From Actinomyces sp. oral taxon 170 str. F0386 (GTDB taxonomy: Bacteria > Actinomycetota > Actinomycetes > Actinomycetales > Actinomycetaceae), in contig NZ_GL882573.1 of NCBI RefSeq assembly GCF_000195595.1, positions 166,983 through 230,982 of the forward strand: a stretch of 64,000 nt of DNA, read 5' to 3'. Positions 1-64,000 of this stretch are shown in pieces. The notes under the pieces were generated by a model, which was not told the DNA's origin, made no database searches, and was given only the letters and a program-made list of their open reading frames with translations. The position numbers and the translations under genes are program-made. Each line of letters begins with the position of its first letter. The first letter of the stretch is position 1.

Positions 1-45
1 GACCGCGCTATGGGTCGGCGCCCGCCTCATCGGTGGACCGGGGTC

Positions 46-579
46 TCAGCCCTCCAGGGCGTGGAGGCGGTCGATCGGGGTGGAGACGGCCTCGCGGGCG
101 CGCACCACGGCGTCCTCGTCGGGGGCGTCGTAGAAGCACAGGCACTTGACCGTGTCCTCACGCACGTAGGTGCGCAGGAAGCTCACCTCCGGCACCTGGG
201 CGTACTTGGGGGAGTTTGCCTTCTTGCGCGCCAGGTAGGTCTCCATGGAGACCTCCTCGGGGATGTCCCACTCCACGAGGTAGTCGGCCTTGCGGGCCAG
301 GGCGCGCACGTCCTCCAGCTCGGCACCCACGAGGCGGACCTCGTCGGGACCGGTGACCTCGGCGTCGGAGGCGGCGCCCCGGACAGCGGCGGTCAGGCCG
401 TCGACGTCGTCGGAGGCGAGCTCGACGATGGTGAAGATGCGTTCGTGGCTGGCGGTGACCTGCGACTCCAGGACGGAGGCGCCGGCGGCCTCAACGGCCT
501 GAGAGACCTGGGCGATGAGGGCCTGGGCGGCCTCACGTGACGGAGTGGCGGGGACGAGCTCGAAGAGCTGGAGCGACAT
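46..579 (-). CDS. DUF4242-type protein (nickel-responsive/SCO4226-like fold family)
   Basis: A 177-residue soluble protein. The C-terminal part, from about residue 105, has a DUF4242-like stretch (SFLRTYVREDTVKCLCFYDA followed by a D-E-D acidic patch), which is a small ferredoxin-like alpha/beta module. The N-terminal half looks like a diverged second copy of the same fold, suggesting a tandem-domain protein. I chose the ATG at 577-579 because AAAGGAG lies just upstream; a longer frame to 681 has no ribosome site. No signal peptide or membrane segment is seen. Family members are small and of unclear function, one being a nickel-binding protein in Streptomyces. The function here is unknown. 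Confidence 0.6.
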   Translation of the reverse strand: MSLQLFELVPATPSREAAQALIAQVSQAVEAAGASVLESQVTASHERIFTIVELASDDVDGLTAAVRGAASDAEVTGPDEVRLVGAELEDVRALARKADYLVEWDIPEEVSMETYLARKKANSPKYAQVPEVSFLRTYVREDTVKCLCFYDAPDEDAVVRAREAVSTPIDRLHALEG

Positions 580-754
580 GGCGGCTCCTTTCCGTAGGGT
601 GTGCGTACCAACCTTGCGGTCCGTCCGAATTATTCCCGCTGGCTCCGGTGAACCAAGGGCGTGCTCGCTTCGTGGACACACCGCGGGGAGAGCACCGCGT
701 GCGGACGCGTCGCCACTCAGCGCCGTCTCGGGTCGAGGGACGATGCGCGAGTAG

Positions 755-1804
755 TCACCGTGCGTCCGTATCTCTCGCTTGTCTCTCGCCCCGGTGAGGT
801 GTCGACCGAGCCGTGACGGGGACGGCGAAGGACCTGCGGTCTCCTTTCCACGCGCCGGCTGGAACGGCCGAGCTCAGCATCTCCAGCTCCTCCGCTGTGA
901 GCCGGCAGGACATGGCTGAGGCGTTCTCCCTCACCCGGTCCGCTCTACGCGTTCCGGGGATGGGAACGACGTCGTCGCCCTGGGACAGCAGCCACGCGAG
1001 GGCGACCTGGGCCGTTGTCATGTCCCAGGACCTTGCGAGGTGAGTGAGCGCCGCAACCTGACTCAGGTTGGCACTGAGATGATCGCCGTTGAACCTGGGG
1101 TCGTTCGCCCGGAAGGGGCTGTCGGCGACGGTGCCGGCATCGATTCGCCCGCTGAGCAGCCCGCGGCCCAGAGGGCTGTACGGCACCAGGCCGACTCCGA
1201 GGTCCCGGGCGGCGGGCACGATACTGAGCTCCGGCTCGCGCCACATGAGCGACCACTCCATCTGCACTGCTGCGATGGGGTGAACGGCGTGGGCGCGCCT
1301 GAGCTCCTCGGGCGTCACCTCTGACACCCCGAGATGACGGACCTTGCCTTGAGCGACCAGGTCAGCCATGGCTGCGATGGACTCCTCGATCGGAACCTGC
1401 GGGTCCACGCGGTGCAGGTAGTACAGGTCGATGGTCTCCAGTCCCAGCCGGCGCAACGATGCGTCGCAGTAGGAGGCGATGCGGCTGGGATGAGCATCCA
1501 GCTGGACCCCGCCCTCGCGCCGGACGATGCCGAGCTTCGTGGCGATCTGAAGACTGTCGCGTGCGATGCCGCTGGTGGAGACGGCTCGGCCGACGATCTC
1601 CTCATTGTGGCCCTGCCCGTAGCTCATGGCGGTGTCGAGCATCGTGATGCCGGAGTCGAGGGCTGCATGGATGGCGGACAGGGACTCCCCGTCGTCGGCT
1701 GGACCGTACCCCTGGGACAGGCCCATGCAGCCGAGCCCCAGGGCGGAGGTTTCCAGGGCGCCCAGATGGTGGATCGTGGTGTCTGCGGATTCGATGAATG
1801 TCAT
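755..1804 (-). CDS. Aldo/keto reductase
   Basis: A 349-residue NADPH-dependent aldo/keto reductase of the AKR13/YajO-like group. The catalytic tetrad is visible: Asp57 and Tyr62 (LDTAMSYG), Lys90 (ATKLG) and His131 (YYLHRVD). The phosphate-binding end of the barrel (VPIPGTRR) is near residue 280. It probably reduces a small aldehyde or ketone in the cytosol; the substrate cannot be read from sequence. The ATG at 1804 is close to the divergent LysR gene, with about 79 bp between the two starts. That is the classic arrangement for a LysR regulator controlling its neighbour. The C-terminal tail (ARSTPHRGERQARD) is hydrophilic and not part of the fold. Confidence 0.88.
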   Translation of the reverse strand: MTFIESADTTIHHLGALETSALGLGCMGLSQGYGPADDGESLSAIHAALDSGITMLDTAMSYGQGHNEEIVGRAVSTSGIARDSLQIATKLGIVRREGGVQLDAHPSRIASYCDASLRRLGLETIDLYYLHRVDPQVPIEESIAAMADLVAQGKVRHLGVSEVTPEELRRAHAVHPIAAVQMEWSLMWREPELSIVPAARDLGVGLVPYSPLGRGLLSGRIDAGTVADSPFRANDPRFNGDHLSANLSQVAALTHLARSWDMTTAQVALAWLLSQGDDVVPIPGTRRADRVRENASAMSCRLTAEELEMLSSAVPAGAWKGDRRSFAVPVTARSTPHRGERQARDTDAR

Positions 1805-1860
1805 ACCTGAACGGTAGGTATCTCGACTTCTATACGTCCAAGACTGAGTTCACATGCATC

Positions 1861-1879
1861 CCATATCGATTTAATATGG
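1861..1879. promoter_or_regulatory. Candidate LysR operator in the divergent AKR-LysR promoter region
   Basis: CCATAT-N7-ATATGG is a perfect 6-bp-arm inverted repeat in the 79-bp divergent region. It ends 4 bp before the GTG start of the LysR gene. Its size and AT-rich dyad suit a LysR T-N11-A box and autoregulation. Binding by this regulator is an inference. Confidence 0.5.
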
Positions 1880-1883
1880 TGAG

Positions 1884-2783
1884 GTGGAACTGCGATATCT
1901 GCGGTCATTCGAGGCGATCGTGCGGTGCGGTGGGTTCACCAGGGCGGCTGCCGACCTCCACCTGGCTCAGCCGGTCGTCTCCGCCCACATCAAGCGGTTG
2001 GAGCTGGAGCTGGGAGTGACGCTGCTGCACCGCGCTCGACCGGTGTCCCTCAGCGCCGCCGGGGAGTCCTTCCTGCCATACGTGCGTCGAGCCCTGGCGA
2101 GTCTTGATGAGGGGGAGCGGGCCATGCGCGCCTTCCGGTCCGTGTCCGTCGGGCACGTCAGAGTGGCTGCGACGTCGCTCCTGGGCGGGTTCGACCTCGT
2201 GAGTACGATCGGTCGGTTCCGGCTGAGGTATCCGGGAGTCACGGTGTCGCTGCGCACCGGTCTCATCGCCGACCTGCTCGAAGAGCTCCATCGAGGACGG
2301 GTCGACGTCGTCGTCGGTCCTGTAGGGGAGCAGTGGGAGCAGGAAGGATCTCGTCGTACCGAGATCGCGGACGAACGGCTGGTCCTCATCACCCCGCTAT
2401 CGACTGCTCGGCGGGTGGGCTCATTGGCCGATGTGGTGGACGAACCGTTCGTGTGCCTGTCCTCGGACAGCGGACTGCGACGTTTGCTGAACACAGCATT
2501 CAGTGCGATCGATGCTGTGCCGCGGGTGGAGTTTGAGACGCACAGCCCGGCCAGTATCCGTGAGATGGTGGCGGCCGGCCTGGGGTGCGCGCTGATCGCG
2601 CAGTCGGCCGTGGACAAGGAGGGGCCGGACGTTCAGGTCCACTGCATCCCGGGGCTTCCTCCGCATCCGCCGATCGCCGCGATATCGGCGTCGGACGCGG
2701 CCCCGCCCATCGCCCGATTCGTCGATGAGCTGACAGCTGCGCGTTCTGCCTCGCGTACGGCAGGTGCGCCGCCGCCGGCTTGA
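1884..2783 (+). CDS. LysR-family transcriptional regulator
   Basis: A 299-residue LysR protein. The N-terminal winged HTH lies at about residues 2-60 (GGFTRAAADLHLAQPVVSAH then the KRLELELG wing). The periplasmic-binding-like effector domain runs from about residue 90 to 290. It starts at GTG 1884; an ATG eight bases upstream is out of frame. It is transcribed divergently from the aldo/keto reductase and probably controls it in response to a small effector. The effector is not predictable. The C-terminal proline/alanine tail is unusual but short. Confidence 0.9.
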   Translation: MELRYLRSFEAIVRCGGFTRAAADLHLAQPVVSAHIKRLELELGVTLLHRARPVSLSAAGESFLPYVRRALASLDEGERAMRAFRSVSVGHVRVAATSLLGGFDLVSTIGRFRLRYPGVTVSLRTGLIADLLEELHRGRVDVVVGPVGEQWEQEGSRRTEIADERLVLITPLSTARRVGSLADVVDEPFVCLSSDSGLRRLLNTAFSAIDAVPRVEFETHSPASIREMVAAGLGCALIAQSAVDKEGPDVQVHCIPGLPPHPPIAAISASDAAPPIARFVDELTAARSASRTAGAPPPA

Positions 2784-2817
2784 AGTTGACGGTCGTGCGC
2801 CCGTTACGCTGTCACTC

Positions 2818-4383
2818 GTGAATGAGCTCGACAGCGTCAACAGCAACGGAACCCCGGCCTGGGACAGCGCCCGCTACCTGCGGGAGATCCTCAAGGCCCC
2901 CGTCTACGAGGCGGCCGAGCACACGCCCCTGCAGGAGATGCCGACCCTGTCGGCCCGCCTGGGCAACACCGTCGAGGTCAAGCGCGAGGACCTCCAGTCG
3001 GTCCACTCCTTCAAGATCCGCGGCGCCTACAACGCCATGCGCTCCCTGAGCCCGGCCGAGCGCGAGCGCGGAGTCGTCACCGCCTCGGCCGGCAACCACG
3101 CCCAGGGCGTGGCCCGCTCCGCCGCCCTGCTGGGGATGAGCGCCATCATCGTCATGCCCACCGTCACCCCCCAGATCAAGGTCGACGCCGTTCGCGCCCT
3201 GGGCGGCGAGGTCCGCCTCCACGGGGACAACTTCGACGCCGCCAAGGCCGAGGCCACCCGCCTGGCCGAGGTCGAGGGCCACTCCTACATCGCCCCCTTC
3301 GACGACCCCCGCGTCATCGCCGGTCAGGGCACCATCGGCCTGGAGCTCATCCAGCAGGACGCCCACCTCGACCGCGTCTTCGTGCCCGTGGGCGGAGGGG
3401 GCCTGGCGGCCGGCGTCGCCGTCCTCATCAAGCAGCTCATGCCCGGCATCAAGGTCATCGGCGTCGAGCACGAGGAGTCGGCCTGCCTCAAGGCCGCCCT
3501 CCTGGGCGGCGAGCCCATCACCCTGCACCATGTGGGCCTGTTCGCCGAAGGAGTGGCCGTGCGCCGCATCGGTGAGGAGACCTTCCGCATGTGCCGGGCC
3601 CTGCTCGACGACGTCGTCACCGTCTCCTCCGACGAGACCTCCGCCGCCGTGCGAGACGTCTTCGACGACGTGCGCGCCATCTCCGAGCCCTCCGGGGCCC
3701 TGGCCCTGGCGGGCCTCAAGCGCTACGTCGCCGAGCACCACCTGGCCGGCGAGCGCCTCGCCTTCGTCCTGTCCGGCGCCAACCTCAACTTCTACCAGCT
3801 GCGCTACATCTCCGAGCGCAGCGAGATCGGTGAGCAGCGTGAGGCCATCCTCGGGGTCACCATCCCCGAGGAGCAGGGCTCCTTCCTGCGCTTCGCCTCG
3901 GTCCTGGGAGCCCGCTCGGTCACCGAGTTCAACTACCGCCTCTCCGCGGCCCGCACCGAGACCGACCCCGCCCGCATCTTCGTGGGCGTGCGCATCGCCC
4001 GGCGTCAGGAGCGCGCCGAGATCGTGGCGGACCTGGAGGAGGCCGGCTACGACGTCGTCGACCTCACCGACGACGAGCTCGCCAAGGTCCACGTGCGCTC
4101 CATGATCGGCGGGCGTGCCACCCCGGGCGTGCCCGAGCGCCTCTTCTCCTTCCTCTTCCCCGAGTCGCCCGGGGCGCTGGCCCACTTCCTGGAGGTGCTG
4201 GGCACCCGTTGGAACATCACTTTGTTCCACTACCGCACCGACGGCGCCGACTACGGCCGCATCCTGTGCGCCTTCGCGGCCGGTCCCGACGACGTCGAGC
4301 TGACCGAGCACATGGACCGTCTCGGCTACTCCTACAACGAGGAGACCGCCGACCCGGCCTTCCGCTTCTTCCTGGCCCGCTGA
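2818..4383 (+). CDS. ilvA: Threonine ammonia-lyase, biosynthetic (IlvA, long form)
   Basis: PLP-dependent threonine deaminase making 2-oxobutanoate, the first committed step to isoleucine. The 521-residue product has the PLP lysine at about residue 66 (HSFKIRGAYNAM), the SAGNHAQG loop and a VGGGGLAAG phosphate-binding glycine loop. Two C-terminal ACT-like regulatory domains follow (around LGVTIPEEQGSFLRFA and LFSFLFPESPGALAHF). These are expected to mediate isoleucine inhibition and valine activation, as in the long E. coli-type enzyme. I chose GTG 2818; an in-frame ATG at 2764 would overlap the LysR gene and add non-conserved residues. A second dehydratase without ACT domains lies at 42550-43572. 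Confidence 0.95.
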   Translation: MNELDSVNSNGTPAWDSARYLREILKAPVYEAAEHTPLQEMPTLSARLGNTVEVKREDLQSVHSFKIRGAYNAMRSLSPAERERGVVTASAGNHAQGVARSAALLGMSAIIVMPTVTPQIKVDAVRALGGEVRLHGDNFDAAKAEATRLAEVEGHSYIAPFDDPRVIAGQGTIGLELIQQDAHLDRVFVPVGGGGLAAGVAVLIKQLMPGIKVIGVEHEESACLKAALLGGEPITLHHVGLFAEGVAVRRIGEETFRMCRALLDDVVTVSSDETSAAVRDVFDDVRAISEPSGALALAGLKRYVAEHHLAGERLAFVLSGANLNFYQLRYISERSEIGEQREAILGVTIPEEQGSFLRFASVLGARSVTEFNYRLSAARTETDPARIFVGVRIARRQERAEIVADLEEAGYDVVDLTDDELAKVHVRSMIGGRATPGVPERLFSFLFPESPGALAHFLEVLGTRWNITLFHYRTDGADYGRILCAFAAGPDDVELTEHMDRLGYSYNEETADPAFRFFLAR

Positions 4384-4465
4384 GCCGTGACAATTCCGCG
4401 GCCTCGGCGTCCTGACCGAGGAGGTGAGGATGTTGGGGACTCGTTGTGGCAGGTGTCATGCAATA

Positions 4466-4493
4466 GGGGGTCGCTGTTTCTGTCAGAACCCCC
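4466..4493 (+). terminator. Weak hairpin downstream of ilvA
   Basis: GGGGGT and ACCCCC form a 6-bp stem with a 16-base loop about 80 bp after the ilvA stop, followed by a short AT stretch. It is a possible weak terminator; no other feature is apparent in the 219-bp gap before the next gene. Confidence 0.3.
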
Positions 4494-4602
4494 ATAGGGT
4501 TATTGACGAATCATTTGTCGCGGTCGGGCGCACCGCGGTTGCGCAGGGCGGCCTCCGCCTGACGCCGGCCCGACCCGGCCTATCTTGACCAGGAGAAATA
4601 TT

Positions 4603-5157
4603 ATGACCCGTCTCGCCGTCGTCGTCGGTTCCGTCCGCCCCAACCGTGTGGGTGGCGCCATCGCCCAGTGGGTGGTCGACCAGGCCAACGAGATCGAGGG
4701 CGTCGACGCCGAGCTCGTCGACATCGCCTCCTTCAACCTGCCCCTGTTCTCCGAGGAGATCCCCCCGCGCATGGCCGTCCCCAGCGACCCGGCCGGCGCC
4801 GCCTTCGACGCGGCCCTGAAGTCCTTCGACGCGCTGATCTTCGTCACCCCCGAGTACAACTTCTCCATCCCCGGCGCGCTGAAGAACGCCATCGACTTCC
4901 TCCAGCCCGGCGCCGTGGCCAACAAGGGCGTGGGTGTGGTCGGCTACTCCTACAGCGTCGGTATCCGCGCCGTCAGCCACCTCCAGCAGATCCTCCAGGG
5001 CATGGGCGCCACTGTCGTGGCCTCCAACGTGTTCCTGTCGCTCAACACCGACTTCGCCGAGGGCGCGTTCTCGCCGGCCTCCTTCCACGACCCGGAGGTT
5101 CCGGCCATGGTGCGCGACGTCGTCGCCCACTCCGACGCCCTGGCCTCCCTGCGCTGA
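4603..5157 (+). CDS. NADPH-dependent FMN reductase (flavodoxin-like)
   Basis: A 184-residue flavodoxin-fold oxidoreductase of the NADPH-dependent FMN reductase/azoreductase-like family. The FMN phosphate loop is GSVRPNRVGG at about residues 8-17. The flavin-binding TPEYNFSIPGALKNAIDF motif is near residue 80, typical of this family. It is cytosolic, with no targeting signal. The ATG at 4603 has AGGAGA seven bases upstream. A TTG eighteen bases earlier would place that ribosome site inside the gene and is rejected. It is probably a single-gene unit, with a strong palindromic terminator right after it. The physiological substrate (quinone, chromate, flavin) is unknown. Confidence 0.88.
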   Translation: MTRLAVVVGSVRPNRVGGAIAQWVVDQANEIEGVDAELVDIASFNLPLFSEEIPPRMAVPSDPAGAAFDAALKSFDALIFVTPEYNFSIPGALKNAIDFLQPGAVANKGVGVVGYSYSVGIRAVSHLQQILQGMGATVVASNVFLSLNTDFAEGAFSPASFHDPEVPAMVRDVVAHSDALASLR

Positions 5158-5194
5158 GGCTCGAATCCGGCTGAGCCGGAGGGCTCGCTCCCTC

Positions 5195-5238
5195 ATGTCG
5201 CCGTCGGCGGCACCCATGGGTGCCGCCGACGGCGACAT
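5195..5238 (+). terminator. Perfect 44-bp palindrome, intrinsic terminator
   Basis: Twenty-two-base arms (ATGTCGCCGTCGGCGGCACC... and its exact complement) meet at CCCATGGG, 38 bp after the FMN reductase stop, and are followed by CGTTTGTGTT. It is an unusually long perfect dyad for a terminator. Confidence 0.7.
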
Positions 5239-5291
5239 CGTTTGTGTTGCTGCTGCGAGGGTGCGGCCAGGTGGATGGGTAGGGTTCCACC

Positions 5292-7187
5292 ATGACTGAA
5301 CGCAGCGAGCGGGGCGGTTCCCACCGGGATGACAGAGGCGGACGCGGCGACCGCGGTTACCGGGGTGGCTCGGGTGGCGGTGACCGTGGCTACCGCGGCC
5401 GCGGCGGCGACCGCAGCCACCGGGATGGCGAGCGAGGTCGCTCGCGCCGCGTCTACGACGACGAGCCCCGCGATGGCCTCCTGGCCGACCTCGTCGGCCA
5501 CCTCCACGCCCTGGATGGGCGCTCGTACGCCGCCTACAAGGCGATCGTCGGACGCTACCGGGCCCCAGCCGGCTGGTTTCTCCACATCGACCGCGTCCAG
5601 TCCGACCCCTACGCCCCGCCCACGCGCATCCACGTGGACGTGCCCACGGACCTGCACGGCCTGGAGTTGCTCGACGAGGCCGACCTGCTGGCCGACGTCG
5701 ACCGGCGCCTGGCCGTGGGCGACTTCCTCACCCGCGAGCTGCACGCCGGATTCCGCGGCACGGCGCTGTCGATCGCCTCCCCGGGACAGGAGATTCTTCA
5801 GCGCTCCAGCATCATCGTGCGCCCGGATGAGACCGGAGAGAGGCCCGGCTGGGTCCTGGAGATCCGTGCCCGCCTGGCCCTGCCCGCCCAGGGTCGCTCC
5901 ATCCAGGGCCACGAGGCCTCCCGGATCGTGGGGCGCGACCTCGTGCGTGAGCTGGAGGAGGCCATGGATCTCACGGGCGAGCGGGGCGACCGGCTTGTGC
6001 GCCATATCGCCACCCTCGAGGACCATCGGGCCCTGACCGCGGCGGTGGCCGTCAATGGCTGGGTGTCCTTCCTCGCCGACGGCTCCGTCCTACCGCGCCG
6101 CTCCGGGGTGAGCGACGAGCCCCTGACCGGCGGCGTCGCCCTTGAGGCCCCCGACTCCATGGCCGCCACGGTGGAGCTCCCGCACGCCGGGACGGTGCGC
6201 GGCACCGTCGTCGGCGCAGGTGTCAACGTCATCGTCGGAGGCGGCTACCACGGCAAGTCCACGCTACTGAGCGCCATCGAGCGGGGTGTCTACCCCCACA
6301 TGCCCGGGGACGGGCGCGAGCTCGTGGCCACGGTCCCCGACGCCGTCAAGGTGCGGGCCGCCGACGGGCGCGCCGTGACCGGCGTCGACCTCACTCCCTT
6401 CATCTCCCACCTGCCGGCCGGACGCGACACCGCCTCCTTCACCACCCGCAACGCCTCGGGATCCACCTCCCAGGCCGCCTCCATCATTGAGGCCGTCGAG
6501 GCCGGCTCCACCGTGCTGCTGCTGGATGAGGACACCTCCGCCACGAACCTGCTCATCCGCGACTCGCGCATGCGCGAGCTGGTGGCTGCCGACCGCGAGC
6601 CCATCACGCCACTGGTGGACCGCATCACTGCACTGTTCCGCCAGCGGGGCGTCTCCACGGTCATGGTCATGGGCGGCTCCGGGGACTACCTGGACGTGGC
6701 CGACCGGGTTCTGCTCATGGACGCCTACCACCTGCGCGACGCCACCGAGCAGGCCCACCGGATCGTGGCCGACCAGCCTCGGCCGCTCACCGAGCTGGAG
6801 GACTTCGCCACTCCCAGGCAACGCGTCCCTGAACCTGCCCCGCCGCGCACCCGCCGGGGCCCCGTGCGCACCCGCGCCCACGGCACCTCCACTCTCGTCC
6901 TGGACCGGGAGGACGTCGACATCTCCGACGTCGGCGGCGTCACCGATCCCGGGCAGGCCGAGGCCGTCGCCTACGCCCTGCGCGCCCTGCTGGAGCAGCG
7001 CTTCGACGGGGTCTCCCCGCTGCGCGAGTGCTTGGACGACCTGGAGGCCCTGCTCGACGACGAGGGCCTGGACGCTCTGACCGATGAGCGCCCAGCCTTC
7101 CTCGTGCGCCCCCGCATGGTCGACGTCGGCGCGGCCGTCAGCCGCTACCGCAAGCTCGAGCTGGCCGGTCGACCCGACGAGGACTGA
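5292..7187 (+). CDS. ABC-class P-loop ATPase (COG3044-like) with RGG-rich N-terminus
   Basis: A 631-residue protein of the 'predicted ATPase of the ABC class' family. Residues 1-55 are an Arg/Gly-rich low-complexity tail with repeated DRGYRG units, resembling an RGG-box RNA-binding region. The Walker A GGGYHGKSTLL is near residue 317, a signature-like SGSTSQAA near 388, and the Walker B VLLLDEDTSATN near 407. The family has a core ATPase with flanking domains but no membrane part. Relatives include a trypanosome RNA-editing ATPase, so a nucleic-acid role is plausible but unproven. Starts at ATG 5292. It converges on the next gene across a shared terminator. Confidence 0.85.
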   Translation: MTERSERGGSHRDDRGGRGDRGYRGGSGGGDRGYRGRGGDRSHRDGERGRSRRVYDDEPRDGLLADLVGHLHALDGRSYAAYKAIVGRYRAPAGWFLHIDRVQSDPYAPPTRIHVDVPTDLHGLELLDEADLLADVDRRLAVGDFLTRELHAGFRGTALSIASPGQEILQRSSIIVRPDETGERPGWVLEIRARLALPAQGRSIQGHEASRIVGRDLVRELEEAMDLTGERGDRLVRHIATLEDHRALTAAVAVNGWVSFLADGSVLPRRSGVSDEPLTGGVALEAPDSMAATVELPHAGTVRGTVVGAGVNVIVGGGYHGKSTLLSAIERGVYPHMPGDGRELVATVPDAVKVRAADGRAVTGVDLTPFISHLPAGRDTASFTTRNASGSTSQAASIIEAVEAGSTVLLLDEDTSATNLLIRDSRMRELVAADREPITPLVDRITALFRQRGVSTVMVMGGSGDYLDVADRVLLMDAYHLRDATEQAHRIVADQPRPLTELEDFATPRQRVPEPAPPRTRRGPVRTRAHGTSTLVLDREDVDISDVGGVTDPGQAEAVAYALRALLEQRFDGVSPLRECLDDLEALLDDEGLDALTDERPAFLVRPRMVDVGAAVSRYRKLELAGRPDED

Positions 7188-7215
7188 CGGCCGGCCTCCC
7201 GCACTTCGACCAAGT

Positions 7216-7255
7216 CTTCACAGATGACCCAGTGGGGTCTGGGTCATCTCTGAAG
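7216..7255. terminator. Bidirectional terminator between convergent genes
   Basis: Sixteen-base arms with one mismatch (CTTCACAGATGACCCA and its partner) around an 8-base loop, followed by GTTTTT on the plus strand. It lies between the ABC-class ATPase gene and the convergent hypothetical gene. Confidence 0.75.
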
Positions 7256-7288
7256 TTTTTGTTGGTGAGTGAGCGAATGGTTTGCGCG

Positions 7289-8020
7289 CTAGGCGGCTGA
7301 GCTGGTCCGGTACATGTTGCGGTACTCGCTGGTGCGGGTGTGGATGAGGCGGGGGATCGAGATGGTCTTGTCGAACAGGCCGTCACGGTAGCCGGCCTGG
7401 AGACTGAACAGCACCATGAAGCGCAGCGCCATGGGGCTGCTCGTGCGGGCCACGCGACGTAGCGTCGAGTCGGGCATCTTGCGCAGGACGCTGACGATCC
7501 TGCCGGCGTCGCGCCAGGTGGCCCGCACCGGGGGCACGTTGAGGCGGTCGAGAGCCTCGACCTCGCGCAGGAAGAAGTCGGCGCCCTCCCGCTCGGCCGC
7601 GCGCCACCAGCCGGCGCGGTAGGTGGCCTCGAGCTGCTCGACGGCGTCGCACAGGGCGTCATAGTCGACGCCGACAACCTCGGTGCGCAGCTCCTCGGCC
7701 CGGATCCGCTCCAGAGTGGCGTACGCCAGCGGCAGGATGGTCCGGGCGACGTCGTCGACGGCGTTGTTGCGGGTGAGACGGTCGGCCTCAGGAAGGGGCT
7801 TGCCGTCGCGGGGCAAGCGGGCGTCGACCTCTTCCAGGTGCGCGACAGAGGCGCGCAGGTCGCTGGTGAGGCGGGCCGTGGAGCGCGGTACCCCCAGGGC
7901 GATGAGCAGCTCGGTCGCGGCACGCCACTGGAAGTCCGCGTCCTCGGACCAGTGGGTCTGCGGCTCCGTCCCCTCCGGCGTCTGGTTCGGGGACTGGGTG
8001 CTCGTCTGCCGGCTGCTCAT
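7289..8020 (-). CDS. Hypothetical protein, 243 aa
   Basis: Not assigned to a family. The product is soluble, mostly helical and rich in Arg, Glu and Ala. It has a polar N-terminal tail of about 25 residues (Ser/Thr/Gln-rich), no signal peptide, no membrane segment and no recognisable catalytic motif. The ATG at 8020 has AGGAGG nine bases upstream. It is the only gene between the terminator at 7216 and msrA. Codon use and GC match the neighbours, so it looks native rather than acquired. Confidence 0.7.
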   Translation of the reverse strand: MSSRQTSTQSPNQTPEGTEPQTHWSEDADFQWRAATELLIALGVPRSTARLTSDLRASVAHLEEVDARLPRDGKPLPEADRLTRNNAVDDVARTILPLAYATLERIRAEELRTEVVGVDYDALCDAVEQLEATYRAGWWRAAEREGADFFLREVEALDRLNVPPVRATWRDAGRIVSVLRKMPDSTLRRVARTSSPMALRFMVLFSLQAGYRDGLFDKTISIPRLIHTRTSEYRNMYRTSSAA

Positions 8021-8338
8021 CGGGGTTGAGCCTCCTGTAGTGCGCAGGGAAACAAGTCAGGCTGCCGCAGGCACTCAAGGCTGGGAGTATTAGTCGGCAG
8101 CTGGGAGACAGCGTCTCAAGACAACGTGTGAGAACCCTGGTGGTTTACGGTTCAAAGTCTGGAACGGCATAGATGGGTGCCGGAAGCGACATGGCCAGGT
8201 AAAGCGAGCAGCCTGAGGCGCTCCATCCGTGACTGCGTGATCTGGTTCGGCGCAGTCTCACCCAGCCCGATGTGGATGCCTCTCCCCACCGGAGACGCAC
8301 TGAGCCGGTGTCCCTGGGGCCTGGCTGCGGCAGCCTCG
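8021..8338. other. 318-bp intergenic stretch
   Basis: Lies between the msrA stop and the hypothetical gene start, both on the minus strand, and must hold the promoter of the latter. No convincing short gene, RNA or long repeat is seen. Confidence 0.5.
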
Positions 8339-9055
8339 TCAGGACGGCGCGTCTTCGGGCGCCAGGACGTCGGTCTGGGCGGGCAGGTCCGTGATGCCGA
8401 CCGGGCAGGTCACCCCGTTGGGGCCGTGGTTGCAGTAGCCGTTCGGGTTCTTGTGCAGGTAGGCCTGGTGGTAGTCCTCAGCCAGGTAGTAGGGGCCGCC
8501 GAACTGAGCCGGCGCGTCCTCCGCGTCCTCAATGGTGGTCACGCAGCTGCCCAGGCCCAGGCGGGTCAGCTCGCCCTGGAAGGCCTCGCGGATCCGCACG
8601 GCCGCTTCGCGTTGGGCGGGCGTCGTTGTCCACACCGCCGAGCGGTACTGGGTGCCGACGTCGTTGCCGTGACGGTTCAGGTGCGTGGAGTCGTGGTTCT
8701 CCCAGAAGGCCCGCAGCAGGGTCTCCCCACCCTCACCGCAGACGGCTGGATCGTAGACGACGCGCACCGTCTCAGCGTGACCGGTCGCCCCGGTGCACAC
8801 TTCCTGGTATGTGGGATTGGGCGTCTGACCGCCCATGTAGCCGACCGACGTCGAGACGACGCCGTCCTGGCGCCACAGGATCCGCTCCACGCCCCAGAAG
8901 CAGCCGGCGGCCAGATAGATGACCCGGCTACCCTCTGGCCACGGTCCGTCCAGGGGCGTCCCCAGCACCGGGTGGTCTCCGGGGGCGGGCAGGACCGGCG
9001 TCTCGTGGCCGGCCGGCGCCGATCTGCTGAGCGAGTGACGAAGGACGTTGAACAT
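8339..9055 (-). CDS. msrA: Peptide-methionine (S)-S-oxide reductase MsrA
   Basis: Reduces the S-epimer of methionine sulfoxide in oxidised proteins, using thioredoxin. The 238-residue protein has the invariant GCFWG motif with catalytic Cys52. The conserved YMGG and HAE(T)V segments and the Asp/Tyr-rich YYLAEDYHQAY substrate pocket follow. Cysteines near the C-terminus (NGYCNHG, VTCPVG) are candidate resolving cysteines. The roughly 45-residue N-terminal extension before the catalytic core is typical of actinobacterial forms. No export signal is seen, so it is cytosolic. The start at 9055 has only a weak ribosome site. Confidence 0.95.
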   Translation of the reverse strand: MFNVLRHSLSRSAPAGHETPVLPAPGDHPVLGTPLDGPWPEGSRVIYLAAGCFWGVERILWRQDGVVSTSVGYMGGQTPNPTYQEVCTGATGHAETVRVVYDPAVCGEGGETLLRAFWENHDSTHLNRHGNDVGTQYRSAVWTTTPAQREAAVRIREAFQGELTRLGLGSCVTTIEDAEDAPAQFGGPYYLAEDYHQAYLHKNPNGYCNHGPNGVTCPVGITDLPAQTDVLAPEDAPS

Positions 9056-9144
9056 GAGGACACGGTACTGCGCCCGGCCCCCATTCCCGCCCGCGCTTCA
9101 CTGACCGCGAGGAGCGGCTGGGGCGGAGGTGTGGCGGGTGTCAG

Positions 9145-9371
9145 TCAGGCGCTCGGTGAGGGCTCCGGCCCGGAACTGCTCAGTCCCAGCTGGGTGAAGG
9201 CTCGCTCGCGCCAGTCGAGGAAGCTCTGGAACCTGCCGGTGAGTAGCGCCTGAAGCTCCTCTCCGCTGTTGACGGCGACGATGTCCTGCTGCAGAACGCC
9301 TTCAGGCCGTCGTGATCGGGCTCGACGAGCCGGTCTCCGTCGATCTTGTACAGATAAAGAGAGAAGCCCAT
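9145..9371 (-). pseudogene. Frameshifted paralog of the downstream small gene
   Basis: The N-terminus (MGFSLYLYKIDGDRL...DHDGLKAF) matches the start of the neighbouring protein encoded at 9425-9895 (MGYAMYFYRFSDGR...KQGLWNF), including spacing. After GLKAF near 9295 this frame turns into low-quality Ser/Arg-rich residues. The +1 frame continues as a credible coding stretch (LQQDIVAVNSGEELQALLTG then FQSFLDWRERAFTQLGL), ending at TGA 9145-9147. A single-base indel is the simplest reading. The central part of the paralog is missing, so it is a remnant, not just a sequencing slip. Confidence 0.6.
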
Positions 9372-9424
9372 GGGTGGATACGTCTCGTCCGTGGTTGGGG
9401 TCCTCGTTTCTACGGAATACGCGT

Positions 9425-9895
9425 CTATGCGTACATTAATGCGGCTTGCATCTCCTGCCAGCTGTGGGCCACAACAATCTCAATCTCACCTTGGTCTGCG
9501 TCATCCCTCACCTCTTGCGGCAGTTGGTCGATCCGGTGATTCCCGTCCGGGACGACGAATAGCAGGGGCGCATCCACGTGAACGAGGAGGAAGTTCGTCG
9601 AGACGCACAGGTCGTAGAGCAGTTCGCACTCGTCATCGCTGAGGTGGGCGTGTGCAATGAAGGCGCTCAGCTCCGAGTCGTGAATGGAGGGGTCGGAGAG
9701 GATGAGATCTCGTGGGTAGCCATCGTCGAACAATAGTACCGACCCGTCGGCGTTCGTCAGGTGCGTGGTGTCGCTGGAGTGTGTGCTGCGCTGAAGGCTT
9801 AGCCCTCGGCGCTCAAGAAAGTTCCACAGCCCCTGTTTGTCGCCCCCGATGCTGCGTCCATCGCTGAACCTGTAGAAATACATTGCATAACCCAT
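9425..9895 (-). CDS. Hypothetical protein, 156 aa, small tandem paralog family
   Basis: A 156-residue acidic soluble protein beginning MGYAMYFYRF, with an SDDECELLYDLC segment mid-protein. The ATG at 9895 is chosen because GAGGAG lies upstream; the longer frame to 9922 starts without one. No family was recognised. The adjacent degenerate copy shows that it belongs to a locally duplicated family. Tandem arrays of small acidic proteins often are immunity proteins of toxin systems, but no toxin gene lies nearby, so that remains a guess. GC (around 55-60%) is slightly below the flanking genes. Confidence 0.65.
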   Translation of the reverse strand: MGYAMYFYRFSDGRSIGGDKQGLWNFLERRGLSLQRSTHSSDTTHLTNADGSVLLFDDGYPRDLILSDPSIHDSELSAFIAHAHLSDDECELLYDLCVSTNFLLVHVDAPLLFVVPDGNHRIDQLPQEVRDDADQGEIEIVVAHSWQEMQAALMYA

Positions 9896-9960
9896 GGGAC
9901 TCTCCTCGCGCCATCTCACCATCTCAGGGGTTGGTTGTTTTCTTGGGCACCTTAGGATCT

Positions 9961-10025
9961 GAGCCGGGCATTTCTCGCGGTGCCCAACGGAAATTCGGTG
10001 GGGCTGCGCGAGAAATGCCCGGCTC
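9961..10025. repeat. 65-bp inverted repeat downstream of greA
   Basis: Perfect 19-base arms (GAGCCGGGCATTTCTCGCG and its complement) flank a 27-base loop that itself has a weak inner stem. It sits 13 bp past the greA stop. There is no T-tract on either side, so it may be a processing or termination hairpin rather than a classic intrinsic terminator. No second copy is seen in the window. Confidence 0.65.
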
Positions 10026-10038
10026 GACGGAAAGAGAT

Positions 10039-10524
10039 TCAGACCCGCTCGACCTTGACGATCTGGGCCTGGATCTCCCGGCCGGTGGGGGCCTCGTAGG
10101 CGACGGTGTCGCCGGCGCGGTGCCCCATAAGGGCCTGACCCAGTGGGGCGTCGGGGGAGAAGACCTTGACTCCGTCGGGCACGTCCTCGGTGATCTCCTG
10201 GCCGCCCAGGGCGAAGACCTGCTCCTTGCCGGCCACCTTCGCGGTGACGATCGTGCCGGCCGAGATCGAGCCGTCGTCGGCCGCCTCGCCGATCTGGGCG
10301 TTCTCCAGGGTCTCCTCGAGCTGGATGATGCGCGCCTCATTGAGCCCCGCCTCCTCGCGGGCCGCGTGATAGCCGGCGTTCTCCCGCAGGTCACCCTCCT
10401 GGCGGGCCGCTTCAACGCGCTGGGCGATCTCCTTGCGCTCGGTCGTCTTGCGGTGCTCGAGCTCGGCGGACAGGCGGTCGTAGGCCTCCTGTGTGAGCCA
10501 GGTGCCCTGTGACTGCTCGGACAT
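10039..10524 (-). CDS. greA: Transcription elongation factor GreA
   Basis: Rescues backtracked RNA polymerase by stimulating transcript cleavage through the secondary channel. The 161-residue product matches family length. The N-terminal coiled-coil hairpin (LTQEAYDRLSAELEHRK...REGDLRENAGYHAAREE) carries the acidic tip residues. The FKBP-like C-terminal domain (SPDAPLGQALMGHRAGDTV) is present. The ATG at 10524 has AAGGAGG upstream; the longer frame starting at 10575 has none. Confidence 0.95.
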   Translation of the reverse strand: MSEQSQGTWLTQEAYDRLSAELEHRKTTERKEIAQRVEAARQEGDLRENAGYHAAREEAGLNEARIIQLEETLENAQIGEAADDGSISAGTIVTAKVAGKEQVFALGGQEITEDVPDGVKVFSPDAPLGQALMGHRAGDTVAYEAPTGREIQAQIVKVERV

Positions 10525-10826
10525 GGGTCCTCCTTGGATGACTGGTGCTGGTCGCTCGGCAGCCGGCTGGGCCACCTTGCGACGACGACACCCGGCGGCT
10601 CCTCATGGGGCCAACCGGGTTTGGAGGGCGAGTCTACGCCGCTGTCTGGAGGAACACTGAATAGTTGGCGAGAGGTGTTGAAATGTTGAGGGTCTGTGAT
10701 CGCGACGTGAGGTGGATGAAACGGCGCTGACCTGCCCAATCGACGTCGAGCGCAACTATCAGGAAAGCCGGTAGGAAAAATAATCGACCCGATGGCGTGG
10801 CGGTGCGCCGCGACCTGACGGTCCGC

Positions 10827-11543
10827 CTACTGCAGCACCGCCAGGAAGCAGGCCACGCACTGGCAGACCCATGCGGCCACGGTGCATACGTGGAAGATCT
10901 CGTGGAAGCCGAACCAGCGCGGTGAGGGGTCGGGCGTCTTGCGGGCGTAGACGACTGCGCCCAGTGTGTAGATCACGCCGCCTGCCACCAACAGCCATAC
11001 GATCGCCGGGCCGCCGGTTCGCCAGAACTGTGGCAGGAACCAGACCGCCACCCAGCCCAGGATGATGTAGAGCGCGGTGGTGAACCAGCGCGGCGCACTC
11101 ATCCACAACAGGTTCGTGGCCGTGCCGATCGCGGCGCCGACCCACACGATGCCCAGCACCAGGGTGGCTGTGCGCGTCGGCAGAAGTGCCGCCGACAGAG
11201 GGGTGTAGGTGCCGGCGATGAGCAGGTAGATGTTCGCGTGGTCGATCCGCCGCAGCGTGGCCGCCACCTTCGCAGACCAGTGCCCGGTACCGATGTGGTA
11301 GACGCCGGAGTTGGCGAACAGCAGCAGCGAGCAGGTCAGGTAGATGGCGCAGGCCCACGTCAGACCCGTCCCCGGTGCCAGGACGGTCAGCACGATGCAG
11401 GCGGCTAGGGCCAGTGGCGCCGTGCCGGCGTGGATCCAGCCTCGCAGCCTCGGCTTGACGGCGGCGATGACCTCCTTGGCGGATGCGGACGCGGTGCGGC
11501 GCGGAGCCGGTGTCGGCGGCGTCGGTGACGATGTCGATGACAT
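10827..11543 (-). CDS. Hemolysin III / PAQR family membrane protein
   Basis: A 238-residue integral membrane protein with seven predicted hydrophobic segments and the YqfA/hemolysin III hallmarks. These are SGVYHI, DHANIYLLIAGTYTP and GFHEIFHV; the histidines in the first and last are the likely metal ligands of the PAQR-type hydrolase fold. A cytosolic Ser/Thr/Pro-rich N-tail of about 30 residues precedes the first segment. Family members are linked to membrane lipid homeostasis; haemolytic activity is not established for most. Two adjacent TACG-N4-CGTA dyads lie upstream (11591-11620), so regulation by a TetR-type lipid sensor is likely. Confidence 0.88.
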   Translation of the reverse strand: MSSTSSPTPPTPAPRRTASASAKEVIAAVKPRLRGWIHAGTAPLALAACIVLTVLAPGTGLTWACAIYLTCSLLLFANSGVYHIGTGHWSAKVAATLRRIDHANIYLLIAGTYTPLSAALLPTRTATLVLGIVWVGAAIGTATNLLWMSAPRWFTTALYIILGWVAVWFLPQFWRTGGPAIVWLLVAGGVIYTLGAVVYARKTPDPSPRWFGFHEIFHVCTVAAWVCQCVACFLAVLQ

Positions 11544-11900
11544 GGGCGTCCTTCTGTGTGGCGCGGGTCGACGTGGGGGCGTTCTGGACCTTACGAGTCC
11601 GTAGGTTACGTGAGCGTAGGTTGTGGTGGTAGCCGTATGGGCGGGGATGTGACGCGGGCGCCACGGTTCCCTTCTCCGGCCGGATCCTCGGCCGCCGCTG
11701 CGTAGGCCGATGCGGTCGAACGTCCCGACATACCCCTGTTGTGCCCTGGTAACCCTGGGTGAACCTGACGGCTGGATCTGACCCGGCTGTTAGCCGTCTG
11801 GCTCAGCGCGGGAGGGACGCTGCGCGATACCGTTGGAGGTGGCCCCGCGCCGTCGGGTCCCCGTCCCCACAAGCCCACCGAGGAACCCCGAGGAAACGGC
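11544..11900. other. Divergent intergenic region, hemolysin III / uppS
   Basis: A 357-bp divergent region. It contains the operator-like dyads at 11591-11620 near the hemolysin III gene. The uppS-proximal part shows no clear repeat or small gene. Confidence 0.5.
11591..11620. promoter_or_regulatory. Two tandem 15-bp TTACG-N4-CGTAGG operator-like units
   Basis: TTACGAGTCCGTAGG is followed immediately by TTACGTGAGCGTAGG. Each is an inverted TACG-N4-CGTA dyad, and the two are on a 15-bp period, 48 bp upstream of the hemolysin III start. The form suits a TetR-family dimer binding twice. The identity of the regulator is unknown. Confidence 0.55.
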
Positions 11901-12707
11901 ATGGCAGGCAACAACCTCCTCTACGACATCTATGAGCGCCGGCTGGCTGCGCGCATCGACCCGGCCACGGTGCCCCACCACGTGGGTGTCATCCTCGACG
12001 GCAACCGACGCTGGGCCAAGTCCATGGGGTTCGGGGCCGCCCAGGGGCACAAGCGCGGCGCGGACAAGATCGAGGAGTTCCTCGGATGGGCTGAGCAGAC
12101 GGGGGTGGAGGTCGTCACCCTGTGGTTGCTGAGCACCGACAACCTCTCCCGCGACCCTGCCGAGCTCTCGCCGCTGCTGGACATCATCGCCCACGCCGTT
12201 GACGAGCTCGCCGAGACCGGCCGCTGGAGCCTGCGGCTCGTGGGCGCCGTCGACCTCCTGCCCGAGCCACTGGCCGAGCGTCTGCGCGCCGCCGTCGCGA
12301 AGTCCAGGCCCGAGGCCGCCGAGGCGGGCGAGGGCGCCGGGAAGGTTGCCGGCGAGGATCGGCGCATGCAGGTGAACATCGCCGTCGGCTACGGGGGGCG
12401 CCAGGAGATCGCCGACGCCGTGCGCGAGCTCCTGCGCGAGCGGGCCGCCGCCGGGGCGAGCCTGGAGGAGGTAGCCGCCTCGCTCAGCGAGGAGGACATC
12501 ACCGACCACCTTTACACCAAGGGCCAGCCCGACCCCGACCTGGTCATCCGCACCTCGGGTGAGCAGCGGCTCTCCGGGTTCCTGCTGTGGCAGTCGGTGC
12601 ATTCCGAGTACTACTTCTGCGAGGTCAACTGGCCGGCCTTCCGACGCGTGGACTTCCTTCGGGCGCTGCGTGACTTTGCCAGCCGGGAACGCCGTCTGGG
12701 CAGGTAG
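11901..12707 (+). CDS. uppS: Isoprenyl transferase (cis-prenyltransferase, UppS family)
   Basis: Condenses isopentenyl diphosphate in cis onto an allylic primer to make polyprenyl diphosphate carriers. The 268-residue protein has the catalytic Asp33 in VILDGNRRWAK and the GHKRGADKI loop. TLWLLSTDNLSR and the RTSGEQRLSGFLLWQ motif with the pyrophosphate-binding arginine follow. An R in place of G in DGNRRW is typical of the short-chain (Z-farnesyl diphosphate synthase, Rv1086-like) actinobacterial paralogs. The product may therefore be a C15 primer rather than the C50-55 carrier. It is cytosolic or membrane-associated. Confidence 0.9.
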   Translation: MAGNNLLYDIYERRLAARIDPATVPHHVGVILDGNRRWAKSMGFGAAQGHKRGADKIEEFLGWAEQTGVEVVTLWLLSTDNLSRDPAELSPLLDIIAHAVDELAETGRWSLRLVGAVDLLPEPLAERLRAAVAKSRPEAAEAGEGAGKVAGEDRRMQVNIAVGYGGRQEIADAVRELLRERAAAGASLEEVAASLSEEDITDHLYTKGQPDPDLVIRTSGEQRLSGFLLWQSVHSEYYFCEVNWPAFRRVDFLRALRDFASRERRLGR

Positions 12708-12802
12708 CCGGGCCGGCCGCCGTCCGCGCCGGGTGCGCCGCGGCAGAACCGCGGAGGGGCGGCGCGTGAGGGAGCCGCAGCAGGGCGGGTGACAATACGG
12801 GA

Positions 12803-13738
12803 GTGATGAACGGTGATTCCCGCCCGTCCCGCGACCTGAGCAACAGCACAGGCGTGAGTGGCGCGGGCAGTGCGGTGGTGGGAAGGGTCCCGGCGCCGCC
12901 GATCTTCGTCGTTTCCGCCCTCTCCCAGTACCTCGGTGCGGGCCTGGCCGTCTCCCTGTTCTCGCTCATGCCCTCGACGACGGTGGCCTGGTGGCGCCTG
13001 GTGGTGGGCGCCACCGTGCTCATGGCTCTCCGACGTCCCTGGCGCCGGAGCTGGACGCGCAAGGTGCTGGTGCTGGCCGCGACCTTCGGGACGGCCACGG
13101 CCACCATGAACGTCATCTTCTATGCGGCGATCTCACTGCTACCGCTGGGGACGGTCGTCTCCCTGGAGTTCCTCGGGCCGGTCGCCGTCGCCGCCATCAC
13201 GGGGCGCGGGTGGCGGCCGCGCTGCGCCGCGGTGCTGGCGCTCCTGGGAGTCGTGTCCATCTCCGGGCTCGGCGTTGACCTGGGTGAGCCGGGCCAGAGG
13301 ACGGGGGTCGTGCTTGCGCTGGCGGCCGGTGCGGCCTGGGCCGGCTACATCCTTCTGGGGCGTCGTGTGGCCTCGGCCGGGGCCGGGATCGACTCGCTCG
13401 CCGTGGGCATGGTGTTCGGCGCGCTCGTCTATGGTCCCTTCGCCGTCGGCACGGCTGCCGATGCCCTGATGTCGGTAAGGTCGACGGCGATGGCGCTGGG
13501 AGTCGGGCTGCTGTCGACCGCGGTGCCCTACGGGCTCGATCAAGTGGTGCTCAAACGGCTCGGGACGGATACCTTCGCGCTCCTGTCCTCGCTCATGCCG
13601 GCGACGTCGATGCTGGTGGGAGTGGCGGTGCTGGGCCAGTTGCCAGGCGTCTGGGAGGTCACTGGGCTCGTGCTGGTGTCGGTGGCCGTGGCCCTGGCCA
13701 GCGTGGACGGCCGCCCGCCGCGCCCGCGGCGCCGCTGA
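12803..13738 (+). CDS. EamA/DMT-superfamily transporter
   Basis: A 311-residue membrane protein with ten predicted helices in two EamA halves (residues about 30-155 and 165-300). It resembles the RhtA-like exporters of amino acids such as threonine and homoserine: TVVSLEFLGPVAVAAI marks the first half and the second half closes with TSMLVGVAVLGQLPG. Substrate is not predictable. It starts at GTG 12803 or ATG 12806, with CGGGAG overlapping that position. It is probably transcribed separately from uppS and converges with the GntR gene. Confidence 0.82.
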   Translation: MMNGDSRPSRDLSNSTGVSGAGSAVVGRVPAPPIFVVSALSQYLGAGLAVSLFSLMPSTTVAWWRLVVGATVLMALRRPWRRSWTRKVLVLAATFGTATATMNVIFYAAISLLPLGTVVSLEFLGPVAVAAITGRGWRPRCAAVLALLGVVSISGLGVDLGEPGQRTGVVLALAAGAAWAGYILLGRRVASAGAGIDSLAVGMVFGALVYGPFAVGTAADALMSVRSTAMALGVGLLSTAVPYGLDQVVLKRLGTDTFALLSSLMPATSMLVGVAVLGQLPGVWEVTGLVLVSVAVALASVDGRPPRPRRR

Positions 13739-13754
13739 GAAGAGAAGGGATGCG

Positions 13755-14468
13755 TCAAACCTCGAGGAAGCCGCGTAGGCCGCGCTCGAGCAAGGCACCG
13801 CGCACCTCGGCGACAAGATCTCGCATGGAGGACTCGGCCGCTGTGGCGTCGCCGGATGCAATCGCGTTGGCGACTCGTCCGTGCAGCTCGAGCGCTTCGG
13901 GCTGAGGGACCTGCACCTGGCCGGTCAGCCTGGCCCGTCCGGAGAGCACCTCTGCGACGACGTCGGTCAGCGCCGTGAAGGTGTCGTTGTGGCTGGCCGC
14001 CAGGATGAGGCTGTGGAAGGCGATGTCGTCGTCGAGGTAGGAGGCGACATCGCCGGCGGCGCCCTTGGCACGGATAGCAGCCGCCAGTGCCAGCAACCTG
14101 GAGCGCTGGCCCTCGGTGGCCCGCCGGGCCGCCGCCGCGGCGGCGACCGGCTCGATGGCTGCGCGCAGTTCGGTCAGAGCTCCGAGCTTAGGACCGTGCG
14201 GATCGGCCTGGAGCTGCCAACGCACGAGCTGGGGTGCCAGAGCCGACCAGTGCTCGCGCGGCTGAACCACAATGCCTACTCGACGTCGCGAGGCGACGAC
14301 GCCCACCGATTCCAGGGTATGGACGCAGTCGCGCGCCAGCGTCCGGGAGACGCCGTACTGGGACTGGATCGCCTCCAGCGTCAGGCTCTGCCCCGGCGCC
14401 ATCTCCCCGGCCACGATGGCGCGTCCGAGGGAGTCGAGGACGTCGCGACGTCGGTCAGTGGGGGGCAT
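13755..14468 (-). CDS. GntR/FadR-family regulator of the gluconate genes
   Basis: A 237-residue regulator. The winged HTH at the N-terminus (LGRAIVAGEMAPGQSLTLEA, then QYGVSRTLARD) is followed by an all-helical FCD ligand domain (residues about 90-220). Metal/ligand-type residues lie in YLDDDIAFHSLILAAS and LHGRVANAI. I chose the ATG at 14468; a TTG at 14528 is the only way to extend and lacks support. It is divergent from gntK-gntP and so is the probable gluconate-responsive repressor, like other FadR-type GntR proteins of actinobacteria. Confidence 0.87.
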   Translation of the reverse strand: MPPTDRRRDVLDSLGRAIVAGEMAPGQSLTLEAIQSQYGVSRTLARDCVHTLESVGVVASRRRVGIVVQPREHWSALAPQLVRWQLQADPHGPKLGALTELRAAIEPVAAAAAARRATEGQRSRLLALAAAIRAKGAAGDVASYLDDDIAFHSLILAASHNDTFTALTDVVAEVLSGRARLTGQVQVPQPEALELHGRVANAIASGDATAAESSMRDLVAEVRGALLERGLRGFLEV

Positions 14469-14526
14469 AGGCGGGCTTTCCGAGGGCGGTGCAAGATGTC
14501 TGCCGGAGATGCTATCCGACCCTTTC

Positions 14527-14551
14527 AAAAGTACTACGTAAAAGGTATATT
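14527..14551 (+). promoter_or_regulatory. Candidate gnt promoter and GntR operator
   Basis: AGTACTACG fits the FadR-type half-site layout GT-N3-AC (14531-14537) and lies directly upstream of a TATATT -10-like hexamer (14546-14551), about 45 bp before gntK. This AT-rich patch stands out from the flanks. The assignment is inferred from position and consensus. Confidence 0.4.
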
Positions 14552-14595
14552 AATCGTATTAGTTAGCGACAACGGCGTCACCAAGGAGCAGAGAC

Positions 14596-15123
14596 ATGAG
14601 CCGATCCGTCGAGCACCTCGTCCTCATGGGGGTCTCCGGCTGCGGCAAGACCACGGCCGCACTCAACCTTCACAACGCACTGGGCTGGCCCGTCGCCGAG
14701 GCCGACGACTTCCACCCCGGGGCCAATATCGACAAGATGAGCCGCGGCGTCGCGCTGACCGACGAGGACCGCTGGCCCTGGCTGAATTCCATGCGCGACT
14801 GGATGAGCGAGCGTGCTACCGAGGACGTCAAGACGATCGTCACCTGCTCCGCGCTCAAGCGCTCCTATCGCGACCTGCTCTCCGGTGCGCAGGGCCGGGT
14901 CTTCTTCATCCACCTGCTCGCTCAGCCCGATGAGCTCCAGGAGCGCATGGCCCACCGCGAGGGGCACTTCATGCCCCCGAGCCTGCTGCCCTCCCAGTTC
15001 GCCACCCTCGAGCCCCTGTCCGACGACGAGGACGGCGTCACCGTGGTCTCGCGGGCGACGCCGGAGGAGACCTTCGAGGCGATCCTCGCCGCACTCGAAC
15101 AGGCATCGTCCGACGCTGGCTGA
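14596..15123 (+). CDS. gntK: Gluconokinase
   Basis: Phosphorylates D-gluconate to 6-phosphogluconate, feeding the pentose phosphate pathway. The 175-residue enzyme matches the GntK family length. The Walker A GVSGCGKTT is at residues 12-20, the substrate motif EADDFHPGANIDKM near residue 36, and CSALKRSYRDLL near 95. The lid region REGHFMPPSLLPSQ is conserved. AAGGAG lies just upstream of ATG 14596. It forms an operon with the gluconate permease 150 bp downstream and is divergent from the regulator. Confidence 0.95.
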   Translation: MSRSVEHLVLMGVSGCGKTTAALNLHNALGWPVAEADDFHPGANIDKMSRGVALTDEDRWPWLNSMRDWMSERATEDVKTIVTCSALKRSYRDLLSGAQGRVFFIHLLAQPDELQERMAHREGHFMPPSLLPSQFATLEPLSDDEDGVTVVSRATPEETFEAILAALEQASSDAG

Positions 15124-15275
15124 GCGTCGGCCCTCGCAGATGGTCGCTGACCGTCGTAGGCGACCACATCAACTGACCGAGGAACGCGACGCACAGCCGC
15201 CCCACCGCGCCGAGACCGGCAGGCATGCGCCTCGCCCTCACTCCACCTCACCTTCTAATGACAACGGAGACAACA

Positions 15276-16691
15276 ATGACGTTCACTCTTCCTCCGACTC
15301 GCTCGATCGCGTTGCCGGCCGCCGACGCCGTGAGCCACACGGACAGTCACGCGCAGCTCGTTTCGGCCGCCCTGCTCGGCATCGCCACGATCATCGTGCT
15401 CATCGTCTGGCGCAAGATGCACCCCTTCCTTGCACTGACGCTCGGTTCGGCGGTGCTGGCAGTCGTGGCAGGTATCCCTCTGGCAGACACCTTCGCCGCC
15501 TTCACCAAGGGGATGGGTTCCACGATCGGTGACGTGGGCACCCTCATCGCCTTCGGAGCGATCATCGGCCGTCTCCTCATCGACTCCGGCGGCGCCGACC
15601 AGATCGTCGACACCGTTCTGGCCCGCACGCCCGGCCCCCGCCTGCCCTGGGCGATGGCGCTGATCGCCTTCGTCGTCGGCATCCCGCTGTTCTTCGAGGT
15701 CGGCATCGTCCTGCTCATCCCCGTGGTCATGATCGTTGCCCGGCGGGCCCATCAGCCGCTCGTTCTGCTGGGTGTGCCCGCCCTGGCCGGCCTGTCCGCG
15801 CTCCACGGCCTCGTGCCGCCGCACCCCGGGCCGCTCATCGCCATCAATGCCGTCAAGGCCGACCTGGGACTCACCCTCGGGCTGGGGCTGCTGGTTGCTG
15901 TGCCCACGGTTGTCATCTCGGGCCCCATTGCCGCGCGCTTCATGGCCAGGTGGGTTCCCATCGAGGCGCCCGAACCGCTGGGGGCCTCGGACGAGGAGCA
16001 CGAGGGGCCGCGTCCCGCCTTCGCGACCTCAATCATGGTGGTCCTGCTGCCCGTGGGACTCATGCTTCTGCGCACCGTCGTCGAGACCCTCGCCCCTGAG
16101 GACAGTGGGAACCCGGCGGTCCACACTGCCCTGTTCGTGGGTAAGCCGATTGTGGCCCTGCTGATCACGGTCCTGGTGGCCATGTACCTCTTCGGAACCC
16201 GCCTGGGACTCGGGGCCGACGACGTCAGTGGACGGGTCGGGGTCTCGCTCGGACCCATCGCCGGGATCCTGCTCATTGTCGGGGCCGGGGGAGGGTTCAA
16301 GCAGACCCTCGTGGACTCCGGGATCGCTGACATCATCGCCGCCTGGATCCAGCAGGCGGCCGTGCCCGCTCTCCTGGCCGGGTGGCTCGTCGCCGTCGCC
16401 GTGCGGCTGGCCACCGGATCGGCGACCGTCGCCACCATCACCGCAGCCGGCATCATGGCGCCGCTGGCCGCTCACATGCCGCAGACCGAGGTCGCTCTTC
16501 TCGTCCTGGCGATCGGCGCCGGATCGGTCTTCCTCTCCCACGTCAACGACGCCGGCTTCTGGCTGGTCAAGGAGTACTTCGGGATGACCGTGGGACAGAC
16601 CTTCAAGACCTGGTCGCTGATGGAGACGATCCTGTCCGTGGTCGCCATGGCGACGGTCAGCCTCCTCGCGCTCGCCCTGGGAGTTCTCTGA
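15276..16691 (+). CDS. gntP: Gluconate:H+ symporter, GntP family
   Basis: A 471-residue permease with 12-14 hydrophobic segments that imports gluconate for the kinase encoded just upstream. GntP family features include GIPLFFEVGIVLLIPVV, HGLVPPHPGPL, and the C-terminal ATGSATVATITAAGI and SHVNDAGFWLVKEYF motifs, the last being a family hallmark. I chose ATG 15276, with GGAG seven bases upstream; an in-frame ATG at 15258 is the alternative. The extra N-terminal stretch before the first helix is poorly conserved. Confidence 0.93.
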   Translation: MTFTLPPTRSIALPAADAVSHTDSHAQLVSAALLGIATIIVLIVWRKMHPFLALTLGSAVLAVVAGIPLADTFAAFTKGMGSTIGDVGTLIAFGAIIGRLLIDSGGADQIVDTVLARTPGPRLPWAMALIAFVVGIPLFFEVGIVLLIPVVMIVARRAHQPLVLLGVPALAGLSALHGLVPPHPGPLIAINAVKADLGLTLGLGLLVAVPTVVISGPIAARFMARWVPIEAPEPLGASDEEHEGPRPAFATSIMVVLLPVGLMLLRTVVETLAPEDSGNPAVHTALFVGKPIVALLITVLVAMYLFGTRLGLGADDVSGRVGVSLGPIAGILLIVGAGGGFKQTLVDSGIADIIAAWIQQAAVPALLAGWLVAVAVRLATGSATVATITAAGIMAPLAAHMPQTEVALLVLAIGAGSVFLSHVNDAGFWLVKEYFGMTVGQTFKTWSLMETILSVVAMATVSLLALALGVL

Positions 16692-16922
16692 CCGGCCGCC
16701 GAGGCATGTGAGCGGCGTCCTTGGGATGTGGCGGGATCTCGGGCAGGATGGACCTCTGGTCCGGGCGCCGCCCGGCCTGGCTGGTGCCCCGGTCCCGGCG
16801 CGCGTCGACTTACCTGGCGCCCTGCGCCGTCGAGCCGCGTAACGCCGGCACCTCACGCACCGACGCGCACGCTGCCAGCGATCCGCGTCGGCGTGCCCGC
16901 GGTCCCAACCGACAGGACCCCC

Positions 16923-18470
16923 GTGGCCGCACACCGCACCTCCGCCTCTTACCGTTTCGCCTCCGGGAAGGCCCCGTCCGCCGGGGAGGCCACCTTCGCC
17001 TCCCTCGGCGTGGACTCCGACCTGGCCGCCGACCTCGACTCGCGCGGCTTCACTGCGCCCTTCCCCATCCAGGCCGCCACCCTGCCCGACACGCTTGCCG
17101 GTCGCGACGTGCTCGGCCGCGGCCGCACCGGTTCGGGCAAGACCCTGGCCTTCAGCCTCCCGCTGGTCCAGCGCCTGGCGCAGCAGGACAAGGCCCGCCC
17201 CGGTCACCCCATCGGCCTGGTCCTGGCCCCCACCCGCGAGCTCGCCCTCCAGATCGCCGAGGTCATCGAGCCCCTGGCCCGCGTCGTCGACATGGACGTG
17301 ACCACCATCTTCGGTGGGGTCTCCGCCAAGCCGCAGGAGAAGGCCCTCAAGGCGGGGGTCGACGTCGTCGTCGCGTGCCCCGGACGGCTCCTGGACCTCA
17401 TGGGCCAGGGGCTCGTCAGCCTCGACGAGGTTGAGATCACCGTCCTGGACGAGGCCGACCACATGGCCGACCTCGGCTTCCTGCCCAATGTCCGTCGTAT
17501 CCTGCGCGCCACCCCGCAGCGCGGCCAGCGCATGCTGTTCTCCGCCACCCTCGACAACGGCGTGGACGCGTTGGTGGCGGAGTTCCTCCACAAACCGCTC
17601 CAGCACTCCGTGGATCCCTTGACCTCGCCCGTGGACGCCATGACCCACCGCGTGTGGATGGTGGCCGACAAGACCGCCAAGGACGGCGTCGTGCGGCGCC
17701 TGGCCTCCGGGGAGGGGCAGCGCATCCTGTTCACCCGCACCAAGCACCTCGCTCGGCGCCTGGCCCGCAAGCTCGTCCAGGCCGGCATCCCCGCCGTCGA
17801 GCTCCAAGGCAATATGAGCCAGAACGCGCGCGAACGCGCCATGAAGGCCTTCTCCACCGGGCAGGTCCACGTCATGGTCGCCACCGACATCGCTGCCCGG
17901 GGGATCGATGTCTCCGGCGTCGAGCTCGTTGTCCACGTCGACCCGCCCGCCGAGCACAAGGCCTACCTGCACCGCTCCGGGCGCACCGCCCGCGCCGGGG
18001 CTGCTGGAAGCGTCATCACCCTCGTTCTGCCCGAGCAGAAGCACGACGTCCAGGTCCTGCTCAAGAAGTCCCGAATCCGCGCGGACGTCGAGCGTATCCG
18101 GCCCGACGACGACGCCGTGGCCGTCCTCGTGGGGCAGGTCGCCGATCCCGTAGCGCTGGAGGACATGCCCGAGGGCGTGGCCATCAAGGGCGGTAGCCCC
18201 AGCGGGCGAGCCTCCACCGGGCGGCCGGGTCATGGTCATGGCGAGGCGGGTCGCGGTCAGGCGGGGCACGGTGGTCGCAGCGGTGGCGGTCGTGGGCGTG
18301 TTGCCAAGCGGCGCGGTAGGACGGGGCAGGCAGCCGGCCGATCCAGTCGCGGCGGACACAGCGGTCGTGGCGGACGCGGAGGCCGCAGTGAGCACAACAG
18401 CGGTTCCGGACGAGGCGGGCGTGGCGGACGCGGCCGCGGAGCCAACCGGGGCGGCGGAACGGCGGCCTAG
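16923..18470 (+). CDS. DEAD-box RNA helicase with RGG-rich C-terminal tail
   Basis: ATP-dependent RNA helicase, 515 residues. All motifs are present: Q motif region (FTAPFPIQ), I (GRTGSGKT), Ia (PTRELALQ), Ib (CPGRLLDL), II (DEAD then HMADLGF), III (SATL), V (ATDIAARGIDVSGVE), VI (HRSGRTARAG). The last 90 residues are Gly/Arg-rich (GRGGRGGRSEHNSGSGRGGR) and form an RNA-binding low-complexity tail, as in RhlE/CsdA-like proteins. It likely acts in ribosome assembly or mRNA turnover. The start is GTG 16923 with an AGGAC site. The same frame is open from 16728, but that part is Pro/Arg-rich and unlike the family. Confidence 0.92.
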   Translation: MAAHRTSASYRFASGKAPSAGEATFASLGVDSDLAADLDSRGFTAPFPIQAATLPDTLAGRDVLGRGRTGSGKTLAFSLPLVQRLAQQDKARPGHPIGLVLAPTRELALQIAEVIEPLARVVDMDVTTIFGGVSAKPQEKALKAGVDVVVACPGRLLDLMGQGLVSLDEVEITVLDEADHMADLGFLPNVRRILRATPQRGQRMLFSATLDNGVDALVAEFLHKPLQHSVDPLTSPVDAMTHRVWMVADKTAKDGVVRRLASGEGQRILFTRTKHLARRLARKLVQAGIPAVELQGNMSQNARERAMKAFSTGQVHVMVATDIAARGIDVSGVELVVHVDPPAEHKAYLHRSGRTARAGAAGSVITLVLPEQKHDVQVLLKKSRIRADVERIRPDDDAVAVLVGQVADPVALEDMPEGVAIKGGSPSGRASTGRPGHGHGEAGRGQAGHGGRSGGGRGRVAKRRGRTGQAAGRSSRGGHSGRGGRGGRSEHNSGSGRGGRGGRGRGANRGGGTAA

Positions 18471-18652
18471 ACTCCCGCGAGGAATCGCAGTCGGCTCAGG
18501 GGTCGGAGGTCGGCGCCGTCGAGCTCGTGGGTACTTCTGAGGACATGATCCGGCTCGGGATCACTCCGAAGGCGGTCGGTAGGCCGCGCGGAAGCGGGAT
18601 GCCGGTGCTACGGTCGAGTGGCTGACGATGACCGGGAAGGTGGGTGGAGATC

Positions 18653-19552
18653 ATGGCAGCACACCTTTCGCGGCGCGCCCTGACTGGGACGATGGCAGGC
18701 CTCGTCCTGGCCGGCTGCGCCCCTCGGGGACCGCAGCAGGCGGCCGCGCATTCCAACCCGCCGTCGCACCTGCGCTCGCGTGGGGCAGGTACCGCTCCGA
18801 GCCTGCGTCCGGCGTCAGGAGACTTGTCGGTTCCGGCCGCCTTCTCCTACACCGATACCGACGATGAGACCTCCGACTGCATCTTCTACGCGGCCGGGGA
18901 CGTGCCGGTCGGACTGGTCGTCTACCTCGACGGCGACGGGCAGCCCTTCCACGACCAGGGTGGCGAGAGCCGGAGCGAGAGGTCTCCCGGTGGTCTGGCC
19001 GGCGCCGGGGGAGTCGTCGAGGCGGCGGGTGCCCGAGGGTACGACGTCGTCTCGGTGCGATCCCCCGGTGACGAGGGCGTCTGGTGGGTCGACGACCAGG
19101 ACGCGAAGATCCGCTACCTGGAGGAGGCTCTCGACTACGTGGCGATCGAGTGCGGCGCCAACACGGAGCGGGTCTGGCTCGTGGGCTACTCCGGCGGCTC
19201 GGAGTTCATCAGCCAGTGGTTCTTCCCCTCTTACGCCGAGCGCATGGCGAGTGGGGGCTTCCTGCTCTTCGGTGGTGGTGACGCGCCCGAGGAGGAGGGG
19301 TCGTCGGCCTTTCCTGGAGACGTCAAGGACCGGCTCTGGTTGAACTGGGTGACTGGGACGCGGGACGTCCCCGAGACCAGTATCGACGGGTTCGACGGTA
19401 TCGGGCACGCCAGGAACAGCCTGAACTATTACCGCACCGCGGGCTTCCGCCGCACCTGGAGTGAGTGGTCCGATGACGACCACGGCAGCATCACCGAGAA
19501 GTTCGGCCGCTATGTTGGCCGCGTGCTTGACGATGCCGCAAGTGAAAAATAA
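18653..19552 (+). CDS. Predicted exported lipoprotein with alpha/beta-hydrolase fold
   Basis: A 299-residue protein. The signal peptide MAAHLSRRALTGTMAGLVLA is followed by a lipobox ending at Cys22. The SRR-x-L start suggests the Tat pathway. The mature part has an esterase-like core with a LVVYLDGDGQPF strand and a nucleophile elbow GYSGGSE (Ser about residue 180). A late His in DDDHGS is a candidate catalytic base. It is therefore probably an extracellular, membrane-anchored esterase or peptidase of the poly-hydroxybutyrate-esterase type; substrate unknown. GTG 18644 is an equally placed alternative start. Confidence 0.75.
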   Translation: MAAHLSRRALTGTMAGLVLAGCAPRGPQQAAAHSNPPSHLRSRGAGTAPSLRPASGDLSVPAAFSYTDTDDETSDCIFYAAGDVPVGLVVYLDGDGQPFHDQGGESRSERSPGGLAGAGGVVEAAGARGYDVVSVRSPGDEGVWWVDDQDAKIRYLEEALDYVAIECGANTERVWLVGYSGGSEFISQWFFPSYAERMASGGFLLFGGGDAPEEEGSSAFPGDVKDRLWLNWVTGTRDVPETSIDGFDGIGHARNSLNYYRTAGFRRTWSEWSDDDHGSITEKFGRYVGRVLDDAASEK

Positions 19553-19675
19553 AAAAACTTACTCAGAGGTTTTTCGACTAAGGTTGCTTAATTGTGATCT
19601 CTGTGTTGACGTTGCTGGCAGGGTGAAGTTGTAACATTCATTCTGCCTTACTTTACCTGTCGACAAAGAGGTCTC

Positions 19676-21061
19676 ATGATGTTTGGTGAGAAAAAAAGGA
19701 AGATCCAAACTCTCGAACAGCAGTTGAGTGCGGGGGCGCAGCAGTATGATGCCGCACTCGCGTCAATTGGAGAGCTTCGGGCGCTACTTGATCGGGTCGG
19801 AGGTGGGGATCTGGTTACTATGCAGGAAGTTTCTGCGCAAATGAGGCGTGATCAGGTCGAATTGCAGGCCTCTCTGGAGCGGCAGAAATTGGAGTTCTCC
19901 CAGCGGGCCGCTTCGGCGGAGGAGAGTCTTCGCGTTCTTGAGCGTGATGCGCGTGCAGTTTCCGATAAAATCGATAACCGCAAGCGAGAGCTCGCACAAC
20001 TCGACATGCACCTTTCGGATACTGTTGTTATGGTCGACAACGGGCTGACAAATTATGTGCATCCTGCCGAGTCTTCTCTAGAGCTTAGTGGTCGCCTCTC
20101 GGAGGTGCGTTCTCAGATCAAGGAGATGATTAGGAATAAGGTGGCGATCAGAGCCAGAGAGGGCTTCACATTCAATAACTCGGCATCGCAAGGGCGTAAG
20201 TTCGTTGCTGACATGTCGAAGATGATGTTGCTTGCCTATAATGCTGAAGTTGAGAACTGTGTTCTCACTGTCAAGGCCGGCAATGGTGAGGCGGCTCGCA
20301 AACGACTTGAGCGCACCCGTGACCAGGTGGAGCGTCTTGGTTCGCTCATCAACCTGAGGATAGATGGCAGGTACCATGCGCTCCGCCTCGAAGAACTCGA
20401 CCTGTCGCTCAGGTATCAAAACGCTAAAAAGGCCGAAAAAGAGGCGGAGCGGGAGGAGAAGGCGAGACTGCGTGAAGAGCGTAAAGCGCAGCAGGAACTT
20501 GCCCAGCGCCGAGCGAAGCTCGACAAGGAGCGTGAGCACTACCAGCACGTGCTCCAGTCTCTCGTGGATCAGGGGCGAACGGATGAGGCTGATGAGATCA
20601 GGTCCCAGCTTGAAGGGCTTGATAAGGAGATTGAGAAGGTTGATTTCCGTGCCGCTAATATCCGTGCAGGATATGTGTATGTCATCTCCAACATTGGGGC
20701 GTTCGGTGATCGAATGGTTAAGATCGGCATGACGCGTCGGCTTGATCCGATGGATCGTGTTCGAGAACTTGGAGATGCCTCTGTACCGTTCGGTTTCGAC
20801 GTCCATGCACTGTTCTTCTCTGACGATGCCGTCACAGTAGAGGCTGATCTGCATCGAAGGTTCGCGGACAAGCGGGTTAATCGTGTCAACACTCGTCGTG
20901 AGTTCTTCCATGCGTCGCCTGCTGAGGTTCGCGACGTCCTCTCGGAGGTGGCTGGAAACCTCCTGGAGTTCACTGAGGAGCCGGAGGCGGAACAGTACCG
21001 TCTGAGCCTTCAAATGGCAGAATCGGAGAATAGTGGCGTCATCGTCAGCGGAAGAGATTGA
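19676..21061 (+). CDS. DUF4041 / T5orf172 (GIY-YIG-type) protein
   Basis: A 461-residue protein. The N-terminal coiled coil (about 1-110) leads into a DUF4041-like region (about 110-230, with YNAEVENCVLTVKAGNGEAA) and a charged coiled coil. A C-terminal GIY-YIG-related T5orf172/Mug113 domain covers about 330-425. In the nuclease domain GYVYVISN is the GIY-like strand and KIGMTRR the YIG-like strand. R is in DRVRELG and E in VEADLHRRF, the usual catalytic-type residues. This architecture is common in phages and mobile elements. GC and codon use are clearly lower than in the flanking genes (AAA, GAT, TCT are frequent), which suggests transfer. It starts at ATG 19676 after AAAGAGG. Confidence 0.85.
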   Translation: MMFGEKKRKIQTLEQQLSAGAQQYDAALASIGELRALLDRVGGGDLVTMQEVSAQMRRDQVELQASLERQKLEFSQRAASAEESLRVLERDARAVSDKIDNRKRELAQLDMHLSDTVVMVDNGLTNYVHPAESSLELSGRLSEVRSQIKEMIRNKVAIRAREGFTFNNSASQGRKFVADMSKMMLLAYNAEVENCVLTVKAGNGEAARKRLERTRDQVERLGSLINLRIDGRYHALRLEELDLSLRYQNAKKAEKEAEREEKARLREERKAQQELAQRRAKLDKEREHYQHVLQSLVDQGRTDEADEIRSQLEGLDKEIEKVDFRAANIRAGYVYVISNIGAFGDRMVKIGMTRRLDPMDRVRELGDASVPFGFDVHALFFSDDAVTVEADLHRRFADKRVNRVNTRREFFHASPAEVRDVLSEVAGNLLEFTEEPEAEQYRLSLQMAESENSGVIVSGRD

Positions 21062-21205
21062 GGGTAGGAGTCGGCTGCGGGCTGCGTCTTTGCGTCCTCG
21101 AGTTCTTGCCTCACTCTTCGGTTTTTGAACCTCCGGAGTAGCTTGCGATCCGTAAGGTGTGGTCGTGAGAGCCGGATATGTCGTTGTGGCTGCGTGACCT
21201 GTGCT

Positions 21206-21380
21206 CACATCCGGCTACCTGGGCTGGTGACGATTGAGCTCTGCTCAACACGAGTAGCGTCTTTCTTGGTGCTGGCCAGGGTGTCCACCTCACGTGGATC
21301 GGTGCCATCTGACCTCACCTAATTCCAGCAACCATCACGCAGCCTGGAAGCATGTACCGGTAGGGCAGTGGGAAGCTGCT
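21206..21380. repeat. Degenerate direct repeat, copy A of the tRNA-Lys flank
   Basis: It begins CCGGCTACCTGGGCTGG and later reads ACGTGGATCGGTGCCA...CACCTAATTCCAGCAACCATCACGCA. The same order of blocks occurs at 25128-25330 beside the intact tRNA-Lys. Copy A is interrupted after 21380 by about 410 bp containing the HTH remnant and resumes at 21790-21871. It marks the far end of an integrated or duplicated segment. Confidence 0.6.
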
Positions 21381-21526
21381 TTTGGCCTGCTCTAGGCGCC
21401 CCACTTCCTATGCTCACCGTGGTCCACGGATCTCGCGGGCAGTCCCACCTGAGGTACCGAGCCGCCCTTGGCGGGCATCCTTGATGCGACTCGTCGGTCG
21501 GTGGGCACTGCTCCGCCATAATGGTG

Positions 21527-21558
21527 GGGAGTCACCCCGGTGCAACCGGGTGACTCCC
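21527..21558. promoter_or_regulatory. Operator-like inverted repeat over the start of the HTH remnant
   Basis: GGGAGTCACCC and GGGTGACTCCC are perfect 11-base arms around a 10-base centre. They surround the GTG start of the interrupted HTH gene, as an autoregulatory phage-repressor operator would. Confidence 0.45.
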
Positions 21559-21770
21559 ATGATAAACAAACAGCTCAGCTGAACCAGCTGCTCTTCGAGC
21601 ATCGAATGACGTGTAAGGACCTGGCTGACCAGTTCGGTGTCACGCGATCTGTTATCAGCCGCAAGCTCCGTGGTTAGGTCAGCTGGACCGCTGAAGAGCT
21701 CTCCATCATGACCACGCTGTTCTGCCGTAAGGTGGATGACTTCGCTCCGATCTGCAGCGGTGGAGAATGA
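21540..21770 (+). pseudogene. Small XRE-like HTH gene with in-frame TAG
   Basis: From GTG 21540 one frame encodes ...QLNQLLFEHRMTCKDLADQF then GVTRSVISRKLRG, a clear Cro/XRE-type HTH. TAG 21675-21677 interrupts it, and the same frame continues as VSWTAEELSIMTTLF up to TGA 21768-21770. That continuation is the expected end of the domain in phage-type small regulators, so a nonsense mutation in a 76-codon gene is the best reading. It lies in the accessory region beside an att-like repeat. Confidence 0.6.
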
Positions 21771-21791
21771 GCGCCGGCTGAGTGGCGTCCA

Positions 21792-21871
21792 GCCATGAAG
21801 AAGGTCTCGGCCCATACCGGGGCCGAGGCCGGTGTGGTACCCCTGTGGGGCTCGAACCCACGACCTTCGGA
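21792..21871. repeat. tRNA-Lys 3'-part fragment, att-like site
   Basis: 21838-21871 repeats, with one base deleted, the T arm, variable loop and acceptor end of tRNA-Lys(UUU) at 25365-25399. The match continues upstream (GGGGCCGAGGCCGGTG) into the tRNA flank. Partial tRNA 3' copies of this type are the usual scar of tRNA-targeting integrases. The element would occupy about 21.9-25.36 kb. Confidence 0.65.
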
Positions 21872-22196
21872 GTAGCAGAGGGCGGCGCCGGCCATCGGCA
21901 CATAGTCGCAGCACACCGCAGTACCTCTATCCCGGAAACCGCACGGAGAGCCGAGGGTCCGAGCAGCCAGCACCACCACGGTTCCAGAGCTGGCGCACGC
22001 CAGCAGAACTCAGGAGAAAACACCATCACGACCACCTCGCATCTCGCCGCAGGAATTCTTGTCGTAGGTCACAGGGATAATTCGGGACGGGTAGGAGGGC
22101 ACCAGCCCGGGCGCCCTCCCACCCCGGCCAGACGACGTACCACCGCCACCCGGCCACCAGGACCAGCAGAAACCACCTACCGGCCCCACCAGGGCA

Positions 22197-22248
22197 ACGA
22201 CGGACCGCCCGTCGTGCCCCAAGGAAGCAACGGCGGAAGGCCCGCCGT
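22197..22248. repeat. Two 33-bp tandem units, each a hairpin, with compensating changes
   Basis: ACGACGG-N5-CCGTCGT (22197-22215) and ACGGCGG-N5-CCGCCGT (22230-22248) are spaced exactly 33 bp apart inside a tandem repeat. The A/T to G/C change appears on both arms, so pairing is kept. They lie immediately upstream of the ATG at 22259. Confidence 0.6.
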
Positions 22249-22258
22249 GCTCCAAGAA

Positions 22259-23113
22259 ATGAGCGCCACCATGCGCTACGCACTCAGTCAGGGACGACTG
22301 CTCAGCATCAGCCAGTACGCGGACCTTCCCGACCCGCCCCAGGACCTGACCTGCCCCGGCCAGGACACCCACGGCAGACTCTGCCGGGCTCCCGCCGGCC
22401 CCAGAGCGCTGAAGTCCAAGCACGTGCGCCCCCACTTCTGGTCCAGGAAGCACATCACCGGCTGCGACGAGGGCGACGCCGCCGAGCGCGCCGTCAAAGG
22501 CCACCGCGACGGCTCCACCACCACCCGCACCCGCCACGAGGGACCCACGCTGCTTCTCATCACCACCGGGCCAGGAACCAGCACGGGCATGGCGACGCCC
22601 ACCAGCCGTACCCAGGCCGCCGGCCGCCCCATGGCCACCGCCCAACCTGGACCCGACAGCAGACGAAACGCCCCCACACGATCTACCGCAACGCTGGCCT
22701 CCCTGCTCACCCGGGCCCTGGACGGCCGCCTCGACCCTCACGCCCTCATCGAGCTGCCCGGCCAGCGCCCCGGCTTCGTCAACCAGCTCGTGCGGCTCGC
22801 CAACACCCTCACGTCCGCTCACAAGGGCCTGCGCGCGTGTTTCTACGGCAAGGTCACCAACTACGCCGAAAACGCCCCCACCAAGAGCATCTTCCTGCAC
22901 ATGGTGCCCCAGCCCGGCACCAGACCCAAGGACACCGCCGCCATCATGATCCGCAACGACCAGGCGCTCAGCGTCCAGGACAACCTCGACGCCAGCATCG
23001 GTGACCTCGCCGGCCACCACGTCATCGCCATCGGCACCCTGCGCGTCTCCCAGAAAACTGACAGCCTCTACATCGCCATAGCCGACACCAGCCACATCGC
23101 CTACCAGCCCTGA
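22259..23113 (+). CDS. Hypothetical protein with zinc-finger-like N-terminus (accessory region)
   Basis: A 284-residue protein. The N-terminal 75 residues contain TCPGQDTHGRLC and RPHFWSRKHITGC, a Cys/His arrangement resembling CoiA-like or similar zinc-binding modules. A Thr/Pro/Arg-rich linker follows, and a C-terminal globular part (LASLLTRALDGRLDPHALIE ... GKVTNYAENAPTKSIFLHM). The frame is open much further upstream, but that part is Pro/Arg-rich and crosses the att-like repeat, so I start at ATG 22259 (or 22271). No strong ribosome site is visible. Family not recognised. High GC separates it from the AT-rich DUF4041 gene, so the region is a mosaic. Confidence 0.55.
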   Translation: MSATMRYALSQGRLLSISQYADLPDPPQDLTCPGQDTHGRLCRAPAGPRALKSKHVRPHFWSRKHITGCDEGDAAERAVKGHRDGSTTTRTRHEGPTLLLITTGPGTSTGMATPTSRTQAAGRPMATAQPGPDSRRNAPTRSTATLASLLTRALDGRLDPHALIELPGQRPGFVNQLVRLANTLTSAHKGLRACFYGKVTNYAENAPTKSIFLHMVPQPGTRPKDTAAIMIRNDQALSVQDNLDASIGDLAGHHVIAIGTLRVSQKTDSLYIAIADTSHIAYQP

Positions 23114-23507
23114 CCAGCTCACGGCACGCTCCTGACCAGGTCCGCCACCGCGGCCTCGTCCAGGCCCTCGACCCAGGGCTCCCACCCCAAGCGGGCCTCT
23201 ATCGGGCGACTGGGATGCGGTTTCGGTGAAGCAGGGCGTGATTGGTCCGGTCGTGCAGGTCGCGCCGGCTGCGGCGGGGGAATACGCGGTGGGAACGGTG
23301 GGTGCAGTGCGAAGCGGCGCGGCTGAAGTGGTGAGCAGGGCTCTGGGCAGCCCTCCGGCCGGAGTGGCCGCAGCGGCGGCGCCCGTGGCCGTGGAGCCCG
23401 CGGTCGCGGGCGCCAAGGGAAGCCAGGGGAGTCCCGCCTGACCTCTTGTGATGAGCCAAGTTGAAGCGAGACAATCTTGGCGTAAGCAAAGTGCTGGAAG
23501 GGATCCT
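23114..23507. other. 394-bp stretch with possible gene remnants
   Basis: No intact gene is convincing. On the minus strand a frame ending at 23119-23121 reads RLGWEPWVEGLDEAAVADLV, which looks like the decayed C-terminus of a protein but has no upstream continuation. A plus-strand 71-codon frame at 23226-23441 is Ala/Val-rich low complexity. GGAAGGGA near 23495 is the ribosome site for the next gene. Confidence 0.35.
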
Positions 23508-23933
23508 ATGGACTATAACGCAACGCTCACGATTCACGTGCACAAGCCCGCCATTGAGAGCGACGATATCGACAACCTCATGGAGGCTCTGGCCGACTAC
23601 CACCCCGCCGTCGGGGACGCGCCTGCATGCCCTGGGGCCATCAATGCAGTCATCACGTTGCCCGCCCACACATTGGCTCAGGCTGTGTCCACGGCCGCCG
23701 CCCTCGCCGCGCAGGTCGGGGACCTGGTGGGGATCGAGGTGATCCCCACCAGGATGTGGGACCGCCGCGAGGGTCTGAAGATCGACGACGTCGAGTTCGT
23801 GGGTGTGTCCGAGGCTGCCATCCGTCTCGGGATCACTCCGCAGGCGGTGCGCGACCGCATTGCCTCAGGCCGCCTGTCCGGCCGCAAGGTCGGACGCAAC
23901 TGGGTCGTGTCCGACGCCGAGCTCTCGCGTTGA
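23508..23933 (+). CDS. Excisionase-like helix-turn-helix protein
   Basis: A 141-residue protein. The last 50 residues form a MerR/Xis-type winged HTH (VEFVGVSEAAIRLGITPQAV then RDRIASGRLSGRKVGRNWVV). The N-terminal 85 residues are a separate alpha/beta module (ATLTIHVHKPAIESDDIDNL ... NAVITLPAHTLAQAV). Xis-type HTH proteins act as recombination directionality factors or small regulators. Its position in a tRNA-linked accessory segment suits the first, but no integrase is visible. ATG 23508 has GGAAGGGA upstream. Confidence 0.72.
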   Translation: MDYNATLTIHVHKPAIESDDIDNLMEALADYHPAVGDAPACPGAINAVITLPAHTLAQAVSTAAALAAQVGDLVGIEVIPTRMWDRREGLKIDDVEFVGVSEAAIRLGITPQAVRDRIASGRLSGRKVGRNWVVSDAELSR

Positions 23934-24331
23934 GCGCTTTTCGGCTGCCGCCTTGGTCGTGTGCTCGAGGCGATTAAGGTGGGTCGCTGGTGGTGTTAAT
24001 AGGAGAATCTAATGCCTGTGAGGCGTGAAGGTAAATGATTGAGCGTCCATCGACGGTGAACGAGTGAGAGTGTGGAGTGAACTGCTTGCTTGTGGATAAA
24101 AGTGACGATAGCCTCTAGGTTATTCCATGCGAGTGTCCTTACTCTTTGAAGGATTCCACGATATTCATAAAATGCGGAAAGTTGAGGTGGCTGACTGTCG
24201 CCCCCTTCTTGTCGCAGGTGATATAATATAAAGTATACCCTATTTCGATCTAGGGTTGGTGGGGCTGGAGATTTTAAAATCGATGGTTCTGCACGGATGA
24301 CTGTCAGAGCTTTGCAGGGGAGGATTCAAAG
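23934..24331. other. AT-rich 398-bp intergenic stretch
   Basis: Much lower GC than the genome average, with TATAATATAAAGTATACC near 24226 (possible -10 elements) and a small ACCCTA/TAGGGT dyad (24236-24255) upstream of the next gene. No coding frame of credible length is seen. Confidence 0.5.
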
Positions 24332-25042
24332 ATGAGTTCAAAGCCCAACAATGAAATCGGATATGCAATATTTGGGTGCCAAATGTTTCTGTATACTGGC
24401 ATCTTGACTATAGGGTTTGGTGGGATGGATTTTTCCACCGGAGAGTCCTCTGTGTCGGATGGTGCGATTGCGGGCTGTGCTTTCGTGTTGGGGATTGTTG
24501 GTGCCCTTGTTGGCTGGGTGGTCGGTTCTCATATTGCCCAGTCCTCTGGGGTGAGGGGTAAGCGGGTAGGGTTCTGGCTCGGGTTGTTTATTCCTCTTCA
24601 GGCATTCTTTTTCGTCTTGGTGTACGCCGCGATCGTTTCTGTTGTGGTGGCAATCATCTCCATTTTTATGCCAAGCGTATGGAGTTATCAGCGAGTTGTC
24701 ATTCTGTTAGGTGTGTGGGTTGTGTCGATCTTGGTTTCGGTTTTTACGGTGACTGACGATGGTCAAGAATCTGTTGGTCTCGGAGGAGGTGGTCGCAGTC
24801 TACATGTGAGGAAAAGTAGCGATGAGGTATCGTCTCGTGTTCCTGGTTCTGCTTCAGGTGGGGTGGTGTATCGAACGACGGATAGCATTCTTGGCGGGAC
24901 GACGACTCGTGGTTCTGACGGGACGGTGTACCGCACCACGGAGAGTATCTTTGGCGGGACGACGACTCGTGGTTCTGACGGGACGGTATACCGCACGACA
25001 CCAAATCTCTTTGGTGATGGAACAACCACCCGCAGTCAGTGA
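24332..25042 (+). CDS. Small membrane protein with C-terminal 20-residue repeats
   Basis: A 236-residue protein. Four hydrophobic helices occupy about residues 8-30, 44-70, 82-112 and 118-146. A cytosolic or surface tail follows with nearly exact tandem units of GTVYRTTESIFGGTTTRGSD (2.5-3 copies, about residues 176-236). The units alternate DSILGG, ESIFGG and PNLFGD. The coding DNA is AT-rich with GTT/TCT codons, unlike the neighbours, so it looks acquired. GGGGAGGA lies upstream of ATG 24332. Function unknown; repeat tails of this sort often tolerate copy-number change. Confidence 0.72.
   Translation: MSSKPNNEIGYAIFGCQMFLYTGILTIGFGGMDFSTGESSVSDGAIAGCAFVLGIVGALVGWVVGSHIAQSSGVRGKRVGFWLGLFIPLQAFFFVLVYAAIVSVVVAIISIFMPSVWSYQRVVILLGVWVVSILVSVFTVTDDGQESVGLGGGGRSLHVRKSSDEVSSRVPGSASGGVVYRTTDSILGGTTTRGSDGTVYRTTESIFGGTTTRGSDGTVYRTTPNLFGDGTTTRSQ
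24893..25012. repeat. Two 60-bp in-frame tandem repeat units
   Basis: GGCGGGACGACGACTCGTGG... is repeated at 24893-24952 and 24953-25012 with few changes (GTGTACCGCACCACG versus GTATACCGCACGACA). A third, partial unit precedes them. They encode the 20-residue protein repeats. Confidence 0.85.
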
Positions 25043-25127
25043 ATGAAATGCCGGTGGGTTCCAGTGTTTTTGGGTGTTTCATGTTTTTGGGTTCTGGGTT
25101 AGATTTTTTTGCGGAATGATCTGAAGG

Positions 25128-25405
25128 CACTTCCGGCTACCTGGGCTGGCGCCGATCGAATCCGGCTCGACATGAATGCCTTCATCCCTTCCCCGATGGC
25201 TGGAGCGTCCATCCACGTGGATCGGTGCCACCTGAGTTCACCTGATTCCAGCAGCCATCACGCAACCCGAAACCATGTGCCGGCAGGGTGGCGGGAGGGC
25301 GCTGCTGCCTGCATCCCGGACAGGAAGAAGGCTCCGGTCCCTGGTGGGGCCGAGGCCGGTGCGGTACCCCCTGTGGGGCTCGAACCCACGACCTTCGGAT
25401 TAAAA
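25128..25405. repeat. Degenerate direct repeat, copy B, next to tRNA-Lys
   Basis: Copy B keeps CCGGCTACCTGGGCTGG, CCACGTGGATCGGTGCCA, the CAGCAGCCATCACGCA block and GGGGCCGAGGCCGGTGCGGTACC, in the same order as copy A at 21206-21871. It runs into the 3' part of the intact tRNA gene. Confidence 0.6.
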
Positions 25406-25438
25406 GTCCGCAGCTCTGACCAACTGAGCTAAGGGGGC
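25365..25438 (-). tRNA. tRNA-Lys (anticodon UUU)
   Basis: The minus strand folds as a full cloverleaf. The acceptor is GCCCCCU paired with AGGGGGU, and the D arm is GCUC...GAGC. The anticodon stem GCGGA/UCCGA holds loop CUUUUAA. The T arm is GUGGG-UUCGAGC-CCCAC and the discriminator is A. CCA is not encoded. The pair at position 1:72 is G-U. It is the target of the att-like duplication. Confidence 0.95.
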
Positions 25439-25700
25439 GCGCCGACGGCCGGAAGCGGAGTCCAGACGCCGTCGGCAGGGGTCAGCATAACCGGACAACC
25501 GACCGCCGTGTCGAACTCGCCACGCTGCCGGCCACCGTGAGCCTTCCCCGGACGCTGACGCCGCATCCGACGATAGCGCCAGCACCGGCCGCCCCTCCTC
25601 CGTCGGCCGGAAGTGAACTGGTGGGGGAGGGCATCTCCTCTCGCGAGACAATGAGCCTGCGCGTCGTCGCCGACGCGCCCGCACCGCGTGAGGAGTTCCC

Positions 25701-26363
25701 ATGGCCCGCCAGTTCCACCGCCCCGCCCGGCTCGACCCCGAGGCTGCCGAGCAGATCGAGGGCGGCGCCGATACCGCCGTCGCCTCCGAGCTCGCCCACC
25801 GTGCCGCCCAGGCCCTCATCGGCGGCTTCCCCGGTGCCGATACCGAGGACGACCCCATCACCCGTTCCGGTGTCGTTGCCGCGGTCGCCACCAACGGCGT
25901 CGACGACATCGCTGAGCTGTGGGCCGACTCCCCGGCCACCACCCTTCCCGGAACCCTGTGGCGACTGTTCCTCGTACGCGAGTGGATCCGCCGTGACCCC
26001 GAGCTCGTCGCCCGCCGCTACGCCACCGTCGTCGACCTCACCGAGGCCGACGATGCCGCCACCGCCCGCCTCGAGGCCGCCCTCGGCGAGGCGCGCGCCG
26101 TGCCCGCGCCCACCGAGCTGCGCGAGCGTCTCGATGTCGTCCTGGCCGGCGGCGTCGAGGACTCCGTCACCGAGATCGCCCCGCTGCTGACCGCCACCGC
26201 AGACTTCCTACGCGCCCTGGCCGCCGGCTCCGACCCCGTGTGGATCGAGGACGACGCCGACGAGCTCGCCGACCACGTCACCCGCCGCGACTCCGCCCTC
26301 CTGGCCACCGCCGACGAGCTCACCGACTCCGCCCGCCGCGCCGCCGCAGGCCTCCTCGACTGA
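25701..26363 (+). CDS. Hypothetical actinobacterial protein, 220 aa
   Basis: A 220-residue acidic, helical, soluble protein with no signal peptide. A central segment (DDIAELWADSPATTLPGTLW, then RLFLVREWIRRDPELVARRY) looks well folded, and the C-terminal half is heptad-like with many Ala, Asp and Glu. I do not recognise a catalytic motif. Small proteins of this shape are common near housekeeping genes in actinobacteria. ATG 25701 follows AGGAG. It is followed by a 120-bp palindromic element and then ppk, so it is probably a separate transcript. Confidence 0.7.
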   Translation: MARQFHRPARLDPEAAEQIEGGADTAVASELAHRAAQALIGGFPGADTEDDPITRSGVVAAVATNGVDDIAELWADSPATTLPGTLWRLFLVREWIRRDPELVARRYATVVDLTEADDAATARLEAALGEARAVPAPTELRERLDVVLAGGVEDSVTEIAPLLTATADFLRALAAGSDPVWIEDDADELADHVTRRDSALLATADELTDSARRAAAGLLD

Positions 26364-26397
26364 GAGGGCCTTGTGTGAGGGCTATCCGAGCGCGGGA

Positions 26398-26517
26398 TGT
26401 CCAAATCGGTGACAAAGGCCCGAGGCAAGCGTGCGTCGACGGAACAAAGCCGCATGATTCCGCGGTTCTTCCAGTGGCTTGATCGGGTCGCAGGCTCCTT
26501 TGTGACCGATTTGGACA
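26398..26517 (+). repeat. 120-bp palindromic element, copy 1
   Basis: Terminal arms TGTCCAAATCGGTGACAAAG / CTTTGTGACCGATTTGGACA pair with one mismatch. The central core CCGCATGATTCCGCGGTTCT is at element positions 53-72. It aligns without gaps to copies at 37288, 41163 and 42258. It lies 34 bp after the hypothetical gene and about 290 bp before ppk. Confidence 0.85.
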
Positions 26518-26807
26518 CGACCGGAACCATTGGCGAGATCATGCTCGGTGCGCCGCGCAGCCCCTGCGTCATTCGCGACTCCTGCGCAGGAGAGTCATGT
26601 GGCTGCCCGAATGGCTACTGCACGAAGGGTGGATCGCAATGGGGGACGGGGAGGTGTACTGCACGCGAGGTGGGAGCTCGTGCAGTGGGGCCAAGGTTCA
26701 GCCAGTGCGTCCCAAGGATCGTGCGGCAGCAGCGGCACCTTGCGCATTCGCCGAACTGGAGCGGATCACCGCCCCACAAGGTCGCCCGGACGTGGGACCA
26801 TGTGGCC

Positions 26808-29654
26808 ATGACCAACGACGCGCCCCATTCCGCCCCCACGCCGCTCTCTCGCTTCCTGGGCGGGTGGATGCGTCACTCGACCCCCCAGGAGCCCGAGCAG
26901 GTGTCCGACGACGTCGAGGCGGCCGAGGCGGCCCAGTCGGCGGTGTCGCCCGAGGCCGCGGGGCCTGGCGAGCCAGCGGTCTCCGCCGAGGTCGCCGAGA
27001 CTGAGACCCAGGGTGAGCCCGATGGTGTCCCGGCCTCTCCCGATGGGTCGCCCACGGACGAGGAGAGCCCCGAGGGACACAAGGCCGCCGGACACCCAGA
27101 GGAGCCCGACGACCCAGCCGACTCCGAAGACTCCGAGGAGTCCGCCGAGGAGGAGCACATCATCGAGGTCGCCGACCCGCGCGACTTCGCCGACGACTCC
27201 GGCCCCCAGTACGAGGACGAGGACTTCGACGAGATCGTCGACGGTGAGGCTGCCCCGGCCCCCGGCCCCATCGGCACCGCGACACCCGCCATCGCGCCCT
27301 CCTCCATCACCTCCGCCAGCTCGCAGTCGGCCCCCTCAGCGGCCGAGGCACTGGCGACGCCGTCGACCGCGACGCCGGGAGAGCGGGGCACCTTCGTTCC
27401 CGGCAGCGCCGCCAGCTCGGGCCACGCCGTGAGCCCGGCCAGCGCCTCCTCCTCAGCCTCCTCATTCAGCTCGGCCGGTGCTGCTGACGCCGTGGCCTCG
27501 GCCACCTCCGCCGACACCGCCCAGGTGGCCCCCGAGGACCTCCTGCCGCCCCTGAAGTCCTTCAGGAACCGCTTCATCGACCGGGAGCTCACCTGGCTGG
27601 ATTTCAACGAGCGGGTCCTGGAACAGGCTGAGGACCGCACCCTGCCCCTGCTGGAGCGCGCCTGGTTCCTGGCGATCTTCTCCTCCAACCTCGACGAGTT
27701 CTACATGGTGCGCGTCGCCGGGCTCATGCGCCGCATCAAGGCCGGCATCACCCCTGTGCGCGCCTCCGGCCTGGACGCCAACCAGGTCCTGGCCCAGGTC
27801 ACCAGCCGTGCCAAGGAGCTCACCGCCCGCCAGGCCGCCCTCTTCCAGGAGGACATCCGCCCAGCCTTGACCGAGCGCAACGTGGACATCCTGGGCTGGG
27901 AGGAGCTCAACACCGATCAGCAGGAGCGCCTGACCCGCTACTTCCGCCACCAGATCTACCCGGTCCTGACCCCGCTGGCGGTCGACCCCTCCCACCCCTT
28001 CCCCTACATCTCGGGACTGTCTCTCAACCTCGCCGTCATCCTGCGCAACCCGCGCAGCGGCAAGGAGCACTTCGCGCGCATCAAGGTGCCCGACTCTCTA
28101 CCGCGCCTGGTCCAGGTCCCCGGCCGAGAGCTCGACGCCGCGGACAAGGCTGCCGGCTGTGCCGTCATCCCCCTGGAGGTCGTCATCGGCCAGCACCTCG
28201 ACCACCTCTTCCCGGGCATGGACATCCTGGAGCACCACCTCTTCCGGGTCACCCGCAACGAGGACCTCGAGGTTGAGGAGGACGACGCCGAGAACCTCCT
28301 CAAGGCCATGGAGAAGGAGCTCGAGCGGCGCCGCTTCGGCGACTGCGTGCGCCTGGAGGTGGAGGACACCATCTCCTCCTTCACCCGTCGCTACCTGGTG
28401 CGCGCCCTGGGCCTCAAAGGCGACGACGTCTTCGAGCTCCCCGCCCCCCTGGACCTGACCTGCCTCAACCAGCTCCACGACCTGGACATCCCCGACCTGA
28501 AGTACCCGCGCTTCGTGCCGGTGACGGCCGCGGGCCTGGCCGCCTACGAGTCCTCCTCCGCGCCGGACGTCTTCGCCGCCATGCGCGAGCACGACGTCCT
28601 CCTGCACCACCCCTACGACTCCTTCTCCACCTCCGTCCAGGAGTTCGTTGCCCAGGCCGCCGCCGATCCCAAGGTCCTGGCCATCAAGCAGACCCTCTAC
28701 CGCACCTCCGGCGACTCCCCGATCGTGGACGCCCTCATCGAGGCCGCCGAGGCCGGCAAGCAGGTCGTCGCCATCGTGGAGATCAAGGCCCGCTTCGACG
28801 AGGAGGCCAACATCTCCTGGGCCCGCAAGCTCGAGCGCGCCGGCGTCCACGTCGTCTACGGCATGGTGGGCCTCAAGACGCACTGCAAGCTGCTGCTCGT
28901 GGTGCGCCAGGAGTCCGACGGCCTGCGCCGCTACTGCCACGTGGGCACCGGCAACTACCACCCCAAGACCGCCCGCGGTTACGAGGACCTAGGGCTTCTG
29001 ACCTGCGACCGCGACGTCGCCCAGGACCTGACCACCCTGTTCAACCAGCTCTCCGGCTACGCTCCGCGCGCCCGCTTCCGCCGGCTCCTCGTAGCCCCCC
29101 GGGGCCTGCGCGACGGGTTGGTCGAGCACATCGAACAGGAGATCACCAACCGTAAGGCCGGCCTGCCCGCCTGGATCCGCATCAAGGTCAACTCCATCGT
29201 CGACGAGACCGTCATCGACGCCCTGTACCGCGCCTCGCGCGCCGGAGTGCCGGTCGACATCGTCGTACGCGGCATCTGCGGCCTGCGCGCCGGCGTCGAG
29301 GGCCTCAGCGAGAATATCCGCGTGCGCTCGATCCTCGGGCGCTTCCTGGAGCACTCGCGCATCTACGCCTTCGCCGGCGGCGGGCAGACCAAGCTGTTCA
29401 TCGGATCGGCCGACCTCATGCACCGCAACCTCGACCGCCGCGTCGAGGCCCTCGTGCGCATCACCGACCCGGCCATGGTCGAGGACCTCGAGTGGCTGGT
29501 CACCCACTGCGCCTCCGACGAGGTCTCCTCCTGGCACCTTCGGCCCGACGGCTCCTGGGAACGCCACCTCGTCGACGCCGATGGCAACCGCCTCGAGGAC
29601 ATCCAGGACAGCCTCATGGTCCGGGCGCGCTCGCGCGTCAAGGGCCGCCACTGA
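26808..29654 (+). CDS. ppk1: Polyphosphate kinase 1, with long acidic N-terminal extension
   Basis: Synthesises polyphosphate from ATP reversibly. The PPK1 core starts near residue 245 ([20 protein letters not shown]) and includes [12 protein letters not shown]. The catalytic-histidine segment [20 protein letters not shown] follows, and the C-terminal [20 protein letters not shown]. The core matches the roughly 690-residue family. The preceding 240 residues are Glu/Asp/Ser/Ala/Pro-rich and disordered, an unusual addition. I chose ATG 26808; GTG 26802 is possible, and the frame remains open to 26397 through the 120-bp repeat without coding character. mutT1 follows 12 bp downstream. Confidence 0.92.
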
Positions 29655-29666
29655 GACGGCCGTGCC

Positions 29667-30695
29667 ATGAGCCCCTCCAGCAAGAAGAACAAATCGCGCG
29701 AGACCGTGAAGGCCGCGGGCGCCCTCGTGTGGCGCGAGAAAGGCAAGCACCTCGAGGTGCTCCTGGTCCACCGCCCCCGCTACGACGACTGGTCCATCCC
29801 CAAGGGCAAGGTCGACTCCTGCGAGTCCGTGCGTACCTGCGCCGTGCGCGAGGTCGCTGAGGAGACCGGCGTGCAGGTGATCCTCGGCCAGCCCCTCAGC
29901 CGCGTGCGCTACAAGATCGCCGACGGCGCCCGCAAGGAGGTCCACTACTGGTCCGCCCGCGTCGCACCCGGCTCATCGGCCGCCGTTGCAGCCCGCGCCG
30001 CCGTCACACCCGCCTCGGCCAAGGAGATCGACGCCGTCGAGTGGCTGCGCGTGGGCCAGGCCCGCAAGCGCCTCACCTACTCCTACGACCGCGACCTGCT
30101 CGGCGAGCTCGTCGACCTGTGGGAGGACGGCAAGCTCGACACCTGGACCCTGGTCCTCGTGCGCCACGGCCGTGCCGTCAAGCGCTCCGTGTGGAACCGC
30201 CCCAAGGAGCGGGACAAGGAGACCGACGAGGCCACCCGCCCCCTGACCCACGACCAGGGTGAGACCCGGGCCCGCGCCCTCGTGCCGATCCTGGCCGCCT
30301 ACGGGGTGGGACGCGTCATCACCAGCCCCTGGAAGCGCTGCGTGGACACGGTCGCCCCCTACGCCAGGGCCGCGGGCCTGACCCTGGAGACGGCCGGCGC
30401 CCTCACCGAGATGGCCCACGCCGAGAGCCCCAAGGGCGTGCGCTCCGTGGTCAAGAAGGTCCTGGGGGTGCGCGAGGAGCCGACGGCGCTGTGCACCCAC
30501 CGGCCCGTCCTGCCCTCCATCATGGACGTCGTCTCCCAGTACGCACCCGGCAGGCTCCTGCGCTCCGTGCCCGACCGGGACCCCTGGCTCAAGACCGGGG
30601 AGATCCTCGTGGTCCACATGGCCCGCCGCCCCCGCGGCAAGATCCGCGCCGTCGCCATCGAGAAGCAGCGCCCCGTCCTGTCCGAGGGGCGCTGA
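29667..30695 (+). CDS. mutT1: MutT1-like Nudix hydrolase with histidine-phosphatase domain
   Basis: A two-domain 342-residue enzyme. The N-terminal Nudix domain (about 10-145) has a complete box: G at GKVDSCE, then REVAEETGV. The C-terminal phosphoglycerate-mutase-like domain starts at LVLVRHGRAVKRSVW, with the active RHG motif. Mycobacterial MutT1 (Rv2985) has the same fusion and hydrolyses 8-oxo-(d)GTP and diadenosine polyphosphates. The ppk-mutT1 order is also the Mycobacterium tuberculosis order (Rv2984-Rv2985). The 12-bp gap argues for cotranscription, joining polyphosphate metabolism with nucleotide sanitation. Confidence 0.92.
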   Translation: MSPSSKKNKSRETVKAAGALVWREKGKHLEVLLVHRPRYDDWSIPKGKVDSCESVRTCAVREVAEETGVQVILGQPLSRVRYKIADGARKEVHYWSARVAPGSSAAVAARAAVTPASAKEIDAVEWLRVGQARKRLTYSYDRDLLGELVDLWEDGKLDTWTLVLVRHGRAVKRSVWNRPKERDKETDEATRPLTHDQGETRARALVPILAAYGVGRVITSPWKRCVDTVAPYARAAGLTLETAGALTEMAHAESPKGVRSVVKKVLGVREEPTALCTHRPVLPSIMDVVSQYAPGRLLRSVPDRDPWLKTGEILVVHMARRPRGKIRAVAIEKQRPVLSEGR

Positions 30696-30748
30696 CCGGG
30701 GGCGCAGGCCAGCCTGCTGTGCCGGCCGGTGGCGGTCCTCACAGGGAT

Positions 30749-30776
30749 GTTTACCGTTCGTTTACCGACGTCACCC
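30749..30776 (+). promoter_or_regulatory. Pho-type box upstream of pstS
   Basis: GTTTACCGTTC-GTTTACCGAC-GTCACCC is a set of direct repeats with 11- and 10-bp period. They match the Streptomyces PhoP/mycobacterial RegX3 direct-repeat style (G[T/G]TCACC-like units). It lies 78 bp before the pstS start codon, where an activator would bind. No PhoR/PhoP pair is in the window. Confidence 0.7.
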
Positions 30777-30853
30777 GGAACCTTCATCCAGCCCGCATAT
30801 CGTCACCGCTGGTTGATCACCGACCGAACATCCCGACTCATCGAGGAGAGCCT

Positions 30854-31927
30854 GTGCTCCTGACCCGTCGCGGCGCCCTGGGCGCCCTGAGCGCGGCCGC
30901 CCTGACATCGCTGGCCGCCTGCGGGCGCGACGCCGGCGCCCCCGACCCCAACGCCTCCAGCGACCTGGAGGGACGGATCCGTGGCGCGGGCGCCACCTCC
31001 CAGTCCGACGCGCAGGACGCCTGGATGAACGCCTTCATGGGCGCCAACCTGCGCGCCACCGTCGACTACGCCGGCGGCGGCTCCGGGGCCGGACGCACCA
31101 AGCTCGTCGAGGGCGCCGTCGACTTCGCCGGCACCGACACCCCCATGACCACCGAGGAGATCAACAAGGTCGGCGGAGTCATCGAGCTGCCCCTCTACAT
31201 CTCCCCGATCGCCGTGGCCTACAACCTGCCCGGCCTCACCGGGGAGTCCCACGTCAACATGACCGGCGAGGTCCTCGCCCAGGTCCTCTCCGGTGCCATC
31301 ACCCGCTGGAACGACCCCGCCCTGGCCGCCCTCAACCCCGGCGCCGCGCTGCCGGATCAACGGATCATCGTCGTCGGCCGCTCCGACGACTCCGGCACCA
31401 CCAAGGCCCTGACCACCTACCTGGCCACCATCGCCCCCGAGGTGTGGACCCACGAGTCCGAGGAGACCTGGCCGCTGCGCGGCGGCCAGTCCGGTGACGG
31501 CACCGCCGGCATGATCCAGACCGTCTCCGCGGCCACCGGCACCATCGGCTACGCCGACGCCTCCAAGGTACCCGCCACCCTGGGAACCGTCGCCGTCGGA
31601 AGCCACGGGGCCTACGTGCCCGTCTCCGCCGACGCCGCGGCCGCCGCCCTCAACGCCGCCACCCTGGGCGCCGAGGCCGACGAGACCCGCCTGCTCTACA
31701 CGCCCAGCCACGACGCCGACGGCGCCTACCCCATCGTCCTGGTCTCCTACCTGGCCGCCCGCTTGAGCTACGAGGACGCGGAGATCGCCGCCGTCGTCAA
31801 GGCCTACCTGCGCTTCGCGGCATCCACCAGGGGGCAGGACACCTCGTCCAAGGCCACCGGCTGCGCACCCATCACCCGCGAGATGCGCGAGAAGATCAAC
31901 GCCGCCATCGACAAGATCGCCGCCTGA
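30854..31927 (+). CDS. pstS: Phosphate ABC transporter substrate-binding lipoprotein PstS
   Basis: High-affinity phosphate-binding component, 357 residues. The signal peptide LTRRGALGALSAAALTSLAA leads to lipobox Cys23. TRRGALG makes Tat export possible. The PBP fold shows the phosphate-contact motifs AGATSQSDAQDAWM, GGGSGAGRTKLVEGAVDFAG, and SDDSGTTKALTTY. The start is GTG 30854, six bases after GAGGAGAG. It is the first gene of pstSCAB and is preceded by a Pho-type box. Confidence 0.95.
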   Translation: MLLTRRGALGALSAAALTSLAACGRDAGAPDPNASSDLEGRIRGAGATSQSDAQDAWMNAFMGANLRATVDYAGGGSGAGRTKLVEGAVDFAGTDTPMTTEEINKVGGVIELPLYISPIAVAYNLPGLTGESHVNMTGEVLAQVLSGAITRWNDPALAALNPGAALPDQRIIVVGRSDDSGTTKALTTYLATIAPEVWTHESEETWPLRGGQSGDGTAGMIQTVSAATGTIGYADASKVPATLGTVAVGSHGAYVPVSADAAAAALNAATLGAEADETRLLYTPSHDADGAYPIVLVSYLAARLSYEDAEIAAVVKAYLRFAASTRGQDTSSKATGCAPITREMREKINAAIDKIAA

Positions 31928-32027
31928 GCCGGACGACCAGCTATCACGACGCCGCACCCAACCGCACATGCCCAGCCAGCACCCGCCCGCCCAGCCGCCG
32001 CCCCAGACACCCCGAGGAGGGTCAGCC

Positions 32028-33041
32028 GTGGCCAGCACCACCGCACCGTCGTCGGCCCCACCGCCCGGCGCCGCAACCGCGCCCGACGGCGCTGACAACG
32101 CCACCATTCAGCCCGGGAAGGCCCCCGGGCAGACCGGCAACCGGATCTTCACCGGCCTGTCCTTCGGGGCCGGCACCCTCATCATGGTGGTGCTCGCCCT
32201 CGTGGCCGCCTTCCTCATCCGGGAGGCCCTGCCCGCCCTGACGGCCTCGCGCGAGACCCTCGAGTCGGTCTCCTTCATGCGCGAGAGCGGCCTGTGGGGC
32301 TACGTGGCCCCCCTCGTCTTCGGCACGCTCCTGTCCTCGACCATCGCCCTGGGCGCCGCGGTGCCGCTGAGCATCGGGGTGGCCCTGTTCATCTCCCACT
32401 TCGCCCCGCGCCGCCTGGCTCAGGCCCTGGGCTACATGGTGGACCTCCTGGCCGCGATCCCCTCGGTGGTCTTCGGGCTGTGGGGCTTCCTGTGGCTCGT
32501 GCCCCTGCTCGACCCCATCAACACCTGGCTGACCGACACCCTCGGCTTCATCCCGTTGTTCGCCGGCTACACGGCCCCTGCCAAGAACATCACCACCGCC
32601 TCCCTGGTCCTGGCCGTCATGATCCTGCCGATCATCACCGCCACCATCCGCGAGATCTTCCTGCAGACCCCCACCCTCCAGGAGGAGGCCTCCCTGGCCC
32701 TGGGCGCCACCCGCTACGAGATGATCCGCCAGGCCGTCCTGCCCTTCGGCCGCTCCGGCATCATCTCCGCCTCCATGCTGGGGCTCGGGCGAGCCCTGGG
32801 GGAGACCATGGCGGTCCTCATGATCCTCTCGCCCGGCATGGGACTGAACCTCAACATCCTCCAGGCGGGCCAGCACCAGACCATCGCCGCCAACATCGCC
32901 TCGCAGTTCCGCGAGGCATACGGGCTGAGCGTCAACGTGCTCATCGCCACCGGCCTGGTCCTGTTCATCATCACCTTCGCGGTCAACTCCCTGGCGCGGT
33001 GGATCATCGCGCGCCGCTCCGAGTTCTCAGGAGCCAGCTGA
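32028..33041 (+). CDS. pstC: Phosphate ABC transporter permease PstC
   Basis: A 337-residue inner-membrane permease with six helices and the BPD_transp EAA loop (EEASLALGATRYEMIRQAVL). LLAAIPSVVFGLWGFL is the PstC substrate-path segment. A Pro/Ala/Thr-rich cytosolic tail of about 35 residues precedes helix 1. GTG 32028 follows GAGGAGG; an ATG at 31968 would add a Pro-rich tail and has no site. It forms the phosphate channel with PstA. Confidence 0.95.
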   Translation: MASTTAPSSAPPPGAATAPDGADNATIQPGKAPGQTGNRIFTGLSFGAGTLIMVVLALVAAFLIREALPALTASRETLESVSFMRESGLWGYVAPLVFGTLLSSTIALGAAVPLSIGVALFISHFAPRRLAQALGYMVDLLAAIPSVVFGLWGFLWLVPLLDPINTWLTDTLGFIPLFAGYTAPAKNITTASLVLAVMILPIITATIREIFLQTPTLQEEASLALGATRYEMIRQAVLPFGRSGIISASMLGLGRALGETMAVLMILSPGMGLNLNILQAGQHQTIAANIASQFREAYGLSVNVLIATGLVLFIITFAVNSLARWIIARRSEFSGAS

Positions 33042-33042
33042 C

Positions 33043-34254
33043 ATGACGCCCACGAACACGCCCGACTCTGCTGCCAACGCCGCTTCCGACGGTGGGGCCT
33101 CCGGCCCCGGGCCCGCTGCTGACGCCTCCGACGGCGCCCCCGCGCCCAAGTCCCTCAAGGCCGCGCTCGCGGCCGCCGAGGCCCCGGCCGCCCCCGTCGA
33201 CCCGCTGGCCGACCCGCCCACCATCGAGGGCGTGCCCCTGACCTCCTACCGCCTGCCCGACTGGTTCATCTGGGCGGCGCTGGGAGCCGCGTTCGTCGTC
33301 GTCGGCGGGATCGGCCTGCTGGCCGGATGGAGCATCGCCGCCGTCGTCACCCTGACCGCCCTGGTGTGGGTGGTGGGCGCCACCACCGTCTCCTGGGTGC
33401 GCGAGGGCGATCGCTGGGGCCGCAACACCCTGGTGACCCTCCTCATCTACCTGTCCTTCGCCATCGTCATGGTGCCCCTGGTCTCCCTGGTGTGGATGGT
33501 CCTGTCCGGCGGCTCGGCCCGATTCGGCTACGACTTCCTGACCACGAACATGCGCGGCGCCGACGCCTCCAACGGCGGCTTCTACCACGGCATCATCGGC
33601 ACCCTCCAGATCACGGGGATCGCCACCCTCATCTCCGTGCCGCTGGGGCTGTTCACCGCCGTCTTCCTCGTGGAGTACAACGGCGGCTGGATCGCCCGGG
33701 CCATCACCTTCCTCGTCGACGTCATGACCGGCATCCCCTCGATCGTGGCCGGGCTGTTCGCCTACTCGATCTTCCTCATCGCGGCCGGCCCCCGCTACCA
33801 GGCCGGCGTCATCGGCGCCGTGGCCCTGAGCGTCCTCATGACGCCGGTGGTCATCCGCGGCGTGGAGGAGATGCTCAAGCTCGTCCCCTCCCACCTGCGC
33901 GAGGCCTCCTACGCGCTGGGCGTGCCCAAGTGGCTCACCATCGTCAAGGTCGTGCTGCGCACCGCGGTGGCCGGCATCACCACCTCCGTCATGATCGCCA
34001 TCGCCCGCGTCATCGGTGAGACCGCCCCGCTGCTCATCACCGTGGGCCTGACGATCCGCACCAACACCAACCCGCTCGACGGCTCCATGTCCACCCTGCC
34101 GGTGCTCGTCTACGACCAGTACTCCCGCGGTGAGGCCGCCGCCATGGAGCGCGCCTGGGCCGGGGCGCTGACCCTCATCATCCTGGTCATGCTGCTCAAC
34201 CTCGCGGCCCGCCTCATCTCGAAGTACTTCAGCCCCAAGGGCGGCCGGCGCTGA
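33043..34254 (+). CDS. pstA: Phosphate ABC transporter permease PstA
   Basis: A 403-residue permease, the partner of PstC, starting one base after its stop. It has an acidic, Ala/Pro-rich N-terminal tail of about 65 residues followed by eight hydrophobic segments, two more than usual. The family EAA loop is [40 protein letters not shown] is characteristic of PstA. Operon position and spacing fix the role. Confidence 0.95.
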
Positions 34255-34325
34255 GCCCCGACAGAGCCCCAGTGCTCTCAGAGCCCCAGAGCCCTCCACC
34301 GTTCACCTCAGGTAAAGGAACCGAC

Positions 34326-35105
34326 GTGTCCAAGCGCATCGACGTCATCGGCGAGAACATCTACTACGGCGACTTCCTGGCCGTCAAGGACGTCAACGTC
34401 GTCATCGAGCCCAAGTCCGTCACCGCCCTCATCGGCCCCTCCGGCTGCGGGAAGTCCACCTTCCTGCGCACCCTCAACCGCATGCACGAGACCATCCCCG
34501 GTGCCCGTGTCGAGGGCCAGGTCATCGTCGACGGCGTCAATCTCTACGACCCCGGCGTCGACGCCGTCCAGGTGCGCCGCGCCATCGGCATGGTCTTCCA
34601 GCGGCCCAACCCGTTCCCCACGATGTCCATCGCTGAGAACGTCCTGGCCGGGGTACGTCTCAACAACCGCCGCATCAAGAAGTCCGACGCCGACGACCTG
34701 GTGGAGGCCTCCCTGCGCGGGGCCAACCTGTGGGACGAGGTCAAGGACCGCCTCGACCGGCCGGGGCTGGGGCTGTCCGGCGGCCAGCAGCAGCGCCTGT
34801 GCATCGCCCGCGCCATCGCGGTCAAGCCCGCCGTCCTGCTCATGGACGAGCCCTGCTCCGCCCTGGACCCCATCTCCACGCTCGCCATCGAGGACCTCAT
34901 CTCCGAGCTCAAGACGGACTACACGATCGTCATCGTCACCCACAACATGCAGCAGGCCTCGCGCGTGAGTGACAAGACCGGCTTCTTCAACCTGGAGGCC
35001 ACCGGCAAGCCGGGACACCTCGTCGAGTACGACTCCACCGACAAGATCTTCTCCGCTCCCAGCCAGCAGGCCACCGAGGACTACATCTCCGGCCGCTTCG
35101 GCTGA
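34326..35105 (+). CDS. pstB: Phosphate ABC transporter ATPase PstB
   Basis: A 259-residue ATPase energising phosphate uptake. Walker A is GPSGCGKST, the Q loop VFQRPNPFP, the signature [15 protein letters not shown], Walker B VLLMDEP with CSALDP, and the switch His in VTHNMQQA. All fit PstB. GTG 34326 follows AAAGGA. It is the last gene of pstSCAB. No phoU gene follows; the next gene is a convergent OmpR-type regulator. Confidence 0.96.
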
Positions 35106-35281
35106 GGGGTGAGGAGAGGTGAGGACGTCGGACCGGAGAGCGCCAGTCGGCGCGAATGCCGCTCGCGGCGGCTTGAGTTGGAGCCCGGGGCCCGTCACGG
35201 CCCGACGCCGCGCACGAGTCTACAGGTACGGGTCTTCGCTCGTCCTGGTGTCCGCCCAACGGTCGGACGGTCCCTGAGCCG

Positions 35282-35953
35282 TCAGGCGTCCTCAGGGGCG
35301 TCCAGGCGGTAGCCGACGTTGCGGACCGTGCCGATGAGGTTGTCGTGCTCGGTGCCGAGCTTGGCGCGCAGGCGCCGGATGTGGACGTCGACCGTGCGCG
35401 AGCCGCCGATGTAGTCCTCGCCCCACACCTCGTGCAGGAGGGCGTCGCGGGTCAGTACCCGCCCCTGGTTGGCGGCCAGGAACTTCAACAGCTCGAACTC
35501 CTTGTAGGTCAGGTCCAGGATCGCCCCGCGCAGGCGGGCTGTGTAGGCGGTGACATCGATGACAAGGTCTCCGACCTCGATGCGGTCGTCGTCGGCCTCG
35601 GCCACCACCGGGACGTGAGCGCGCAGGAGCCGCAGTCGGGCCGAGAGCTCGGCGGGCTTGGCTCCGGCCATGACGAAGTCGGCGGCGCCCCAGTCGATCT
35701 GCACCGCGGCGGCGCCGCCCTCCTCCAGGATGAGGATGATGGGCGGGCAGTCCATGGGGCCGGTGAAGAGCTGGCACAGAGCGCGGGCTCGGGTCAGGTC
35801 CCCGCGCGCATCGATCATGACGACGTCGGCGCTGTCCACCTCCGCGTAGGAGGAGGGGATCGGGGGGAGACACTCCACCTGGGAGTCGAGGAAGGAGGTT
35901 GCGGGCAGGACGCTGGTGGCGTCGTTCTCACGAGTGAACATGATGATCCGCAT
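35282..35953 (-). CDS. OmpR-family orphan regulator, GlnR-like
   Basis: A 223-residue protein. It has an N-terminal atypical receiver (ADVVMIDARGDLTRARALCQ), and a C-terminal winged helix (LTYKEFELLKFLAANQGRVL ... GGSRTVDVHIRRLRAKLG). The receiver text resembles GlnR/Rv0818, where the Asp is not phosphorylated by a kinase, and no histidine kinase gene is adjacent. In mycobacteria the glnR-type gene also lies close to a pst ATPase gene. It probably controls nitrogen metabolism, perhaps with cross-talk to phosphate uptake. ATG 35953 has AAGGAG upstream. Confidence 0.82.
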   Translation of the reverse strand: MRIIMFTRENDATSVLPATSFLDSQVECLPPIPSSYAEVDSADVVMIDARGDLTRARALCQLFTGPMDCPPIILILEEGGAAAVQIDWGAADFVMAGAKPAELSARLRLLRAHVPVVAEADDDRIEVGDLVIDVTAYTARLRGAILDLTYKEFELLKFLAANQGRVLTRDALLHEVWGEDYIGGSRTVDVHIRRLRAKLGTEHDNLIGTVRNVGYRLDAPEDA

Positions 35954-36142
35954 GGCTGCTCCTTCCAAGGCTGTCGGCCGGGGCTCACCGGCGCAGACGA
36001 GCTGAGCAGCGGCGATACTGTCGGGGACAAGTCAACCACACCTGGCGCAGGGCGGAATCCCCCGGGTGGGAACTGACCGGATGTGGGAATCCGGATGGGG
36101 AGGCGTCGGAGTGGGGGTCGCCCGCCGGCCGGGTGTGCGACG

Positions 36143-37234
36143 ATGCGTGCTGTGACTACCCACCACCGACGAGCCCAGCCGGCCGCGCGCACCCGTGGAG
36201 CCTCCCGCAGATCCCGCGATGACGCCCATGCTGCATCCGTTCCGACGGCGCCCGCTGATGTGCGCGGTGCGACGGACTGGGCCGGCGTCATCGGCTCGGG
36301 TGGCTCCGCGGGGTCGGCCGTATCGGCCTCTTCGGCCGGCTCACCGGCGTCGGCGCGCTCGGCCGACTCCGTGGACACCCTCGATATCGCCGAGGACCTG
36401 GGCTACGCCACCCGCCGGGCCTCCAACCGTCCCAAGGAGCCGGGCCTGGTGGACCCGGCATGGACCCGTCTCGCCTTCGCGGGCCTCGTTCCGCTGCTGC
36501 TGGCGGTCGGCTCGGTGCTGCCGGGCTGGGTGAGGCTGACCCTCGTGGCCGTCCTGGTCCCGGCCGCCGCCCAGGGCTGGCCCGCGCTCGTGCGCGCCCG
36601 GCATGACCTGGGCGGCACGATCGTCATGACGATCAGTGGGCTCTCGGCCGCGGCCAGCGTCTACCTCCTTGACGACATGGGGGTGGCCGGCCTGGTCATG
36701 GCCTTCTCGATCCTGGTGGCCTTCGTCGGCCAGATGCTGCGGCACGACGGCCGGCACAACCTGGTCGAGGACCTGTCCTCAACGGTCGCGGGCTGCCTCG
36801 TGGTGGTCTCCGGCTCGGCCTGGTGCGCCCTGGAACCGGGTCTGGCCGATCCGGCCGTCGTCGTGCCCACCTGCCTGGCGCTGTTCGTCGGTGCCATCCT
36901 GACTGTTCTCAATGTGCGCGCCCGGATGCTCGAGGCCCTCACCGCCACGGTCCCGGCGCTGCTCGCCGGCGGTGCCGGCTACGTGCTCGCCGCGGCCGGC
37001 TTCTTCGGCCTGTCCCACATCAGTACAACGGCGGCCCTGCAAAGCGCCGTGGCCTGCGTCGTTGTCGGCTTCGTGGCCGGGGTTCTCATGGCTGCCGGCA
37101 ACCGCGTCCTGTGGACCCACCGGTGGGTGCCCGGCGGGCGGGCGGCGGTGGCCTCCGCCCTCGTGCCGATCCTGTCGGTCGGCGTTCCGGTCTACGCGAT
37201 CGCCCGCCTCATGGGCGGTTTCCTCGCCGGCTGA
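36143..37234 (+). CDS. Hypothetical integral membrane protein
   Basis: A 363-residue protein. The N-terminal 100 residues are polar and Ser/Ala-rich (GSGGSAGSAVSASSAGSPAS). Seven to eight hydrophobic segments follow (for example LAFAGLVPLLLAVGSVLPGW and TTAALQSAVACVVVGFVAGV), including a probable re-entrant Gly/Ala-rich hairpin. No transporter signature is recognised. The start is uncertain: ATG 36143 (MRAVTT), GTG 36152, or the open frame to 36083. It is transcribed away from the glnR-like gene. A 120-bp repeat lies right after its stop. Confidence 0.7.
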   Translation: MRAVTTHHRRAQPAARTRGASRRSRDDAHAASVPTAPADVRGATDWAGVIGSGGSAGSAVSASSAGSPASARSADSVDTLDIAEDLGYATRRASNRPKEPGLVDPAWTRLAFAGLVPLLLAVGSVLPGWVRLTLVAVLVPAAAQGWPALVRARHDLGGTIVMTISGLSAAASVYLLDDMGVAGLVMAFSILVAFVGQMLRHDGRHNLVEDLSSTVAGCLVVVSGSAWCALEPGLADPAVVVPTCLALFVGAILTVLNVRARMLEALTATVPALLAGGAGYVLAAAGFFGLSHISTTAALQSAVACVVVGFVAGVLMAAGNRVLWTHRWVPGGRAAVASALVPILSVGVPVYAIARLMGGFLAG

Positions 37235-37287
37235 CGGTCGCCGCCCAGTACGGCACTGCCCCAAGGAGCTGCACCAAGGGGCTCGGG

Positions 37288-37407
37288 TGTCCAAATCTGC
37301 GGCAAAGGAGTTCGAAGCCTCTCGTCTCGCACAAAAGAACCGCGGAATCATGCGGTTTCCTTGTGACGTTGCGCGTTCGATCGGGGCCTTTGCTGCAGAT
37401 TTGGACA
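37288..37407 (-). repeat. 120-bp palindromic element, copy 2 (inverted relative to copy 1)
   Basis: Arms TGTCCAAATCTGCGGCAAAG and CTTTGCTGCAGATTTGGACA pair with one mismatch. Five central arm bases differ from copy 1, but they differ on both sides, preserving pairing. Read on the minus strand the core is CCGCATGATTCCGCGGTTCT at positions 53-72, as in copy 1. It lies 30 bp before the nitrobindin-like gene. Confidence 0.85.
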
Positions 37408-37437
37408 CGAGCGCGCCACTGAGGAGAGACTGGGGCC

Positions 37438-38187
37438 ATGGCATTCACGCTTCCTGATGACCTGGCCCCCGAGCTCTACCCGCTGGCCTGGCTCGCCGGC
37501 ACCTGGCGCGGCTACGGCATCCTCACCTACGGCGAGACCGTGCCCGAGCAGGCCGTCTACCAGGAGATGACCTTCGACCACGACGGCGGCCCCTACCTGC
37601 GCCAGACCACCACTATCTGGACGGTCGACGCCACCCGCTCCAAGAACCTCGACTTCGAGATGCCCGGCCTCCAGGGAGCCTCCCTCCTGGCTCCCGCCCA
37701 GGTCTGGTCCACCGAGACCACCTACTGGCGGCCCGTCGGCCAGGAGCAGCCCGACGGCGCAGACGCCGCCGGTGCCTCTGACTCCTCCGAGGACGAGGCC
37801 ACCGGGAGCACCGGCGGCCCGCTCACCCCCGTCACCCGGCTCGAGCTCGTCTCGGCCGACCCCGCCGGCCACGTCGGCGTCTGGGAGGGCTGGATCCAGG
37901 GGCCGCGCGCCCAGGTCGGCACCCAGGCCGTGGGCCGGGCCCGCACCGCCGTCGCCGTGGAGGAGATGACCCGCATGTTCGGGCTCGTGGGCGGCGACCT
38001 CATGTGGACCCAGGACATGGCCGCCTTCGGCCAGAGCGAGGTGACCACCTACGCCTCCGGAAGACTCGGCCGTGTCGACGACTTAGATGACCCCGCGGCC
38101 CAGCCCGGCTCCGGCCTCGACCCGGCCGACGGGGCTCCTGAGTCCTCCGAGCCCGCCTCCGACGACGCCGAGCCGACCGCCTCATGA
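37438..38187 (+). CDS. FABP-like / nitrobindin-family protein
   Basis: A 249-residue cytosolic protein with a ten-stranded beta-barrel pattern. The family mark GTWRGYG is at residues about 21-27, then QEMTFDHDGGPYLRQTTTIW. The mycobacterial homologue (Rv0813c, fatty-acid-binding-protein-like) and Arabidopsis nitrobindin bind heme or lipid. The C-terminal barrel region ends with a long acidic tail (about 215-249), and an inserted acidic loop (about 105-125) separates two strands. Heme-iron His is not obvious. It overlaps the YgfZ-like gene by 4 bp (ATGA), so the two are translationally coupled. Confidence 0.8.
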   Translation: MAFTLPDDLAPELYPLAWLAGTWRGYGILTYGETVPEQAVYQEMTFDHDGGPYLRQTTTIWTVDATRSKNLDFEMPGLQGASLLAPAQVWSTETTYWRPVGQEQPDGADAAGASDSSEDEATGSTGGPLTPVTRLELVSADPAGHVGVWEGWIQGPRAQVGTQAVGRARTAVAVEEMTRMFGLVGGDLMWTQDMAAFGQSEVTTYASGRLGRVDDLDDPAAQPGSGLDPADGAPESSEPASDDAEPTAS

Positions 38188-39458
38188 TCATCTCCCCGCT
38201 GCTGAACCGACCCGGCGCCGTCGCCACCGCTCCGGGCGACCCCGACGAGGCCGTCCCCTCCCACCTCGGCGACCCCGGCCGCGAGCAGGCCGCCCTGGCC
38301 GACGGCCGGGCCGCCTGCGCCCTGGCGCGCGACGTCGTCACCGTCACCGGGCCGGACCGCCTGAGCTGGCTGACTACCTTGTCCAGCCAGGTCCTCACCG
38401 CCCTGGAACCCGGCGACGGTGGCGCGGAGACGCTTCTCCTCGATGCCCAGGGGCACATCACCCACGCACTCGCTGCCCTCGACGACGGTCGCACGCTCTG
38501 GCTCGTCACGGAGGCCGGTGGTGGCGCAGACCTGGCGGCCTTCCTGGACTCCATGCGCTTCATGCTGCGCGTCGAGGTGACCGAGCGGCCCGACGTCCAG
38601 GCGCTCGGCGCCCTCAGGGAGGGGCTCGACGTCCTGGCTCAGGCGGCGCGCGATACCTCGGTGGACTCATCCGATACCTCCGATGCACAGTCCGACGCCG
38701 CCGGGACTGCCGGCACCACAGACACCGCCGAGCGGACCGACGCCGAGGCGCAGGGCTCGCTCATCGGCCTGTGGCGCGACCCGTGGCCGGGTGTTGTGGA
38801 GGGCGGCACGAGCTACGACGTCGGGCTGGAGCGCCCTCACCTCGGTGAGGGCTACCGGGCCGGCTTCATCCTGGTTCCCGCCCGATGCGTGGGAGCCGTG
38901 GTGAGAACCTTCCTCGCCGTCGGCTCGGACCGGCGCCTGGCCGGTGCCCTGGCCTGGGAGGCGCTGCGCATCGAGGCGGGCCGCCCCCGCCGCGCCCACG
39001 AGGCCGACGCCCGCGCGATCCCGCACGAGCTGGACTGGCTGCGCACGGCCGTGCACCTGACGAAGGGCTGCTACCCGGGCCAGGAGACGATCGCGCGCAC
39101 CCTCAACCTGGGGCGGCCGCCGCGCCGCCTGGCGGTGCTCCAGCTCGACGGCCTCGGCGGCGACCTGCCCCAGCCGGGGGCGGTTGTGCGCATGGGGGAG
39201 CGGACCGTGGGCACCGTGACCTCCGTGGCCCGCCACCACGAGCTCGGCCCCATCGCCCTGGCCCTGCTGCGCCGCGCCGTGCCCGCGGGCGAGCAGCTGA
39301 CCGTGGAGATCACTGAGGTCGATGAGGCCACCGGTGAGACGGTCGCCGTCGGCCGGGTCGACGCCGCCCAGGAACCACTGGTCTCACCTGAGGGGCGCGC
39401 CCAGGCCAGCCCCGCCGAGCGCCCCGGCGCCGGGCTGCGCAAGGGCCTGCGGCTCTGA
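38184..39458 (+). CDS. ygfZ: YgfZ/GcvT-family folate-binding protein
   Basis: A 424-residue protein of the tetrahydrofolate-binding aminomethyltransferase-like fold. It helps repair or assemble Fe-S clusters in enzymes such as MiaB. The family signature KGCYPGQETIAR, with the conserved Cys, is at about residues 295-305. A low-complexity Asp/Thr/Ala insert sits at about 155-190. It overlaps the nitrobindin-like gene by ATGA, and the pair is a recurring actinobacterial neighbourhood. Confidence 0.88.
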   Translation: MIISPLLNRPGAVATAPGDPDEAVPSHLGDPGREQAALADGRAACALARDVVTVTGPDRLSWLTTLSSQVLTALEPGDGGAETLLLDAQGHITHALAALDDGRTLWLVTEAGGGADLAAFLDSMRFMLRVEVTERPDVQALGALREGLDVLAQAARDTSVDSSDTSDAQSDAAGTAGTTDTAERTDAEAQGSLIGLWRDPWPGVVEGGTSYDVGLERPHLGEGYRAGFILVPARCVGAVVRTFLAVGSDRRLAGALAWEALRIEAGRPRRAHEADARAIPHELDWLRTAVHLTKGCYPGQETIARTLNLGRPPRRLAVLQLDGLGGDLPQPGAVVRMGERTVGTVTSVARHHELGPIALALLRRAVPAGEQLTVEITEVDEATGETVAVGRVDAAQEPLVSPEGRAQASPAERPGAGLRKGLRL

Positions 39459-39708
39459 CCTGTCCGTGACCGTGTGACTGGTTCCGGATGTTCCGGAGCC
39501 GTGCCAGCGGTTGCTGACATGGTGGGCGTGGTGCCTTGCCCGGAGACGGTCCGGGCAGGGGGCGCTCGTGTCACCCGTGGTGGTAGGGCGTCTCGCCACC
39601 GGCCCGAGGCTGATGGAACGGCTGTCGGGTGCGTGAGACGTCAACTGTTCTCGCTGGGCGTGGCCGCATCACTGGGATCAGGCGTCACCGACCGGTAGCC
39701 TGGGGCGC

Positions 39709-40149
39709 GTGAGCGTCCTTCTTCTCATTGCTTACTACCTCTCCCTCGCTGTCGCCATGCTCTGGTGCGCGGCGCAGGTCTTCGCTGCTGTCCTCGGGGT
39801 CTGGGCACTCATCGACTCGGCACTGAGGCCGGCTCAGTACTACGCCGCGGCGGACAAGCGCAGCAGGAACTTCTGGCTCGTCGTCAATGCACTGGCGGCC
39901 GTGGTCGGGAGCTTCCTGGCGTATGAGGCCGTTCTGGCTGTCTACGTCGCAGGCGCGTCGACGGGGGTGTCGTTCATCGGTCTGCTGACCGTGGTGGCCA
40001 GTGCCGTCTACCTGGTGGACGTGCGCCCCGCCCTGCAGGCGCTGGCGCCGGTGCGAGTGCGCTCCTCGATCCGTATCCCGGGACGGGCCTCGCAGCGCCG
40101 ACCGGGACGCGGTGGCCGCGGGCCGCGCGACTGGAGCGCTGGTCGCTGA
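39709..40149 (+). CDS. DUF2516 family membrane protein
   Basis: A 146-residue protein with three hydrophobic helices (about 3-40, 60-90, 95-115) and a basic Arg/Gly-rich cytosolic tail (RASQRRPGRGGRGPRDW). It matches the actinobacterial DUF2516 type in length and in the FAAVLGVWALIDSALRP segment. The start is GTG 39709. It overlaps the dtd gene by one base (TGATG), so they are coupled. Function unknown. Confidence 0.78.
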   Translation: MSVLLLIAYYLSLAVAMLWCAAQVFAAVLGVWALIDSALRPAQYYAAADKRSRNFWLVVNALAAVVGSFLAYEAVLAVYVAGASTGVSFIGLLTVVASAVYLVDVRPALQALAPVRVRSSIRIPGRASQRRPGRGGRGPRDWSAGR

Positions 40150-40577
40150 TGCGCGCGGTCATCCAACGGGTCAACCGGGCGGCCGTTCGCGTCGACGACG
40201 AGGTGGTCGGGGGGATCACCCGCCCCGGCCTCATGGTCCTCGTGGGCGCCACACACGACGACGGCCCGACACAGGTGGCTACGGTGGCCCGCAAGATCGC
40301 GGACCTGCGGCTCCTGGAGGGCGAGCTCTCGGTATCCGACGCAGGTGCTCCCGTACTCATCGTCTCCCAGTTCACCCTCTACGCCGATACGCGCAAGGGT
40401 CGGCGCCCCACCTGGAACAAGGCGGCCCCCGGCGAGGTGGCCGAGCCCCTGGTGGAGGCCGTGGCCGAGGACCTGCGCGGGCGCGGCCTGGAGGTGGCGA
40501 CCGGACGCTTCGGCGCCGACATGAAGATCGATATGGAGGCCGACGGTCCGGTGACGATCCTGGTCGAGGCCGAGTAG
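40149..40577 (+). CDS. dtd: D-aminoacyl-tRNA deacylase
   Basis: Removes D-amino acids wrongly attached to tRNA. The 142-residue dimeric enzyme matches the family length. MRAVIQRVNRAAVRVD opens the protein, SQFTLYADTRKGRRP is the core motif, and ADGPVT carries the Gly-cisPro mark (usually NDGPVT; Ala replaces Asn here). It is translationally coupled to the DUF2516 gene. Confidence 0.93.
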   Translation: MRAVIQRVNRAAVRVDDEVVGGITRPGLMVLVGATHDDGPTQVATVARKIADLRLLEGELSVSDAGAPVLIVSQFTLYADTRKGRRPTWNKAAPGEVAEPLVEAVAEDLRGRGLEVATGRFGADMKIDMEADGPVTILVEAE

Positions 40578-40642
40578 ACCTGAGCAGCCGAAGAGGTCGA
40601 TGAGGCGATGCCGTGGCCGATGCGATGTGAGGACGCGCTGAG

Positions 40643-41149
40643 ATGACGGGGCGCTCGAGGGTGGTGGTTGTCGCCATGATGCTGTGGTGGGCGTTCTTCG
40701 GCGGCGTCAGCGTGTCCTGGGCTCTGGGCTCCCCGTGGCTGGTCGATACGGTTCTTCAGGGTGAGGGGTTGCGGCTCGCCCAGGAGCGGCCCACCTGGTT
40801 CGTCGTGGTCGTCCTCGTCTCCGGGCTGGTGAAGCTGGGGTTCGTCGTCTTCGGCTTCGCCCTGCTGCGCCCGGACGTCATCCGGGTGCCGCGCTGGATG
40901 CGCCTGGCCTTCGGCTGGGTGTCGGGGATCCTGCTCATGGCCTATGGGCTGGCCGGTTCGGCGTCGGCGGTCCCAAGGCTCCTGGCGGGGGAACCGCTCT
41001 CGCGCTACGGCTGGTGGCGGCTGGTTCTGTGGATGCCCCACTTCTGGGTGGGCGGGATCCTGGTGCTGGCCACGACGGTGGCCTACCTGCGCTGGAGCCG
41101 GCCCACGTCGACCGGTTCCGCCGTGCACGCGGGCCCTGCTGGGCGCTGA
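40643..41149 (+). CDS. DUF3995-like membrane protein
   Basis: A 168-residue protein with four hydrophobic helices. The WWAFFGGVSVSWALGSPW first helix and a G-F-V-V-F-G second helix fit small DUF3995-type actinobacterial membrane proteins. No catalytic motif is visible and the function is unknown. ATG 40643 follows GAGGACG weakly. The stop is 13 bp before the 120-bp element at 41163. Confidence 0.6.
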   Translation: MTGRSRVVVVAMMLWWAFFGGVSVSWALGSPWLVDTVLQGEGLRLAQERPTWFVVVVLVSGLVKLGFVVFGFALLRPDVIRVPRWMRLAFGWVSGILLMAYGLAGSASAVPRLLAGEPLSRYGWWRLVLWMPHFWVGGILVLATTVAYLRWSRPTSTGSAVHAGPAGR

Positions 41150-41162
41150 TTCCCCGCACGAG

Positions 41163-41282
41163 TGTCCATGGAGCGGACATTAAGCCACCGACATCGTCGG
41201 GTTGAGTTGTGAAACCGCATGATTCTGCGGTTCTCCGGATCAAGTATCCAGCCCGAACCGGTTCATGTCCGCGCTGTGGACA
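41163..41282 (+). repeat. 120-bp palindromic element, copy 3 (flanks nuclease gene)
   Basis: Ends TGTCCATGGAGCGGACAT / ATGTCCGCGCTGTGGACA, each end itself carrying TGTCC-N7-GGACA. The core CCGCATGATTCTGCGGTTCT is at positions 53-72, same orientation as copy 1. It sits 87 bp upstream of the DUF559-type gene and defines a second sub-type together with copy 4. Confidence 0.85.
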
Positions 41283-41369
41283 CCGACCTCGCTGAGAATG
41301 CCGGCGGCTAACGGTTGTTATCCACAGGTGTCTCCGCTCTTCTGGTGCCCTTCTCCGTACCGGCCCAAC

Positions 41370-42254
41370 ATGTTGGTCATGGACACCAGCGCATTGCTCA
41401 CCCGTATCAGCGATACGCATGGTGCGGCCCGTCAGGTGGATCTTCAACTGGAGCGTTCGGAACGTCGTCGTCTTCAAGCGCTTGTGGACTCCGGCCGCCT
41501 CAGGCGATATCCGCATGGTGTGGTGGCCCTGCCCGACGTCGACAAGAGAGTGCTGATCGCCCGCGTTCATCGGGGACTGATCACGTGTGAGCACGCGGCT
41601 GCGTACTACCGGCTGCCGCTGCCATCGTCGCCGAAGACTCTTCATGTCCTCACACCGCGGGGGCACAAGGCGGCGCCGTTATGGGGTGAGCATCAGCATG
41701 AGACTCGGGATCTTCCGTCCTTGTCCTTGAGCTCCTTCCCCGTTGTTCCCCTGGCACGTTGTCTCGCTGATCTTCTGTGCTGCGCCCAGGAATGGACTGC
41801 CTTGGTAGCGGTTGATGCCGCCCTCCATCAGGGCCGGGTCACGTACGAGCAGGTCGGTGCCTACTTGCGTGGATCGCGCCGGGTGCTGGGGCGCCGGCGC
41901 CTGCAACGGACGAGCAGCCGAGCGCGCAGCCCGCTGGAGACGTTGGCGCGTGTCCAGCTGCGGGGTGCCGGTCTCGACGTGGTTGACGGAGTGGAGATCG
42001 GTGGTGTCGGTGAGGTGGATCTTCTGGTTGCAGGATGGCTCGTCGTCGAGCTCGACGGCTACGAGTACCACTCAGACATGTGGGCCTTCGACCATGACCG
42101 TTCCCGTGACCGGGAGCTGGCGCGGCTGGGGTACACCTCCATCCGGTTCACGGCGAACAACGTGCGTTCGGGCAGGATCGTCGACGAGGTCAGGCGGGTC
42201 CTCGCCGCTCATCCGGGCGCGGCAAGAGCGAGGATGGCGTCTCGCAGCGCATGA
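41370..42254 (+). CDS. DUF559-type PD-(D/E)XK nuclease-like protein (AbiEi-like N-terminus)
   Basis: A 294-residue protein. The N-terminus (about 1-60) is a winged-helix AbiEi-antitoxin-like module (LQALVDSGRLRRYPHGVVAL). The C-terminal DUF559/Vsr-like endonuclease fold starts near residue 185. Possible catalytic residues are Glu190 (SPLETL), Asp217 (GEVDLL), and Glu227-x-Asp229 (VELDGYEYH). Such proteins are common in actinobacteria with no settled role. The gene is bracketed by inverted copies of the 120-bp element, 87 bp before its start and 3 bp after its stop. The start could also be ATG 41379; the frame is open into copy 3 but without coding character. Confidence 0.82.
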   Translation: MLVMDTSALLTRISDTHGAARQVDLQLERSERRRLQALVDSGRLRRYPHGVVALPDVDKRVLIARVHRGLITCEHAAAYYRLPLPSSPKTLHVLTPRGHKAAPLWGEHQHETRDLPSLSLSSFPVVPLARCLADLLCCAQEWTALVAVDAALHQGRVTYEQVGAYLRGSRRVLGRRRLQRTSSRARSPLETLARVQLRGAGLDVVDGVEIGGVGEVDLLVAGWLVVELDGYEYHSDMWAFDHDRSRDRELARLGYTSIRFTANNVRSGRIVDEVRRVLAAHPGAARARMASRSA

Positions 42255-42257
42255 GAA

Positions 42258-42377
42258 TGTCCACACAGCGGACATGAAAACCGTTGAGGAAGAGATTCGT
42301 GCGAGAGAACCTCGGAATTCTGCGGATTTCCAATTGGGGCTCAGGCTGAGACCGCGTTCATGTCCGCGCGGTGGTCA
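42258..42377 (-). repeat. 120-bp palindromic element, copy 4 (inverted relative to copy 3)
   Basis: Ends TGTCCACACAGCGGACAT / ATGTCCGCGCGGTGGTCA, with the last GGACA altered to GGTCA. On the minus strand the core is CCGCAGAATTCCGAGGTTCT at positions 53-72 (three differences from the others). It starts three bases after the nuclease gene stop. Confidence 0.8.
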
Positions 42378-42431
42378 CTCCTGGCGGCAGCATGACCCGG
42401 TGATGATGGTCGACGCGGCCGGAGCAGATGT

Positions 42432-42472
42432 GAGGGCCGGGAAGCGCCCCCGACTGCGCTTTCCCGGCCCTC
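42432..42472. terminator. Bidirectional terminator between convergent genes
   Basis: GAGGGCCGGGAAGCGC and GCGCTTTCCCGGCCCTC form a 16-bp stem with one bulged T and an eight-base loop. It lies between the nuclease cassette and the minus-strand dehydratase gene. Confidence 0.7.
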
Positions 42473-42549
42473 AACCGAGTGTCGCGCGGTTCTCCGCTCC
42501 GGCTCAACGGGGAGTATTCCCCAAACCTTCCGACGGGTAGTGATCCGGT

Positions 42550-43572
42550 TCAGCAGGTCAGGGCCACCTCGTCGGTGATGGCGGAGCGGCCGATGCCGGC
42601 GAGCTCGTCGTCGTCGGCGTTGCCGCCGGTGCACACGATCGCGCAGGGGCCGCGGCGGGCGGGGTCGACCAGGAGCCCGGCCAGGCTCGCGGCACCGGCG
42701 CCCTCGGCCAGGGTGTGGGCGTGGGTGGACATGAGGCCGACGGCGCGCTGAATGTCATCGTCGTCGACCAGGATGAAGTCGTTGAGGCCGCGCCCCAGCA
42801 CCGACTGGGTGAGGGCGAAGCTCGCCCCGACGGCCAGGCCCGCCACCCGGGTGCGGCTGTGGACGGTGGCCGGCTGGCCGGACTTCCAGGCGCGGTGCGC
42901 GGCCGGGGCGGCGCTGGACTGGACGCCGATGACCCAGCACTCGGGGGCCAGGACGTCGCGCACGAGGCAGGCGCCGGCGGCACCGGAGCCCGAGCCGACC
43001 GGGGCGTAGACGGTCCGCAGGTCGCGATGGCGGCGGAAGAGCTCGAGGTAGACGGTGGCGTGCCCGAGCACGATCGCCGGCTCGTCGCCGGGGGAGACCA
43101 TGCGCATCCCCTCGACCAGGGAGAGGTCCTCGGCGTGGGCGAGTGAGTCGCACATCGTCTCACCCTCGACGACGACGCGGGCGCCCAGGGCTCGCACCGC
43201 GGCCACCTTGCGGGCGGGAGCACCTTCCGGCACGACGACGGTGACGGGGACCTCGCTGCGGGCACCCGCCCAGGCCAGGGACTGGGCGTGGTTGCCGGTG
43301 GAGGCGGTCACGACCCCGCGGCGCCGCTCCTCGGGGCCGAGCGCAGCCATAAGCGCCACGCCGCCGCGGACCTTGAAGGCACCGGTGGGCTGGACGTTCT
43401 CGTGCTTGACCACGACATCGACCCCGGCCTCGGCGTTGAGCAGCGGGTAGGACCAGGCGGGGGTCTCAGGCAGGATGCGTGAGACGGCCTCGTGAGTGCG
43501 CAGGACGGCGTCGAAGTCGAGGACGGTCCGGGTGGCTGCGGGCGCCTGGGGCAGGGTGTCGGTGGAGGCCAT
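42550..43572 (-). CDS. Threonine/serine dehydratase-like PLP enzyme (no ACT domain)
   Basis: A 340-residue fold-type II PLP enzyme. The PLP lysine is in PTGAFKVRGG (about residue 68), followed by TASTGNHAQSLAWAG. The glycine loop GSGSGAAGA contacts the phosphate. The end motif CTGGNADDD is present. The lack of regulatory domains suggests a catabolic threonine/serine dehydratase or racemase-type enzyme, in contrast to IlvA at 2818-4383. ATG 43572 is 81 bp from the divergent LysR gene, its probable regulator. Confidence 0.86.
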   Translation of the reverse strand: MASTDTLPQAPAATRTVLDFDAVLRTHEAVSRILPETPAWSYPLLNAEAGVDVVVKHENVQPTGAFKVRGGVALMAALGPEERRRGVVTASTGNHAQSLAWAGARSEVPVTVVVPEGAPARKVAAVRALGARVVVEGETMCDSLAHAEDLSLVEGMRMVSPGDEPAIVLGHATVYLELFRRHRDLRTVYAPVGSGSGAAGACLVRDVLAPECWVIGVQSSAAPAAHRAWKSGQPATVHSRTRVAGLAVGASFALTQSVLGRGLNDFILVDDDDIQRAVGLMSTHAHTLAEGAGAASLAGLLVDPARRGPCAIVCTGGNADDDELAGIGRSAITDEVALTC

Positions 43573-43622
43573 GACTCCATGATGATGACGACTGGACTAT
43601 CGGTCCAATGAATGTTTTGACG

Positions 43623-43638
43623 TATATCCATCGATATA
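43623..43638. promoter_or_regulatory. Candidate LysR operator in divergent dehydratase-LysR region
   Basis: TATATC-CATC-GATATA is a perfect 6-bp-arm dyad 16 bp before the LysR GTG. It fits a LysR-type T-N11-A site in a shared 81-bp promoter. Confidence 0.5.
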
Positions 43639-43653
43639 GGACATACTTGATGG

Positions 43654-44571
43654 GTGATCGATGTGCAGCAGCTGCGCGCCCTCGTGGAGCTCTCCCGGCT
43701 CGGCACCGTCTCAGCCGCAGCCGAGTCACTGGGCTTCAGCCAGTCCACTGTCTCCCACCAGCTCGCCGCCCTGTCGCGTGCGACCGGCGCGGTGCTGCTG
43801 ACGCGGGCCGGCCGCGGGGTGCGGCTCACCGCGGAGGGACGGGCGCTGGCGGCCCGTGGCCAGGAGGTGCTCGACCTGCTGGATCGCACCGAGCGCGAGG
43901 CGGTCTCCATGGCCCGCGCCGAAGCGGGGCGGGTGCGCCTGGCCGCCTTCCCCTCCGCGGTGGCCTCCCTCGTGCCCGGAGTGCTCGACGTCGTCGGCCG
44001 GAAGCACCCGGGCCTGGAGGTCGAGCTGGTCGACGCCGAGCCGCCCGAGGCCCTCGACGCGCTGCGGCGCGGGCGGGTGGACGCGGCCCTGTCCTTCTCC
44101 TACATCGACGACGACGCCGGTGAGGGCCTTGAGACGGTGCGCCTGCTCGACGACGTCCTCTACCTTGTCTCTCACCCCGGCGGCATCACGCGTATCGCTG
44201 ACGGTTCCCGGTGCCGGTGGGTGACCGGGTGCGCGCGCTGCCGCGAGGAGCTCATCGCGGTGGGGCGGGCCAACGGCTTCACGCCTGAGACCGCCTACGC
44301 CTCCGACGACTATGTGGCCGTGCAGGCGCTCGTGGCCGCCGGAGTGGGGGCGGCTCTGCTGCCCGGGATGGCGCTGAGCGCCTACCGGCACGAGGGGGTT
44401 GAGGTGCGTCCACTGGCCCGGGAGCACCGGCGGGTCGAGGTGGTCACCCGCGCCGAGAGGCCCCGACCGCTGGCCATTGACGTGCTCATGGAGGCGTGTC
44501 GGACGACGGCTCAGCGCACGAGCCTGCGCCGGCCCGAGGTTCAGGGCGGCGGGAGCGGCGCAGCGTGGTGA
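43654..44571 (+). CDS. LysR-family transcriptional regulator
   Basis: A 305-residue LysR protein. The HTH (LSRLGTVSAAAESLGFSQST, then VSHQLAALS) is at about residues 12-50. The effector domain covers 85-290 with conserved VLDVVGRKHPGLEVELVD. GTG 43654 is in the divergent region with the dehydratase gene, making it the likely controller of that gene. The tail after about residue 280 is Arg/Gly-rich and not conserved in the family. Confidence 0.9.
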   Translation: MIDVQQLRALVELSRLGTVSAAAESLGFSQSTVSHQLAALSRATGAVLLTRAGRGVRLTAEGRALAARGQEVLDLLDRTEREAVSMARAEAGRVRLAAFPSAVASLVPGVLDVVGRKHPGLEVELVDAEPPEALDALRRGRVDAALSFSYIDDDAGEGLETVRLLDDVLYLVSHPGGITRIADGSRCRWVTGCARCREELIAVGRANGFTPETAYASDDYVAVQALVAAGVGAALLPGMALSAYRHEGVEVRPLAREHRRVEVVTRAERPRPLAIDVLMEACRTTAQRTSLRRPEVQGGGSGAAW

Positions 44572-44727
44572 GGTCCAAGCCCCGGTACGTGGGCGGTCGG
44601 ACCGTTCGATGCTTCGCCGGTTCCGCACGCATCTTGCGTCGTAGATCGGCTGTCCCCCGAACGGTGAACGTCCCTGTGGTCCAACTGGTTGCTACCGGCC
44701 TCGCGATCCGGTTCACACACTGAGGGC

Positions 44728-45034
44728 ATGTCGCAGCTCCCCGCCGTCCAGATCAGCGGCCCGCCCAAGTCCTACCGGAACAAACGCGTCCTGGAGAACC
44801 ATGGATCTCACGGTTCCTACCGGCACCGTTCTGTCCCTCCTGGGGCCCGACGGCGCAGGCAAGACCATCGTCGTCGAGATCCTCCAGGGTCTGTGTCGTC
44901 GTGGCGGTGGCATCGTCCTGCTGACCACCCACTGCCTCGATGAGGTCGACATCATTCTGGGCGGCCGCGTCGTCGAGTACTGCACGACCGTCAAGCGCTT
45001 CAGGCTGCCCCTTAGCCGCACTCCGCGACGGTGA
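44728..45034 (+). pseudogene. ABC-transporter ATPase pseudogene
   Basis: The first part, from ATG 44728 (AVQISG...KSYRNKRVLEN), is an ABC ATPase N-terminus. After VLEN the true continuation MDLTVPTGTVLSLLGPDGAG is in another frame. Walker A GPDGAGKT is followed at once by the H-loop-like LTTHCLDEVD, so the signature and Walker B regions are deleted. There are thus a frameshift and an internal deletion. No partner permease is nearby. Confidence 0.75.
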
Positions 45035-45142
45035 GGGCGTCGTGCAGTGCGGTTAACCCTCAGCCAGTAGGAGCTCAGGGTCGTGGAGTGGCCTCTTGTC
45101 GCAGGGTGCGAGGCGGGGCGGGGAACCGTGTCGGTCGCTGCC

Positions 45143-45496
45143 TCACCCGCCGGGGCGCTCGGCCTCCCACTGGGAGATCGTGGAGTCGAGGGTGGCCAGG
45201 AACTCCTCCTCGCCGATGGTGTTGAGCTTGAGGAACACCGCCTGACTGCCACCCAGCGTGATCCCGACGATGTGGACGTCGGGCCCGTCCTGGATGACGG
45301 TGACGGTCATTCCCACGCGGTTGCTTCCCGTCATGCTGTAGCGCTCAAAGCCTCTGACCGCTACGCCTCCGGCGGAGGTCGCCAGGTCCACGGCGGCCTC
45401 CGCGGAGGCCGAGCGGGACCGGTCCAGTACTCCGGCCTCGAGGAAGGGCACCACCTCGCTGAGCTGGCCGGTGACGGTCCGGGTGATCGTTGCCAT
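45143..45496 (-). CDS. Hypothetical protein, 117 aa
   Basis: A 117-residue soluble protein of alpha/beta type (ITRTVTGQLSEVVPFLEAGV ... HIVGITLGGSQAVFLKLNTI), rich in Val, Gly and Thr. No signal or membrane segment is seen. Small domains like this are found scattered in oral actinobacteria; I cannot name a family. ATG 45496 follows GGAGG at a normal distance. It lies between the ABC pseudogene and clpC, on the opposite strand. Confidence 0.65.
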   Translation of the reverse strand: MATITRTVTGQLSEVVPFLEAGVLDRSRSASAEAAVDLATSAGGVAVRGFERYSMTGSNRVGMTVTVIQDGPDVHIVGITLGGSQAVFLKLNTIGEEEFLATLDSTISQWEAERPGG

Positions 45497-45611
45497 GAGT
45501 GCTCTCCTCCCTTGGCCTCGCTGGCACTGTCGCTATATCCACCAGGCTATGCCGGAGAGCGCGAGCGCGTGGCCCCCTCATCTTGAGCCGACCCGGCTCA
45601 AGCCTGACTCA

Positions 45612-45625
45612 CGCCTACCGCGAAC
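45612..45625 (-). promoter_or_regulatory. ClgR-type operator upstream of clpC
   Basis: On the minus strand GTTCGC-GGTAG-GCG matches exactly the GTTCGC-N5-GCG consensus described for ClgR, the activator of clp genes in actinobacteria. It is about 140 bp upstream of the clpC start. Binding is inferred. Confidence 0.65.
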
Positions 45626-45764
45626 AGGGACATGGCCAAGGCATCGCCCTGGTTAGCCTTGTCAGCACGTGCCCCCAGCGTCGTCTCTCCACGCCGCTGC
45701 GACATCCCTCGCCACCACCGGACGAGCGGTACCGCACCGAGCACGTGCCGAGGAGGAACTACTG

Positions 45765-48365
45765 ATGTTTGAACGCTTTACCGACCGCGCCCGCCGCGTC
45801 GTCGTGCTCGCGCAGGACGAGGCGCGGGCCCTCAACCACAACTACATCGGCACCGAGCACCTCCTTCTCGGCCTCATTCACGAGGGCGAGGGAGTTGCCG
45901 CCAAGGCGCTGGAGTCCATGGACATCTCCCTGGACGCCGTGCGCAGCCAGGTCATCGAGATCATCGGTGAGGGCCAGTCCGCCCCCACCGGCCACATCCC
46001 CTTCACTCCGCGCGGCAAGAAGGTCTTCGAGCTCTCCATGCGCGAGGCCCTCCAGCTCGGCCACAACTACATCGGTACCGAGCACCTGCTGCTCGGCCTG
46101 CTGCGCGAGGGCGAGGGGGTCGCCGCCCAGGTCCTCACCAACCTCGGTGGGGACCTGTCCAGCGTGCGCCAGACCGTCATGCAGATGCTCTCGGGCTACG
46201 AGGGCAAGGAGACGGTCAACGCCGGCGGCCCCTCCAAGGAGGGCACGCCGTCGGGCAGCGCCATCCTGGACCAGTTCGGCCGCAACCTCACCGCAGCCGC
46301 CCGCGAGGGCAAGCTGGACCCGGTCATCGGCCGCAAGAAGGAGATGGAGAGGGTCATGCAGGTCCTCTCCCGGCGCACCAAGAACAACCCCGTCCTCATC
46401 GGGGAGCCGGGCGTGGGCAAGACCGCCGTTGTCGAAGGCCTGAGCCAGGCCATCGTTCACGGTGACGTCCCCGAGACCCTGCGTGACAAGCAGCTCTACT
46501 CCCTGGACATGGGCTCGCTCGTGGCCGGCTCGCGCTACCGCGGCGACTTCGAGGAGCGTCTCAAGAAGGTCCTCAAGGAGGTGCGCACCCGCGGCGACAT
46601 CGTCCTGTTCATCGACGAGATCCACACACTCGTCGGTGCCGGCGCCGCCGAGGGGGCTGTCGACGCCGCCTCCATCCTCAAGCCCATGCTGGCCCGCGGC
46701 GAGCTCCAGACCATCGGGGCCACCACCCTGGAGGAGTACCGCAAGATCGAGAAGGACGCCGCCCTGGAGCGCCGCTTCCAGCCGGTGACCGTCGACCAGC
46801 CCAGCATCGAGGAGACCATCGGCATCCTCACCGGTCTGCGCGACCGCTACGAGGCCTTCCACCGCATCGTCATCACCGATGAGGCCATCGAGGCCGCCGC
46901 CAAGCTCGCCGACCGCTACATCAACGACCGCTTCCTGCCGGACAAGGCCATCGACCTGGTCGACGAGGCCGGCGCCCGCCTGCGCATCCGCCGCATGACG
47001 GCCCCGCCCGAGCTGCGCGAGATCGACGAGAAGATCGCCGAGGTCAAGCGGGAGAAGGAGTCCGCGATCGACGACCAGGACTTCGAGCGCGCCGCCTCCC
47101 TGCGCGACGACGAGCGCCGCCTGGCCGACGAGCGCGCCGCCAAGGAGAAGGCCTGGAAGTCCGGTGACCTCGACCAGGTCGCCGAGGTCGACGAGGCGCT
47201 CATCGCCGAGGTCCTGGCCATGTCCACCGGTATCCCGGTGGTCAAGCTGACCGAGGCCGAGTCCGCCAAGCTCCTCAACATGGAGACCGAGCTCCACAAG
47301 CGCATCATCGGCCAGAACAAGGCCATCGAGGCGCTGTCGAAGTCGATCCGCCGCACTCGCGCCGGCCTGAAGGATCCCAAGCGCCCCGGCGGCTCCTTCA
47401 TCTTCGCCGGCCCCACCGGCGTGGGGAAGACCGAGCTGGCCAAGGCCCTGGCGGAGTTCCTGTTCGACGACGAGGACGCCCTCATCCAGCTCGACATGTC
47501 CGAGTTCGCCGAGAAGCACACGGTCTCGCGGCTCTTCGGTGCCCCTCCCGGCTACGTCGGCTACGACGAGGGCGGCCAGCTCACCGAGAAGGTGCGCCGT
47601 CGACCCTTCTCCGTGGTGCTGTTCGACGAGGTCGAGAAGGCCCACCCGGACATCTTCAACTCCCTGCTGCAGATCCTGGAGGACGGGCACCTCTCCGACG
47701 CTCAGGGTCGCGTGGTGGACTTCAAGAACACCGTCATCATCATGACGACCAACCTCGGCTCCAAGGACATCGGCAAGTCGGTGGCCACCGGCTTCCAGTC
47801 CACCGAGTCCGGCGCCATGGACTACGAGGAGATGAAGTCGCACGTCAACCGCGAGCTCAAGCAGCAGTTCCGGCCCGAGTTCCTCAACCGCGTCGACGAC
47901 CTCATCGTCTTCCCGCAGCTGACCAAGGAGGAGGTGCGCCAGATCGTCGACCTCATGGTCGCGCGCCTCGACAAGCGCCTGGCCGAGCAGCAGATGACTA
48001 TCGAGCTGACCGACGCCGCCAAGGACCTCCTGGCCGAGCGCGGCTTCGACCCGGTGCTCGGCGCCCGTCCGCTGCGCCGCGCCATCCAGCGCGACATCGA
48101 GGACGCTCTGAGCGAGAAGATCCTCTTCGGGGAGATCGAGCGGGGCCAGAAGGTCATCGTCGACGCCGAGGGCGAGTCCATCCTGGGCGAGTTCATCTTC
48201 CGCGGTGAGCCCTGGGAGCAGGGCGAGGCCGAGGTCGCCGCGCTGCGCGAGGCCGAGGAGGCCGCGGCCGGCGGCGGGGGAGGGGCCTCCAGTCCGCTGC
48301 GCATTCCCTCGACGCCGATCGGTCGCGACGGCGGCGCGTCGCCGGCCGCCGAGCCCGGTCACTGA
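45765..48365 (+). CDS. clpC: ATP-dependent Clp protease ATPase subunit ClpC
   Basis: Hsp100/Clp unfoldase feeding ClpP. The 866-residue protein has two N-terminal Clp_N repeats, then AAA module 1 ([18 protein letters not shown]). A UVR/M-domain coiled coil follows ([20 protein letters not shown]), then AAA module 2 ([18 protein letters not shown]) and the C-terminal D2-small domain ([19 protein letters not shown]). The acidic, Ala/Gly-rich last 40 residues are variable. ATG 45765 follows AGGAGG; the frame is open to 45669 without a site. Regulation by ClgR is suggested by a matching box about 140 bp upstream. Confidence 0.97.
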
Positions 48366-48395
48366 GAGGTCCGAGCCTCTTTGTCGGTTTCATAC

Positions 48396-48429
48396 GATGG
48401 GCCGCAACCCAGCCGGGTTGTGGCCCATC
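48396..48429 (+). terminator. clpC terminator
   Basis: GATGGGCCGCAACCC and GGGTTGTGGCCCATC pair over 15 bases with one G-U, separated by AGCC, 31 bp after the clpC stop. Confidence 0.65.
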
Positions 48430-48931
48430 GTCGTCGGTCTCGCCCGGGGCCTCCGCCTGCGTCCCGGCCCTGTGTCAATCACAGGGGAGTGGAGCGTGCG
48501 CAACGGCCCTGGAGTCGTATTCTTCCAGGTGGTGGCTATCTCACCAGGAGCCAGAACCTTGCGGGTGGTCGCCGGCTGTCGTGAATATTCACAGGGCGAG
48601 GCCCTGCAACCATGGCATACCCGACAGGCTGAATATTTAACGAAACCTGAGTGGGTTGAGAGAATAGCCTGAAAGTTGGGTCTGACCATCTCATGCGCGC
48701 CCTCTGCCGGATACAGTGGGGTGACGCTCCGGCGAAAGTCGTCCCTGGGACCTGGTCGGTCGGTGTCGTCGCTCCGCGTCGTGCGGGGCTGTCCAACCGT
48801 CTCTGCCCGTACTCGTCTCACGTCCAACCTGCCCGCCCTCATTCAGGCTGCCGTTGCGCTCCTCACCACGTACTGAATGCCCGGCTCGGATCGTCCATGC
48901 GTGCTCTCGCATCATTGGTGCCACTACTCCC
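48430..48931. other. 502-bp region upstream of the pel-like operon
   Basis: No gene is convincing. It contains a perfect 12-bp dyad GTGAATATTCAC at 48581-48592 within an AT-richer patch that may hold the operon promoter or operator. Confidence 0.4.
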
Positions 48932-50380
48932 ATGACACAACTCAGATACGAACCGCGACATTTTCATCAGCACCGTTTTCCGCGCTTGCGGACCGCCAAC
49001 TCTGCTGCGGCCCTGGGCGCCGTCGGCGTCGTGACGGTGGCGCTGCCCTGGATCTCCTGGCCGCCGGTCGCAACGATCGGTGTCCTGGTCGTCACCGTTC
49101 TCATCGGTCTGGGACTCATCACGGCGCCCCCCACCCGGGCGCTCAAGCGCGGTGGCATCGCCCCCGGGGCCCGCTGGAGCTGGGGCGCGGCCATGCTCCT
49201 GGGAATGTCACCGGCGATCCTGCTGGGGCTGAGCTTCCCCGTCGTCTCCCAGAAGATGGCCGCCAGCCAGGTCGACGGCACGGGGCTGCCGGTCATCGTC
49301 CTGAGCGTGTCGGTGGCGGTGCCCTGGCTCAGTCAGGTCATCGGCACTCCCGTCTACCGCCTCCTGGGCGACTCGATCGGGCGTGGCCCCCGGGCGGTCC
49401 TGGAGCGCTACTGCTCCATCTGGCCGGCCCTGTTCCTGTGGGCGCTCGTTCCCACGGCGCTGGAGATCCTCGTCGTGGCCACCGTGACCGGTTGGAACCT
49501 TCACGTCATGGGCGTGCACACCGCGCTGCTCCTCCTGCACGTCGTCTTCGTCCAGTCGCTCATCGTCGCCGACGTCTCGGGCCGACGCCGCCTGTGGTCG
49601 GTGGGGTGGCTCTTCTACGCCGTCGCCCTCATCGCCGAGCCCACCTGGTGGTATCTGCCCCCGCTGCTGGGCACCCTCAGCCAGGTGCTGTCCATGGGGC
49701 GGTCCCTGGGCAGGATCCTGCGGCTCCGGGCGGTGTCCACCGGCATCCTCGTGCAGGACATGCTCCGAGGTGCGATCCTGGGGGGAGTGCTGTGGTCAGA
49801 CAAGTTCTTCCTCTTCCTGGGCGCCGGTCGCGACTTCGACGTGGCGCTGGTCTACCTGTGCCTCCAGCCCGCCGTCGTCGCCTACTGCTACTACTTCGCG
49901 GTCACCGCCCCCCGGGTCAACACCGAGATCGCCATGTTCCAGACGGTTCTCAAGCAGGAGGGCATGGCCAGCCTGCGAGACCGTGGGCGCACCCTGCGCC
50001 GGCTGCTGGACGCCAGCCTCATCCGCGCCTGCGTCGTGGGGGTCGCCGGCGTCATCGTCGTCATCTGCTCCATGGCACTCATGGCGCCGCAGCAGGTGCC
50101 CCTGGTCCTCGAGGTGTGCCTCTCCTCGACCCTGTTCACGGTGCTGACGCTCCTGTGCTACGAGATCGATCACATCGGTGACTCGACCACCGCCCTGCTC
50201 CTGTCCGGTGTCCACGTGGCTGTCGCCGCGGCCCTGCTGCTGCGGGTGGCCGGCGTCGGTGCCTACCTGCCGCTGGCCGGCGTCGACCTGGCGCTGTGCG
50301 CGCTGGGCCTGCTGCTCTACCGCAGGCGGTGGGCCGCGCCCGAGTACTCCTTCTTCTGGGGAAAGGCCATGTCCTGGTGA
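48932..50380 (+). CDS. PelG-like polysaccharide exporter membrane protein
   Basis: A 482-residue membrane protein with about 12 helices, in the place where PelG stands in Pel operons. The TM pattern and the VLWSDKFFLFLG segment resemble the PelG/MATE-like flippase family, although similarity is weak. It probably moves a polysaccharide chain across the membrane. ATG 48932 is chosen because the frame is open to 48854 only through a TTG. It ends in GTGA, overlapping the start of the glycosyltransferase gene. Confidence 0.65.
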   Translation: MTQLRYEPRHFHQHRFPRLRTANSAAALGAVGVVTVALPWISWPPVATIGVLVVTVLIGLGLITAPPTRALKRGGIAPGARWSWGAAMLLGMSPAILLGLSFPVVSQKMAASQVDGTGLPVIVLSVSVAVPWLSQVIGTPVYRLLGDSIGRGPRAVLERYCSIWPALFLWALVPTALEILVVATVTGWNLHVMGVHTALLLLHVVFVQSLIVADVSGRRRLWSVGWLFYAVALIAEPTWWYLPPLLGTLSQVLSMGRSLGRILRLRAVSTGILVQDMLRGAILGGVLWSDKFFLFLGAGRDFDVALVYLCLQPAVVAYCYYFAVTAPRVNTEIAMFQTVLKQEGMASLRDRGRTLRRLLDASLIRACVVGVAGVIVVICSMALMAPQQVPLVLEVCLSSTLFTVLTLLCYEIDHIGDSTTALLLSGVHVAVAAALLLRVAGVGAYLPLAGVDLALCALGLLLYRRRWAAPEYSFFWGKAMSW

Positions 50381-52923
50381 GCTCCTCGTCGTCCTTCCGC
50401 GCCCGGCTGGAGAGCCTTCCGCTGCGCTACTCGGCGCCGGCCGGCGGCTACGCCCCGATGCCCAGCCCCGACGACGCCGCCGGCATCGGCGACCGGGGCA
50501 TGGAGACCGGCCACGCCGTCAGGGTCGGCCTCGACGGCTACGGCATCGTCGCCTCCGAGCCGCCGAGACGCGAGGCCGCTCGCAGCGCCCCGACCGTGAG
50601 CGAGTCGGTCTCCACTCCCGAGGTCCCGGCGGCGCCGATCTTCGGTGTCGTCCAGGCCCCGGCCCCGGCCGGCTACGGCGTGGTCCAGCCGCGTCCCCGC
50701 AGCCCGGAGCCGGCCACCTCCTCCTCCAAGACGGCCGACGTTCTGGACTCTCCGATCTTCGGGGCCGTGAGGTCCTCGGCCGCCTCGGCGGCATCATCGG
50801 TCGAGTCCAGGGCGTCCGCGCCTCATACGGCGCCGACGGCCGACACCGCTGACATCGCCGGTACCGAGGGCGCTGCGGACACTGTGGACACCATTGCGGC
50901 CGCCGGCACTGCCGACGCTGTCGGCACCACGGAGGCCGCCTTCCCAACGCGCCCCGCGCCGTCGGCCTCTGTGCAGACGACCTACGGGATCGTCCCGCCC
51001 TCGCCCGCCGTCTCGGCGCCCCTCCAGGAGGCGGTGCGACCTGCGCAGACGCAGGCTCCCGCCTCGGCGCAGTCCGTGCCGACGACTCCAGCCGGGACGG
51101 GCCCGATGGAACTGAACCCCCCGGAGCGCACGGAGCCCCTCATCCCCACCGCCATCGCCTGGGAGTCCGTGGCCTCGGCCGCCTCCGACGCCGCCGCGCG
51201 GCCCCTGTCTGAGCAGGCCGCCCAGGACGACTCCGAGGCCGAGGCTGCGTCCGCCGGCGCGGCAGAGCTCTTCCAGGTCCCCGAGGAGCCTGAGCCGGAG
51301 CCCGACGACGACGCCCTGCCCGACGGCGTCCCCGAGGACGGCGTCTACGTCGACGTCGACGTCGCCATCGTCATGGAGTCCACCTACCCCTACCTCAAGG
51401 GCGGCGTCTCCGCGGTGGTTCACGACATTATCACCGGCAACCCCGACCTCACCTTCGGGATCATCCACATCACCTGGGACTCCCACTCACCGCTCAAGGA
51501 CCTCTACGGGATGCCGGACAACGTCGCCTGGGTGAGGGTCCTCTACCTGTCCATGGAGGAGCACCAGGAGGACTTCCTGCGCGCCCGCCCCCGCGACCTG
51601 CGCATGAACCGCCGCCAGCGCCGTGAGCTGTCCCGCCGCATCCTGGGCGCCATGCTCGCCCTGGCTCAGGAGGGCCGCACCGAGCCGCTGTGGGAGATCA
51701 TCAGCGAGGGCCTGAGCGCCTCACGGCGATACCCGGTCTGGGCGATCCTGGGGACGCGCGAGTTCATGGAGGCCTACCACGACATGATGCCGGACCTGGG
51801 CATGTCGATGACCGACATCTTCTGGTGCCTGCGTGATTTCTTCTCCCTGGCCTACGCGGTCCTGGCCGAGCCGGTCCCGCGCGCCGCGGTCTACCACGCC
51901 CACACCACCGGCTACGCCATGCTGCTGAGCGTCAACGCCGCCCGTGAGCACGGCACCCGGGTGCTGCTCACCGAGCACAACCTCTACGTGCGCGACACGG
52001 TTAACACCCTCCTGGAGCGCAGGCTGGACCTCAACATCAAGCTCACCGACTACCGCACCTTCGACGTCACCGGGCGCGAGCGCATGTGGATGGCCTGGTG
52101 GCTGGAGATGGGGCGCCTGTGCTACCCCTACGCCTACTCCTCCACCTACCTCTACCCGCGGGCCATCACCGAGGCCAACGAGCTCGGCGGTGACGCCGGG
52201 CGGGCCATCGTCATCCCCAACGGCATCGTCACCTCCGAGTTCGACGCCTCCTACGCCGCCCGCCTGGCCGCCATCGAGGAGATCAAGAAGGAGGGCGCGG
52301 ACAAGCACCTGTGGAAGCTCGTCTACATCGCCCGTGTTGTGCCCATCAAGGGGCTGCTGGACATGATCGACTCGGTGCGCCTCATGGTGGACCGGGGCCT
52401 GAACATCCACCTGGACGTGTGCGGGCCCACCGAGCACATGCCCTCCTACTTCGAGCAGTGCCTGACCCGCATCGTCGAGCAGGGGCTGGAGAGCGTCATC
52501 ACCATCCGCGGCACCGTCAAGGTACGCGAGCTTCTGCCCGAGTTCGACCTGTTCGTCCTGCCCAGCTACAACGAGGGCCTGCCCGTCGTCTCCCTGGAGA
52601 CCATGGGGGCAGGCATCCCCACGGTGAGCACCGATGTCGGCGCGGTGCGCTCCGTCGTTGAGGACCTGATCGTCACCGAGGACGGGCAGACCTGGGACCC
52701 CTGCGGCATCATCATCGAGCCCGGTGACCCCACCGTCATGGCGGACAAGGTCCAGGAGGTCATCGGCGACGTCGAGCTCTACGAGCGCCTGAGCCTCAAC
52801 GCCCGCGGCCGCGTGGAGGCCGCCTACGACCTGGTCAAGGTCAACGCCTCCTACAACAAGATCTACCGCCAGGGCGGCGCCGGCGCGCAGGCCCGCCCCT
52901 GTACCGACCAAGGAGGAGCATGA
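50377..52923 (+). CDS. PelF-type glycosyltransferase with long N-terminal extension
   Basis: An 848-residue protein. The C-terminal 520 residues are a DUF3492/GT4 glycosyltransferase resembling PelF: MESTYPYLKGGVSAVVHDI opens the core, and the GT4 domain ends with the EGLPVVSLETMGAGIPTV segment. PelF polymerises Pel-type polysaccharide from UDP-sugars. The first 320 residues are Ala/Pro/Thr-rich and contain several YG[I/V]V units (GYGIV, GYGVV, TYGIV) in disordered sequence, not seen in Gram-negative PelF. GTG 50377 overlaps the preceding stop, giving coupling. Extensive acidic sequence precedes the core. Confidence 0.85.
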   Translation: MSSSSSFRARLESLPLRYSAPAGGYAPMPSPDDAAGIGDRGMETGHAVRVGLDGYGIVASEPPRREAARSAPTVSESVSTPEVPAAPIFGVVQAPAPAGYGVVQPRPRSPEPATSSSKTADVLDSPIFGAVRSSAASAASSVESRASAPHTAPTADTADIAGTEGAADTVDTIAAAGTADAVGTTEAAFPTRPAPSASVQTTYGIVPPSPAVSAPLQEAVRPAQTQAPASAQSVPTTPAGTGPMELNPPERTEPLIPTAIAWESVASAASDAAARPLSEQAAQDDSEAEAASAGAAELFQVPEEPEPEPDDDALPDGVPEDGVYVDVDVAIVMESTYPYLKGGVSAVVHDIITGNPDLTFGIIHITWDSHSPLKDLYGMPDNVAWVRVLYLSMEEHQEDFLRARPRDLRMNRRQRRELSRRILGAMLALAQEGRTEPLWEIISEGLSASRRYPVWAILGTREFMEAYHDMMPDLGMSMTDIFWCLRDFFSLAYAVLAEPVPRAAVYHAHTTGYAMLLSVNAAREHGTRVLLTEHNLYVRDTVNTLLERRLDLNIKLTDYRTFDVTGRERMWMAWWLEMGRLCYPYAYSSTYLYPRAITEANELGGDAGRAIVIPNGIVTSEFDASYAARLAAIEEIKKEGADKHLWKLVYIARVVPIKGLLDMIDSVRLMVDRGLNIHLDVCGPTEHMPSYFEQCLTRIVEQGLESVITIRGTVKVRELLPEFDLFVLPSYNEGLPVVSLETMGAGIPTVSTDVGAVRSVVEDLIVTEDGQTWDPCGIIIEPGDPTVMADKVQEVIGDVELYERLSLNARGRVEAAYDLVKVNASYNKIYRQGGAGAQARPCTDQGGA

Positions 52924-54029
52924 GGAGCAGCACCGGCGGCGTCGGCGCCTGGATCCGTTACGGCAACCCGCTCGAGCCCGGGGAGCTGGACTTCGCGATA
53001 GCCCACTACCGGGCCGCGATCCTCCAGCCCTGGGAGACCGAGGCCGCTGCCCGCCTCAAGGAGGCGCGCCCGGACATGACGGTCCTGGCCTACCGGTGCC
53101 TGTCCTCCACGCGCGACTTCGAGCCGGACTCCATGCGCGCCTCCGGGCTGTCCTACCGTGAAGCCCGCCGCCGAGGATGGCTCGCCAAGCGCGACAACGG
53201 CGACCTGGTGGAGTGGAGCACCTATCCCGGCCACTTCCAGGCCCGCGTGTGGGACCCCGGCTACCGCCGCCGCTGGGTGGAGGAGGTCTGCCAGGCCACC
53301 GCGGACACCGCCTTCGACGGCATCATGGCGGACAACGACGTCTTCGACGACTACTACGGCCTGAACCTCCCGTTGGAGGACATCGCTGATACCGCCGCCC
53401 TGCGAGCCGAGTTGAACATCTTCGTGGACCAGGTCGGGGCCGGTCTCAACGGCGTCGGCAAGATCCTCATCCCCAACGTGGCCGAGGCCCGCCGGGAACC
53501 TGGCCGCTGGGAGCGCCACTCGGCCTGGGGCGGGGGCTTCGACGAGTGCTGGCTGGGCTGGGGGGACCATCACCTCTTCGATGAGGCCACGGCCCTGGCC
53601 CAGATTCACGAGCTGCGAGGGCCGGGCCTGTCCATCGTGCGCACGCCCGACGGCGGGGGCGGCGGCTCCATGTCCGGTGCCCGCACGTCCCCCGGCCTCT
53701 ACGGGCTGGCGGCCTTCTGGGTCTTCGGGGGAGGGGAGGGCGCCTACACGGCCACCGGTCACGACGACTACTCGCGCACTCCCTGGTTCCCCGCCCTCGA
53801 CGCCGACCTGGGGCGCCCGCTGGGACGGCCCCGGAGGACCTCGGGCGCCTGGGTGCGCGAGTTCGAGGGCGGAGTGGCCGCCGTCGCGCTCGGCGAGGAG
53901 GGAGGCGGCACCGTGCGTCTCCCGGCGGGCCTCAGGTCACCGGGGCCCACCGGGGACCCGGACGGTGAGGCGCTGGCTCTGGAGGTGCACCTCAGCGCGC
54001 ATCGTGGGATGATTGCCCTGCGTGCCTGA
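52920..54029 (+). CDS. Predicted glycoside hydrolase-like TIM-barrel protein of the pel-like operon
   Basis: A 369-residue protein overlapping the PelF stop by ATGA. It has the pattern of spherulin-4/GH114- or GH-type TIM barrels (AAILQPWETEAAARLKEARP; ITASK-like strand ends; FDGIMADNDVFDDYYGLN with candidate Asp acids). In Pel systems a hydrolase (PelA) trims the polymer. This one has no signal peptide, so it may be cytosolic or use another exit. AAGGAGG precedes the ATG. The exact family is uncertain. Confidence 0.65.
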   Translation: MRSSTGGVGAWIRYGNPLEPGELDFAIAHYRAAILQPWETEAAARLKEARPDMTVLAYRCLSSTRDFEPDSMRASGLSYREARRRGWLAKRDNGDLVEWSTYPGHFQARVWDPGYRRRWVEEVCQATADTAFDGIMADNDVFDDYYGLNLPLEDIADTAALRAELNIFVDQVGAGLNGVGKILIPNVAEARREPGRWERHSAWGGGFDECWLGWGDHHLFDEATALAQIHELRGPGLSIVRTPDGGGGGSMSGARTSPGLYGLAAFWVFGGGEGAYTATGHDDYSRTPWFPALDADLGRPLGRPRRTSGAWVREFEGGVAAVALGEEGGGTVRLPAGLRSPGPTGDPDGEALALEVHLSAHRGMIALRA

Positions 54030-54231
54030 GTCATGACCCGGTTCGGCTCGTGCGAGATCCGATAATGGGACTAAAGACCTGTCAAACGTTAGTCATGTTG
54101 GGTGGATCATTGACCTGCTTGACTTCCTGAGATCCCCGCCGTCCCGTACAGCGTTCTCTCGGGCAGGAAGCGCGGCGTCCGTCTCGGGCGGCGTCGACAG
54201 AGTTCCACAGGGCCCAGGACAAGGATGACCT

Positions 54232-55644
54232 ATGGCACAGACTTCCCAGAATAGCGCGGCGGACATCGCGCACAAGCCCATGATGAGCACTGCTCAGATC
54301 CTGCTGATGAACGTCGGATTCTTCGGCATCCAGTACTCCTTCGGCATGCAGCAGAACGCCATGTCGCCCATCTACCAGTTCCTCGGGGCTTCCGCTGACG
54401 AGATCCCCATCCTCAATCTGGCCGGACCCGTCACCGGCCTGCTCATCCAACCGCTCATCGGGGCGCTCTCGGACCGGACCTGGAGCGAGAAGTGGGGACG
54501 CCGTAAGCCCTTCTTCCTGATCGGGGCCGTCGGCTGCTCCGTGTTCCTGTTCCTCATGCCCTTCGTCACCGCCGTGTGGATGGCGGTGCTGTGCCTGTGG
54601 CTGCTGGACGCCTCGAACAACACGGCCATGGAGCCCTACCGGGCCTTCATCGGCGACCGCCTGCCCTCCAAGCAGCTCGCCAAGGGCTTCCTCGCCCAGT
54701 CCCTGTTCATCGGCGCCGGCTCGGCCCTGGCCGCCGGGACCCTCGTCGTTCTGGAGAAGACCCTGGCGGGCGCCACCGCCGCCGGCATCCCCTACTGGGT
54801 CTTCGGCGCCTTCATGGTGGGCTCGGTGTGCTCCATCGGCTCGGTGCTCATCTCGGTGCTCTCCACCAAGGAGCTGCCGCCCACGCCGGAGGGCTTGGTC
54901 GAGCTCGAGCGCAAGAAGCGGGAGGAGGGCCCCTTCGGCTTCGTCAAGGACATCGGCGTCGCCATCGTCGAGATGCCCCGCGGCCTGAAGAAGATGGCCC
55001 TGGTCTACCTCTTCCAGTGGTACGCCATGAACGTCTTCTGGCAGTACCTGGGCCTCATGTGCGCCGTCACCTACTTCGGCGTGAACCTGTCCGACCCGGG
55101 GTACGCCGAGACCGAGGCCTTCAACAACGCCTCCGGCTTCGCCACCGGGCTCATGGTCGTCTACTACGTCTCCTGCACGGTCGTCGCCCTCTTCCTGGCG
55201 CGACTGGCCAACCGCATCGGCCCCAAGCACGTCCACACCGCGGCGCTGTGCCTCGCCGCCGTCTGCCTGGTCCTGCTCACCCGCATCGGCAGCCCCGGCC
55301 ACACCGCGGTCCTCTACCTGCCCATGATCGGCATTGGTGTGGCCTGGGCTTCTATTACGGGCGTACCCTACATCATGGCCATTGAGATGATCCGCAAGGA
55401 GCGCCGAGGCGTCTACATGGGCGTTATCAATATGATGATCGTCATCCCCCAGTTCATCCAGACCCTCACCTTCGGTCCCATTTACAAGCACCTGCTCGGC
55501 GATCACCCGGTCAACGCCCTGCTCTTCGTCGCAGTCTTCCTCATCATCGCCGGTCTGCTCATCGAGTGGATCGACACCGTCAAGGACGCGGACCCGCGGG
55601 TGCGCGCCGCCGCCGTGTCCGCCACTGAGACTGCCGTGGCCTGA
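54232..55644 (+). CDS. MFS transporter, SLC45/sugar:H+ symporter-like
   Basis: A 470-residue twelve-helix permease. The loop between helices 2 and 3 carries GALSDRTWSEKWGRRKPF, which fits SLC45-type sucrose/maltose-H+ symporters (RWGRRRPF motif), as does LVYLFQWYAMNVFWQYLGLM. Substrate is likely a disaccharide. ATG 54232 follows AAGGATG. It is 202 bp after the hydrolase gene and is separately promoted or in the same unit. The next gene is a universal stress protein 28 bp away. Confidence 0.85.
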   Translation: MAQTSQNSAADIAHKPMMSTAQILLMNVGFFGIQYSFGMQQNAMSPIYQFLGASADEIPILNLAGPVTGLLIQPLIGALSDRTWSEKWGRRKPFFLIGAVGCSVFLFLMPFVTAVWMAVLCLWLLDASNNTAMEPYRAFIGDRLPSKQLAKGFLAQSLFIGAGSALAAGTLVVLEKTLAGATAAGIPYWVFGAFMVGSVCSIGSVLISVLSTKELPPTPEGLVELERKKREEGPFGFVKDIGVAIVEMPRGLKKMALVYLFQWYAMNVFWQYLGLMCAVTYFGVNLSDPGYAETEAFNNASGFATGLMVVYYVSCTVVALFLARLANRIGPKHVHTAALCLAAVCLVLLTRIGSPGHTAVLYLPMIGIGVAWASITGVPYIMAIEMIRKERRGVYMGVINMMIVIPQFIQTLTFGPIYKHLLGDHPVNALLFVAVFLIIAGLLIEWIDTVKDADPRVRAAAVSATETAVA

Positions 55645-55672
55645 CCGGGTGCCCCACGAAAGGATGTCATCC

Positions 55673-56128
55673 GTGACCTATACCACCATTGTCGCCGGAG
55701 TCGGCGATGTCGAGGCGAACACCCACGTCATCGATCGCGCCTGCGAGATGGCTCGCCTGTGCGACGCCGCTCTTCTCCTCGTCGCCGGCTTCGACCCCGT
55801 CTCGGCGCGGGACAAGGCTCGCATCAACGAGTCCGCCCCCGTCGCCGATGTGCGGGTCGTCGAGGCTCGGCTCACCGAGGACCAGGCCTACGCCGTCGTC
55901 GAGAAGGCGCGTGATACCGCCGTTGAGCGCGGCGTCGCCCTCGCCCAGGGCGTCGTCGTCGAGGGCACGGCGGTCGATGCCGTCACCCTCGTCACCTTGG
56001 AGACCGAGGCGGACCTCGTCATCGTCGGTTCCAAAGGCGTCGATTCGCTGTTCGGCCGCATCTTCGGAGCCGTCTCCGTCCAGGTGCTCCGCAAGTCGAA
56101 GTGCGACGTCCTCGTCGTCGTTCCCTAG
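55673..56128 (+). CDS. Universal stress protein (UspA family)
   Basis: A 151-residue single-domain USP. It contains the ATP-binding GSKGVDSLFGRIFGAVSVQV loop (G-2x-G-9x-G-S/T type) near the end and VLRKSKCDVLVV as the last strand. I chose GTG 55673, 8 bases from AAAGGA; ATG 55664 lies inside the ribosome site. USPs bind ATP and modulate stress survival. It is followed by a strong terminator. Confidence 0.88.
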   Translation: MTYTTIVAGVGDVEANTHVIDRACEMARLCDAALLLVAGFDPVSARDKARINESAPVADVRVVEARLTEDQAYAVVEKARDTAVERGVALAQGVVVEGTAVDAVTLVTLETEADLVIVGSKGVDSLFGRIFGAVSVQVLRKSKCDVLVVVP

Positions 56129-56180
56129 TCGCCGGATAGACGTCGGACGCACGCGTCGGATCCTGCGCGATCGGACCGGC

Positions 56181-56220
56181 GGCGGATGCCCGCCACGCGG
56201 AAGTGTGGCGGGCATCCGCC
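56181..56220 (+). terminator. Strong intrinsic terminator after the USP gene
   Basis: Sixteen-base perfect arms (GGCGGATGCCCGCCAC and complement) with an eight-base loop, then GCTATGTTTTGAGG. Confidence 0.85.
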
Positions 56221-56302
56221 GCTATGTTTTGAGGTTCTTCGTGTGTGAGGGCGTGGTCGGGGTGAGCGGGTGCCGGTGGTTCGGCGTCTCGGGGTCCTGC
56301 GC

Positions 56303-56456
56303 GGTCGTACTCGGCGTCGCGTGGTCGTACCCGGCGGCGCGCGGTCGTACCTTAGAGGGGCTCTAAGGTACGACCGCGCGGTTTTACGTACGACCGCGTG
56401 CGCTGGGGGTACGACCACGCGGTTTTACGTACGACCGGGTGGGATCGCGTACGACC
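56303..56456. repeat. Array of eight GTACGACC sites on a 20/21-bp period
   Basis: Three copies read GGTCGTAC (starts 56303, 56323, 56343) and five read GTACGACC (56368, 56388, 56409, 56429, 56449). Spacing is 20, 20, then 20, 21, 20 and 20 bp. The two halves meet in a perfect palindrome (GGTCGTACCTTAGAG-GGG-CTCTAAGGTACGACC). A 41-bp higher-order repeat is visible at right (two copies, both with CGCGGTTTTAC). It lies between the USP terminator and ppdK. Confidence 0.9.
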
Positions 56457-56854
56457 ACGTACCCCGAGACCCCGACGAGGAAAGCCCCGCACAACCCCAT
56501 CCCCACGACACGAAGAACCCGTTTTGAGCAGTTGTCGTAACTCCTGTGATACGTGGGGCCGGGCTGGGCGCATGGTGGCGCTGCGTTTGCCCGGGTGGCC
56601 CCGCGCCCCGACCCGCTCCGGGACGCGGCGCTCGGCGTTCCCTGAATCTCCTCCCCTCGACGTCGGCCGCCCATGCCGCCGAGCCCCGCGGCGTCGGCGG
56701 GCGCGCCGGGAGGAGGCGCGCTGGAGTCGGCGTGTTTGGTCTAGGACTGAAGTCACACTAGAGTCATATCGTGAACGACGCGTCGCCGCGTCACGCCTGC
56801 ATCAGGACGATCTGAGGCAGACCCGAGAACGACCCGAATCAGAAAGAGGCAACG
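56457..56854. other. 398-bp ppdK upstream region
   Basis: No intact gene seen. The GC-rich middle part has no clear repeat. The end includes AGAAAGAGG, the ribosome site of ppdK. Confidence 0.45.
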
Positions 56855-59560
<2,706 letters not shown>

Positions 59561-59590
59561 ACGCGAGCCGCTCCTGAGAAGCCGAGCAAC

Positions 59591-59632
59591 GGAGCCGGTC
59601 GGTTCCTCCCGGGGAGTGAGTCGGCCGGCTCC
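59591..59632. terminator. Terminator hairpin between ppdK and the MprF-like gene
   Basis: GGAGCCGG and CCGGCTCC form an 8-bp stem with a 26-base loop between convergent genes. Confidence 0.45.
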
Positions 59633-59663
59633 GCCATGTCTTCCGCCTCGTCCGCGTCCGGTC

Positions 59664-62255
59664 TCAGTCGCGGCTGATGAGCACCTGGGCGAAGCGCGCC
59701 GTCTGGGAGGGCTTGAGGTCGGGCAGGTAGGCCCGGGCGATCGCGATCCCCACCGTGGGCAGGTCCACCAGGTCCGGGACCGCCAGGTACATGGGCACCG
59801 CCCGCGGCTTGAACTTGCGCTTGTAGGCGTGCAGGGACCCGAAGCCGTAGGCGGGCTCCAGCACGGAGGCCAGCAGGTCCAGGAGCGGGTCGAAGCGCGA
59901 GGAGGCGCCGCCGTCGGCCGGGGCGGAGCGGGTCAGCGGCGCCCCGGACAGGGACAGGATCTCCAGGTCCTCGGCCTGGGCGTCCTGGGCGGCGCGTCCG
60001 ATGAGGAACTCCATGACGGGGCGGAAGCCGCCCTCGCGGCGCCGCATGAAGTCCAGGGTCAGGCCGATGATCTCCCCGTCGCGGTAGACCGGCAGCCAGG
60101 AGGTGACGCCCTGGACGGTGCCGTCGGCGTCGACGGCCAGCAGCAGTCGTGTGGCGGAGTCGTCGAGCTCGGCTAGGCCGCCCAGTGTGAATCCCATTTC
60201 CGGCAGCGGTTTGTCACTGGCCCAGGCCTGGGAGATGGCACGGATCTGGTCGCGCTGGCCGGCCGGGCAGTCGCAGAAGGTGGTCCACACGGCCTCGATG
60301 CCCTCCTTGCGGGCGTGGTTGAGGGCGGTGCGTACATCCTGGTAGGCCTTACCGCGGAAGGCCAGGTCCGGCAGGTCCAGGACGGCCTCCTCCGCCACCT
60401 GCAGGATCGTCCAGCCCATGGCGCGGGCCGCCTCCATCGCCGGGGCGTGCACCGAGTAGAGGGCCGGGATGAGACCGGCGTCGGTGGCGAAGCCCGCGAA
60501 CTCGCGCACCGCCTGGGCCACGTCAGCGTCGTCGGCGGCGGGGTCGCCGACCGTCAGTGCGACGTCGCGACTGGGGCGGTAGGAGAAGCCCGCGGTCCCC
60601 GCCTCATTGACCCAGGCCTCGTTGCCCTCCCAGGTGAGCATCCACCCCAGGGTCCCGGCGCCGTGGGTGCGCACCAGGTCGGTGAGCTGCTCGCGGCTGG
60701 AGACCCGGGTGCGGGCGGGGGCCGACTGGGCCAGCCACACCCACAGGATCGTCAGGAGCCACACCAGCACCGGCACCCACGCGGTGACGAGGTGGGCCAT
60801 CGGGGTCAGGGGCTCCGCGACGAGGCCCATGATGCCGCCGGTGCTCACGGGCAGCAGGTAGGACAGGTAGGTCTCCAGCAGGTCGGGCCAGGTCGCGTAG
60901 GGGGAGAAGTCCCGAGAGATGAGCAGGCCTCCGAGGACACTGAGGGCGGCCCCGCCGATGAGGGTGAGGACCCAGGCGATGACGGCGCGACGGATGACGC
61001 CGGGGCGTGAGCCCAGGGTGAAGCAGCTCCGCTTCCACACCACGAGGCTGATGACCACGATGTTGAGCAGCAGCGGCACCAGCAGGTGGCCCGACCCCAG
61101 CCAGCTGTGCAGGATCCTGGCCGTGGTGGGGACGGACTTGGGCAGCTGCTCGTCGATCTTCTCCACCAGGGCGAACACGGCCGCGCAGGCCCCCAGGAAC
61201 ATCTGGAGGGCGATGGTGCCCAGGGCTGCCGAGCGGCGCCCGCGGCGCAGGCCGTCGGCCAGGACCAGCTGAAGGAGCGCCGGCATGCACAGCAGGAGCA
61301 GCTCGACCGGGTGGATGACGGCGTCCTTGGGCAGGATGGCGGGGGTGAGGCCGTAGCGGGCGTCGGCCAGGGGACCGGCGGCGTTGCTCAGGACCGCCAG
61401 CGCGCAGCTCACCGACCAACAGGCCACCAGGAAGGCCACGAGCTCGCGCTCCACGCGCCGGGGCAGCTCCTGGGAGGGGGCGGTCTGCTGCCCGCGTTCC
61501 AGAACGATGCCCACGATGAGGCCGACGACTCCCGCTCCCAGGCGGGCCAGGGCGCCCACGGTGCCGGTCACGGCGGCCGAGACGATGAGAACGGCGAACA
61601 TGACCAGACGCACGCGTCGCCGCCAGGACGGGCGCATGACGCTGGTGGAGGCCGCCACGAGGCCGGCGATGGGCAGGCTGACGCCCTGGATCGGGGCGTG
61701 GACGAGGTAGGGGGACCAGGCCTCCCACACCCGTCCAATGAGCGGGTAGAGCGCCTGCACCAGGGCGATGCCCCCGGCGGCGGACACAAGCCCCGTGACC
61801 AGCCACCGCCGCGTCCCCAGGAGCCGTTCCAGCAGGACGCCGATGGACAGCAGCATGATGACGCTCGCCACCGGAACCAGGTGGCCGGGGGCCGCCCAGG
61901 CGGTCAGCAGGGTCCAGACCCGCTCGGGCCGGTTGATGAGGGCGGCCAGGGCCATCTGGCTGCGGTGGCCCCAGGGCATGAGGACGAGTCCGACGAGAAC
62001 GATGAGCGCGGCGGAGGTCGTTGCCGCAGGCGCGGGAGTCAGCCAGGCCCGCGTGGCCCGCCAGGCCCGGCGCGCGTGAGCGCTGAGGCGCGAGGGCCGC
62101 ACAGCAGGTTGAGCGGCGGGCTGTGTGGTGGACGCTGCGGAGGACTGCGGGACGGTCCGTGCAGCCGAGGACGCCGAGGGAGTGGAGGAGGATGTTGGGG
62201 AGGGTGCGCTCTGGGGTACGTCCGGGGGAGTCGTGGTGGACGAGACCGACGGCAT
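59664..62255 (-). CDS. MprF-like phosphatidylglycerol lysyltransferase
   Basis: An 863-residue membrane protein. A Ser/Thr/Pro-rich 55-residue cytosolic tail is followed by about 12-14 helices (rhomboid-like N-part, residues about 80-500). A C-terminal DUF2156/GNAT-type domain (about 530-860) carries GWMLTWEGNEAWVNEAGTAG. The domain order resembles MprF (flippase plus lysyl-PG synthase), which adds lysine to phosphatidylglycerol and protects from cationic peptides. Whether lysine or another residue is used is not readable. ATG 62255 has TGAGGAG upstream; a GTG two codons earlier is less well placed. Confidence 0.8.
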   Translation of the reverse strand: MPSVSSTTTPPDVPQSAPSPTSSSTPSASSAARTVPQSSAASTTQPAAQPAVRPSRLSAHARRAWRATRAWLTPAPAATTSAALIVLVGLVLMPWGHRSQMALAALINRPERVWTLLTAWAAPGHLVPVASVIMLLSIGVLLERLLGTRRWLVTGLVSAAGGIALVQALYPLIGRVWEAWSPYLVHAPIQGVSLPIAGLVAASTSVMRPSWRRRVRLVMFAVLIVSAAVTGTVGALARLGAGVVGLIVGIVLERGQQTAPSQELPRRVERELVAFLVACWSVSCALAVLSNAAGPLADARYGLTPAILPKDAVIHPVELLLLCMPALLQLVLADGLRRGRRSAALGTIALQMFLGACAAVFALVEKIDEQLPKSVPTTARILHSWLGSGHLLVPLLLNIVVISLVVWKRSCFTLGSRPGVIRRAVIAWVLTLIGGAALSVLGGLLISRDFSPYATWPDLLETYLSYLLPVSTGGIMGLVAEPLTPMAHLVTAWVPVLVWLLTILWVWLAQSAPARTRVSSREQLTDLVRTHGAGTLGWMLTWEGNEAWVNEAGTAGFSYRPSRDVALTVGDPAADDADVAQAVREFAGFATDAGLIPALYSVHAPAMEAARAMGWTILQVAEEAVLDLPDLAFRGKAYQDVRTALNHARKEGIEAVWTTFCDCPAGQRDQIRAISQAWASDKPLPEMGFTLGGLAELDDSATRLLLAVDADGTVQGVTSWLPVYRDGEIIGLTLDFMRRREGGFRPVMEFLIGRAAQDAQAEDLEILSLSGAPLTRSAPADGGASSRFDPLLDLLASVLEPAYGFGSLHAYKRKFKPRAVPMYLAVPDLVDLPTVGIAIARAYLPDLKPSQTARFAQVLISRD

Positions 62256-62665
62256 GATCACTCCTCAGACGGTAGATGATGGACTGTTGGCGGTGCGTAA
62301 AAGGCCTGGGGGCTGCCCGGAGGAGCCGACCAGCCGACATTCTTATCTACTTCGTAGGCATCATCATCCCCCTCGAGGGGGATGATGCCATGAGACCGGT
62401 CTCTCCAAGAATCAGGGACAACCCTGAGAGAAATCGTCGATAGACGCCTGTGACAGGGTTTTTCTCACTGTATGGGGGCTGAGGATCTGGGCCTGCGGCC
62501 CGACCTCCGTTGCCGCGATGAGATACTCTGCCGTGTGCTGGCGGTCGTGACAGGACGGCTGGGCACTGCGTTCATGGGCGACTCGACTGCGAGTTGCCCA
62601 TGCGTGCGCCCGACCGTGCTGGAGGCCATCGCGGAGCAGGACGACGAGGAAAGGCGGCCCCATCC
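62256..62665. other. 410-bp divergent intergenic region with palindromes
   Basis: It holds a perfect 26-bp palindrome at 62362-62387 (CATCATCCCCCTC and complement) followed by GAGACCGGTCTC (62392-62403). These could be operators or a terminator for either divergent gene. No other gene is seen. Confidence 0.5.
62362..62387. promoter_or_regulatory. Perfect 26-bp palindrome
   Basis: CATCATCCCCCTCGAGGGGG then ATGATG is an uninterrupted dyad centred on CTCGAG, in the divergent region of the MprF-like gene and the last gene. It may be an operator or stem-loop. Confidence 0.5.
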
Positions 62666-64000
62666 ATGGCCATGTACGAGCTCGACGGCAACCACCTCCT
62701 GCCCGTGCGCCTGGGACGCTCCGCTGACGCCATCACCCTGTCCCACAGCCTGACCGCCATCCAGCGCCAGATCGTCGACGTCCTGCGCCGACCGCTCTTC
62801 CCCCTGGCCTGGGACGAGATAGACGGCGGAGCCAGTCTGACCGCCCTGGACGCCACCGGGCAGGTCGTCGTCGTCGAGGTCCTGGAGACTGTGGACTCCG
62901 CGGGGCTGCTGGCCGCCATGTCGCGCCTGACCCAGGCCGCCGCCGCGGGCCGCCGCGAGATCGCCAGCCGGTACGCGGGCGGGCTGGGGGCCTTCAGTGA
63001 GGACTGGAACGAGTTCCGCGAGGCCATGCCCGCCCAGGTCGAGGCCGGACCGCGACTGACGATCCTGAGCGCCTCCCTGGAGCCCGACGTCGTCGGAGGA
63101 CTGGGCGTCCTGGCCTCCTCCGGGCTGGAGATCCACGAGGTGGACGTGCGGATCGTGGATGAGTCCCGCATCGTCGTCGTTGTGGAGAAGATCTCCGGGA
63201 CGGACATGGCCGCCGGCGGGCCGCTGCTCGTGGCCCGAGCGCCCCGTCTGGCCCTGGCCGGTTCCACCGGCGCGGCGTCCGTCGGCGCGACCGGTTCACG
63301 CGCTGTCGATGCCTCCGAGCACGCCGAGCAAATGAGCCCGGTGACCGGCCCCATCGAGATCGTCCTGCCCTCCGAGCCGGCGGATGTGACCGGCCCGGAC
63401 AGTGACGCGGATGGCGGTGGAGACAGCGGGGCAGCCATTCCTGCGGGCGCCTTCGCCGCAACGGGCGCCGCCGACGCGCTCTCCGAGCTGTTCGAGCCGG
63501 TGGCTGTCACCGCCGAGCAGCCTCTGGTGCATGCGCTCGCATCCGAGGACGGGGCTGAGAACCAGCCCGAGCGCACGAGGGAGTTGTCCGAGAGCGCTGG
63601 GAACGCAGGTGCAGCTGAACTGGGGGCCTCCGGCGCCGTCGACGCTGTTGCCCCTCCCGGATCCGGTAAAGCTCATCACAGCGCAGACCTCGGCAGCAGC
63701 ACTCAAGACAGCGGTGATGACAGGACCGGCAGCGGTGCCGATATCGATCGAGGTGCCGACGACGACTCGGACCGTTCTGGTACCAGCCGTGGCGCCGACC
63801 ATGCCGCCCCTGGCGGCGCGGATCCGGTGGCCGGGGGCGGTGTCGGACGGGACCTGGCCGATATCCTCAGCGGGGACGCCCTGGCCGGCCCTGTCACCGT
63901 CGGCCTGGGGGAGGAGCCTGACGCGGACGGTGCCGGCAACAACGCCGAGCGGAGCACCGACGACACTGACCGCGTTGGCAGTACTGGCCGCAGCGACCAT
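62666..64000 (+). CDS. Acidic low-complexity protein with N-terminal folded domain (partial)
   Basis: It runs off the window; 445 codons are visible. Residues 1-185 form a folded alpha/beta domain (MAMYELDGNHLLPVRLGRSA ... GQVVVVEVLETVDSAGLLAA), with a strand-turn-strand like nuclease-type or NucS-related cores, but no full catalytic set is clear. The rest is Ala/Gly/Asp/Ser-rich, acidic and repetitive, probably disordered. ATG 62666 follows GAGGAAAGG. The frame stays open and GC-rich to the last base. Family not recognised. A function in DNA transactions is only a guess. Confidence 0.7.
   Translation, partial: MAMYELDGNHLLPVRLGRSADAITLSHSLTAIQRQIVDVLRRPLFPLAWDEIDGGASLTALDATGQVVVVEVLETVDSAGLLAAMSRLTQAAAAGRREIASRYAGGLGAFSEDWNEFREAMPAQVEAGPRLTILSASLEPDVVGGLGVLASSGLEIHEVDVRIVDESRIVVVVEKISGTDMAAGGPLLVARAPRLALAGSTGAASVGATGSRAVDASEHAEQMSPVTGPIEIVLPSEPADVTGPDSDADGGGDSGAAIPAGAFAATGAADALSELFEPVAVTAEQPLVHALASEDGAENQPERTRELSESAGNAGAAELGASGAVDAVAPPGSGKAHHSADLGSSTQDSGDDRTGSGADIDRGADDDSDRSGTSRGADHAAPGGADPVAGGGVGRDLADILSGDALAGPVTVGLGEEPDADGAGNNAERSTDDTDRVGSTGRSDH

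Follow-up and report, generated by a model that had tools for sequence, protein, structure and literature searches.

What is a nuclease gene doing between two copies of a palindrome? The window, as we call the whole 64,000-nucleotide stretch of DNA analysed, holds a DUF559 gene with one 120-bp palindromic element 87 bp before its start and another 3 bp after its stop (Table 1), an arrangement that the earlier note had described and that proves accurate. The two copies, 3 and 4, lie in opposite orientation: with the element model R1 they score 56.6 bits (copy 3, - strand) and 54.3 bits (copy 4, + strand) on the strands opposite to those tabulated. The finer anatomy needs some correction. TGTCC-N7-GGACA, reported at both ends of each copy, is present except at the distal end of copy 4, which reads TGTCC-N7-GGTCA, one mismatch. 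The shared core exists, but instead of element positions 53-72 it occupies 51-70, as AACCGC-N8-GCGGTT, and its centre at 60.5 is exactly mid-element. The gene is of the DUF559 type as proposed (Pfam, 30.2 bits against a cut-off of 20.6), and its frame is open from 41265, ahead of the ATG. The observation is more general than a single locus: we are dealing with a repeat family that recurrently brackets DUF559 nuclease genes.

Elsewhere in the window, direct repeats at 21184-21894 and 25106-25438, 3.5-3.9 kb apart, look like an integration scar or a duplication; within one of them is a 55-bp copy of the tRNA that lies at 25365-25438. At 24850-24969 a 60-bp unit occurs twice in tandem, the two being 78% alike.

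Table 1. Features of the locus and of the two solo element copies in the window (window coordinates)
Feature	Position	Strand	Evidence or remark
Element copy 1, 120 bp, type-1 arms, solo	26398..26517	+	site filled in 9/9 close genomes compared
Element copy 2, 120 bp, type-1 arms, solo	37288..37407	-	site filled in 7/9 close genomes compared
Element copy 3, 120 bp, type-2 arms	41163..41282	+	model R1, 87.7 bits on +; alignment
Copy 3, left 21-bp arm	41163..41183	+	pairs with 41262-41282; arm covariation
Copy 3, central core AACCGC-N8-GCGGTT, element positions 51-70	41213..41232	+	alignment
Copy 3, right 21-bp arm	41262..41282	-	arm covariation
DUF559 gene, 294 aa: AbiEi-like part and EDxHD/Vsr-like nuclease domain (predicted)	41370..42254	+	
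AbiEi-like part, about residues 1-180, boundary approximate	41370..41909	+	PADLOC AbiEi; Foldseek 6y8q
Nuclease domain, about residues 186-282, boundary approximate	41925..42215	+	E190 E215 D217 E227 D229 H234 D243 R246
Element copy 4, 120 bp, type-2 arms, opposite orientation	42258..42377	-	model R1, 87.4 bits on -
Copy 4, central core	42308..42327	-	alignment

Plan and copies of the element

All elements follow one plan: two inverted 21-bp arms, the central core and two variable spacers. At least 25 copies were found in the own genome, a lower bound in that 150 of 1522 first-look candidates were scored and one further match, at E 0.5, was excluded. Sorted by eye, 17 copies have type-1 arms (TGTCCAAATCGGTGACAAAGG and variants) and 8 have type-2 arms (TGTCCACACAGCGGACATGAA and variants). 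The motif TGTCC-N7-GGACA is not significant by itself: there are 6 matches with at most one mismatch where a mean of 3.02 is expected, and 11 of 100 shuffles do as well. Aligning 15 copies, which give 14 distinct rows, shows pairing in 93.1% of the arm and core cells; 14 pairs are altered on both sides, with 49 such cells against 17.5 in shuffles.

Across 88 distinct elements of the own and related genomes, drawn from 150 of 215 matches in 86 loci of our choosing, the length is exactly 120 bp in 81, 121 in 6 and 119 in 1. Arms agree at 19.4 of 21 positions within one element and at 15.3 of 21 between different elements. The spacers of most own copies are unrelated (mean identity 34%); two unlinked copies, C14:103120 and C35:123696, have spacers 79% identical. 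As the length is nearly constant and the spacers are free, it seems to matter how the three sites are spaced on the DNA. A second short repeat, with GGGGACA-like and TGTCCCC ends, lies at or beside some element sites (L217 and L225 in genome G039, L224 in G018 and L035 in the own genome).

Brackets and arm classes

Within the genus, the element is matched at E 0.1 in 46 of 49 genomes and the protein has a homologue at E 1e-10 in 41 of 49. Bracketing was scored by a pair test that is independent of the element model: a palindrome is required on each side of the gene, with arms matching one another, at a score of 29 or more, a threshold chosen after the control had been viewed. Of 105 homologous matches 90 were examined, 15 weak, partial or unfetched ones being left out. 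In 46 of the 90 homologues a matched-arm palindrome stands on both sides. The other 44 fall below the threshold, as do all 1448 control positions taken in the window. Two of the passing loci, L120 (low complexity) and L172, look spurious. A control with mismatched partners, which passed 16 to 93 of 1500 depending on the threshold, was set aside because partners can share an arm class, and window positions were used in its place. Model R1 itself matches at 27 of 30 fetched homologue loci (E up to 0.1).

The same link is seen starting from the elements. Pairs that start 0.9 to 1.5 kb apart in the own genome, G039 and G018 bracket a DUF559 gene in six cases out of six. The earlier note had named genome-wide copies with no link to the gene as evidence against its proposal of an undescribed cassette. 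Copies are genome-wide, yet both own-genome pairs about 1.1 kb apart enclose a DUF559 gene, and the bracketing of homologues elsewhere supports the proposal. A third own DUF559 protein (379-aa ORF; L200, C50:37130-37309) has no visible bracketing elements. In the type-1 cassettes L116, L117, L118, L103, L105 and L111, the downstream element begins about 45 bp before the nuclease stop codon, and therefore would encode the C-terminus of the protein.

Arm class goes largely with nuclease clade in a maximum-likelihood tree of the 90 proteins. Even within the own genome, the protein at this locus has type-2 brackets and its 45% identical paralogue on contig C28 has type-1 brackets. Arm GGNNNGGTTTGAGGATTGCT gives 36, 22, 27 and 38 hits in G006, G008, G016 and G042, and at most one in any of the remaining 45; the four proteins that it brackets in these genomes form a clade with 100/100 support and no further member among the 90. 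Counted in bases between the arm bounds used, the 24 distinct elements of this class measure 120 in 4 cases, 128 in 2, 129 in 15 and 130 in 3. A 19-protein clade provides an internal negative, as 18 of its members have no matched pair and its sole hit, L172, is the one that looks spurious.

In the TTTGAGGATTGCT class, copies stand beside their cognate enzyme gene; for type-1 arms the correspondence is less strict. By a loose arm pattern the best element is of type 1 in 17 of 29 other genomes, and six of the 17 (G004, G009, G017, G023, G035 and G042) contribute none of the 14 members of the type-1 clade in the set of 90. When nine genomes were searched with a profile, G004, G009 and G047 gave only weak or partial protein matches. 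Type-2-like elements are carried by G027, whose protein belongs to the bracket-free clade, and by G043, which has a fragment only. In 13 genomes arm GGGACGACTTTGAATC is hit 1 to 9 times per genome, often with a mismatch. The class link between arms and nuclease is not strict. In genomes with elements and no cognate protein the gene may have been lost, a diverged one may be in use, or the tie between class and nuclease may be loose.

The pairing extends, as far as sequence can tell, to Cellulomonas and other actinobacteria. From a scan of named genomes 80 loci were retained; 41 of these are in Actinomyces, and the 39 outside it include loci of Cellulomonas, Pengzhenrongella, Paenarthrobacter and Luteimicrobium. 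Of the 39, 24 were compared with controls: 8 score at least 31.5, a level attained by 0 of 555 window positions and by 1 of 552 mismatched partners. The remaining 15 all stayed below 29. Cellulomonas sp. PhB150 has 22 arm hits (0 with the reversed pattern as control), and its nine distinct elements measure 82 bases in 7 cases and 83 in 2 between bounds. Two other Cellulomonas genomes gave no arm hits. The comparisons as a whole make the association of AbiEi-like/EDxHD nucleases with class-specific palindromes of nearly fixed length a well-supported one.

The enzyme and the systems it resembles

The protein is predicted to consist of an AbiEi-like DNA-binding part followed by a nuclease that resembles homing endonucleases and whose active site is invariant. 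Apart from DUF559, Pfam gives MTES_1575 at 35 bits, under its cut-off of 38.2, and a weak EutK_C. PADLOC models of AbiEi match residues 3-101 (1.2e-06) and 32-180 (1.2e-04). In Foldseek searches with the AlphaFold2 model (mean pLDDT 89.7), the front part matches the AbiEi antitoxin 6y8q (E 3.1e-05, the sole match under 0.001), followed by 1zel (E 3.4e-03). The back part more weakly matches the catalytic domain of I-Bth0305I (3r3p; E 3.0e-03, TM 0.76 by target) and 3hrl (E 0.021). Residues E190, E215 and D217 are invariant in all 90 homologues, and so are E227, D229, H234, D243 and R246 wherever they are covered (83 homologues). We take EDxHD to be the motif name for this nuclease domain, and 3r3p is presumably an EDxHD endonuclease. 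In both fold and conserved residues the predicted domain is EDxHD/Vsr-like, as in EDxHD homing endonucleases. EDxHD is a name in use for endonucleases (PMC6083498, in part). Binding of the element arms by the front part is plausible by analogy, because AbiEi-family antitoxins bind inverted repeats in their promoters (PMC7319586, in part).

The three neighbouring genes scanned encode a D-Tyr-tRNA deacylase (Tyr_Deacylase), a DUF3995 protein and a PLP enzyme (PALP); among them there is no AbiEii toxin by Pfam and no PADLOC hit at 0.01. NCBIfam gave no hit for the protein, a sequence search of the PDB gave nothing convincing (best E 0.12) and a search of phages gave no homologue at 1e-5. One plasmid record, from Actinomyces oris, matches it.

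The likeness to REP/RAYT that the earlier note had remarked upon concerns the organisation and not the enzyme. In REPIN/RAYT systems, dispersed palindromic repeats fall into sequence classes, each tied to a distinct adjoining gene (PMC3116915 and PMC8049555, both in part), and here also a hairpin-forming pair of inverted repeats is multicopy and dispersed. RAYT, however, is an HUH Y1 protein, whereas ours is a DUF559/EDxHD nuclease with an AbiEi-like part; its Pfam and Foldseek matches are not RAYT-like, and no HUH protein is among the Foldseek matches listed. Because the enzyme is of another kind, we do not count the pairing as a member of REPIN/RAYT. The element also differs: its length hardly departs from 120 bp, and a third conserved site lies at its middle.

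EDxHD homing endonucleases such as I-Bth0305I share the fold of the nuclease domain, and the alternation of element-gene-element with a solo element resembles that of occupied and vacant homing sites. Unlike them, the present system has many palindromic sites per genome and an AbiEi-like part in front, and homing is here a proposal. AbiEi antitoxins (6y8q; Rv2827c, 1zel) resemble the front part in sequence and fold, and AbiEi binds inverted repeats, but here that part is joined to a nuclease and the neighbours are not AbiEii. MITEs and Correia-type elements are 100-150 bp long with terminal inverted repeats, and in size range and ends our element is like them. It is unlike them in that its copies bracket a nuclease gene, its centre is conserved and there is no target duplication.

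Occupied and vacant sites, and a proposed explanation

The left neighbour gene of the locus was found in 14 of the 49 genomes, 12 of them strongly; these 12 were compared, and the weak G019 and G043 left out. Element-gene-element is present in G000, G039 and G018. In G021 and G035 the gene is inverted between elements with arms CACAGAAATGACATTGG, and both nuclease genes contain an in-frame TAG. A solo element, by eye orthologous to copy 3 and with both arms altered alike, occupies the site in G040 and G022. In G014 a single end is left, element and gene are both lacking from G001, G020 and G045, and in G023 the site runs on into other sequence. At a second locus, element-gene-element is found in G039, G020, G001, G022, G023 and G045, and one element between the same flanks in G000, G040 and G014. 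On its left this solo element has a flank continuing that of the first copy, and on its right a flank continuing that of the second. No element is present there in G018. At two loci, then, the gene lies in a site that is vacant in relatives, solo versus element-gene-element, with both flanks kept. Empty sites in close relatives, which the earlier note had proposed as a check, are found both with a solo element and without any.

The sites of solo copies 1 and 2 (c1 and c2) tell of change in place. The two exceptions at c2 are G039, where the element is missing, and G014, where it is replaced; about 1.6 kb with ArsR-like and SRPBCC-like ORFs (named by eye; L209:12408-14065) takes its place in the latter. 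At c1 and c2, respectively, identity is 0.90 and 0.87 for the arms, 0.95 and 0.94 for the cores, 0.66 and 0.73 for the spacers, 0.67 and 0.70 for the right flanks, and 0.92 and 0.82 for the left flanks, that of c1 being partly inside an ORF. By eye, G022 has at c1 new matching arms and a new left half within conserved flanks, and in G021 the left half resembles the one in G020 and G040 and is joined to a right half resembling the one in G039. We interpret these half-element patterns as sequence exchanged among copies, possibly beginning at the core.

Signs of insertion are wanting among the copies studied. None of the 25 own copies has an abutting direct repeat of 3-10 bases, and within 6 bp of them there is no direct repeat of 5 or more bases; the composite-transposon layout, also raised in the earlier note, is unsupported. 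Nor was a clean gain of a new site found among the 11 own copies unmatched in the G039 stretches (joined flanks were traced in G039 and G018). For eight of them G018 has an element with matched flanks on one or both sides; these copies, being filled in G018, look like losses in G039. The other three are C8c, C35b and C31; C31 is absent in both G039 and G018, which have other sequence there, and is not a precise insertion.

We put at about one half the probability that gene and brackets form a cognate nuclease-palindrome system, REPIN/RAYT-like in organisation, with an unrelated enzyme, and probably maintained by break-and-copy. Its weight is lowered because type-1 arms mismatch the nuclease clade in six genomes. 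The front part of the protein would bind the paired arms, and the nuclease would cut or nick inside the element, perhaps at the core. Repair of the break by copying from another element copy would homogenise the arms and exchange half-elements between sites, and it could carry an element-gene-element unit into a solo-element site in the fashion of a homing endonuclease. If flanking copies crossed over, a direct pair would be reduced to a solo element and an inverted pair would turn the gene around. What we infer here are the binding and cleavage, the mobility, and the way in which copies reach new sites. Such a homing-like cycle appears to fit best the site states and the exchange between copies, with transposition as its main rival. 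A bolder proposal, held tentatively and with somewhat less than an even chance, is that AbiEi-EDxHD nucleases are new selfish or domesticated replicators, each driving its own palindrome population through actinobacterial chromosomes by cut-and-copy. The palindromes would be both vacant homing sites and concertedly evolving repeats.

Transposition could mean a REPIN-like non-autonomous element, for which the nuclease serves as transposase in trans and whole palindromes move, perhaps as single-stranded hairpins. Dispersed multicopy palindromes, a cognate gene bracketed by copies, and the dispersed copies in one Cellulomonas genome all agree with it. The common spacers of C14:103120 and C35:123696 agree as well but are equally explicable by gene conversion, and most spacers are unrelated. 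As neither a target duplication nor a clean new insertion was seen in the own copies, we regard this as possible though unlikely. A MITE of an unrelated insertion sequence, bracketing a hitch-hiking nuclease gene by chance, would also be short with terminal inverted repeats, but no target duplication is seen. Chance hardly accounts for bracketing that recurs at one protein family, for an arm class that tracks its phylogeny, or for a centre conserved at fixed spacing, and we give this account a very small probability.

Alternatively, an AbiEi-like repressor could use the elements as operators to control its own gene and distant promoters, with mobility incidental. This would suit the inverted repeats bound by AbiEi-family antitoxins in their own promoters (PMC7319586, in part), the element upstream of the gene, and the better conservation in place of arms and core than of spacers. 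It does not explain the invariant nuclease site. A second element after the stop codon, a near-exact 120-bp length with a third conserved site mid-element, and the alternation of solo and element-gene-element states also count against a regulon, which we think improbable. Least probable of all are transcribed structures, such as terminators or processing sites, flanking the gene. The copy-3 stretch does fold better than shuffles (z -4.42 on the + strand; -1.98, -3.13 and -2.86 in three other stretches), but no Rfam family matches at the elements. In the 88 elements selection on one transcribed strand leaves no clear sign, because mismatches of the G-T kind (46) do not clearly outnumber those of the A-C kind (33), the two numbers being similar. 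Arm classes that follow the nuclease would also be left unexplained.

We therefore return to the cognate nuclease-palindrome system and to its place among known ones. To our knowledge, palindromic repeats are common in bacteria and few have a known partner enzyme, which in the literature covered is the RAYT transposase. Such a nuclease-palindrome pairing was found neither in the open-licence PMC literature searched nor among the families tested. Among open-licence PMC papers, DUF559 with AbiEi, or with transposon and inverted repeat, gave nothing, and DUF559 with palindromic gave only papers that look off topic. The part of PMC3733652 covered never names Actinomyces, Cellulomonas or Actinobacteria. 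The nuclease-palindrome link rests on sequence, and it suggests an undescribed partnership of enzyme and repeat in bacterial chromosomes. If true, a second, unrelated class of enzyme would have its own repeat classes, and such partnerships would have arisen more than once. Nucleases annotated only as DUF559 would gain a role, and their matched sets of enzyme and site would offer natural material for testing how repeats persist in genomes.
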